DNA from: Clostridium sp.
GTDB lineage: Bacteria; Bacillota; Clostridia; Lachnospirales; Lachnospiraceae
Direction of reading: 5' to 3'
DNA length: 37,502 nucleotides
NCBI GenBank assembly: GCA_023664605.1
Contig: JAMPFF010000026.1
Span: 1 to 37,502 of the forward strand
In this document: positions 1-37,502 of the stretch, one piece after another
Numbering within the stretch: the first letter of the stretch is position 1
How the letters are laid out: each line of letters begins with the position of its first letter
Translations under genes and position numbers: made by a program
The notes under the pieces: model-generated
Told to the model about the DNA's origin: nothing
Databases searched by the model: none
Seen by the model: the letters and a program-made list of their open reading frames with translations, nothing else

Positions 1-29
1 AATATTTTCTTAATCTACAAAATCAATTT

Positions 30-95
30 TTAATCATCATTTACGGTTAAAACATAAAACGCGATAAAAAACGTCAGGGCAAACATCATTTCCAT
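30..95 (-). CDS. Possible small hydrophobic peptide (very tentative)
   Basis: A 21-codon reading frame starts with ATG at 95 and is preceded at a good distance by AAGGA. It encodes a mostly hydrophobic stretch beginning MEMMFALTFF and ends with NDD before TAA. It lies about 130 bases downstream of the permease gene on the same strand. The rest of bases 1-228 is non-coding as far as I can see, with no terminator recognised. The frame could be chance or the remnant of a larger membrane gene; I do not recognise it. Confidence 0.15.
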   Translation of the reverse strand: MEMMFALTFFIAFYVLTVNDD

Positions 96-228
96 AAAAA
101 TCCTTGAAACACGACGGCAAAACACCGGCGCATTCTATCCGTATCAAACCGCATAAAATGTACCGGCGCCATATTTTTTGCCGCAGCCGCTATGCCAAAA
201 TTTTACCTGCGCCAGCGCATCCGTTTCG

Positions 229-2406
229 TCAATCCGCCTGATACGCCGTTGCCTGCACTACAAAGTCAGGAACCTGACCGCTTAAAAATTCATAGTAATA
301 ATATCCCCTGCCATATGGATATTCCGCATCCGGCTTAAAAGTGACAACAACGTCATAATTATCGTCTATCGTACCTCTTTCGTTCCAGTATGTCTCAAAA
401 TCCTGCGGATAAAGCGCGTCTACAATCTTTTCGATATCTTCGGTATCCTCATAATATATCGTAACCGTAACGTCGCCGCTGTCCAAATCCCTGCTTCCTA
501 CAGGATGCGCCTGTGCGGTTGCCACCGACATATCATTATCATACGTTTCCTCCGTCTCGTTGTAGTGATAGTTGGTAATCTCCAGCTTTTCAATATCCTG
601 CGCCCGCAGCGTTACCGGCGCATATGCGTTATGTTCTTTTAAAAACGCAATCGTATTTGTAAAGCTCTCGTATACCGGCAGCTCCCAATCGCTGTATCTG
701 TTGTAAAGCCCCCACTCTATCATGCCGCATATTCTGTTATTTCTCGCCATGGAATAGTCAAACTGCTCCATATCCTTGACCCACGCATCCCGCAATGCCT
801 GCACTTCCGCGGGCGGCAGACTGCATTCCAGCGCGCCGTTTGTATAATAAAGGGACATATCTCTTGTCATCCGTTCATAAGGAAGCTCGTTATTAATAAA
901 CTGATAATAACCCTCCCTGTACTCTTTCGTGCCTATCACCCTGTTAAGAAGCTCTTCACTGCTTTTATCCGCCAGATTGACATAGAAGCATCTTGCCACC
1001 TCCCTGCCGGATTTTAAGCGGTATACAACATTTACTATCCGTGCATCCGTCTCCTTATTATTTTCAAAATATTCTGTATCCATCTCCTGACCTTTTCTTG
1101 CCAGCTCGCAGACCGCTTCCACATCGGTTAAGAACATATTTTCCTTTATATACTGACTTGCGCTGGAATAAATCATGGACTCGTCCTCTTCAGACCACAC
1201 CCAGTAACGCTGGTAAGGACCTATATTAACCGCCGCACTCTCCACCTTATCCGCATCAGGCACATAGGCGTCATAGCCGAATATATCAAAGAAGTAAACG
1301 CAGAATAATAAAACAGCACACGCCGCGGCAATACCGGTAGATACAAGATGTTTGACGGCGGCGCGGATATCGAATGCGTAAAAGCTTTCCATCACACCGC
1401 AGCAAATGATGGTTGCCGCTATCATGGCAAACAAAGAAACTGCCATATTCTCATAGGTTGCATCCTGCACAAGCCAGTATGCCAAAAGTCCGGCTATTAC
1501 GGAAATGATAATTTTTACATATGGTTTGATGACCGGAAAAGCAACCGCCGTCCCCGCGCTTTCCGCCGGACGTTTTACATATGCAAAATAGGCGATGGCG
1601 AATATCACTACTGCAGCCAGAAGCCAGCCGCCATATAAGCGCAGCGCCTCCGGTACGATTACCGCCAGGCTTTTCATCCGTTTTAGTTCATTTATCTGAA
1701 TCAGATAACTCGTACAAATGGAATATTTATCCATCGTATTGTCCGAAAAGAAAAAATCCGCCCGTTCAAAAAACATACCATTCATAATATGATACAGCCA
1801 CGCTATGACATAGACGATAAATAAGAATATAGCAGTTGCAAAACCGGTAATCACAATATTTCCCGTCAGCATCACCGCCAGAAGCGCGGTATGATAAACA
1901 ACCAGAAAATATAATAAATTCCCAATAAAGCCAAGCGCGCACTCGGCAAGCACCTTTCCATCGACCGCTCCTTGTGGAAGCGCAATCAGAACCGCAGCCG
2001 CCAATGCCGCTATCGCCGGTATCGCATAAATCAGGACGCCGTTTGTATAAATAATGGCGAAACGCCTCTTATAAGGAACCGGCACACTCTGGTACATATC
2101 CACTTTTTTCCTATCATACAGATACGAAAATCCCTGTACGGCGATTAATACCGCCAGTAACGTAAGCGGCACTACCGCGCCGGGCACAAATCCTACCGCG
2201 TCCGCCGCCGCATCTTTTAAAGCGTCATGAAAAACCTCCGGCGTACGGTACTGCCCATTTTCGTTCCATGCGTTGATTCTGCTTAGATACACTAACATAA
2301 TGCCGGGATAGAAAAGTAACTGCGTCAATGCGCTGATAATCCATACCCATATTCTGCGTTTATGATTTTCCTTGCTGTTAGCCGAGAATGAGTTTTTTGA
2401 CATCAT
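229..2406 (-). CDS. ABC transporter permease with large extracytoplasmic region (YtrC-like, DUF6449-type)
   Basis: A 725-residue membrane protein and the probable membrane partner of the ATPase encoded just upstream. The N-terminal half carries multiple hydrophobic segments (about residues 20-42, 70-92, 115-145, 155-205, 260-275, 300-385). The last 340 residues or so are hydrophilic, rich in Tyr, Asp and Glu, and probably outside the cell. This is the layout of the large permeases that accompany GntR/YtrA-type regulators in Clostridia. The first ATG at 2406 has GGAGGT eight bases upstream, inside the end of the ATPase gene, and the two frames overlap by 29 bases, which suggests translational coupling. 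The substrate cannot be read from the sequence; related systems are linked to cell-envelope or antibiotic stress, so that role is only inference. No terminator was recognised downstream. Confidence 0.8.
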   Translation of the reverse strand: MMSKNSFSANSKENHKRRIWVWIISALTQLLFYPGIMLVYLSRINAWNENGQYRTPEVFHDALKDAAADAVGFVPGAVVPLTLLAVLIAVQGFSYLYDRKKVDMYQSVPVPYKRRFAIIYTNGVLIYAIPAIAALAAAVLIALPQGAVDGKVLAECALGFIGNLLYFLVVYHTALLAVMLTGNIVITGFATAIFLFIVYVIAWLYHIMNGMFFERADFFFSDNTMDKYSICTSYLIQINELKRMKSLAVIVPEALRLYGGWLLAAVVIFAIAYFAYVKRPAESAGTAVAFPVIKPYVKIIISVIAGLLAYWLVQDATYENMAVSLFAMIAATIICCGVMESFYAFDIRAAVKHLVSTGIAAACAVLLFCVYFFDIFGYDAYVPDADKVESAAVNIGPYQRYWVWSEEDESMIYSSASQYIKENMFLTDVEAVCELARKGQEMDTEYFENNKETDARIVNVVYRLKSGREVARCFYVNLADKSSEELLNRVIGTKEYREGYYQFINNELPYERMTRDMSLYYTNGALECSLPPAEVQALRDAWVKDMEQFDYSMARNNRICGMIEWGLYNRYSDWELPVYESFTNTIAFLKEHNAYAPVTLRAQDIEKLEITNYHYNETEETYDNDMSVATAQAHPVGSRDLDSGDVTVTIYYEDTEDIEKIVDALYPQDFETYWNERGTIDDNYDVVVTFKPDAEYPYGRGYYYYEFLSGQVPDFVVQATAYQAD

Positions 2407-3283
2407 AACCTACTACCTCCGTTTCGCTGATAAAGATTTCCTCTAAGGATAAAGGAAGCGCCTCAAAAAACACCGTATTTACCGTTGCAAAATGCGCCAT
2501 TACTTCCTCTTTGGTACTTCTTACGGTAATCGTACATAAAGAGCCTCTCTGCTCTTTTTTCAATATTTCCAGACCGCTTAACGCTTTTGACTCGTCCTCT
2601 ATGGACGTAAATACGCACTGCACCTTCTGAATATTGCACTTCATGTCCTCCAAATCCTTGGAAAGCAGTACGCCGCCCCTGTGTAAGAGTCCGATATGGT
2701 CGCAGATATCTTCCAACTCCCGCAGATTGTGAGAGGCTATGACCGGCGTTAAACCGTTTTCCTCCATCTCCTTTGCAAAGATGCTTTTAACGCCCTGTCG
2801 CATCACCGGGTCAAGCCCGTCGAAAGTCTCGTCGCATAACAGATACTTCGTATGGGCGCAGACCCCCAAAAGTAAGGCGAGCTGTTTTTTCATGCCTTTG
2901 GAAAAGGTATTGATTTTCCTGTTCTTATCCAGATTAAAGCTCTCCAGATAATGATAATATTCCGCTTTATTAAAATTGTCATAGACACTGCTATAGTAGC
3001 GTTCCATCGTCTCCGGCGTCGCCGTTGCAAAAAAGTACGGTTCATCCGCAATAAAGAACATTTTCTTTTTCGCCTCCACATTGTCATAGACCGGCATATT
3101 ATCGACCGCTATCATGCCGTCGTCCGGACGCAGCACGCCCGCTACCATACGCAGCATGGTACTTTTCCCCGCGCCGTTTGTGCCGATAAGACCGAATACC
3201 GTATTTTCCTTAATCATTACGCTGACTGAATCCACTGCCTTAATGGAATCAAAGGTTTTCGTCACGTCATATATCTCAATCAT
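2378..3283 (-). CDS. ABC transporter ATP-binding protein (YtrB-like)
   Basis: A 301-residue cytoplasmic ATPase that would power the neighbouring permease. Visible motifs in order are Walker A (GTNGAGKST), signature (FSKGMKKQL, a slightly off-consensus LSGGQ loop), Walker B (YLLCDETFDGLD) and the switch His (IASHNL). A C-terminal extension of about 90 residues is usual for exporter-type ATPases of this group. I chose ATG 3283 (MIEIYDV) because GAGGAGGG lies 7 bases before it; a longer frame reaching 3427 runs through the upstream regulator gene and has no typical ABC sequence. The gene starts 13 bases after the GntR gene and overlaps the permease gene by 29 bases, so the three form one operon. 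Confidence 0.9.
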   Translation of the reverse strand: MIEIYDVTKTFDSIKAVDSVSVMIKENTVFGLIGTNGAGKSTMLRMVAGVLRPDDGMIAVDNMPVYDNVEAKKKMFFIADEPYFFATATPETMERYYSSVYDNFNKAEYYHYLESFNLDKNRKINTFSKGMKKQLALLLGVCAHTKYLLCDETFDGLDPVMRQGVKSIFAKEMEENGLTPVIASHNLRELEDICDHIGLLHRGGVLLSKDLEDMKCNIQKVQCVFTSIEDESKALSGLEILKKEQRGSLCTITVRSTKEEVMAHFATVNTVFFEALPLSLEEIFISETEVVGYDVKKLILG

Positions 3284-3296
3284 ATGTTTCCCCTCC

Positions 3297-3647
3297 TCAT
3301 TTTTGAATTGCCGCCAGAATTTCCTCTCTGGTAATGCCATATTCCAAAGCCTCCTCCACCTGTGCCAGAAGCTTCTCCATACACGCCTGTTTTCTTTCCG
3401 CCAAAAGATGGGCGCTGCCCGATACAAAATTGCCCCTTCCCTTGACCGTATAAATGAATCCGTCCCGCTCTAACTGCGCGTAGGCTTTCTGAATGGTATT
3501 GGGATTGATGGATAATTCCATTGCCAGATTCCTGACAGACGGCATCTGCTCATCCGGAGATAATGCGCCTTTTAAAATCAGAACCTTGAATTTCTCACAG
3601 ACCTGTTCATAAATCGGTCTGGTATCCTTGTAATCAATGATAATCAT
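3297..3647 (-). CDS. GntR-family transcriptional repressor, YtrA subfamily
   Basis: A 116-residue regulator: a winged helix-turn-helix of the GntR type (about residues 10-75, with RPIYEQV, MPSVRNLAMELSINPNTIQKAYAQLERDGFI) and only a short C-terminal helical tail. This is the hallmark of the YtrA subfamily, which usually represses its own ABC operon. ATG 3647 is preferred because AGGAGGAG sits immediately upstream; an ATG at 3665 lacks a ribosome site. It is the first gene of a regulator-ATPase-permease operon. A perfect-armed palindrome overlaps the start of the transcript at 3724-3746 and is the likely binding site, implying autoregulation. The effector is unknown. Confidence 0.9.
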   Translation of the reverse strand: MIIIDYKDTRPIYEQVCEKFKVLILKGALSPDEQMPSVRNLAMELSINPNTIQKAYAQLERDGFIYTVKGRGNFVSGSAHLLAERKQACMEKLLAQVEEALEYGITREEILAAIQK

Positions 3648-3723
3648 ACGCTCCTCCTTTCCCATGAATTGTTGTCCGTCGATAATATGTGCCGTAACAT
3701 TTTATTATCGCCCTGAATACCAT

Positions 3724-3746
3724 GTGTACTATTAATATTAGTACAC
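3724..3746 (-). promoter_or_regulatory. Palindromic operator, probable GntR/YtrA-like binding site
   Basis: Two perfect 8-base arms, GTGTACTA and TAGTACAC, are separated by 7 AT-rich bases. The palindrome lies about 5 to 27 bases after the predicted transcription start of the GntR-ABC operon, where a bound repressor would block the polymerase. Binding by the neighbouring regulator is inference. Confidence 0.7.
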
Positions 3747-3757
3747 TTGATATACTC

Positions 3758-3786
3758 AATATACACAATCCTCTCTGCGCTGTCAA
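3758..3786 (-). promoter_or_regulatory. Consensus sigma-70-type promoter of the GntR-ABC operon
   Basis: On the minus strand TTGACA (3786-3781) is followed after exactly 17 bases by TATATT (3763-3758). This is close to the ideal housekeeping promoter. The predicted start point near 3751 gives a leader of about 100 bases before the GntR gene. Confidence 0.8.
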
Positions 3787-3845
3787 GTAAAATTTTTACA
3801 TCGTTAGGAACAATCGCTTAAAACCGCAAAACTTCTATAGCATAC

Positions 3846-3878
3846 AAAAAAGCGCAAACCCTTACGGTCTGCGCTTTT
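3846..3878 (-). terminator. Rho-independent terminator after the EAL gene
   Basis: On the minus strand a 12-bp stem with one mismatch (AAAAGCGCA pairing with TGCGCTTTT) and a 7-base loop is followed by a run of T. It lies 42 bases beyond the stop codon of the EAL-domain gene and separates it from the GntR operon promoter. Confidence 0.8.
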
Positions 3879-3919
3879 CTAAATTACGCCATCATATGAA
3901 TCATTTCAGCAGTCTTTTT

Positions 3920-6154
3920 CTAACTTACCACCGCTTTTTCCCTGTGCATACACTCCTCAAATTCTTCTTCAGGCATCGGTCTTGCGAAATAATAACCCTG
4001 AATCATATTGCAGTCAATACCCTTTAAAAATTCGTACTGATCCTTGGTTTCCACGCCCTCCGCCGTCACTTCGATGTGCAAATCCTGCGCCATCTGCATA
4101 ACGCGGCGTATAATCCGCTCGCCCTTTACATCGTCATAATCGTCTACGAAACTCTTATCCAGTTTCATCACGTCTACCGGAACGGATTTTAACATCATCA
4201 GCGAGGAATAACCCGTACCAAAATCATCCATCAGAATCACAAAACCAATCTGATGCAGTTTCTCCATAATATTGATGAGTTCCTCCTGCTTATCCAAAAT
4301 CGCGCTCTCCGTAATTTCAAGCTGGATATATTCAATCGGCACGCCCGAATCGTCCAGTATCTTCTTATATTCGTCGATAAATTCCGGCGTCTCTATAAGC
4401 CTTCTGGAAATATTAACGGAAATCGGCACGATAGGAAGTCCTTTGTCCAGCCACCGTCTCTGCGCCATACATACCTCTTTAAAAATATATTCATCCAGCT
4501 TACGGACAAAACCGCTTTCCTCCGCATGAGGGATAAAAAGCCCCGGAGAAATCATCTGCCCGTTGGGCTTACGCCAGCGAATCAACGCTTCCGCACCCGC
4601 CAGCCTTTGTGTCTTGGAATCATATTTAGGCTGATAAAACGCCACGAACTCATGGTTCTCATACGCGTGTTCAATCTGGTCGGAAAGCTGCTTTTTCTCC
4701 ACAATCCGTTCTTTCATAATCTCCGAATAAACCTTGTAGATACCATTTTTTTCCTGCTTTACATGATTATGCGCCAACGTCGCACAGTCGATGATATCTT
4801 CCACATCCTCATCGTATCTGTCCACATAATAGATTCCGAAAACCGAATGCAGGATATAATCCATATTTTTCGGCATAAAGCAATGCTGTATATCGGCATT
4901 TAATTCTATAACCCTGTCCTCGATGTCTTTCTTTTTATCATAAAACATCCATATCATAAAGTGGTCCGCCGCGCCGCGTCCCGCCACTTCTTCCTTGCGG
5001 CAGTTACTTTTAATCGTTTTCCATATATAACCTAAAACCTTATTTCCCTCGTCATAACCGAACAGCTCGTTGATAAGTTTAAAATCATCCAAATCCATTA
5101 CCACGAGCGCGGCGTTGTCATGTCCCTCCGCAATTTTGCCGGAAACATCCAGCTTAAACTTGGCAAGCGTATTGCCGCCGGTCAGCTCGTCCACATATAA
5201 AAGACTCTGCATCTGCTCTTTTTTGCTGCGCTCCTCACGGAAAATCAGGCACGCGGCAATCACACAGACAACGGCAAGCACCACGCAAATCAAATACGTC
5301 CTTTGAATAATAACGTTCGATGTACTTTCCATAAAATCGACGGGAACAACGTCAATCAAAAACCAGTCGTTGATACCGAGCGGCGTTGCATACATATATT
5401 TTCCGATTTTATTATAGAAGATGACATATCCGGTCTTATTGCTTTCCATCAGCCGCTTTAATTCATGGACGACCCTGTCGTTACGTTTATCCGCTTCCTC
5501 CATGGAGGTAAAGATATTCGTCATATTCTGGAAACTTGTCTCATTGACGGAATCCACTATCTTACTGCCGTCGCGCCGTACGATATAGGTATATCCCTCG
5601 CCCTCAAAAGAGGTAACCGCCAGAACCTCCTTTAGACTCTCCACACGGTAGGTCGCTATCACGATGCCGATAACATCCTCTTCGTTTTTTACCGGCATAC
5701 TGAACACAATAATCTCTTCATTATCGGTCGGATCGAGGAACAAATCCGATATATAAGTCTCCCCCTGAATAGACGCCTGATAATATGCGTTATCGGAAAT
5801 ATCATAAGACAGACCATCCGTCGTATGCGCCATACCGTCCGTCCGGGCAAACCCCATTCTCTTAAAGGAATAACGTTCCATAGCCGCTTTTAAGGTACTC
5901 ATAATCTCGTCGTCATCTTCCTGTATGGAACCAATGCGTTCCGCAATCTCCGTCAGCGCATTGATATCCCCCCCGATTTCTTTCTGCACGACAAGAACAT
6001 TCTGATTTGAAACCTCTTTTAACGTATTTCTAACCAGTTCCCTTAATTCACTTTTTAAAATGCCGGAATACCATACAAAGGCTACAACGCATATTCCCAG
6101 CAAAACGATGATGGAACTAACTCTGAATACCCATTTTTCCCTCGTTTTCATCAT
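3920..6154 (-). CDS. Membrane sensor cyclic-di-GMP phosphodiesterase (Cache-like / degenerate GGDEF / EAL)
   Basis: A 744-residue protein that should hydrolyse cyclic-di-GMP in response to an external signal. In order: membrane segment (about 9-30), extracytoplasmic Cache-like sensor (about 40-275), second membrane segment (about 283-305), GGDEF domain (about 315-470) and EAL domain (about 490-735). In the GGDEF domain the signature reads GRGAADHF in place of GGDEF, so it should not make cyclic-di-GMP but could bind GTP as a regulatory module. The EAL domain keeps AEALIRW, NIS, ITES, MDDFGTGYSSL, AEGVE and QGYYF, consistent with an active enzyme. I start at ATG 6154 (second ATG at 6151) because GAGGTG lies just upstream; ATG 6196 has no ribosome site. 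A terminator follows the gene, and it appears to be monocistronic. Confidence 0.9.
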   Translation of the reverse strand: MMKTREKWVFRVSSIIVLLGICVVAFVWYSGILKSELRELVRNTLKEVSNQNVLVVQKEIGGDINALTEIAERIGSIQEDDDEIMSTLKAAMERYSFKRMGFARTDGMAHTTDGLSYDISDNAYYQASIQGETYISDLFLDPTDNEEIIVFSMPVKNEEDVIGIVIATYRVESLKEVLAVTSFEGEGYTYIVRRDGSKIVDSVNETSFQNMTNIFTSMEEADKRNDRVVHELKRLMESNKTGYVIFYNKIGKYMYATPLGINDWFLIDVVPVDFMESTSNVIIQRTYLICVVLAVVCVIAACLIFREERSKKEQMQSLLYVDELTGGNTLAKFKLDVSGKIAEGHDNAALVVMDLDDFKLINELFGYDEGNKVLGYIWKTIKSNCRKEEVAGRGAADHFMIWMFYDKKKDIEDRVIELNADIQHCFMPKNMDYILHSVFGIYYVDRYDEDVEDIIDCATLAHNHVKQEKNGIYKVYSEIMKERIVEKKQLSDQIEHAYENHEFVAFYQPKYDSKTQRLAGAEALIRWRKPNGQMISPGLFIPHAEESGFVRKLDEYIFKEVCMAQRRWLDKGLPIVPISVNISRRLIETPEFIDEYKKILDDSGVPIEYIQLEITESAILDKQEELINIMEKLHQIGFVILMDDFGTGYSSLMMLKSVPVDVMKLDKSFVDDYDDVKGERIIRRVMQMAQDLHIEVTAEGVETKDQYEFLKGIDCNMIQGYYFARPMPEEEFEECMHREKAVVS

Positions 6155-6252
6155 GCTACACCTCTTATCTTCGGTCATAATACTAATATTGTGCATTACA
6201 TCTATCAGATATTCTTTTCCTCAGATAACCTTCCCCAATTACGAGAGCCAAA

Positions 6253-7794
6253 CTACTTTATCAATAAAGACTTACCTGTCATTTCCGCGGGCTGCTCCAT
6301 GCCCATAAGTTCAATCAATGTCGGTACGATATCCGCCAGGCATCCGCCCTCGCGCAGCTTATATGACGGGTCTGCATTGACTAAAATAAACGGAACCGGA
6401 TTGGTCGTATGCGCGGTAAAAGGCGCATTCGTCTCATAATCGATAAGCTGCTCCGCATTGCCGTGGTCGGCACAGATAAACATGACGCCGTCCACTTCCT
6501 TCAGTGCTTCCACCGCCTTGCCGACGCATTCGTCCACGGCTTCCACCGCCTTAATCGCCGCCGCTTCCACGCCGGTGTGTCCAACCATATCCGGATTGGC
6601 AAAGTTGATAATGATAACGTCGTACTGCCCGGACTTAATCGCCCCCACCAGTTTATCGCACACTTCATATGCGCTCATCTGCGGTTTCAAATCATAGGTT
6701 GCAACGTCCTTGGGCGAATTGACTAAAATCCTGTCCTCCCCCTCGTTCGGCTCTTCCACGCCGCCGTTAAAGAAGAACGTAACGTGCGCGTATTTTTCCG
6801 TCTCCGCGATTCTCGCCTGTTTCATATGGTTTGCGGCAAGCCACTCGCCAAACGTATTAGTGACCGCAATCTTATGAAACGCCACTTCTTTATTAGGAAT
6901 GGTCGGGTCGTAATCGGAGAAGCACACATACGTTATATTTAATCTCTTTCCCCTGTCAAAGCCCTTAAAATCATCATCACAGAAACTTCTCGTAATCTCT
7001 CTTGCCCTGTCCGGTCTGAAATTAAAGAAGATAATGGAATCCCCGTCCTTAATGGTCGCAACGGGCGCGCCGTTTTTCATAACCACGGTCGGTTTGACAA
7101 ACTCATCCGTCTCGTCCCTGTCATAGGAAGCCTGAATGCCCGCCGGTGCGCTGTCCGCCTGTAAGCCCTCGCCCTTTGTTAAAGCAAGATAGGCTTTTTG
7201 CACCCTGTCATAGTTATTATCCCTGTCCATCGCGTAGTAGCGTCCCGTCACACTTGCCACTTCGCCGACGCCGATTTTTTCCATCTCTTTTTCCAAATCC
7301 TCTACAAAGCCCTTACCGCTTGCCGGAGGCGTATCGCGTCCGTCCAAAAAAGCATGGACGTAAACTTTGGAAAGCCCGTTTCTTTTCGCCAGTTCCAATA
7401 AGCCGTACAAATGCGTATTATGGCTGTGTACGCCGCCATCCGATAACAACCCGTACATATGCAGCGCGGAGTCGTTTTTCTTACAGTTATTTACCGCATC
7501 CAAAAGAGCGGGATTTTCAAAAAATGTACCGTCCTGAATCTCCTTGGTGATTCTTGTCAATTCCTGATATACAATACGCCCTGCGCCCATGTTCAAGTGG
7601 CCGACTTCCGAGTTGCCCATCTGTCCGTCGGGCAGTCCTACCGCCATGCCGCTCGCGTTTCCTTTCACATAAGGGCATTTCGCCATCAATTCATCCATAA
7701 CAGGCGTCTTTGCCTGTGCGACCGCGTTCCCCTCCGTTTTTTCATTGAGTCCGTAGCCATCTAAAATCATTAATACTGCTGGTTTTGTTCCCAT
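6253..7794 (-). CDS. gpmI: 2,3-bisphosphoglycerate-independent phosphoglycerate mutase
   Basis: A 513-residue, full-length, manganese-dependent enzyme that interconverts 3- and 2-phosphoglycerate in glycolysis and gluconeogenesis. It opens with the metal site VLMILDGYG, and Ser62 in GNSEVGH is the phosphorylated catalytic residue. Further family motifs are the GRDTPPASG loop, GRYYAMDRD, FRPDRAREI, NFANPDMVGHTG and the second metal site FICADHGNAE. ATG 7794 has AAGGAG ten bases upstream. It follows the TPR-protein gene after 49 bases on the same strand. Unlike many Firmicutes it is not clustered with gap, pgk or tpiA here. The identification is firm. Confidence 0.97.
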   Translation of the reverse strand: MGTKPAVLMILDGYGLNEKTEGNAVAQAKTPVMDELMAKCPYVKGNASGMAVGLPDGQMGNSEVGHLNMGAGRIVYQELTRITKEIQDGTFFENPALLDAVNNCKKNDSALHMYGLLSDGGVHSHNTHLYGLLELAKRNGLSKVYVHAFLDGRDTPPASGKGFVEDLEKEMEKIGVGEVASVTGRYYAMDRDNNYDRVQKAYLALTKGEGLQADSAPAGIQASYDRDETDEFVKPTVVMKNGAPVATIKDGDSIIFFNFRPDRAREITRSFCDDDFKGFDRGKRLNITYVCFSDYDPTIPNKEVAFHKIAVTNTFGEWLAANHMKQARIAETEKYAHVTFFFNGGVEEPNEGEDRILVNSPKDVATYDLKPQMSAYEVCDKLVGAIKSGQYDVIIINFANPDMVGHTGVEAAAIKAVEAVDECVGKAVEALKEVDGVMFICADHGNAEQLIDYETNAPFTAHTTNPVPFILVNADPSYKLREGGCLADIVPTLIELMGMEQPAEMTGKSLLIK

Positions 7795-7843
7795 CTTCTT
7801 CTCTCTCCTTTACCTTTCACACTTTCTATTGTATCGTCATTAT

Positions 7844-9205
7844 TTATGTGGAATAATCGATTTCCCATTCATGTTCGCCGCCCCAGTCCCCGATTGCGGT
7901 CTTTGTCATACCGTCCTGTGTGGATATCTGCGTCGTAAAGCGGTAATTCATCTGCACTAAGGTTTTATTTTTGAGTACGTTGCTGTACTCGTAAGTAATG
8001 ATATATTCCGTATGCGGATAATATGCTCCGCCCTCTCCCGCGGGTTCATAGGAAATGGTTGTCCGCTGTACGCCGTCGTCTAAGTGCCTGCTGCCCCATA
8101 CGGTAATCACGCCCTGCGAATCTTCATAGTCCTCATAATCCAGCCAGAAAAAAGTATAACCGTTTTCCGTTTTATGAAGCGCCATCTGTTCTTCATTGAC
8201 CGGAATCAAAGCCGCGCCTTCCCAGTACCCGCTCTCTCCCGCAATAAAAGCATCCTGAATCTGCTGATACATATCGCTTACGATAAATTCCCTGGCATTT
8301 TCAAAATTTCCCTGTTCAAAGGCCGTAAACATATCCGCAAAATCACCCGCCCGTTCTTTTGCACAGGCAAGGCAGGACGCTAAATCCATTGCCGCCGCAT
8401 CCGAAGAGGCCGCCGCGACATCTTCGATTAACGTGTGATAACTTGTCAGATGCGGCATACTGATATAGAGATATTCCACATCAGGCATCGCATATTTTAT
8501 CAAAACTTTCTGCAAGGCATCCGTATGAAACTGCTCATACAACGCCAATAACGAACGCACTCTCTGTTCATATTCTGTATACAGGCAGGTATCTGCCTGG
8601 GGATTTGCATCCATAAAAATTTGGGAAATATTTTCTTCTTTCGCAATCAGCTTTTCATAACAGGCATCCAGCACTTCATAGGCCCGTCCGCTCTCCGGCT
8701 GGTCGCGTAACACCTGTAGGCACATATCAACCGTATCCAGGCCGCAGTTACCTTCATTTATCTGCGTAACCGCCTCATTCAAAATAATGGTACAATACGA
8801 CTGTAACAGATTTTCGTCTTTCGTCGTCTCCCATCCTGTATATAAGATTTCCTTTGCAGCATTGCCGTCGTTTCGTTCTAAATTATTCTGCGCCAGACAC
8901 TGATAGGCTTTTACGGTCGTCGGGTCAATCTGCAGCGCTTCCTCGTACGCGCTCTGTGCCATTTCATAATCGCCCTTCTCGGTATACTTATCGCCCGCCG
9001 ATAACTTTCTGGATAACCTAAAAGAAGCCTGGCTCAAAATAATACCACCGCTTATGCCGCCTATGAGAAGTACCAGAACCGCTGCGATGATAATTTTTTG
9101 TATCATGACCTTTCTTCTGCGTTTCGCGCGTCTTCTGGCCCGTTCCTCCTCTATCTTTCGCCTGTTACGCTCTCTTTTGCCGTTGCTTCCATCGAAGTCA
9201 CTCAT
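7844..9205 (-). CDS. Single-pass membrane protein with TPR repeats, function unknown
   Basis: A 453-residue protein with a very basic cytoplasmic N-terminus (about residues 9-33, rich in Arg and Lys), one membrane anchor (about 35-58) and a long external part. Right after the anchor come tetratricopeptide-like repeats (about 65-130: GDKYTEKGDYEMAQSAYEEA, then TVKAYQCLAQNNLERND). The C-terminal third is a Tyr- and Trp-rich, beta-looking region ending in DWGGEHEWEID. Arg-rich N-terminus plus anchor plus TPR suggests a scaffold at the cell surface, but no enzyme motif is visible. ATG 9205 has AGGAG seven bases upstream. It may be co-transcribed with gpmI 49 bases downstream. It is divergent from the peptidase gene at 9356. 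Confidence 0.7.
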   Translation of the reverse strand: MSDFDGSNGKRERNRRKIEEERARRRAKRRRKVMIQKIIIAAVLVLLIGGISGGIILSQASFRLSRKLSAGDKYTEKGDYEMAQSAYEEALQIDPTTVKAYQCLAQNNLERNDGNAAKEILYTGWETTKDENLLQSYCTIILNEAVTQINEGNCGLDTVDMCLQVLRDQPESGRAYEVLDACYEKLIAKEENISQIFMDANPQADTCLYTEYEQRVRSLLALYEQFHTDALQKVLIKYAMPDVEYLYISMPHLTSYHTLIEDVAAASSDAAAMDLASCLACAKERAGDFADMFTAFEQGNFENAREFIVSDMYQQIQDAFIAGESGYWEGAALIPVNEEQMALHKTENGYTFFWLDYEDYEDSQGVITVWGSRHLDDGVQRTTISYEPAGEGGAYYPHTEYIITYEYSNVLKNKTLVQMNYRFTTQISTQDGMTKTAIGDWGGEHEWEIDYST

Positions 9206-9290
9206 GCTGCCTGCTCCTGATACTTACTAAAATTTACTGCCTGTTTATGGCATTAAAATATACCCATTGTTTATAATAACACATTTCCTA

Positions 9291-9318
9291 TTGATTTACA
9301 AATAATTTGTGGTAAAAT
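9291..9318 (+). promoter_or_regulatory. Candidate promoter for the YgjP-like gene
   Basis: TTGATT (9291-9296) and TAAAAT (9313-9318) are separated by 16 bases, 37 bases before the ATG at 9356. The region is AT-rich, so the match could be partly chance. Confidence 0.4.
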
Positions 9319-9355
9319 TAGCCAAAAAAGATATGAGGAAAGGAATCTTCCATTT

Positions 9356-9952
9356 ATGCAATTATCTGTTTCCATAACTTATAACGGTTCTTCGTATACG
9401 CTTCCCCTTACCGTCATGAAGAGTAAACGCCGTACCTATTCCATCTCCATCAAGGAGGACTGCTCCATTATCATGCGTGCGCCGCTTCATGCCAGTAATC
9501 GGCAAATCGCACAAATTGCAGAAGAAAAAGGCCGCTGGATTATTACGCATTATCTAAAAGCCTGTGAAAAAAAAGATAACAGCCCCCGCTCGGATTTATC
9601 CGACACACAAAGAAACGCCCTGGAAAAACGCTATAAAGAAGCAGCGCGCGACTATATACCGAAACGGGTCGCTTACTATCAAGCCCTAACAGGCGGAACC
9701 TATAACCGCATTACCATCCGCAATCAGAAAACAAGATGGGGAAGCTGCAGCGGCAAAGGAACGCTTTCTTTCAACTGGCGTCTTATGCTTGCCCCGCCCG
9801 CCATACTGGACTATGTCGTCGTCCATGAACTGTGCCACTTAACGCATATGGATCATTCCCCCGCTTTCTGGCAGGCTGTAAAGTCCGTCTATCCGGATTA
9901 TAAAAACGCCAGAAAATGGTTAAAAGACCATGGAAATGAGCTGGTCTTATAA
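9356..9952 (+). CDS. YgjP-like zinc metallopeptidase (DUF45 family)
   Basis: A 198-residue soluble protein and the only clear full-size gene on the plus strand. The C-terminal half holds the metalloprotease signature VVHELCHLTHMDHSPAFW: two His of HELCH and a following His as zinc ligands, with Glu as the catalytic base. Further family hallmarks are NQKTRWGSCSGKGTLSFNWRLMLAP before it and DYKNARKWLKDHG after it. The family resembles the minimal gluzincin fold. The E. coli homologue is named YgjP, but its physiological substrate is not known. AGGAAAGGA precedes the ATG. The gene ends only 3 bases from the convergent end of the helicase gene, so the two transcripts must overlap. Confidence 0.9.
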   Translation: MQLSVSITYNGSSYTLPLTVMKSKRRTYSISIKEDCSIIMRAPLHASNRQIAQIAEEKGRWIITHYLKACEKKDNSPRSDLSDTQRNALEKRYKEAARDYIPKRVAYYQALTGGTYNRITIRNQKTRWGSCSGKGTLSFNWRLMLAPPAILDYVVVHELCHLTHMDHSPAFWQAVKSVYPDYKNARKWLKDHGNELVL

Positions 9953-9955
9953 CGC

Positions 9956-11557
9956 TTATTTTTTATCCTGTTTTTTCGTTTTAATCCGTAAGGATGCGTA
10001 TCTGCCGTTTCTGTCGGCATCCCGCCTCTCGCCGCCTTTGCCCTCTCTGCCCTGGCCGGCTCTGTTTTTATCCCCTCTGCCCTTTTCCGGTCTGCCTTTC
10101 GCAGGATATCTTCTATCGGGCGCGCCGTTTCCTCTATAGCGTTTTTTGCCCTGTGTCACCCAGTCGAACGCGAAACGCTCCGGCTTTATCTCCTCTAACT
10201 CGTCGCCTAACTTCATCTTCATAAAGGCCGCCGCATACTGCAATGCGCCGTATTCGCCCTCGCTGCACCGCTCCATAATATATTGCATGGCATTGTCCAG
10301 ATTTTGCCCGGCGATGACGCTTTCCGCCTCTTTCAAAATCTTTTCCGCTTTTTTGGCCATAATATTTTCCGCGGAGGGAATTTTCCGCTCCCTTATCTTC
10401 GTATGGCATATTCTTTCAATATCGCGCAGTTTATAGATTTCCTTTCCCGTCACGAGCGTGAACGAACGCCCCGTTTTGCCCGCGCGTCCTGTCCTACCGA
10501 TACGATGCACATAATATTCGATATCCTCCGGCACGTCATAGTTAAAGACGGCTTCCACATTGTCAATATCGATGCCTCTCGCCGCAACATCCGTCGCAAT
10601 AAGAACCGCCGCATGTCCGCTCTTAAAAAGGTTCATCACCGTGTCGCGCTGATGCTGGGCCAGGTCGCCGTGCAGCCCCTCTACCGCGTAGCCTCTTTTT
10701 TTCAAGTTTTCTGTCAGTTCATCCACCATCCGCTTGGTATTGCAGAAAATCAAGGCGCGCGCCGGGTCGTAGTAATCCATCAGACGGCACAACACTTCCT
10801 CTTTATCCTTATGCTGCACCTGATAATAAGCCTGTTTAATCAGCGGTATCGTCACTTCTTTGGGCGTCATTTTAAGAAACTGCGCGTCCTTTTGATACTT
10901 TCTGGTAATCTCTAAAATCGGCTTCGGCATCGTGGCGGAAAAAAGAGCCGTCTGCCTTTCTTCGGGAACCTCTTTTAAAATAGTCTCGATATCCTCCCGA
11001 AATCCCATATTTAACATTTCATCCGCTTCATCTAAGACAATCGTATGCACATTTTCCATTTTTAACGTGTGCCGCCGCATATGATCCATCACCCGTCCGG
11101 GCGTGCCGACTACAATCTGTACGCCGCCTTTTAGATTCTTAATCTGCCTGACGATATCCTGGCCGCCATAAATCGGCAGTACTTTTATGCCGTGCATATA
11201 TTTGGAAAATTTACGCATCTCATCCGCCGCCTGCATCGCAAGCTCCCTTGTCGGGCATAAAATAAGCGCCTGTAAATTCTTATTTTCCGGATTGATTTTC
11301 TCTAAAAGGGGAATGCCGAACGCCGCTGTCTTTCCCGTTCCGGTCTGCGCCTGTCCGATGACGTCTCTGCCGGATAAAAAAACGGGAATCGCCTGTTCCT
11401 GAATCGGCGTCATATTCTCAAATCCCATTTCTTCCACCGCCCGGATAATCCTCTCGTCAATGCCGGAATCACGGTATTTTAACGCTGTTTTCTCCTCCTG
11501 TAAACTCTGTTCGTTTTTTTCTTCCGTTTGTGTTTTAATGTTCTGATTTTCTTTCAA
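9956..11557 (-). CDS. DEAD-box ATP-dependent RNA helicase (CshA-like)
   Basis: A 533-residue RNA helicase of the kind used in RNA turnover, ribosome assembly and cold adaptation. All canonical motifs are visible: Q motif (FENMTPIQEQAIP), AQTGTGKTAAF, PTRELAMQ, GTPGRVMDH, VLDEADEML, FSATMP, ALIFCNTKR, ATDVAARGIDI and HRIGRTGRAGKTG. After the helicase core comes a helical region and a low-complexity Arg/Gly/Lys tail (about residues 480-533), typical for RNA contact and for docking to partners. The start codon at 11557 is TTG, with AGGAG nine bases upstream. It lies 122 bases after the esterase gene on the same strand, across an A-rich leader. Which paralogue it is (CshA or other) cannot be settled without a genome-wide comparison. 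Confidence 0.93.
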   Translation of the reverse strand: MKENQNIKTQTEEKNEQSLQEEKTALKYRDSGIDERIIRAVEEMGFENMTPIQEQAIPVFLSGRDVIGQAQTGTGKTAAFGIPLLEKINPENKNLQALILCPTRELAMQAADEMRKFSKYMHGIKVLPIYGGQDIVRQIKNLKGGVQIVVGTPGRVMDHMRRHTLKMENVHTIVLDEADEMLNMGFREDIETILKEVPEERQTALFSATMPKPILEITRKYQKDAQFLKMTPKEVTIPLIKQAYYQVQHKDKEEVLCRLMDYYDPARALIFCNTKRMVDELTENLKKRGYAVEGLHGDLAQHQRDTVMNLFKSGHAAVLIATDVAARGIDIDNVEAVFNYDVPEDIEYYVHRIGRTGRAGKTGRSFTLVTGKEIYKLRDIERICHTKIRERKIPSAENIMAKKAEKILKEAESVIAGQNLDNAMQYIMERCSEGEYGALQYAAAFMKMKLGDELEEIKPERFAFDWVTQGKKRYRGNGAPDRRYPAKGRPEKGRGDKNRAGQGREGKGGERRDADRNGRYASLRIKTKKQDKK

Positions 11558-11679
11558 CTGTTTTTACTCCTGTTTTCCTGTTTTATTTTTGATTTTGATT
11601 TTATTTTTGTTTTTGTTTTGTTCCCGTTTCTGCTTTTATCTGCGCTGTCTTTTCATGTATCTTCCATTCTCGTCTTTTT
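11558..11679 (-). other. A-rich low-complexity leader before the helicase gene
   Basis: Read on the minus strand, this 122-base gap is strongly A-rich, with repeated AAAAC/AAAAT-like units around 11580-11625, and then holds the AGGAG ribosome site and the TTG start. No stable hairpin and no convincing promoter was found. An unstructured A-rich leader suits genes translated in the cold or under helicase control, but that is inference. Confidence 0.5.
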
Positions 11680-12345
11680 TCATAAATCCGACAGCAAACG
11701 GCTGATACCCCGGGCGATTCTTTCGGGAACCTGCTTAAAATGATTGCCCTCGTTCATTTCAAAAATAACGCTTCTTTCATCATCCTGCAGCAAGTCTACA
11801 ATTTGTTTTGTGCATACAAAAACACTCTGCATGATTCCTCGTGCAGATGCTGCCTCCTTATCTCCTAATGAAAAATAGATTTTGTCAGGATTTTGCCCGA
11901 GGGTATGATTTTTTACATAATCCAGAAATCCCTCATACCATAACGAGCCTGATATAGAAGCGATACCATTAAAAAGGCTGGTCTGATACATGGCGTATGC
12001 GGCAAACAAACCACCCAGGGAATATCCTGCCAGATACCGTTTATCAGGCCGCAGATAACAGGCGCTTTCTATCTGCGGAATCAACTGCCCTGTCAAAACC
12101 GCAAGATAGTCATCCGCTTTGCCGCTAAAGTCTTCTCCTTTCGGAAAAACTTTCTCATGCCGCCACGGCGTCAATTCCCTGTTCCAGTCAACGCCCTCTA
12201 TGACAATTAGGGCAAAGTCCTGTTTCGTCAAATTCCAAACAGCCTCTGCCCCGCCCTCCGGCATATGTAAATAAACTACCTGTTTTATTTCCTTATCAGC
12301 CGATAAATAAGAAGTTATTTTGTACTTTCCTAATGTGATGTGCAT
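11680..12345 (-). CDS. Alpha/beta-hydrolase, putative esterase (esterase D-like)
   Basis: A 221-residue predicted serine hydrolase without a signal peptide. The nucleophile elbow is AGYSLGGLFAAYAM, with the catalytic Ser in GYSLGG. Downstream come SGSLWYEGFLDYV and SLGDKEA, which probably carry the acidic residue, and a late NEGNHF with the probable catalytic His. The order and spacing fit the putative-esterase family (esterase D / IroE-like), somewhat shorter than usual because the N-terminal strands are compact. Its ATG at 12345 lies inside the end of the MecA-like gene (16-base overlap), so translation is likely coupled. The substrate is unknown. Confidence 0.8.
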   Translation of the reverse strand: MHITLGKYKITSYLSADKEIKQVVYLHMPEGGAEAVWNLTKQDFALIVIEGVDWNRELTPWRHEKVFPKGEDFSGKADDYLAVLTGQLIPQIESACYLRPDKRYLAGYSLGGLFAAYAMYQTSLFNGIASISGSLWYEGFLDYVKNHTLGQNPDKIYFSLGDKEAASARGIMQSVFVCTKQIVDLLQDDERSVIFEMNEGNHFKQVPERIARGISRLLSDL

Positions 12346-13001
12346 ATTTTGCGCAGCCCGCTTACCGCCCTGTCTCTAATCAAACATTCCCCATGCTCTT
12401 CCAGATAAAGAAGCTTCTCCTCCGACGGCGCCACAAGTCTTGCAAATTCAATGGCCTGTGCGCTGATTTTATTAAAGTTCTTCTTGGAGAGACGCTGCTT
12501 TTCAACGACAAGATAATAGGCGTCCTTTATTTTATACAGATGGCTTTTCACCGATAAGCCCGCCGGAATCGCCGCACAGTATTTCATAACGTGGTTCATG
12601 GAGGCAAACAGGAACATCCTGCATGTATCGTCAAAAACGGCGCCGTCTCCAGACGTGTTCCTGCCCGCTATGGCGCGCGCCGCTTCCCGCATACTCTCCG
12701 GGTCAAGCCCCGAAAGCACTTCCTTGATATGCTCTAACATATTCTGGAAGCCTGCCATTCCCTCATCAGAAAAGGTAATCACCAATCCTTCATCCCGAAT
12801 CGGCGTAATCTGCATGGCAATATTGTCACCGTTTAACCGGTAGCCGACCTCGTCATGAGCTCTTTCCACAACATCCCGTAAAAAGCCTTCGCCCTTTTCA
12901 TTTCTCTCAAAAATGTCCGCCAGCGTCAATCCGTATTCTTCCATATCTTCTCCCGAAATAATACACTGTACGGTCGCTTCATTAATTTTTTTATATTTCA
13001 T
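12330..13001 (-). CDS. MecA-like adaptor protein
   Basis: A 223-residue protein resembling the MecA/YpbH adaptors that deliver substrates to the ClpC-ClpP protease in Firmicutes. The N-terminal region fits the MecA start: MKYKKINEATVQCIISGEDMEEYGL, then DIFERN, a FLRDVVERAHDEVGY helix, then IQ/MQITPIRDEGLVITFS. An acidic, variable linker (about 85-120) is followed by a C-terminal domain (about 125-210) with the MFLFASMNHVMKYC pattern. Assignment is from overall pattern, since MecA has no catalytic residues. The ribosome site is weak (GGGG at 13009-13006). It is first in a two-gene unit with the overlapping esterase, and the 5' leader is about 130 bases long. Confidence 0.8.
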   Translation of the reverse strand: MKYKKINEATVQCIISGEDMEEYGLTLADIFERNEKGEGFLRDVVERAHDEVGYRLNGDNIAMQITPIRDEGLVITFSDEGMAGFQNMLEHIKEVLSGLDPESMREAARAIAGRNTSGDGAVFDDTCRMFLFASMNHVMKYCAAIPAGLSVKSHLYKIKDAYYLVVEKQRLSKKNFNKISAQAIEFARLVAPSEEKLLYLEEHGECLIRDRAVSGLRKICTSH

Positions 13002-13131
13002 TTATCCCCAACTACTTTCTGATTCGTGATATTCGGCGCGTGGCTGCGCCGCCCGCGTCAATGCGTGCCGTCGGTCAACAACCCTGCGTAATGCTAACCG
13101 ATAGGTTTGCGTAACGCCAGTCGCCAGACTT
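13002..13131 (-). other. GC-rich structured leader of the MecA-like gene
   Basis: Between the -10 box and the MecA-like start the minus strand holds short inverted repeats, including CGGCGC-AGCCAC-GCGCCG at about 13034-13051 (6-bp perfect stem) and the self-complementary GCGTTACGC. The base composition is clearly richer in G and C than flanking spacers. No known riboswitch class was recognised. Confidence 0.4.
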
Positions 13132-13137
13132 AAAATG

Positions 13138-13143
13138 ATTATA
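13138..13143 (-). promoter_or_regulatory. Extended -10 promoter of the MecA-like/esterase unit
   Basis: A perfect TATAAT preceded by TGG on the minus strand forms an extended -10 element. No good -35 is present at 16-18 bases, which is acceptable for extended -10 promoters. Confidence 0.6.
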
Positions 13144-13191
13144 CCACACAAATTTCAAATGGGGAAGAGGTTGTTTGCCGTAATGTAATAA

Positions 13192-13734
13192 TTACCATCG
13201 CGCAAGAAGTTTTTTTACTTCCTTACACCATTCCAAATATGTCTGATAGGTTTTTATCCCAAACTCAACCGTAAGCAGATAATATTTATGTGCAGTATCT
13301 TCATTCAGGCATTTATTTAGGACTGTTTCCGCCTGTAACAGATATGGCAGTTCTCTTTCAATTTTCCTTTCAAACGCTTCAATATGAACAAGCGCCTGTT
13401 CTTCGCCTTTCTCATTTCCGAAAAATAATTTTAACAATGTTTCATAACGAAGCTCGTCTTTTTCAATAGGCAGTGACAGCCATTTTTTCAAATAGTCACG
13501 CCCATTTTCTGTTATGGTATAGATTAGTTTATTTCTTTTGCTGTTTGTATCTTTTCTTTTCACAGCAAGACCACGATTAACCAAATCATTTAAGGCGGGA
13601 TATATGCTGCCATAGCTCGCACTCCAAAAAAATTTAAGAGTGGTATCCATTCGCTTTTTTATTTCATATCCGGTTAATTCTTCATGGCTTAGTAATCCTA
13701 AAATTACACAATCAATCTTCTTTTCGTTTGCCAT
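13192..13734 (-). CDS. PadR-family transcriptional regulator
   Basis: A 180-residue regulator. The N-terminal winged helix carries PadR hallmarks: ILGLLSHEELTGYEIKKRM, SYGSIYPALNDLVNRGLA and LIYTITENGRDYLKKWL. A helical C-terminal dimerisation domain (about 95-180) follows, as in the longer PadR group (Vinculin-type AphA-like). I chose ATG 13734 since AAGGA lies 8 bases before it; ATG 13740 is too close. Its start overlaps the end of the Fe-S protein gene by 23 bases, so both come from the promoter at 14518-14546. That promoter carries a 31-bp palindrome, the obvious target for autoregulation. Ligand unknown. Confidence 0.9.
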   Translation of the reverse strand: MANEKKIDCVILGLLSHEELTGYEIKKRMDTTLKFFWSASYGSIYPALNDLVNRGLAVKRKDTNSKRNKLIYTITENGRDYLKKWLSLPIEKDELRYETLLKLFFGNEKGEEQALVHIEAFERKIERELPYLLQAETVLNKCLNEDTAHKYYLLTVEFGIKTYQTYLEWCKEVKKLLARW

Positions 13735-14476
13735 TACCATTTTCCTTTCTTTCTATCATTCCATAAGACAGAACATTTTCAGGACAGCTATCAACGCAGG
13801 CGCCGCATTGAATACATTCCAGGTTACCGATTATTCCGCATTTTGTTTCACTCATTACCTCAATTCCCATAGGACAAACCTTGTTACATTTACCGCAGGA
13901 TATACAATTATCTATTCTGCCTGCCTCAATGTGTATCCCCGGTAAATGTAAAAGTCTGCGGAGTTTAATCCCTAATGCCATGAATGGAGCCATCCAACAA
14001 AGATAATGACACAACGCTCTCTTTCCAAACAGGACAGAGGGTATAAAAATCAAGCATACAATACCGTAATAAATAATGTAACTCTGAATAGAGGAAACAG
14101 AAATACCATTTTCTGTTTCAAATAAAAAATCTATTCTAACTATTTTCCCTTTTTGAAAATAGCAAAGTATCACTAATGATAACCAAATTATCCATATTAT
14201 GTACTTAATATAGTTTCGCAGTCCTTGTTTTGGCTGCCTCTCATTAACCAAAAAAGCACACTCTTGTAACCCTCCTGCCGGACAAAGGTACGCACAAAAT
14301 AATCTTCCAAATGGGATGGAAAGGAAAAACATCAACACAAAAACAATAAAACTTCCATTGATTATTCCATTCAATCCTGCGTTTATGATTAAGGCGGGGC
14401 TAAAATAATATAGTGTGACAGGAAACAGGAGCAATGATGTGATAAGCGACAGCTTTCTTATTTGTTGTCTTTTCAT
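13712..14476 (-). CDS. Membrane Fe-S protein of the NapH/NosR/YccM type (two 4Fe-4S clusters)
   Basis: A 254-residue protein with about five membrane segments (about 12-32, 35-55, 88-108, 130-150, 160-178) and a C-terminal ferredoxin domain on the cytoplasmic side. The first loop carries the family motif FCAYLCPAGGLQE. The C-terminus has two complete 4Fe-4S sets, CISCGKCNKVCP (about 191-202) and CIQCGACVDSCP (about 220-231). Such proteins pass electrons between a membrane donor and a periplasmic or cytoplasmic reductase. The partner is not encoded nearby, so the pathway cannot be named. ATG 14476 has AGGAGG five bases upstream. It is first in an operon with the PadR regulator. Confidence 0.88.
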   Translation of the reverse strand: MKRQQIRKLSLITSLLLFPVTLYYFSPALIINAGLNGIINGSFIVFVLMFFLSIPFGRLFCAYLCPAGGLQECAFLVNERQPKQGLRNYIKYIIWIIWLSLVILCYFQKGKIVRIDFLFETENGISVSSIQSYIIYYGIVCLIFIPSVLFGKRALCHYLCWMAPFMALGIKLRRLLHLPGIHIEAGRIDNCISCGKCNKVCPMGIEVMSETKCGIIGNLECIQCGACVDSCPENVLSYGMIERKENGNGKRKED

Positions 14477-14494
14477 AAGAACCTCCTCTGTGCT

Positions 14495-14525
14495 TGTATA
14501 ATATATCAGACTGATATATTATACA
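14495..14525 (-). promoter_or_regulatory. 31-bp perfect palindrome, probable PadR operator
   Basis: Two 15-base arms (TGTATAATATATCAG and its exact complement) flank one central base. The palindrome contains the -10 box and the transcription start of the Fe-S/PadR operon. Binding here would stop initiation. PadR proteins generally bind inverted repeats in their own promoters; the match to this PadR is inferred. Confidence 0.75.
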
Positions 14526-14546
14526 GCCTTTGAAGTTTGCTTTCAA
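14518..14546 (-). promoter_or_regulatory. Promoter of the Fe-S protein/PadR operon
   Basis: TTGAAA (14546-14541), a 17-base spacer and a perfect TATAAT (14523-14518) preceded by TG. The -10 lies inside the palindrome at 14495-14525. The predicted leader is about 35 bases. Confidence 0.8.
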
Positions 14547-14562
14547 GGCTTCTTTGAGATAA

Positions 14563-17178
14563 TCAACCATTATCTTTAAAAACAGGTTCTATATATTCCC
14601 CAGCCCCGTCTGTACTGACCGCAAAATGCAGATGCGCTCCCGTGGAACGCCCCGTGCTTCCCACTGTGGCTATTCTTTGTCCGGCTGTGACGCTTTCTCC
14701 TTTCGACACCAGAATATCCTGGCACGCCGCATAGTGCGTATATTCTCCGTATTGCGCATGATATACGATGACATAATTCCCGTTTTCAGCGTCATATCCG
14801 GTCTGATAGACTGTGCCGTCCGCCGCGGCGACAATATCCGCCCCCGCCTGTGCCGCCAAGTCTACGCCGTTATGCTTTCTTACCTCGTTCGTTATCGGAT
14901 TGATGCGCTCGCTAAACGTATCGGAAATTCTGGTATAGGACGGACAGGGATTGCCATATGCCGCATCGCTTACTAACACCGCATCCGTCCGGTTTTGTAT
15001 GGCGTTTTGCATATCGTTTTGTATGATGGGATTCACATAATCGGTTTCTATTGCCGCCTCCCCCAGACTGAACTTTCTTTCTCCAAACTGCCCGCACGAT
15101 ACCTGAAAAGAGATAAACGGCAGTCCCCGGTACCAAATCTCATCCGTATTATCAAAGCTGACGCCTGCGGCTATCAACAGTTTTAAATCATCCTCGTCCG
15201 CGCCAAGTTCCCAGCCGACCATGGAAGCATTTAAGAAAACATCTTTTACCGTTGACACATCCGCCACAAAACCGGCGGCGTCTATTTCACCGATTCTCTC
15301 CCCATTGTCATAAACGGCAATCACGGAGCTTTTATCCGCTTTCGATTCCATAGAAAAACGCAATCTTTCATTTATCTGCTCCATATAGCTTTGCGCCTCA
15401 AACTGATACATTTCAACCGTTCCCGTATCATGGCGGTCGCATAAATATAAATTCCATACTTCCGTATCGGAAGTATTCTCCGCTATCATCTTAACGGCAA
15501 AGGTGCGCGCCTTATTATCCTGCGTCTTTTCATAGACACGGATATTCTCATCCCATCCGTGCATCCCCGATACCAGCCATGGCTCGTCAAAATCAGCGGC
15601 GTCATCCCCGATAAGAATTTTGACGCCCCTGCATCCGTACTCTTTTGTATACATACCGTAGACGCTAATATCGACGCCGTCCGCGCCCTCCATTTTTTCC
15701 AAAAGATAAATGCCCTCTTCCAGCGCATTTTCGCCCTCTGCATAATACGCCTGCACATAATCGTCCAACATTTTTGTCTCATCATAAGCAGCAAGCATTT
15801 TCAGCACCGCCGCAAACTCCGCTTCCGCCTGCGCTTTCGCCGCCAGTTCCCGCTGCGCCTCCTGCACTGTTTCCTCTTCTTTTTGTAATTCCTGCTTCAG
15901 CGCATCCAACCGCGCCTGTGCGTCCATCTGTGCCTGTATATCATTTAACTTTTCCATGTCTGCTCCGTCCGCCGTCTGCGCCAAATCCTGCGGCGCGCTA
16001 TCCGCCAATATGCCCTCGTCTGTATTCTGCGTATTGTTCCCGCCTGACGCATTATCCGCTTTCCCTGAAAAAGTAATCATGACAGCTCCTACGGCAAGCA
16101 GGACAACAATCCCCGCCGCCAATGCCGCATATTTACGTTTTTCGGCAATCTGAGAGATTCTTTCCCGGATGCCTTTTTCTGCGCCGCTCATAGTAGAGAC
16201 AAATCCTATCCTGTTTCTTTCCTGTCCTTTTACGGCAATCAGACGCAGAAGCGTCCTGCCGTATGCGATTCTTTCCTCCTCGCCCAACAGACGGATGGAC
16301 GCTTCATCACAAGCAAGTTCGCTGTCCTGCTTGGAAGCATAAGCCGCCGCCCATACAAGCGGATGGAACCAATAAACAACCGTCAGAACGCACCTGACAA
16401 CCACCCACAGTAAATCGCCTTGCCTATAGTGGCAGTATTCATGCACGAGAATATGCTGCAATCTTTTTTCATCCGCCGCCATCTCCTTTGTCAGATAGAT
16501 GTTTCGTCCGCATAGACAAGGCGAAGGAAGTCCTTTGACCGTATAGACGGAAAGCGTATGATATTTTTTCATGCCTTTTAACGGCTTTCTGTTACGATAC
16601 AGATACCGCCGCCATTTTATCTGATAAAAAAGCATATAACCGCCGCACAAAACCATGCCCGCAATCCAGACGATACGCAGGATGCCTGACAGCCGCTTTA
16701 CATGGGCTGCGGTAAAAAAAGCTGCCGCCTGTGATTCCTCCGGCGTCGTCGGCATTGATACCTTGCTGTCAATAGCAGTATCAGCGTTATATGCACCGTC
16801 TCTGCCTGCTCCTGCGCCGCTCTGGTCTATCTCCGCATCTTTTGCATATTCACCGCCCTGAGCTGTTTCCGCATCACCTGTATTTATTCCCGCGCCGCTT
16901 ATTCCTATCTCCGTACCGCTTCCGTCTGTATCTGCTCTATCCTGCTGCCACAGCGCGCTTTCACTCTCCGCCGACGCCTCGTAACTGCTCATGCCATCCG
17001 GCAGATAATTTAAAATGCCGAAGCCGCTGTTCCATAAAGGCACGGGAAGAATAAGCCTTACCGCTACGGGAAGCCAGAGCGCATACTGTAACATCGGATG
17101 GATTTTTCCTTTTGTAAAAAACCGTATCAGAAAAATAGCCGTCATCAAAATAGAAGAAGTAATTACTATATCTCTCAT
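14563..17178 (-). CDS. M56 (BlaR1-type) membrane protease fused to an M23 peptidoglycan endopeptidase
   Basis: An 871-residue protein combining a signalling protease and a cell-wall enzyme. Residues 1-45 hold two membrane segments, then a long Gly/Ala/Asp-rich loop (about 60-155), another segment (about 165-187), and the M56 metalloprotease with HEYCH at 246-250 plus DSELACDEA at about 285-293 as the third zinc ligand. A membrane segment at 352-371 leads outside the cell. There follow a coiled coil (about 408-455), a region of unknown fold (about 455-740), and an M23/LytM domain (about 743-871) with all ligands: His769 and Asp773 (HNGVD), His815, and HLHF at 849-852. In BlaR1 the outer sensor is a penicillin-binding domain; here M23 sits in that place. 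Its start overlaps the BlaI stop (ATGA), giving a classic repressor-protease pair. Confidence 0.85.
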   Translation of the reverse strand: MRDIVITSSILMTAIFLIRFFTKGKIHPMLQYALWLPVAVRLILPVPLWNSGFGILNYLPDGMSSYEASAESESALWQQDRADTDGSGTEIGISGAGINTGDAETAQGGEYAKDAEIDQSGAGAGRDGAYNADTAIDSKVSMPTTPEESQAAAFFTAAHVKRLSGILRIVWIAGMVLCGGYMLFYQIKWRRYLYRNRKPLKGMKKYHTLSVYTVKGLPSPCLCGRNIYLTKEMAADEKRLQHILVHEYCHYRQGDLLWVVVRCVLTVVYWFHPLVWAAAYASKQDSELACDEASIRLLGEEERIAYGRTLLRLIAVKGQERNRIGFVSTMSGAEKGIRERISQIAEKRKYAALAAGIVVLLAVGAVMITFSGKADNASGGNNTQNTDEGILADSAPQDLAQTADGADMEKLNDIQAQMDAQARLDALKQELQKEEETVQEAQRELAAKAQAEAEFAAVLKMLAAYDETKMLDDYVQAYYAEGENALEEGIYLLEKMEGADGVDISVYGMYTKEYGCRGVKILIGDDAADFDEPWLVSGMHGWDENIRVYEKTQDNKARTFAVKMIAENTSDTEVWNLYLCDRHDTGTVEMYQFEAQSYMEQINERLRFSMESKADKSSVIAVYDNGERIGEIDAAGFVADVSTVKDVFLNASMVGWELGADEDDLKLLIAAGVSFDNTDEIWYRGLPFISFQVSCGQFGERKFSLGEAAIETDYVNPIIQNDMQNAIQNRTDAVLVSDAAYGNPCPSYTRISDTFSERINPITNEVRKHNGVDLAAQAGADIVAAADGTVYQTGYDAENGNYVIVYHAQYGEYTHYAACQDILVSKGESVTAGQRIATVGSTGRSTGAHLHFAVSTDGAGEYIEPVFKDNG

Positions 17179-17549
17179 AGCCCGTCCTCCTCCGCTTTTT
17201 TCAAAATATCATAAAGTTCGCTAATCTCTTCTTTGGACAACGCCTTTTTTTCTACCATGGTATTTAACATCAATCCCAAACGCCCGTCGAATACCTTGTC
17301 CAGAAATTCCTCCGTCTCCTGCAGTACCGCCTCCGTCTTTTCGACATCGGGATAGTAGAGCTTGGCGCGCTCTCCTTCTTCATAGTGAATCGCGCCCTTT
17401 TCCTCCATCCGGCGCAAAAAAGTCATAACGGTATGTTTCGTCCATCCCGTCGTATCCTTAAAATGAGCCGTTATCTGCATCATTGTCTGCGGCGCGCTCT
17501 CCCATAACAGATTCATTACTTTCCATTCCGCTTCCGAAAGTTTTATCAT
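17175..17549 (-). CDS. BlaI/MecI-family transcriptional repressor
   Basis: A 124-residue repressor of the usual BlaI length. It has a winged helix (MIKLSEAEWKVMNLLW, TTGWTKHTVMTFLRRMEEKGAIHYEEGERAKLYY) and a C-terminal dimer helix region (about 75-124). In the family, repression is lifted when the partner M56 protease cleaves the repressor. I chose ATG 17549 because AAAGGAG lies eight bases upstream; an earlier ATG at 17582 has no ribosome site. It shares an ATGA overlap with the M56-M23 gene. The promoter upstream is flanked by two related dyads (17635-17655 and 17674-17694). Confidence 0.93.
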   Translation of the reverse strand: MIKLSEAEWKVMNLLWESAPQTMMQITAHFKDTTGWTKHTVMTFLRRMEEKGAIHYEEGERAKLYYPDVEKTEAVLQETEEFLDKVFDGRLGLMLNTMVEKKALSKEEISELYDILKKAEEDGL

Positions 17550-17634
17550 TGTTTTTTCTCCTTTGTTCATAATACTTATCAACCCCTTTTATCGCCTTGG
17601 CATGGATTGTATATGCTGCCCGTACATAGCGCAA

Positions 17635-17694
17635 AAGGTTGACAAACGACTACCTGCCATTACTATAACGCTTAGGTAGTCGCTTGTCAACCTT
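17635..17694 (-). promoter_or_regulatory. Paired operator dyads flanking the blaI promoter
   Basis: Two 21-base arms (17635-17655 and 17674-17694) form an inverted repeat with one mismatch. Each arm is itself an imperfect dyad of the form AGGTwGwC-N4-GwCwACCT. One covers the -35 box and the other the predicted start point. This fits two repressor dimers, although the core differs from the TACA/TGTA dyad of staphylococcal BlaI and MecI. The same sequence would form a long RNA hairpin followed by TTTT, so it may also terminate transcripts from the HD gene. Confidence 0.7.
17662..17690 (-). promoter_or_regulatory. Promoter of the blaI/M56-M23 operon
   Basis: TTGACA (17690-17685) with a 17-base spacer and TATAGT (17667-17662) on the minus strand. 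The predicted start near 17655 gives a leader of about 105 bases. Confidence 0.75.
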
Positions 17695-17732
17695 ATTTAT
17701 AAAAAATCATCCGTTTATCAGTCCAATTTCAC

Positions 17733-18326
17733 TCAATCGTCTTTGAGATTACCATTTTTGACATGCTCTTCAATTATTTTCTCTGCGTACTCCCAGATTG
17801 TATTTGAGCCCAATTTAGTACTCATATGTCTTTTCATTACCTGGCTTTTCCTAATTTCATGTTCCCGCCAATCTCTGCCATTATTTGAGTGATTCAAAAG
17901 TAACGGCTGAAAATTATCCATTACACGAACAAATCTTGCTTCCGGCGTTTCAGACGCTTCATATTCCTGAAACAGACTTTTCAATTCTTCTTTCTGATTA
18001 TCCGGCAGCAAGCCATAAATGCGTTCTGCCGCCTGCTCTTCCCGCACTTTTTTAGTCTCCTGCCCTTTTGCATCATAGGCATAGGTATCGCCCGCATCAA
18101 TCTCTACAATATCATGAATCAAAGCCATCATCATCGCTTTTGCCACATCAAACTCCTCATTTGCATACTCTTTTAACAAATAAACCATCATTGCCATATG
18201 CCAGGCATGTTCCGCGTCATTTTCGCGTCTTCCGTTTCCGCTCAGATGTGTCTGGCGAAGAATATTTTTTTCTTTATCCGCTTCTAAAATAAAATCAATT
18301 TGTTTCTTTAGCCGTTCCTTGTCCAT
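17733..18326 (-). CDS. HD-domain phosphohydrolase (YfbR/HDDC2-like nucleotidase)
   Basis: A 197-residue soluble metal-dependent phosphohydrolase. The pattern matches the YfbR/HDDC2 group, whose studied members dephosphorylate deoxynucleoside 5'-monophosphates: GNGRRENDAEHAWHMAMM (first His ligand), MALIHDIVEIDAGDTYAYD (HD metal pair plus conserved Glu and Asp), and RVMDNFQPLLLN (last Asp ligand). ATG 18326 is chosen because AAAGG lies upstream and because a promoter (-10 at 18366-18371) lies inside the longer frame that begins at 18431. The specific substrate is inferred from family only. It stands downstream of the DinB-like gene with its own promoter. Confidence 0.85.
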   Translation of the reverse strand: MDKERLKKQIDFILEADKEKNILRQTHLSGNGRRENDAEHAWHMAMMVYLLKEYANEEFDVAKAMMMALIHDIVEIDAGDTYAYDAKGQETKKVREEQAAERIYGLLPDNQKEELKSLFQEYEASETPEARFVRVMDNFQPLLLNHSNNGRDWREHEIRKSQVMKRHMSTKLGSNTIWEYAEKIIEEHVKNGNLKDD

Positions 18327-18365
18327 GGTGTACATCCTTTCTTCATAGTCTGATTTGTTCATCCA

Positions 18366-18394
18366 ATTATAACCTGTTTTTAATGAATGTACAA
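18366..18394 (-). promoter_or_regulatory. Promoter of the HD phosphohydrolase gene
   Basis: A perfect TATAAT (18371-18366) is preceded after 17 bases by TTGTAC (18394-18389). It lies 40 bases before the chosen start and supports the shorter protein. Confidence 0.55.
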
Positions 18395-18441
18395 AACCAG
18401 AATTGAAAACTTCTAATGGTAGCTGTATCATAATCTGCTGA

Positions 18442-19155
18442 TTAGTCCAAAATCGGCCAATGATTCAGGCAGGGCGGCAAGTGCATCATATGATGATTTG
18501 TCATGGGAGTTAAAATCATGCCGCCCCTTGTCAATCTCCCCCAAAAAACCAACAGCCACACAGAGCGAAAATCTGTAGTCACACCGCCCTCTTCCAATAT
18601 TCTCATGACCCATTCTTCAGGAACCATAGATTGTATCTGCTTCAATGTCAGACTTTCCAATATGCTGCGCGTATTTTTTCCTACGGTAATCATATAATCA
18701 CAAAGCGCAAGAATATTTATCTTTTTTCCAAACTCTACCACTTCATCAAATTCCAGTGCATTTCCGGTATCTGTAATGGAAGCGCCGATTTTTTTCTGCC
18801 ACTTTGCATTGAAAATCTGATTTTGATTTACCATTAACATATTGCTTACAATATCTTCAATGCGGTATGTATGCCAAAACTGCCAACACATAGGAACTTT
18901 TCTTGTTCCTGCATAATGCAAATCCACATAACCATTTTCTCTGGGTACTATCGCGTTTTGATTTCCTTGCAGCATATACTCCAAAACATAATCTGCTATC
19001 GTTTTTTCACATCCTCCGGATATTTCAGCAGGGTGTACCATAGCATGGACTTCCAATGTCAATTTTCTTATATTTTCAATGTCCGTTCCCTTTAAAGCCT
19101 TTTTTAATTCATTCTGTTTTTCTCTGATTGGTATCACTAATTCTTCTTTTTTCAT
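18442..19155 (-). CDS. DinB-fold protein, function unknown
   Basis: A 237-residue protein with the helical DinB/YfiT-type pattern. The metal-binding His residues fall in EVHAMVHPAE (about 36-45), in the WQFWHTYRIEDIVSNML helix (about 94-110, the usual H-x-x-D motif) and in NHHMMHLP near the C-terminus. DinB-like proteins include thiol-dependent S-transferases and enzymes of small-molecule modification; none can be named here. The ribosome site is GGAAAGGA, 11-14 bases before the ATG. It is followed by the HD gene and preceded by the WYL regulator on the same strand, 60 bases away; that regulator may control it. Confidence 0.65.
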   Translation of the reverse strand: MKKEELVIPIREKQNELKKALKGTDIENIRKLTLEVHAMVHPAEISGGCEKTIADYVLEYMLQGNQNAIVPRENGYVDLHYAGTRKVPMCWQFWHTYRIEDIVSNMLMVNQNQIFNAKWQKKIGASITDTGNALEFDEVVEFGKKINILALCDYMITVGKNTRSILESLTLKQIQSMVPEEWVMRILEEGGVTTDFRSVWLLVFWGRLTRGGMILTPMTNHHMMHLPPCLNHWPILD

Positions 19156-19215
19156 AAAATCTAATTCCTTTCCTGTATTAGTATTTTATGATATGATACA
19201 TGATATCCGCGACAT

Positions 19216-20136
19216 CTATATGTCGTAATTAGATAAAAAATTTTTTGCCGTCTCAATCAGCTCTTTTTTATATGACTCCGGTCCCACAACCTTTACTTTA
19301 TTTCCAAAGCTAAGCAGCAATGCTTTCCACAATCTCTCTTTCGCCGGAACGTCAATAAAAATCCGACTCACTGTTTCCTTCAGTTTTTCAGCCGGACAAT
19401 CGGGAAAATATTCTGACATTAAGTTTATATGCTCATTGTCAAACTGTACTTCAATGTGAATACACGTCTGATAATATTCCTGTTCGGAATCTTTCATAAG
19501 CTTCTCAATATTTCCATGCTCCATAACGGAAACCGTATCGGTGATATGCAAATCCTGTATTCGGGCAGCTTTAAATGTCCTATATTGTTTCTTTTCAGGA
19601 GAATAGGAAAACAAATACCAGGCGTACCATTTGTAATGTATCGCCAATGGCTCTATATATTGCTTCGATTCTTTCCCATCCGCATTCCGATAGTGAAATG
19701 CGACATGTTTTCTTTCTGCAATAGCCTGTTCTAACAAACGATTTATATTTTGTACATAATTATTTTCCCTTGTTACACCAAAATCCCAAAATACCTTTTG
19801 TCCGCCCTCTTTTTCTATAATGGCGTTGTATTTTTCAATCAATGCTTTTAAAGTATCGCTTGTATAGGAGGTTGCCAGGCTTTCCAGCGCTTTTATAATC
19901 ATCTGCTGTTCATCGTCCCTGATGTCACTGTTTTTTATTTTGTAAGTTGGCAAAATGGAATATCCCCCATATTTCCCGCTATCTGCATAAACAGGTATGC
20001 CTATTGCGGAAATACTGACCATATCCCGCTGTATCGTCCTGACGGATACATGAAAACGCTTGGCCAAATAACTTGCCGGAACATTGTCATGGTTGATTAA
20101 ATAAATAATCATTTCCAGTATTCTATCCACTTTCAT
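19216..20136 (-). CDS. HTH-WYL transcriptional regulator (YafY/DeoR-like)
   Basis: A 306-residue regulator. An N-terminal helix-turn-helix (about 1-60: MKVDRILEMIIYLI, ASYLAKRFHVSVRTIQRDM) and a central WYL domain (about 135-215: HVAFHYRNADGKESKQYIEPLAIHYKWYAWYLFSY, then RTFKAARIQDL) are followed by a C-terminal WCX region. WYL domains sense ligands such as nucleic-acid fragments or nucleotides. I start at ATG 20136 because CAGGAGG lies just before it, and an ATG at 20154 overlaps that ribosome site. The neighbours downstream (DinB-like and HD phosphohydrolase) are plausible targets, but nothing in the sequence proves this. Confidence 0.9.
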   Translation of the reverse strand: MKVDRILEMIIYLINHDNVPASYLAKRFHVSVRTIQRDMVSISAIGIPVYADSGKYGGYSILPTYKIKNSDIRDDEQQMIIKALESLATSYTSDTLKALIEKYNAIIEKEGGQKVFWDFGVTRENNYVQNINRLLEQAIAERKHVAFHYRNADGKESKQYIEPLAIHYKWYAWYLFSYSPEKKQYRTFKAARIQDLHITDTVSVMEHGNIEKLMKDSEQEYYQTCIHIEVQFDNEHINLMSEYFPDCPAEKLKETVSRIFIDVPAKERLWKALLLSFGNKVKVVGPESYKKELIETAKNFLSNYDI

Positions 20137-20279
20137 AAAAAAAGCCTCCTGCATAATTGTATATTTTTACTAATTTTTTCTCAAAACCCCTATAATATTT
20201 CTCATTTTTGCCGATATATAAAATAGAACAAACAACGGACAGCACACTGTCCTTATGTTAAATTTTCAAGGAGGGATAA

Positions 20280-20537
20280 GACGCATACGGATATGAAACG
20301 CTCTATAAAGTGCAAGCGGTCACGGTGATACCGCGTCCGAAGAAGCTCTCTTCCGAGGACGAAAAGCGCCAGTCCAAGCGGGAGCAGTCCGGTACGCTGG
20401 CAAAGAAATTTTTTGCAGACGTACTTGACGAAGCATGTGAAAGGGAGCAGCAGAAAGATATCCACGTTTATACAAAAGGATATACGAAAAACGCACTTCC
20501 CTACTGTAACTTTATTAATATGCGGGAATATTGTTAG
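20280..20537 (+). pseudogene. Remnant or 5'-damaged small gene, plus strand
   Basis: An 86-codon open frame runs from just after a TAA at 20277 to TAG at 20535-20537, with clean coding bias (Lys, Glu and Gln rich; segments LAKKFFADVLDEACE and INMREYC). It has no in-frame ATG. A GTG at 20310 has no ribosome site. A good AAGGAGGG with ATG at 20293 exists but is in another frame and meets TGA after 11 codons. The simplest reading is that a frameshift or deletion removed the true start. A terminator hairpin follows at 20555-20587. I do not recognise the family. Confidence 0.45.
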
Positions 20538-20554
20538 CCCGTCAACACAAAAAC

Positions 20555-20587
20555 AAAAGGTATCTTGGTATTTCCGAGATACCTTTT
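20555..20587. terminator. Bidirectional terminator between the plus-strand remnant and trpA
   Basis: A stem of up to 14 pairs (AAAAGGTATCT against AGATACCTTTT, extended by GG/CC) has a 5-base loop and is followed by T-runs in both directions. On the minus strand it lies 32 bases after the trpA stop and closes the trp transcript. Confidence 0.88.
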
Positions 20588-20618
20588 TAAGTGTCTTATT
20601 TTTGCTGCGCAATCCTTA

Positions 20619-21416
20619 TCATATCTTTCCTAATTCTTTTTTAAACGTCTCTATATACTCTTTCGCCTTATCAATATTATAATCATTTTCTTCCAGCAGT
20701 TTAATAAAATAAGAACCGACGATACAACCGTCAATGATATCTCTCATTGGCGCTACATCTTTCGCGGTACGGATGCCGAATCCCATCATAACGGGGATAT
20801 GGGAAACCTTTTTTACCTCCTGCAAATAAGACACAACGTCCTTATGGAAGTCCGCCGCCTGTCCGGTCACGCCCATGGAGGAAACGCAGTATACAAACCC
20901 TCTGGCATGTTCCAATAACATCGGCACTCTCTGTTTGGATACCGGCGTCACAAGCTGTAACAGTATCGGTGCATCCGCTGTCTTTTCCAATACTTCTTTT
21001 AACGGTTTTTGCTCCTCATATGGCAAATCCGGCACAATGAGTCCGTCCACCCCCGTCTGCGCACATTTTGCCGCAAACGCTTCCAGCCCGTAATAAGTAA
21101 TGGTATTATAATACATCATAAATACAATCGGCAGCATACAGCCCTCCCTACGGACACGCTCCATCATGGTAAATACCTTGACCAGATTTGTCCCCTGTTG
21201 AATCGACTTATAGGACGCCGCCTGAATCACCGGACCGTCCGCCACCGGGTCGGAAAAAGGAATCCCCAGTTCCAGAATATCCAGCCCCGCTTCCTCCTGC
21301 GCCTTAATAAGAGCCGCACAGCCGTCCATATCGGGAAGCCCCGCCGTAATATAAGTAACAAAAGCCTTTTCGCCTTTTTGTTGTAATTGTTGTAGTTTTT
21401 CTTCTATTCTGTTCAT
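20619..21416 (-). CDS. trpA: Tryptophan synthase alpha chain
   Basis: A 265-residue full-length subunit that cleaves indole-3-glycerol phosphate to indole, which passes to the beta chain. Clear motifs are FVTYITAGLPD, LDILELGIPFSDPVADGPVIQ (catalytic Glu and Asp), DGLIVPDLPYEE, FVYCVSSMGVTG and GFGIRTAKDV, with the phosphate site GCIVGSYFIKLL. The ribosome site is GGGAG, 6 bases before ATG. It is last of trpC-trpF-trpB-trpA, 59 bases after trpB, and followed by a strong terminator. Full identity is certain from motifs. Confidence 0.97.
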   Translation of the reverse strand: MNRIEEKLQQLQQKGEKAFVTYITAGLPDMDGCAALIKAQEEAGLDILELGIPFSDPVADGPVIQAASYKSIQQGTNLVKVFTMMERVRREGCMLPIVFMMYYNTITYYGLEAFAAKCAQTGVDGLIVPDLPYEEQKPLKEVLEKTADAPILLQLVTPVSKQRVPMLLEHARGFVYCVSSMGVTGQAADFHKDVVSYLQEVKKVSHIPVMMGFGIRTAKDVAPMRDIIDGCIVGSYFIKLLEENDYNIDKAKEYIETFKKELGKI

Positions 21417-21475
21417 CTTAATCTCCCATTCTTACTCAACCTGCGAGTTTGGCATATGCTTACCGTGCCTTTCTT

Positions 21476-22660
21476 TTAATTCAAATATCCTTTTCCGCTA
21501 AAATAGGACTCTATCGTATGGACGTCCTTATCGCCCCGCCCCGACAGACACAGCACAATCGCCTGGTCTTTTGTCATATCTTTCGCCTTTTTAAACGCAT
21601 AGGCAAGCGCATGTGCGCTCTCGATTGCCGGGATAATGCCCTCCATCATGCAAAGCTCCCTAAGCGCCGCCATCGCCTCGTCATCGGTAATCGACACATA
21701 TTTTGCCCTGCCGCTGTCTTTTAAATAAGCGTGTTCCGGTCCTACGCCGGGATAATCTAACCCCGCCGAAATGGAATGCGCAAGCTGCACATTGCCGTCC
21801 TCATCCTGTAAAAGATAGGAACGCATCCCGTGCAGGGTTCCCGGTTTGCCAAGCGCCATCGCGGAGGCGTGCTTTCCGGTCTCAATGCCCATTCCTGCTG
21901 CCTCCACACCAATCAGTTCCACTTCTTTATCCTCTATAAAATCCGCAAACATACCGATGGCATTTGAGCCGCCGCCCACGCACGCCATAACTACTTCCGG
22001 CAGTCTGCCCTCTTTTTCCAAAAACTGCTTTTTCGTCTCCGTACTGATACATCTCTGGAACTCTTTTACCATCTTAGGATAGGGATGCGGTCCCACCGCA
22101 GAACCGATAATATAAAACGTATCCTCCGCCTCTTTTGCCCATGTGCGGATTGCCTCGTTCGTTGCGTCCTTTAACGTATTGCTGCCGGATTCCACGCTGA
22201 TAACCTTCGCGCCGAGCATCTCCATACGCATCACATTAAGATGCTGTCTCTCGATATCCTCAGAACCCATATAGACTTTACATTCCATGCCGAAAAGCGC
22301 CGCTCCGGTAGCCGTCGCCACGCCGTGCTGTCCCGCGCCCGTCTCTGCGATAACCTTGGTCTTTCCCATGCGCTTTGCCAGCAGAATCTGTCCAATGACG
22401 TTATTGATTTTATGCGCTCCGGTATGGTTTAAGTCCTCGCGCTTTAAGTATATTTTCGTACCGTATTTTTCGGAAAGGCGGGCTGCATAGTAAAGCGGCG
22501 TCTCCCTTCCCACATATTCTCTTAGATAATAATGATACTCTTCCCAGAACTTTTCGTCGCGAATCGCCTCTTCAAACGCTTTCTCCAGTTCCGCCAGCGT
22601 ATTCATCAATGTTTCCGCCACATACTGTCCGCCAAACGCGCCATAATATTTTTCACTCAT
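21476..22660 (-). CDS. trpB: Tryptophan synthase beta chain
   Basis: A 394-residue PLP enzyme that joins indole and serine to tryptophan. The PLP lysine is Lys84 in [11 protein letters not shown], and the phosphate cup is GGGSNAIG. Other family marks are [39 protein letters not shown] and [10 protein letters not shown]. It is the usual TrpB1 length and carries the alpha-chain contact features, so it fits the adjacent trpA. The start overlaps the trpF gene by 8 bases, with AAAGG upstream. Confidence 0.97.
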
Positions 22661-23387
22661 CTGCTCTTACCTTTCTGATAAACTCTTTTATTTTTTCCCT
22701 GTCTTTCATCACTGTGCCGTCAGCCATAATATCATCTTTTTCCACACCGCTTGAAACATCCGCCACATCAGGATGCACATGCGCGATTGCCTCCCTCACA
22801 TTTTTGCCGTTTAACCCGCCCGCTAGAAATATCTTTTTCTCACTGCAATATGTGCTGCCGTCGGTCGTACCATCCACTGCGCCACCGTCTGACCTCTTAT
22901 TTTTCCAAAAATCAGGTATCAGGTTCCAGTCAAATGTCGTTCCGCTTCCCGGGCTTTGCGCGTCGAATAAATACGCCGCTACTTTCGGGCAGCCGTCATA
23001 TTGATGACAAGCGTCCATCTCTGCCGTGGAAAACGCCCTGATGACCGGAATGGAAACCGTATCAAGCGTCTCCTTAGTAAGCTTTCCATGAATCTGTATC
23101 ATATCAAACCCGGTCTCTTCTATTTCCTTTACCTGTTCGGGCGTCGGCGAGACCGTAACCGCAACCGAGACAGGCGCGGTAAAGTTTTTATCCTCCCGCC
23201 GCCTCTTTTCGCATTCCGTGCGGCAGACACCGAGTAATTTCCCCGCGTTCTCTATACTGTTATTGCGCCTGCTTTTGGGAAAAAATAAAACGATACCGAA
23301 ATAATCTGCGTTTTCCTCCAATATCCACTTTACTTCCTCCTGCCTTGTCAGGCCGCATATTTTTACCTGCGTTTTCTTCTCTTCCAT
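22653..23387 (-). CDS. trpF: Phosphoribosylanthranilate isomerase
   Basis: A 244-residue (beta/alpha)8 enzyme of tryptophan synthesis. The catalytic Cys is in VKICGLT near the N-terminus and the acid Asp in [16 protein letters not shown]. Others are [21 protein letters not shown] and [12 protein letters not shown]. It is about 40 residues longer than typical TrpF owing to two hydrophilic insertions, about residues 56-70 (rich in Arg, Lys and Glu) and about 170-187 (Gly, Asp and Ser rich). Both fall where surface loops are expected, so function should be retained. It lies 34 bases after trpC and overlaps trpB. Confidence 0.95.
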
Positions 23388-23421
23388 ATCCTTTTCTCCG
23401 GCTTTTGATAATCCTCTTATC

Positions 23422-24210
23422 CTACGCCAGTTCTTTCCACTTCTTCGCCAACAGTTCCGGTTCTTTGGCTTCCATAAAGACGGTGCCGATTAACAGCACG
23501 TCCACGCCCACCTGTTTTAAAAAGACGATATCCTCATCTTTCGTAACGCCGCTTTCCGATACAAGAATCGTTTCTTTCGGCATCATCTGCGCCAGCCTTT
23601 TTGTCGTCTGTAAATCAATCGTAAAATCTTTTAAATTCCTGTTATTGACGCCGATTATTTTCGCGTCAAGACCAATCGCACGCATCATTTCTTCTTCGTC
23701 ATGCACCTCCACCAGCGCGTCCATACCGAGCGCATAGGCGAGTTCATAAAACATTTTAAGCTCCCTGTCGGTCAATATCGCGGCAATCAATAGAATGCAG
23801 TCCGCACCGATAACCTTCGCTTCAAAAATCTGGTACGGGTCAATGATAAAATCCTTACGAATCATCGGCAGCGGAGTAATCTCACGGATTTTTTTAAAAT
23901 ACTCCACGTTTCCTAAAAAATGGTCCTCCTCCGTCAAACAGGAAATTGCGTCCACGGAAGCGTTGTATTTATCAATTCTGTCCGTCAGCTCTATTTTATT
24001 ATCCATCTTCCCATGGCTGGGCGACGCTTTCTTAAACTCCCCGATAATGGAAAGCCCGTCTTTGGCAAGCGCCTGATAGAAACTGATGCTTTCCCTTTCA
24101 CAAGACGCCGCCAGCTCTTTCATCTCTTCTTCCGATATTCTTGCCTTATGCTCTATGAGTCTTTTTTTCTTATCCGCTACAATCTCGTCTAATATCATAT
24201 CCTTACCCAT
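23422..24210 (-). CDS. trpC: Indole-3-glycerol phosphate synthase
   Basis: A 262-residue enzyme closing the indole ring. Motifs: IIGEFKKASPSHG (substrate Lys and Ser), ISCLTEEDHFLGN, PLPMIRKDFIIDPYQI (catalytic Lys), DCILLIAAIL, ALVEVHDEEEM, IGVNNRNLKDF, LVSESGV and LIGTVFM. Length and order are typical. The ATG at 24210 has a modest GGCGGAAAGG ahead, and ATG 24198 is an alternative. It begins only 15 bases after the glycogen-debranching gene, and no trpD, trpG or trpE lies upstream. No tryptophan leader peptide or T-box is visible before it. Confidence 0.96.
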   Translation of the reverse strand: MGKDMILDEIVADKKKRLIEHKARISEEEMKELAASCERESISFYQALAKDGLSIIGEFKKASPSHGKMDNKIELTDRIDKYNASVDAISCLTEEDHFLGNVEYFKKIREITPLPMIRKDFIIDPYQIFEAKVIGADCILLIAAILTDRELKMFYELAYALGMDALVEVHDEEEMMRAIGLDAKIIGVNNRNLKDFTIDLQTTKRLAQMMPKETILVSESGVTKDEDIVFLKQVGVDVLLIGTVFMEAKEPELLAKKWKELA

Positions 24211-24225
24211 GCCTTTCCGCCCGTA

Positions 24226-26346
24226 TCATTCCGGCTTCTGCGCCAGCAGAACCACTACCGTCCTCGGCGGTATTTTCAGGGTGCTTTTATATTGAAACTC
24301 CGTCAGAGCCTCCACGTCCTGTCCGTCCTCGTATGGTATAAACGTATTGACGCACACTTTCCATTTCATATTATCCGGCAGTTCCGGAAGCTGCATAATA
24401 ACAGGCTCCCAATATGCGTTCATGGCATAGAAAATAATGTCGTCCTCTTCGTCCTTTTCATCCCTGCCCGCATACATAATGCCGATAATCCTGCTGTTAT
24501 AGTCCGTTCCGGCATTCCACGGGTGACCGTTATGGATGCTTATTTCCGGCAGTTTACTGGAAATCTGCGCCGTAGACTTTCTTAAAATGGCGTGCTTTTT
24601 GCGGAACGCTATCATATAGCGGAAAAAGTCATGAATTTCCCGGTATTCATCCAGCCTGTTCCAATCCAGCCAAGAAATAATATTATCCTGACAGTAAGCG
24701 TTATTATTGCCAAACTGCGTATTGCAAAACTCATCCCCGGCATAAAACATCGCCGTTCCTCTGCTGCACATCAACGTGGCGAACGCATTTTTTACCATAC
24801 GGCGGCGCAGAAGCTCTACGACAGGGTCATCCGTCTCTCCCTCAACGCCGCAGTTCCAACTGTTGCCGTTATTGTCTCCGTCGGTGTTGTTCCAGCCGTT
24901 TTTCTCATTATGTTTCATATTATAGGCATATAAATCATAAAGCGTAAAGCCGTCATGACAGGTTAAGAAGTTTACGGAAGCGCCGTGTCCCCTTATCTGC
25001 GCGTCATACATATCCTTAGAACCGGTAATTCTCGTAATCGCCGTTGCCGCCATGCCCTCGTCTCCTTTTAAGAAACGCCGCATATCGTCGCGGTACTTTC
25101 CGTTCCATTCCGACCATCTGTTAAAGGACGGGAAGTTTCCCACCTGATACAGCCCTCCTGCATCCCATGCCTCCGCAATCAGTTTTACTTTTCCTAAAAT
25201 AGAGTCACAGGCAATCGCGTGTAAAATAGGAGGCTCCGCCATAGGCGCGCCGTGCTGGTCTCTGGACAAAATAGACGCAAGGTCAAAGCGGAAACCGTCC
25301 ACACGGTATTCCGTCGCCCAGAAGCGCAGGCAGTCAATGATAAAACGGCGGGTCGTCGGGTGGTTGCAGTTTAAGACATTGCCGCACCCGCTGAAATTAT
25401 AATAATAACCGCCCGGCGTCAAAATATAGTAAATATTATTATCGATTCCCTTAAAAGAAAAGCAGGGACCGTCCTCATTCCCTTCCGCCGTATGATTAAA
25501 GACAACGTCCAAAATAACTTCGATGCCGTTTTCCTTTAATTCATAAATAAGCTGTTTTAACTCATCCCCCTCATGGTTGTGTTCCACAACGGAGGTATAA
25601 CTTGTATTCGGCGCAAAAAAGCAGACCGTATTATAGCCCCAGTAATTATAAAGCTGCTGCCCGTCCACCACTCTTGCGCTTTCCATTTCGTCAAATTCAA
25701 ATATCGGCATCAGTTCTACCGCGTTGATTCCCAAGTCTTTCAGATAAGGAATCTTCTGGCGAAGCCCCTCGTATGTGCCTTTCGCCGATACGCCGGAAGA
25801 AGCGTCCTTGGTAAATCCTCTGACGTGCATCTCATAAATGACCAAATCTTCTACAGGATGCTCCAACTGTCTGATATTGCCCCAGTCAAAGTTATTTTCC
25901 ACAACCCTTGCATGATAAACAAAACCGTTGTCACTTTCCGGCCTGTCGCCCCAGTTTCTCTGTCCTGTCACCGCCCTTGCATAGGGGTCTAACAGGATAT
26001 TGTTTTTATCAAAAAGCAATCCTTTTTCCTTGTCATAAGGCCCGTCCAACTGGAAAGCATACTCAAATTCCTCGATTTTCAAACCAAAAACCAGCATGGA
26101 ATAAGTATTTCCGATATGATACGACTCCGGAAATTTCAATCTTGCATAAGGCTCTTTCTCATGCGGGTGAAACAGTAAGAGCGTACAACTTGTCGCGCCG
26201 AACGAATGAATCGTGAAACTGACGCCGTTTGACGCTGCCGCCGCACCGTCTCTGTTATAAAATCCCGGCCGAACCTTAAACCCGTCAATGATATCAAGCG
26301 GCTGTAAACCAACGCCCCTTTTGGGCTTCTGCTTTGTAAAATCCAT
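24226..26346 (-). CDS. Glycogen debranching enzyme / isoamylase-type alpha-1,6-glucosidase (GH13)
   Basis: A 706-residue GH13 debranching enzyme acting on glycogen or glycogen-like alpha-glucan. An N-terminal beta domain (about 10-110) precedes the barrel (about 140-600). Conserved sites are YEMHVRGFT, VELMPIFEFDE, LDVVFNHTAEG, VDGFRFDLAS (nucleophile Asp), LIAEAWDAGG (acid/base Glu) and FLTCHDGFTLYD (transition-state His-Asp). It ends in a C-terminal beta domain. It resembles GlgX and TreX more than PulA. I use ATG 26346 with AAAGGAAG upstream; a longer frame to 26415 runs into the previous gene. It lies 31 bases after the receiver/alarmone-synthetase gene and 15 before trpC. Confidence 0.9.
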   Translation of the reverse strand: MDFTKQKPKRGVGLQPLDIIDGFKVRPGFYNRDGAAAASNGVSFTIHSFGATSCTLLLFHPHEKEPYARLKFPESYHIGNTYSMLVFGLKIEEFEYAFQLDGPYDKEKGLLFDKNNILLDPYARAVTGQRNWGDRPESDNGFVYHARVVENNFDWGNIRQLEHPVEDLVIYEMHVRGFTKDASSGVSAKGTYEGLRQKIPYLKDLGINAVELMPIFEFDEMESARVVDGQQLYNYWGYNTVCFFAPNTSYTSVVEHNHEGDELKQLIYELKENGIEVILDVVFNHTAEGNEDGPCFSFKGIDNNIYYILTPGGYYYNFSGCGNVLNCNHPTTRRFIIDCLRFWATEYRVDGFRFDLASILSRDQHGAPMAEPPILHAIACDSILGKVKLIAEAWDAGGLYQVGNFPSFNRWSEWNGKYRDDMRRFLKGDEGMAATAITRITGSKDMYDAQIRGHGASVNFLTCHDGFTLYDLYAYNMKHNEKNGWNNTDGDNNGNSWNCGVEGETDDPVVELLRRRMVKNAFATLMCSRGTAMFYAGDEFCNTQFGNNNAYCQDNIISWLDWNRLDEYREIHDFFRYMIAFRKKHAILRKSTAQISSKLPEISIHNGHPWNAGTDYNSRIIGIMYAGRDEKDEEDDIIFYAMNAYWEPVIMQLPELPDNMKWKVCVNTFIPYEDGQDVEALTEFQYKSTLKIPPRTVVVLLAQKPE

Positions 26347-26377
26347 GTCTTTTCTTCCTTTCAGGCTAGTCAGTAAA

Positions 26378-27448
26378 TTAGATATCTTTGTTGTCTTTTT
26401 CATTATGTGTGTCAATTTTATGCCTAATCTCCTGCATCTGATAATCTAAAAGTCCAATGGAATCCGCACAGGCTTTTAGCTGCTTTACAATCGCCTCCGC
26501 GTCTTCCACATCTTTTTTATATTTTAACTTATGTTCCAGGCTTGCCCAAAAATCCATGGCAATCGTCCGAAACTGCACTTCCACTTTCCTGTACTTTTTT
26601 TCATCGGACAAAAAAATCGGAATACTGACGATTAAGTGAAGGCTCCGGTATCCGTTGGGCTTGGGATTTTTGATATAATCCTTTTCTTTCACCAGAATGA
26701 TATCGTCCTGTCTGACAAGGAAACTCGCCAGTCTATAGATATCGTCCGGAAAAGAACAGATAACGCGTACGCCCGCCACATCCGCTAAGTGTTTTTCTAC
26801 ATTGTCAACGGTAATCGAATATCCTTTGCGCTGTAACTTTTCATAAATGCTCTCGGGAGACTTTAATCTGCTCTTAATCGACTCAAATGGATTGCGGTTA
26901 TATGCCCGGGAAAATTCCTCGTTCAACACCTTTAATTTTGTCTCAATCTCCATAATCGCGCAGCGATACTCCATCATCAAATGGTTAAAAGACTCTGCGC
27001 CTCTTAGTTTCTCCGCCTGCATTTCTATAATCTGCGACTGTTTTTTGACTTTCAACTCCAGTCTGTTCTTATAGGCAAACAGGTCTACCGTATTCCTTAT
27101 CCTGTTTTTTACGACAGACGTTTCAAAGGGCTTATGGATAAAATCCAAAACCCCCAAAGAAAAGCACTGATTTTCAATATCCACCGCATTCTCGCTGCTG
27201 ATGACAAGCACCGGGATTTTATTTAACCATCCGTTTTTTCTAAGCGTCTCAATGACCGCAAACCCATCCATCCTCGGCATCTGCAAATCCAGAATGAGCG
27301 CGGACGTCTCTTCCAGAAATTCCTGTAGTTTATCCAGCGCCTCTATGCCGTCTTTTGCAGTATCCACCAAATATTCATCTTTCAGCATCTCGCGCAGTAT
27401 CTCACGGTTTACCTCCGCGTCATCCGCGACCAGTATTCTGCTTTGCAT
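26378..27448 (-). CDS. Response-regulator receiver fused to a RelQ-type (p)ppGpp synthetase
   Basis: A 356-residue two-domain protein. Residues 1-125 form a receiver with acidic pocket Asp9/Asp10, phospho-acceptor Asp54 (LILDLQMP), Ser84 and Lys106 (FIHKPF). A coiled coil (about 125-160) leads to a small alarmone synthetase domain (about 175-335). This has IKSRLKSPESIYEKLQRKG, LADVAGVRVICSFPDDIYRLASFL, KDYIKNPKPNGYRSLHLIV and KVEVQFRTIAMDFWASLEHKLKYK, in the order and spacing of RelQ/YjbM. No hydrolase HD domain is present. So alarmone synthesis appears to be under two-component phosphorylation control. No histidine kinase is in the window. It may head a unit with the debranching enzyme and trpCFBA. 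Confidence 0.9.
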   Translation of the reverse strand: MQSRILVADDAEVNREILREMLKDEYLVDTAKDGIEALDKLQEFLEETSALILDLQMPRMDGFAVIETLRKNGWLNKIPVLVISSENAVDIENQCFSLGVLDFIHKPFETSVVKNRIRNTVDLFAYKNRLELKVKKQSQIIEMQAEKLRGAESFNHLMMEYRCAIMEIETKLKVLNEEFSRAYNRNPFESIKSRLKSPESIYEKLQRKGYSITVDNVEKHLADVAGVRVICSFPDDIYRLASFLVRQDDIILVKEKDYIKNPKPNGYRSLHLIVSIPIFLSDEKKYRKVEVQFRTIAMDFWASLEHKLKYKKDVEDAEAIVKQLKACADSIGLLDYQMQEIRHKIDTHNEKDNKDI

Positions 27449-27515
27449 GGTATCTTCTTCCCCTGATTTTTCTTTTGTCTGCCATTGTTACTGACATCTT
27501 TTACACAACTCTTAT

Positions 27516-27521
27516 ATTTTA
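27516..27521 (-). promoter_or_regulatory. Candidate extended -10 promoter for the receiver/alarmone-synthetase gene
   Basis: TAAAAT preceded by TGC lies 67 bases before the ATG at 27448. No good -35 is visible. It is the only reasonable promoter in this spacer. Confidence 0.45.
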
Positions 27522-27563
27522 GCACAAAACGGCCGCCATGACTATGCCAAATTCTTATCTTTG

Positions 27564-28541
27564 CTATCCGTTCTGCCTCCTAATCTGCTCTTCTATAATC
27601 AACGGATATCTGATTACCTTTTCTGCGTCCAGATTCTCTAAGTTCATATCGACCGCCGTAATCTGGTGGTTATCATAAGTCGTATAATAATAAATTCCCT
27701 TATCCGCATTACAGCAGGAAGTATAAATCGTAATCTCGTATTTTCCGTCTCCCATATCACAGCATCCTCTCTGCTGGTCTACGCTGCCAAGAATATGGAA
27801 AAACTGGCTGACGCTTTCTGTTTCGGAATCACCGGATACCGCATTCATTTTCGTAAACGCCACTCTGACAAAGCGCGACTGGGAAGATAAATCCCCGGGC
27901 AGCCCTAACGCGCCCATGCCGCGGCTGTATGTCTGTAGAGGAAGTTTTTCGGAAAACAGATTTTCGGGCTGCTTAGGCGACAAATGCATGTAATTATTGA
28001 GCGCAAACATCTGCTCCGGAAATGGCGGATTGTTTGTCAAAACGCCCGCCGGATTGTCATAGATTTTGATACCGTCCTTTACGGATTCCAACACTACCGC
28101 CTCTTCTTTATCCGCTATCATCCAGTGAAGCTGCCCCAAAGGAAGCTTTTCATGAAACTGCGTATTTGTCAGATTCATATTAGCGAAAAGCTTTCTTACC
28201 TCTTTTACGGTGGCACATTTGCCAAGCGCCCACAGTATCAATTCAAACTGCGCCACATTATCCTTTCCCTGCATGACGTCCTTATAATCCGCATTGCCTA
28301 CAAAATTTAAGCCCGCTATGCCAAGGCCCTTTTCATTCACGGCATCATAATAGAGCGGATAATCTCCCTCCATGTGTGCCATGCCAATCATGGCATAGTG
28401 ATTTTTTACAGGTTCCATATGGCGAAATTGGAAACCATAGTTTCTGGGCGTAATCACTACTTCTTCCCCATAGGAAAATTCATAGTCCAACGTACGCCCG
28501 AAATAAAAATCTTTTGTCTTATAGGTCGCTGCTGTACACAT
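27564..28541 (-). CDS. Choloylglycine hydrolase-family Ntn hydrolase (bile salt hydrolase type)
   Basis: A 325-residue Ntn amidohydrolase. ATG 28541 is followed directly by Cys2, which becomes the catalytic N-terminal nucleophile after Met removal; AAAGGAG lies upstream. All active-site residues of bile salt hydrolases are visible at near-standard positions: Cys2, Arg16, Asp19, Asn79 (GLNF), Asn170/171 (LTNNP) and Arg223 (SQSRFVRVAF). YGEEVVITPRNY is also typical. The family hydrolyses conjugated bile acids or penicillin V, and which of these applies cannot be settled by eye. There is no signal peptide, so it is cytoplasmic. It lies 14 bases after rhaD, in the same run of genes. Confidence 0.9.
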   Translation of the reverse strand: MCTAATYKTKDFYFGRTLDYEFSYGEEVVITPRNYGFQFRHMEPVKNHYAMIGMAHMEGDYPLYYDAVNEKGLGIAGLNFVGNADYKDVMQGKDNVAQFELILWALGKCATVKEVRKLFANMNLTNTQFHEKLPLGQLHWMIADKEEAVVLESVKDGIKIYDNPAGVLTNNPPFPEQMFALNNYMHLSPKQPENLFSEKLPLQTYSRGMGALGLPGDLSSQSRFVRVAFTKMNAVSGDSETESVSQFFHILGSVDQQRGCCDMGDGKYEITIYTSCCNADKGIYYYTTYDNHQITAVDMNLENLDAEKVIRYPLIIEEQIRRQNG

Positions 28542-28555
28542 AAGCACATCTCCTT

Positions 28556-29404
28556 TTATTCATTGATTATTTTGTCTTTCTTTTCAAATAAAAATCTCTC
28601 CGGCAGTTCCACATGGAAAGCCTTGCCGACATCCCTGAAATTCGCCGGCGTGATGGTCTGTAATTTTCTCGGCGATACGGAATATATTTTAATCAGGATT
28701 TCCGCTGATTTTTCCACCGTATGCAGCAGACCGAACGTCAAATCAAAATCTTCACCCGAACAGAACATGCCGTGATGCGCCCATACCGCCACGTCGTATT
28801 TTTCCATCAGCTTACTCGTGGCAACCGCAATTTCTCTTCCGCCCGGAACCATCCAGTTCACAACGCCTACGCCCTGCGGAAAGACAACCGGACATTCCGT
28901 CGCCGCTTCCCATAGTTCCCTTGTAAAAATGACGTCATCCAGCGGCAGGATAAAAGTCAGCGCAATAATATTTGTCGTATGCGCATGGTAAATAACACGG
29001 TGCCTGCCGTCTGTCACACGCTTTTTCACCTCATGGTTCATCAGATGGGACGGCAGCTCGCTCGTCGGCACGCCGCCCTCTACCAGTCCCCAGCGGATAC
29101 GGTATTTTTCGCCTTTATCATCCAGCTCGATAATCGCGATACACGCCTCCGGGTCTACAATGATATTACGGAAATACTTACCGCTTCCCGTCACAAGGAA
29201 ATATTCGCCGGCCAGCCCCGGAACGCTTACGCCGATAGGCGTCCATTCGCCGTTATCGCTGAGCCTCGACTTGATACCCTCTACCTCCTCCGGCTTTAAG
29301 CGGTAGGATAAATTACCGCCGTTTCTCTCATGCCAGCCCTGCTGGAAACCGTCGTCCGCCATCTTAATAAATCCCCGTACAAATTTTGTGTCCAATATTC
29401 TCAT
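28556..29404 (-). CDS. rhaD: Rhamnulose-1-phosphate aldolase
   Basis: A 282-residue class II aldolase that splits rhamnulose-1-phosphate to dihydroxyacetone phosphate and lactaldehyde. Typical motifs are GWHERNGGNLSYR, a Gly-rich LVTGSGKYF phosphate site, the Glu of SELPSHLMNHE, the zinc ligands in VIYHAHTTN (H-x-H) and VWAHHG. Length matches the E. coli enzyme (about 274). ATG 29404 has GAGAGGGG ahead. No rhaA, rhaB or rhamnose regulator is present nearby; instead it sits between a TauE/SafE-type transporter and the bile-salt-hydrolase-type gene. Confidence 0.94.
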   Translation of the reverse strand: MRILDTKFVRGFIKMADDGFQQGWHERNGGNLSYRLKPEEVEGIKSRLSDNGEWTPIGVSVPGLAGEYFLVTGSGKYFRNIIVDPEACIAIIELDDKGEKYRIRWGLVEGGVPTSELPSHLMNHEVKKRVTDGRHRVIYHAHTTNIIALTFILPLDDVIFTRELWEAATECPVVFPQGVGVVNWMVPGGREIAVATSKLMEKYDVAVWAHHGMFCSGEDFDLTFGLLHTVEKSAEILIKIYSVSPRKLQTITPANFRDVGKAFHVELPERFLFEKKDKIINE

Positions 29405-29467
29405 ACTATATACCCCTCTCTTTCTGATAATGCGCGGTAATCCGCCGCTTTTTTCTTATTTTATATA

Positions 29468-30238
29468 TTAACCTTTTATATAATTCACCGCAAGAATTGC
29501 CGCGCCCAAAACGGCAAGCACGACGCCCGTAGCGCGGTTTAAAACAAGCGCGCTTGCCTTATTGGCAAATTTGGCGGCGATTCTTGCCCATAACAGAGTG
29601 GATGCCACGCAGAATAAAAGGCACCACAAATCCGGCATACCGCCGATAATAAAGTGGCTTACCGCGCCTGTAAAAGCCGTGAAAGCCATAATGAAAACGC
29701 TTGTGCCAACCGCCGTTTTCAGTTCATAGCCTAAAACGCTCGTTAAAATTAATAACATCATCATACCGCCGCCTGCGCCGACAAAGCCGCAGATAAAGCC
29801 GACCAGCATACCGCTTATAAGCGACTGGATCATTCTTTTTCTGCCGTCTGTCTGTTCCATTGCCTCTTTCGTCGTCATAACCGGTTTAACAATGAACTTA
29901 ATACCTAACAGAAGCGTCATAAACACCGAAAAACTCCCCATGGTCGTATTCGGAACCAGACTTGCCACAAAACTGCCGACAAAGGTAAACGCTAAAACCG
30001 CCGCCATCATAACCAGACCGTTGCGGATATCCAGATTCTTATTTTTCCCGTAAGTATAAGCGCTGACGGCGCTTGCTAAAACATCGCTGGCAAGCGCGAT
30101 ACCGACGGCTTCATATGCCGGAAGTCCTAAAAAGGTAATAAGCATCGGGCTGATAACGGTGGCGGCGCTCATGCCCGCAAATCCCGTGCCAAGTCCCGCG
30201 CCTATTCCCGCGATAAAGCAGATGATGAATTGATACAT
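29468..30238 (-). CDS. TauE/SafE-family membrane transporter
   Basis: A 256-residue polytopic protein with about eight membrane segments arranged as two repeats. The Gly-rich openings FIAGIGAGLGTGFAG and GFICGFVGAGGGMMML are the family signature. Members export sulfite, sulfoacetate or related organosulfonates, or act as permeases for small anions. The substrate here is unknown. It starts four bases after the chemotaxis protein gene, so they are co-translated or at least co-transcribed. Confidence 0.88.
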   Translation of the reverse strand: MYQFIICFIAGIGAGLGTGFAGMSAATVISPMLITFLGLPAYEAVGIALASDVLASAVSAYTYGKNKNLDIRNGLVMMAAVLAFTFVGSFVASLVPNTTMGSFSVFMTLLLGIKFIVKPVMTTKEAMEQTDGRKRMIQSLISGMLVGFICGFVGAGGGMMMLLILTSVLGYELKTAVGTSVFIMAFTAFTGAVSHFIIGGMPDLWCLLFCVASTLLWARIAAKFANKASALVLNRATGVVLAVLGAAILAVNYIKG

Positions 30239-30242
30239 CGTG

Positions 30243-31802
30243 TCATTCCTCGTTTTTCAATATCCTGTTAATCTCGTCAACCATTTCATTAATGGCGCTA
30301 ATCTGTGTTGTCATTTCCGAAATATCGCTTACATTGCTTTCCACCATGCCATTAATGGAATGGAACTGCTCATTTTCGTTTTGGACGCTCTCCGCAATCT
30401 CCTTATTGATAGAGACGGTATTTTGTATTACCATGGTCTGCTTGTGATGCGCCTCGCCCATGGCATTCACCGCATTTACCGATACATCCAATAACTGCGT
30501 CATATCTTTTATGCCTGCAAATACGTTAATAAAATATTCATTCTGTTTTTCCAATTTTCTTGAATTTTCATCGATGTGCATCGCTATTTCATCAACATTA
30601 TTCTGTACGCTCTCGATTACCGTTTCCACTTCTTCAAGCGACCTTTGCGTACTGCCTGCCAGATTTCCTACTTCCTGCGCAACTACTGCAAATCCTTTGC
30701 CCGCTTCGCCTGCTCTCGCCGCCTCTATGGACGCGTTTAACGCAAGTAAATTGGTCGATTCCGATATTTCATTAATCAAACTGAGCGTTGTGCCAATCTT
30801 ATCCACCGCTTCCGATAATTTCTGCGATACGCCCGTTGTCGCAAGCATAGACTCCGATAACTCCGCGTTGATTGATTTCAGATTGGCAAGCATCTTTTCA
30901 TTTTCTTTGGATTTATCCAATAAATCTTTAGACGTTGTTTCTACCTTTTCCACGTTATCCGCCATAACATTTTTCCACTCGTCCAATTCATTGAGATTCA
31001 TCATGCTTTCCTCTGTCTTGCTGCCAAGCATATTACTGTTTTCTAAAAGCTGTTCGCTTGTGGCGGAGAGTTCTTCCACCGAAGTGCTTTCATTCTCCGA
31101 TATCTGCGAAAGAGCCGTTCCCGCACTGAAAAGATTTTCTGACAACGCCTGCACGGAATCAAGAACGTTTTGCACTTTCTCATTATTACGTTCCATTTCA
31201 TCTTTTTTAGCATTAACAAGGAAACGGTTTACAAGATATGTTAAAAGCACCGTTGTCGGCAATGATAAAATAACGCAGACAACTCTGTTCAGCATATTGG
31301 TAATAAACATTGAACCCGTCTGCGGCAGTAATACATCCGCTTTTACAACCCATGCCACCGCCAAAGAAACCGCTATTTCCACGGATGCAACAGCGGCCAT
31401 TTTATAATCCAAAAAGAAAGTCATCAGTATGACAAAATAGAATGCAAATCCCCAAAAATCCTTTGCCGGAATCATATAAGTAATAAAATTAAACTGAATC
31501 ACCATTAATACTAAAAGGAAGATTTTCCCCGCTTTTAGTCTGGAAGTTCTCACAATGCCGTCCGTAAATCCCGTCTTAATGAAAAATATGCCTATTGCCA
31601 GATAAATAAGGCATGTAATATCAAATACAATCAATGCCGCCCAGCTTACTTCCGGCATCCATCCCATAACTTTTTCAAATGTGTACAAAATCCCTGCACA
31701 CTGGCACGCTCCCGGCACTAATAATAACACCAGTACATATACTTTATTGATGTATTCGTCCAATGCTGATAAATTGACTTTCTTTTTCTCATTCTCATTC
31801 AT
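30243..31802 (-). CDS. Methyl-accepting chemotaxis protein with multi-pass membrane sensor
   Basis: A 519-residue chemoreceptor. The N-terminal part has about six membrane segments (about 20-45, 54-76, 90-110, 115-135, 138-155, 168-192) without an obvious periplasmic domain, and no HAMP domain is evident. The cytoplasmic signalling helix bundle (about 200-510) has the conserved tip [34 protein letters not shown], the contact site for CheA and CheW. Multi-pass sensors of this sort usually follow membrane or internal stimuli. AAGGAGG is 12 bases ahead of the ATG. It follows the Fic gene by 32 bases and precedes TauE/SafE by 4. Confidence 0.92.
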
Positions 31803-31834
31803 AAACTTTCTTATCCTCCTTGGTTATTTTCTTA

Positions 31835-32776
31835 TCAAATAAAATTTTTCCAACATCTTTCTTTCATGAATCCGCTGATAACCTCTATTGATTCTCCCTC
31901 ATAAAAAGCAATCAACAGCTTTTTAAATTCAGGAACAGCTTTTTCGGGTATAACGATAAATCCCATTCCATGAGCAATCAGATAATGATTGGCGAAAATA
32001 ACCGCCGCTCTTTTATTGCCATCCGTAAATATCTGTGTTTTCATACAATACAGGCAAAGTTCAATCGCAGTATCTACCGCATCCTTATTTTGTGTGCAAA
32101 TCCTGTCAAGACTTTCCATGACTACCGATTCTATCGGAATCGGCGGAACATAAGTACTGCCTCCTATCGTCACCGGAATGCCTCTAATGCGTCCCCCCGC
32201 ATAAAAAAATCCCTCGTTTACCAGCCCGGCGATATGGCAGAGCATATGATAATTTGTTTTACTTTGAATCACATCCCGGTCTAAAATAAATTCCCACGCA
32301 TGTTTTAAATTCAAAATTTTTTGTACATCCGCAGCAGAAACACCGTTTACCTTACCATTTTCAATAATATCTTCCGTCTGCGGAAAGGAAGTTGCCACGC
32401 CCTCTAAAACTGCTTGGTCATAAATATTGGATTTCATATTTGCCCTGGCAAAGTCAAGATTCTGCAATACCCTTGCCGGAAGTTCCTTATCTTCGTAGCC
32501 TAATGCAATTAGTTTTTTATTAATTTGTCTGACTGCCTTATTTAACTCCCTTGATTCTTTCGCATTACGAATCAACATCTGATACAATTCATCCGAATAT
32601 ACATCAACATACGTTGACGTCAATTTTCCAGCCGTTCTTTTTCGGACATATAAATATTTTGAACCGTTTTGTTCTTTTATCTCAGGATTTCCATTATATG
32701 GTATCAAATTCAGTCTTGCCTGATAATCAGCCCGCTGCTGCAATAATTCCTGAATCTCCGTATAATTTGCACTCAC
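31835..32776 (-). CDS. Fic-domain protein with Gln in place of the catalytic His
   Basis: A 313-residue Fic protein. The Fic core (about 185-310) has the flap region (PVTIGGSTYVPPIP) and the loop TQIFTDGNKRAAVIFANH. In active Fic AMP-transferases the loop reads HPFxDGNGR; here Gln replaces the catalytic His, and the loop has GNKR, a form also seen in Doc-type proteins. Transfer of AMP is therefore doubtful. The N-terminal helical region (about 1-120) carries no inhibitory S/TxxxE/DG motif that I could identify. The GTG at 32776 is preferred, with AAAGGA before it: the ATG at 32824 lies within the promoter. The gene heads the run leading to the chemoreceptor. No adjacent antitoxin gene is seen. 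Confidence 0.85.
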   Translation of the reverse strand: MSANYTEIQELLQQRADYQARLNLIPYNGNPEIKEQNGSKYLYVRKRTAGKLTSTYVDVYSDELYQMLIRNAKESRELNKAVRQINKKLIALGYEDKELPARVLQNLDFARANMKSNIYDQAVLEGVATSFPQTEDIIENGKVNGVSAADVQKILNLKHAWEFILDRDVIQSKTNYHMLCHIAGLVNEGFFYAGGRIRGIPVTIGGSTYVPPIPIESVVMESLDRICTQNKDAVDTAIELCLYCMKTQIFTDGNKRAAVIFANHYLIAHGMGFIVIPEKAVPEFKKLLIAFYEGESIEVISGFMKERCWKNFI

Positions 32777-32794
32777 TTTATCCTTTCCTTTCGT

Positions 32795-32835
32795 TAGGGA
32801 ACTTTTTATTATTATATCACACAAAAAGTTCCCTA
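32795..32835 (-). promoter_or_regulatory. Fic promoter enclosed by a 13-bp perfect inverted repeat
   Basis: Two exact arms (TAGGGAACTTTTT and its complement) flank a 15-base centre that holds an extended -10 (TGATATAAT; hexamer 32816-32811). TTGCAT lies 18 bases before it (32840-32835). One arm covers the spacer and the other the start point, so a bound dimer would block initiation. The regulator is unknown. Confidence 0.7.
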
Positions 32836-32883
32836 TGCAAATTAAACTACTTCACGTTTTCATACCAATAAAACATGTTCCGT

Positions 32884-34623
32884 CTACACAAGTTCATATT
32901 CAGCAAGCAGTCTGGCAAACAGGCGATAGTAATGGAGATTCGACTGGTTCCATGTCGTTAAGCCTTTTACAGACTCAAGGCTTAAAATAGCCGGATTTCC
33001 ATTTTTATCCGTCAGTTTTATTTGTATCAGCGAACAGATACTAAGCTTTCCCAGCAGCTCATATACATCGTTAAGCTTATCTTCCAAAAATTTTACATTG
33101 TTCATACAGAAAACACCGTCCTCGTCAAACTGCTGCAAATAGCCGTCTGCATTCATATAATGCTGCGTTTTTGCAATCAGCTCCGCCTCCGGACGCTGCT
33201 CTCCGGCTACGCAGGTAATATGATAAGGCTCTCCCGCATGTATCATAACCCGCTGAATGCCGAAATTAATAACAAAATCATCCAACAGCCTTTCCAGCGG
33301 ATATTCTTTTTTTCTGTACACACTGTCCATCATTACACAGAGAACATCCCCCATCGACATATTTCCACGGCTGTCAATTTGGTTATACTCCTTTTTCGTA
33401 TTGCGGATTTCCTCCGGGTCTCCATGTTTTTCCTTATTAAAAATAATATATCTGTCGCGCCCCTTTTCCTTTGCGCGATATAGGGCAAAATCGGCAAGGA
33501 AAAACAAATCTTCATAATTATCGCCATCTTTCGGATATGCCGCGCAGCCCATCGAAAGCGTAATCGCAGGCTGCCCCTCTATGCCTGGCGGAAAAGAAGC
33601 TTTCACATTGTTCTTAATACATTTTAACCGTTCACGCATATTCTCCATATCATCCGCATGATAGAATATAATGAGAAACTCGTCGCCGCCGATGCGTCCG
33701 ACCAGTCCGTTATCTCCAACTTCTTTTTCCATAATGGCAGCCACTTTAGAAAGCACCTCGTCGCCACACATATGCCCGTATGTATCATTTACATTTTTAA
33801 AATAGTCAATGTCTACAATCGCCAAGGTGATGCCCTTGACTTTCTTCACATTGATAATATCAATCGCAATGCGCGTAATATCCGCTTTTGTGACCAATCC
33901 GGTCAACGAATCCAATTCTATCTTTTTTCTAATATCCTGTCCAAAATCCCGTCCGATATGGATACAGCCCACAGCAATGGAGAAAACGCCTTTTTCATAA
34001 ACCGACTTGATACCTATCGTCATCAGGCAGTCTTCGCCATCCTCGCTTATCAGATTTTTACCCGCGCGCATTTCAAATCTGCGCATTCCCGTTTTGATAT
34101 TCACGATAAGCTCATGAACGTCTTTTTTCTGATTTTCATCAGCATGAACCGTAAGCTTGCGTTCAAATTCCTCCAAAGGAAACCGCTCCACGTTCTGCTC
34201 ACCGATTTCCATGGTATACATCCGAATCATGCCGTTTTCCGGTTCATATTCAAAATAGGTATCGTTATACATCCCCAGAATCGCATTGCGTATGGAAACC
34301 GTTTTTTGTAACTGGCTTCGTATCTCTACAAGGGATTCCGCATAAAGCAGCAAAATCCTGATACTGTTTTCGGACGGTCCTTCTTTTACTCTGGAAAAAT
34401 AAACGCCCTGTTTTCCATTTTCCCCGACAAGGCGCATCATAAACCGCTCGCCGTTGCACTCTTCAACTTCCTGAGAGAATACTTTTTTATCCTCCTCCAT
34501 GACAAGCTTTTCAAAGGGAAGATAAAGCCGTTCTCCCATAAAAGAATAAAACGCCGCGTCCGCCGATATCGTCTGCATATTATCTTTATTAACAATAACC
34601 TCATGTATATTTGTGCTTTCCAT
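32884..34623 (-). CDS. Diguanylate cyclase with PAS-like and GAF-like domains
   Basis: A 579-residue soluble protein that should make cyclic-di-GMP. The N-terminal 225 residues look like one or two PAS-type domains. The GGDEF domain (about 235-400) has a complete active site (RIGGDEF, residues 310-316, and IVDIDYFKNVNDTYGH). The RxxD product-inhibition site before GGDEF is absent (GDNG stands there). The last 145 residues or so resemble a GAF domain. It is the counterpart of the phosphodiesterase at 3920-6154. I use ATG 34623; the earlier ATG 34668 lies upstream of the predicted transcription start, and GAAAGG precedes 34623. Confidence 0.88.
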   Translation of the reverse strand: MESTNIHEVIVNKDNMQTISADAAFYSFMGERLYLPFEKLVMEEDKKVFSQEVEECNGERFMMRLVGENGKQGVYFSRVKEGPSENSIRILLLYAESLVEIRSQLQKTVSIRNAILGMYNDTYFEYEPENGMIRMYTMEIGEQNVERFPLEEFERKLTVHADENQKKDVHELIVNIKTGMRRFEMRAGKNLISEDGEDCLMTIGIKSVYEKGVFSIAVGCIHIGRDFGQDIRKKIELDSLTGLVTKADITRIAIDIINVKKVKGITLAIVDIDYFKNVNDTYGHMCGDEVLSKVAAIMEKEVGDNGLVGRIGGDEFLIIFYHADDMENMRERLKCIKNNVKASFPPGIEGQPAITLSMGCAAYPKDGDNYEDLFFLADFALYRAKEKGRDRYIIFNKEKHGDPEEIRNTKKEYNQIDSRGNMSMGDVLCVMMDSVYRKKEYPLERLLDDFVINFGIQRVMIHAGEPYHITCVAGEQRPEAELIAKTQHYMNADGYLQQFDEDGVFCMNNVKFLEDKLNDVYELLGKLSICSLIQIKLTDKNGNPAILSLESVKGLTTWNQSNLHYYRLFARLLAEYELV

Positions 34624-34670
34624 TTTGCAGCCTTTCTCTGTACAACTCCTATATCGCCCGATTACCATAC

Positions 34671-34699
34671 ATTATAACAGATTCAGATATGAAATTAAA
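34671..34699 (-). promoter_or_regulatory. Promoter of the diguanylate cyclase gene
   Basis: A perfect TATAAT (34676-34671) has a weak TTTAAT 17 bases earlier (34699-34694). It places the start point near 34664. Confidence 0.55.
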
Positions 34700-34752
34700 T
34701 ATATTTTCGTACAATTTAGTTTATCCATTTATCTGCATTTTTGACAAATGAT

Positions 34753-35919
34753 TTATAGCGGCATTTTGCTGTGAATATCCGCAAGCCGCTCTAATGCCGC
34801 CTGCAGCGTGGCGTCCTGCTTGGCAAAGTGGAAACGGATATACCTGTTTTCCGGCTCCCTGAAAAAGCTGGAACCCGGAACCGCTCCCACGCCTACCTTT
34901 TCAGCGAGTTTCTCGCAAAAAACGATATCGTCTGCGCAGCCAAATTCACTGATATCCACCAGTACATAATACGCACCCTGCGGATTGGTAAAGATAAGTC
35001 CGATATCTTTTAGCCCGTCCGTAAACAGATTTTTCATATGCGTGTAATGATCCCGCAAACCCTCGTAATAGGAATCGGGAAACTGTAATCCCACAACCGC
35101 CGCCTCCATCAAAGGCGCTGCCGCTCCCACCGTCAAAAAATCATGCACTTTTTTAACCCTGTCGATAACTTCCGCAGACGCCATCACAAATCCCAGACGC
35201 CAGCCGGTAATCGAATATGTCTTGGATAAGGAGTTGCAGATAATCGTCCGCTCCCGCATCCCCGGTAATGTGGCGATGCAGGTATGCGTATGCGGTTTAT
35301 AGACAATATGCTCATATACTTCATCCGTTATGACATAAATGTCATATTTAATGGCAAGTTCTGCAATAATTTTCAGTTCTTCTTTTGTAAATACCTTCCC
35401 GCACGGATTTGAGGGGTTACACAAAATAAGCGCTTTTACGCCCGGCTGCTTTATCGCGTCCTCCAGTTCGTTTCCGTCAAAATCGAATGCGGGCGGCTTT
35501 AACGGCACATAAATCGGCTCCGCGCCCGACAATATCGTATCCGCGCCGTAGTTTTCATAAAAAGGCGAAAAGATAACGACTTTATCGCCAGGATTGCAGA
35601 CCGACATCATGGCTGCCATCATTGCTTCCGTGCTTCCGCAGGTAACGACGATTTCCCGGTCGGGGTCAACTTTCATGCCATAAAAATGCTCCTGCTTTTT
35701 TGCCAGCGCCTCCCTGAAATTCTGCGCTCCCCATGTCAGCGCGTATTGGTGCGGTCCTTCTTTCGCCACCTGCGAGAGCCTGTCCGTAATCTCCTTTGGC
35801 GGGTCAAAATCCGGGAAGCCCTGCGACAAATTAATGGCGTTATATTGGTTCGAGATTCTTGTCATTCTCCGGATAACGGAATCCGTAAATCCTGCTGTTC
35901 TTTTGCTTAGATTTTTCAT
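34753..35919 (-). CDS. Class I/II PLP-dependent aminotransferase (AspC/methionine/kynurenine aminotransferase-like)
   Basis: A 388-residue full-length fold-type I aminotransferase. Signature elements are INLSQGFPDFDPP, YALTWGAQNFREAL, TCGSTEAMMAA, LILCNPSNPCGKVFT, VITDEVYEHIVY, and the PLP lysine Lys233 in NSLSKTYSITGWRLG. The C-terminal RFHFAK carries the substrate carboxylate Arg. It likely transaminates Met, Phe, Tyr, Asp or Kyn with 2-oxoglutarate or other keto acids. ATG 35919 has AAGGGG ahead and a TAAAAT extended -10 at 35953-35958. It appears to be monocistronic. Confidence 0.92.
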   Translation of the reverse strand: MKNLSKRTAGFTDSVIRRMTRISNQYNAINLSQGFPDFDPPKEITDRLSQVAKEGPHQYALTWGAQNFREALAKKQEHFYGMKVDPDREIVVTCGSTEAMMAAMMSVCNPGDKVVIFSPFYENYGADTILSGAEPIYVPLKPPAFDFDGNELEDAIKQPGVKALILCNPSNPCGKVFTKEELKIIAELAIKYDIYVITDEVYEHIVYKPHTHTCIATLPGMRERTIICNSLSKTYSITGWRLGFVMASAEVIDRVKKVHDFLTVGAAAPLMEAAVVGLQFPDSYYEGLRDHYTHMKNLFTDGLKDIGLIFTNPQGAYYVLVDISEFGCADDIVFCEKLAEKVGVGAVPGSSFFREPENRYIRFHFAKQDATLQAALERLADIHSKMPL

Positions 35920-35952
35920 ACTATCCCCTTCTGCTTTTTTCTATATATGGTT

Positions 35953-35958
35953 ATTTTA
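35953..35958 (-). promoter_or_regulatory. Candidate extended -10 of the aminotransferase gene
   Basis: TAAAAT preceded by TGG on the minus strand lies 34 bases before ATG 35919. No good -35 is visible. Confidence 0.45.
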
Positions 35959-36002
35959 CCACAAATCAGGGCTGTCGTATAGTTCCTGGCAATGCCGTTT
36001 TC

Positions 36003-36044
36003 ACAATTCCGAAAAAAGTTGTTTCCACCTTTTTTCGGAATTGT
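36003..36044. repeat. 16-bp perfect inverted repeat
   Basis: Arms ACAATTCCGAAAAAAG and its exact complement are separated by 10 bases. No T-run follows in either direction, though the arms contain T6/A6. It lies between the aminotransferase promoter and the small plus-strand frame. Operator, attenuator or terminator are all possible. The whole gap 35920-36228 holds only this, the aminotransferase promoter and the small frame. Confidence 0.7.
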
Positions 36045-36123
36045 TCTTGAATATTATAAAAATTTTTTATGCTGTATACACAGGAGAATCATGATGAAAA
36101 ACAAATGAATTTTTTTGAACAAA

Positions 36124-36207
36124 ATGACCGGACAGACATTTTCCAGTGTCGAACAGATTGCCAAGGAATTATATGAACTCAGCCAAATGTATGAAAAAAA
36201 GGAGTAG
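36124..36207 (+). CDS. Small plus-strand ORF, possibly a damaged gene
   Basis: A 27-codon frame, MTGQTFSSVEQIAKEL onward to a TAG at 36205, has coding-like composition (helical, Glu/Lys rich). In the same frame an AGGAG ribosome site and ATG at 36091 exist upstream, but TGA at 36106 interrupts after five codons. Either translation starts at 36124 without a good ribosome site, or a longer gene has been broken. I do not recognise the product. It ends 21 bases short of the convergent radical SAM gene. Confidence 0.3.
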   Translation: MTGQTFSSVEQIAKELYELSQMYEKKE

Positions 36208-36228
36208 CCGAATCATCAGGCTCATTGC

Positions 36229-37323
36229 CTATCTGCCCAACAACAGCTCCTCCACCCGCTGTCTTTTCTCATATAAAACGCAGCCGCCTGCATGGTCATC
36301 CGCAAGCAGGTCGCCATCCCTTAAAGCTTGGAACAAGCGGGAGTTCACTGCGTCTTTTAGAGAAGTATCCTTTACGTTAATATCTGAATATGGAGAAAAC
36401 GGACAAGGCTCCGCCCCTCCATGGGAATTGATATGGAAAAAGCCTCTGCCTGCCGCGATACAGCCGCCGGAGCTTTTTTCATCACCCGGAAAAGAAACAA
36501 AGACCATCTCCGAATATTTCTCACGCAGCCGCGCAATACCGCTTTTTAACAGTTCCCGTTCTTCCTCTCCGGGCGCTAATTCTTCACTTTCTTTGGTAAC
36601 AGGTACAAACTCAACATAAACCACAAGTTTACATCCCCTGTCCGCAAGACTGTCCAGAAACTCATCAGAAATGACTTCTTTCGCATTTTCTGTCGTTACC
36701 GTGACAGATACCCCGAACAGCAGACCTTTTTTATGTAAACTATCCATATTGGAAATCAGTTTGTCATAGATTCCCACTCCCCTGCGCATATCCGTTTCTT
36801 CTTTTCCACCCTCGATGCTCATGACAGGAATCAGATTCCGGCACTGTTCCAAAAGCCTGAAGTATTTTTCATCCATGTAGGTCCCGTTGGTAAAAATCGG
36901 GAAAATAATATTCTGCATTTTTCCCGCCGCTTCTATAATATCTCTCCGCAGCAGAGGTTCGCCTCCCGCAAGCAGGATATAACTCACGCCAATCTCATCC
37001 GCCTCTTTGAAAATGGAAAGCCATTCCTCACTGGTAAGCTGCTCCACCGGCGCTGCGTCCTGCGTCGCATGGTTACATCTGGAATAACATCCCGCACAAT
37101 GCAGATTGCAGCTGCTTGTAATGCTTGCAATCAAAAAAGGCGGAATATGTATGCCGTTTTTCTCTTCTTGCGCCCGAATCTTGGACGCCTTTTTACTGGC
37201 TGCTGCAAATTTTACCATAAAGGCGCTTTCCCGCGGGTCTTTTAATGTCGCTTTCAAAGAATCGGCTACAATCCGTTCCACGCCTCTTGTCATATATGCC
37301 TGAATATCAAAATTTTCATCCAT
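36229..37323 (-). CDS. Radical SAM protein with C-terminal Cys-rich (SPASM-like) region
   Basis: A 364-residue enzyme that should use a 4Fe-4S cluster and S-adenosylmethionine to start radical chemistry. The cluster motif CNLHCAGC is at about residues 73-80, extended by YSRC. Then come LLAGGEPLLRRDI (SAM-binding GGE), FTNGTYMDEKYF and MSIEGGKEETDMRRG. The C-terminus has three Cys (GGCIAAGRGFF, EPCPFSPYSD, GGCVLY) in SPASM/Twitch-like sequence context, probably holding a second cluster. An N-terminal helical extension (about 1-65) precedes the barrel. The substrate is unknown. AAGGAG precedes ATG 37323. It starts 12 bases after a membrane protein gene, so the two are co-transcribed. Confidence 0.88.
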   Translation of the reverse strand: MDENFDIQAYMTRGVERIVADSLKATLKDPRESAFMVKFAAASKKASKIRAQEEKNGIHIPPFLIASITSSCNLHCAGCYSRCNHATQDAAPVEQLTSEEWLSIFKEADEIGVSYILLAGGEPLLRRDIIEAAGKMQNIIFPIFTNGTYMDEKYFRLLEQCRNLIPVMSIEGGKEETDMRRGVGIYDKLISNMDSLHKKGLLFGVSVTVTTENAKEVISDEFLDSLADRGCKLVVYVEFVPVTKESEELAPGEEERELLKSGIARLREKYSEMVFVSFPGDEKSSGGCIAAGRGFFHINSHGGAEPCPFSPYSDINVKDTSLKDAVNSRLFQALRDGDLLADDHAGGCVLYEKRQRVEELLLGR

Positions 37324-37335
37324 AAAAAGCTCCTT

Positions 37336-37502
37336 CTACGCTTCCACACCACCAAGACTTCGTTTCATATCATAATATCCCATCAGCACCATCCACACAT
37401 AAGCGCAGGTTTTCGGTATCATCAGCATACCAATCATAGGATAGGCGTCCGCAAAAAGGACTACCGGAATATAAAATCCAAAACTTAACACAATCGCCAG
37501 CC
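37336..37502 (-). CDS. C-terminal fragment of a membrane protein (cut by window edge)
   Basis: The last 54 codons of a gene whose start lies beyond the window. The product has two hydrophobic segments (LAIVLSFGFYIPVVLF and an Ala/Val/Trp/Met-rich helix) and ends YYDMKRSLGGVEA before TAG at 37338-37336. It precedes the radical SAM gene in the same operon. No family could be assigned. Confidence 0.7.
   Translation of the reverse strand, partial: LAIVLSFGFYIPVVLFADAYPMIGMLMIPKTCAYVWMVLMGYYDMKRSLGGVEA

Follow-up and report, generated by a model that had tools for sequence, protein, structure and literature searches.

A BlaI-coupled M56 receptor of a Lachnospiraceae Clostridium sp. with an M23 domain that lacks one canonical catalytic histidine

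Background

The closest described systems are BlaR1 and MecR1 with their repressors BlaI and MecI, for which cleavage of the repressor by the M56 protease is established; the sensor of BlaR1 likewise has the fold of a wall enzyme and holds its ligand. The membrane topology of MecR1 has been mapped, its zinc site is formed by the motifs HE205LSH and E245KVCD, and its loop L2 is extracellular, this loop binding the sensor domain in MecR1/BlaR1 (PMC6925264).

M23 peptidases bind zinc through an H(x)nD motif and the second His of an HxH motif, and water activation has been proposed for two more histidines, of which one (LytM His260) precedes the HxH by about 30 residues and the other is its first His (PMC9662197). 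In the same work by Razew et al. 2022, M56-M23 is a rare M23 architecture, and M23 proteins with a second catalytic domain, M56-M23 included, together make up less than 1% of hits (PMC9662197). The architecture is thus already in print: the proteins described there have the same two domains as the one analyzed here, and the sections of that paper that deal with them give no function, no residue audit and no equivalent of the domain termed MID below. Searches of the open-access literature returned a mention of the architecture in PMC9662197 and no study of it.

Organization of the receptor operon

The window analyzed, a 37,502 bp stretch of a Clostridium sp. genome, carries at 14563..17178 a single open frame of 871 amino acids on the minus strand, to which all gene and domain coordinates below refer; the plus strand of this segment is not open, its frame holding stops. 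Peptidase_M56 and Peptidase_M23 were found in this one chain, both far above the Pfam cut-offs, and the fusion of the two families asserted in a preliminary description of the locus is thereby borne out. The NCBI name for such M56-M23 proteins is presumably 'M23/M56 family metallopeptidase'. The M56 transmembrane/metalloprotease part occupies residues 1-375 (16054..17178; PF05569, E 2.3e-40) and scored 143.6 bits as two joined stretches, the best Pfam stretch covering residues 134-344 and a separate one lying at the N-terminus. The M23 domain, of the LytM/MepM/ShyA type, spans residues 739-868 (14575..14964), with a Pfam match over residues 768-858 (PF01551, E 1.7e-26) and ShyA as its closest PDB match (E 1.7e-20). 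Between the two parts lie a charged linker, probably a coiled coil as read from the sequence (about residues 410-463, 15790..15951), and MID, a domain of about 290 amino acids delimited by our own profile (residues 427-716, 15031..15900).

MID has no significant match in Pfam (best E 0.032, below the cut-off), and no sequence in the PDB matched it at E up to 1, in line with the earlier claim of a middle domain outside known families, and this domain appears to be new. The possibility that it is a form of DUF4825 was rejected, as no similarity was detected (probability 0.5%).

The gene directly upstream, blaI (17175..17549), encodes a BlaI/MecI-type repressor (Penicillinase_R, E 4.7e-29 in Pfam), so that the partner repressor lies in the same operon; its stop codon and the ATG of the receptor overlap as ATGA. 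It starts with an ATG at 17549 behind an AAAGGAG box, with an alternative TTG upstream at 17582. The locus resembles BlaR1/MecR1 with BlaI/MecI in its M56 protease, in the position of blaI, in an operator over the shared promoter and in a C-terminal domain after the last helix that homology would place outside. Unlike BlaR1/MecR1, the receptor lacks the C-terminal penicillin-binding sensor and has MID and M23 instead, and the BlaI/M56 pairs described here are of note for having no penicillin sensor. No beta-lactam sensor domain was detected in it by Pfam at E up to 1, which agrees with the earlier statement that this part of BlaR1 has been replaced, and the NCBIfam model blaR1_generic gave 96.2 bits against a cut-off of 400, with its best stretch at residues 235-368.

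Protease site and membrane topology

The protease motif HEYCH (residues 246-250, 16429..16443) is followed within the M56 match by a downstream Glu, as in the family zinc site, and comparison with MecR1 suggests that this Glu287, in ELACD, is the third zinc ligand. HExxH was retained in 76/76 full M56 proteins, the one other row of the 77 being a fragment, and the column of the third ligand holds Glu in 69 of them and Asp in 7.

Hydropathy analysis placed helices at residues 4-22, 166-184 and 352-370, the last of these (16069..16125) reaching a 19-residue hydropathy of 2.6, and a further hydrophobic stretch at 257-275, which lies in the protease part; a second helix, expected at about residues 30-50, stays below the threshold. 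The loop between TM2 and TM3 (residues 51-162, 16693..17028), a low-complexity segment of about 110 residues rich in Ala, Gly, Ser and Asp, takes the position of loop L2 of BlaR1/MecR1 and, unlike it, is very long. The stretches 188-256 and 276-351 together contain 29 Lys/Arg and 16 Asp/Glu, and residues 371-871 contain 38 Lys/Arg and 88 Asp/Glu. Because of this charge distribution and the mapped topology of MecR1, we would place the protease on the inner side of the membrane and the M23 part on the outer side.

Promoter and operator

A putative blaI promoter, TTGACA-17-TATAGT, matches 11 of 12 consensus positions (17662..17690). Since the 3.6 kb scanned contained eight promoter-like sites versus 5.6 in shuffled sequences, this call rests on conservation in relatives. 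The promoter is spanned by a 21-bp inverted repeat with the half-site TTGACAANCGACTACC (17635-17655 and 17674-17694, without strand), whose arms are 95% complementary and which we regard as the operator. Allowing one mismatch in the half-site and two in the second arm, it was found in 53/56 fetched loci of the main clade, 26/29 with M23 and 27/27 without, when clades were assigned by tree position (sorting by profile score mixed in second-clade loci and gave 53/63). Outside the main clade it was found in 0/15 second-clade loci and 0/2 others, and in 0/74 reversed control strings. The classical BlaI box TACANNTGTA has no exact match within the window, the operator here being of the GACTACC type. 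The half-sites GTCTAT/GACTAT of C. thermocellum BlaI proteins resemble it, and the regulons of BlaI_0696 and BlaI_1845 of that species are likewise reported as small and as including their own operons (PMC8457756, in the parts that treat these two proteins, which give no description of the outer domains of the receptors).

Throughout the own genome, exact half-sites occur solely as the two at the blaI promoter; the inexact ones comprise one with one mismatch (C26) and 30 with two, and the search total of 33 compares with 90 in the reversed-pattern control. Since exact half-sites lie only at its own promoter, the receptor operon appears to be the one output seen. The same observation favors the bifunctional enzyme and sensor of the preliminary description, in which signalling to BlaI would be driven by wall cutting through the M23 domain or by the product of that cutting, because the receptor would then itself be the induced hydrolase; the endopeptidase ShyA as top PDB alignment also fits such a role. 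For reasons given in the following sections, we regard this reading as quite improbable.

Active site of the M23 domain

The preliminary description listed a complete catalytic site of His769, Asp773, His815 and His851. Alignments with five PDB chains from four proteins (two chains of ShyA, and TagE, 2gu1 and 6muk) place the catalytic histidine opposite Ala818 (14725..14727), which occupies the LytM His260 position, and not opposite His815 (14734..14736). The distance from the catalytic His to the HxH is 31 residues in ShyA, and it is 31 residues from Ala818 and 34 from His815. Moreover, most fused relatives carry Tyr at position 815 (50 of 55), the other five having His. On the basis of the alignments, the spacing and the prevalence of Tyr, His815 was rejected as the catalytic histidine.

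The receptor thus has its three zinc ligands (His769, Asp773 and His851) and one of the two water-activating histidines, His849, the first His of the HxH, which the earlier residue list had omitted; the fifth active-site residue is Ala818. With one of the two water-activating histidines replaced by Ala, the proposal that this protein could cut the wall has no support, and its M23 catalysis is probably impaired. Weak or shifted catalysis may persist, with His815 as a possible stand-in, because His849 remains and His815 lies close to the lost histidine; 2 of the 12 proteins without His at 818, namely the receptor and L061, have His at 815. In fold, in zinc ligands and in the N-terminal motif FxxRxxPxTxxxxxHNGxD the domain is like the MepM/ShyA-type M23 DD-endopeptidases, and it differs from them in the change of the catalytic His to Ala818 and in being part of a receptor. 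By its loss of a catalytic residue it resembles degenerate LytM domains of the EnvC/NlpD type, which have the M23 fold without the full catalytic set.

Loss of catalytic residues in fused M23 domains

The fused M23 domains were compared with 80 stand-alone domains closely related to them, leaving 53 fused and 78 stand-alone domains after a 97% identity filter. The zinc ligands are nearly invariant in the fusions (His769 in 53/53, Asp773 in 53/53 and His851 in 52/53), whereas one of the two catalytic histidines was lost in 22/53 fused versus 0/78 stand-alone domains. The corresponding Fisher test (p 8.9e-11) is too optimistic because the rows are related, and counts on trees are the safer measure. 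Any of the five active-site residues was lost in 23/53 fused and 1/78 stand-alone domains, and none of the 53 lacks both catalytic histidines. These counts cover the stronger of 111 rows and few of the weaker ones, and part of both sets came from loci found by HEYxH or HLHFA patterns, which favors intact His849/His851. All five residues were kept in 30/53 fused domains, so that some members of the family may still cut, and this is a point in favor of the bifunctional reading; it is opposed by Ala818 in this protein and by the repeated loss of a catalytic histidine while the zinc ligands stay.

The same picture was obtained for 44 fusions in the fetched loci of the genus, which retain His769 in 44, Asp773 in 44, His851 in 43, His818 in 36 and His849 in 34 cases. 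With the pattern-found loci added there are 55 unique fused domains before filtering, of which 32 are complete; His is lost at 818 in 12/55 (Cys in 6, Ala in 3, Asn in 2 and Gly in 1), at 849 in 10/55 (Phe in 5, Cys in 2, and Met, Leu and Val), and Cys replaces His851 in 1/55. When the 28 columns kept in at least 97% of the stand-alone domains are ranked by relaxation in the fusions, position 818 comes third and position 849 fifth. Relaxation extends beyond catalysis, the non-catalytic columns 827, 845 and 860 being as relaxed as the two catalytic histidines. Twelve M23 columns are invariant in the fusions, His769 and Asp773 included, and several glycines are invariant in 53/53 fused domains.

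A tree built from the M56 part, and so free of M23 columns, requires at least 12 changes of catalytic state, at least 10 of M23 presence and at least 5 of MID presence, and these counts were unchanged with two cut and two fragment rows removed; on the M23 tree the catalytic state changes 12 times. Both trees are of the 'quick' type, with many open forks. Recurrent loss of a single catalytic histidine with the zinc site kept appears to be a new observation. Six other M23 domains are encoded in the own genome, of which only L050 is among the 80 stand-alone relatives: L049-L051 are complete, L053 and L054 are weak matches from other M23 subfamilies that lack several active-site residues, and no alignment was obtained for L055.

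One interpretation of such domains is that they serve as docking hubs in the manner of EnvC, NlpD and SpoIIQ, the last being a degenerate M23/LytM protein of the docking type, and bind an amidase, the divisome or a wall synthase rather than peptidoglycan. Published degenerate M23 folds do act mostly in protein-protein interactions, yet the examples given in the relevant part of that survey are without catalytic residues and/or zinc (PMC9662197). Here the zinc ligands are present in 52-53 of 53 domains and, unlike in EnvC/NlpD, catalytic histidines have been lost singly and many times, so we consider a docking hub unlikely. As one water-activating His is lost and the zinc ligands and fold are kept, it seems most likely that the receptor M23 domain binds cross-linked stem peptides, or anchors the protein to peptidoglycan, and leaves its substrate uncut.

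Comparison of receptor loci

Part of the receptor was matched in all 77 genomes of the genus that were searched. The M56, MID and M23 profiles were built from a first set of 57 loci from the genus and three from the own genome, and were then used to classify frames; a further 20 loci comprised 17 from the genus, two from other genera and one from the own genome. Among 95 non-redundant M56 proteins scoring at least 200 bits with our M56 profile, 27 have MID only (two of them cut by contig ends), 25 MID and M23, 24 M23 only and 19 neither.

Downstream of the receptor, mecA (of the ClpC adaptor type, PF05389), a DEAD-box helicase gene and ygjP on the opposite strand were each found in 39/58 loci, and the elements present in more than 25/58 loci also include a frame overlapping the helicase gene on the other strand. 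Within the locus, none of these genes is an obvious outside partner, a further point against a docking hub. The mecA gene starts 59-288 bases from the receptor in 35 of the 39 loci that it flanks. These 39 loci, from 39 species, form a series of receptors with intact (7), degraded (14) and absent (18) M23 domains, the degraded ones having lost a catalytic histidine in 13 cases and a zinc ligand in one. Such a same-locus series of intact, blunted and absent domains is to our reading new, and as it consists of natural orthologues, it allows a direct test of what a wall-enzyme domain contributes to signalling.

The blaI gene was found upstream of the receptor in 125/125 rows, duplicates between collections included. 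The preliminary description had named loss of M23 ligands in close homologues with unchanged signalling as refuting its proposal, and as far as sequence goes this is the pattern seen: 18/39 loci are without M23 and 14 have it degraded, with the signalling parts HExxH and blaI kept. Judged from these genomes, the signalling half hardly varies, HExxH and blaI persisting where M23 is often missing, and M23 is an optional part. The 18/39 loci indicate that the receptor does not depend on M23 for binding to peptidoglycan; they also count against a bifunctional enzyme. Because M23 is lost or degraded while HExxH and blaI stay, M23 catalysis is probably not the core of the system, and M23 binding may be.

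Assembly artefacts were considered as a source of orthologues without M23 and rejected, as only 2/31 MID rows lacking M23 (L088 and L110) are cut by contig ends, both outside the 39 syntenic loci. For the other M23-less rows, tblastn of the 211 to 1500 bases downstream detected no M23 remnants.

With MID in 37/39 and M23 in 21/39 of the mecA-flanked loci, MID is the steadier part there and is presumably sensory. It is possible to go further and regard MID alone as the sensor and M23 as a wall anchor or spacer that is cheaply lost, which would also account for its disappearance without remnants. This is rather doubtful in view of the 24 of 95 M56 proteins that have M23 and no MID, and of the purifying selection on M23 after loss of a histidine described below.

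Selection on the degraded M23 domain

Between the receptor and its nearest relative, L061, which are 87% identical and both have Ala818, the M23 domain shows dN 0.042 and dS 0.338, a ratio of 0.124, and because of this low ratio between two Ala818 proteins we conclude that the degraded domain is still constrained in this protein. Over eight pairs, each comprising few codons (126-130), M23 dN/dS ranged from 0.03 to 0.36, with 0.137 and 0.169 in pairs in which one member lacks a histidine. The highest value, 0.364, belongs to L062/L064, which share Cys818 and have a dS of only 0.09. This pair, like the frequency with which residues or the entire M23 domain have been lost, would suit a decaying relic without function. 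The low ratios in the Ala818 pair and in the two pairs with one His-loss member, the zinc ligands kept in 53/53, 53/53 and 52/53 domains, the invariant glycines and the open frames already disfavor a relic, and we regard it as highly improbable.

Proposed function

We favor, with moderate confidence, a BlaI/M56 receptor that regulates its own operon and has, on the outside, MID and an optional, often non-cutting, peptidoglycan-binding M23 domain. The M56 protease (HEYCH and Glu287), set in the membrane and facing the cytoplasm, would in its activated form cut BlaI and so free the promoter of its own blaI-receptor operon, cleavage and derepression being proposed because of the BlaR1/MecR1 precedent and the operator. 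Outside the membrane, a sensory MID would be followed by the MepM/ShyA-type M23 domain, which with its zinc ligands and fold kept would bind cross-linked stem peptides or tether the receptor to peptidoglycan without cutting. A shift in wall occupancy or strain would then reach the protease by way of MID and the last helix; both this signal and this ligand are what we infer for the receptor. Weighing against this reading are the 30/53 fused domains with all five residues, the relaxed columns 827, 845 and 860, the M23 ratio of L062/L064, the absence of M23 from 18/39 loci, Asp as third M56 ligand in 7 relatives and the second helix below threshold. The earlier proposal of a wall-state receptor signalling to BlaI accordingly remains plausible and fits the anatomy, with an M56 zinc site, a coupled blaI, an operator at its own promoter and an M23 domain that homology and charge place outside; the part left without support is cutting by this protein.

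The wider interest lies in the parallel with BlaR1, which likewise uses a wall-enzyme fold as its outer, ligand-holding part. We suggest tentatively, as possible rather than probable, that the evolutionary path of BlaR1 was taken twice: an M56 protein would have recruited an M23 DD-endopeptidase, and many lineages would independently have dropped one catalytic histidine and kept zinc and groove, yielding a substrate-holding sensor that reports endogenous peptidoglycan cross-links via BlaI. Should M23 act as a sensor, these systems would monitor the condition of the wall and not the presence of a drug, with implications for the origin of beta-lactam receptors.

Origin of the fusion and related proteins

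The M23 tree, built with few columns from 55 fused and 47 of the 80 stand-alone domains (102 rows), needs two changes of the fused label, and removal of any single fused row never brings this to one. A single fusion event can therefore not be taken for granted, and one or two are indicated. Among the matches listed for a sample of 299 family genomes, the strong ones to the fused M23 domain, four excepted, lie in frames shorter than 540 amino acids, and no plasmid record was found with a place covering 80% of the receptor.

The own genome encodes six M56 and five BlaI proteins; its M56 search gave 8 matches, of which two are merely the N-terminal parts of proteins that other matches represent. 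Four of the five other M56 proteins, all except C11 (391 aa), were scanned; no M23 or penicillin-binding domain was detected in them, and one (L200) carries DUF4825. One fusion (L272) comes from a record titled Oscillibacter and would, if the bin is clean, lie outside Lachnospiraceae.

A second clade of M56-M23 fusions and paired M56 genes

Among the fetched loci of relatives, a second clade of M56-M23 fusions comprises 14 members (L117, L181-L183, L185-L190 and L194-L197), all of which are without MID, the middle domain of the receptor. The five M23 residues (zinc ligands His769, Asp773 and His851, and catalytic His positions 818 and 849) are all kept in 11 of the 14. The GACTACC operator, the inverted-repeat type found over the blaI promoter in the receptor's main clade, was found at none of these 14 loci, and TACATATGTA/TACATCTGTA boxes lie 5' of blaI at three of them (L117, L188 and L194). 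Cysteine at position 819, adjoining a catalytic His position of M23, is present in all 55 fused domains compared to 23 of 80 stand-alone domains. At L256 and L257, two M56 genes are near neighbours on the same strand, one encoding a MID-like domain without M23 and the next an M56-M23 fusion.

Gene surroundings of the receptor

Of the 39 syntenic loci, in which mecA flanks the receptor gene, 35 have mecA following within 59-288 bases of it; in the window the two are separated by genes for a PadR regulator and for a protein of the 4Fe-4S type (13192-14476, minus strand). A 237-aa frame (18442-19155, minus strand), with the gene of an HD-domain protein on one side and that of a WYL regulator on the other, matches no Pfam family at an E-value cut-off of 0.001. 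The window also encodes a 356-aa receiver-alarmone synthetase fusion (26378-27448, minus strand), with domain matches to a response-regulator receiver at the N-terminus (E 4.8e-22) and to RelA/SpoT at the C-terminus (E 8.7e-34).
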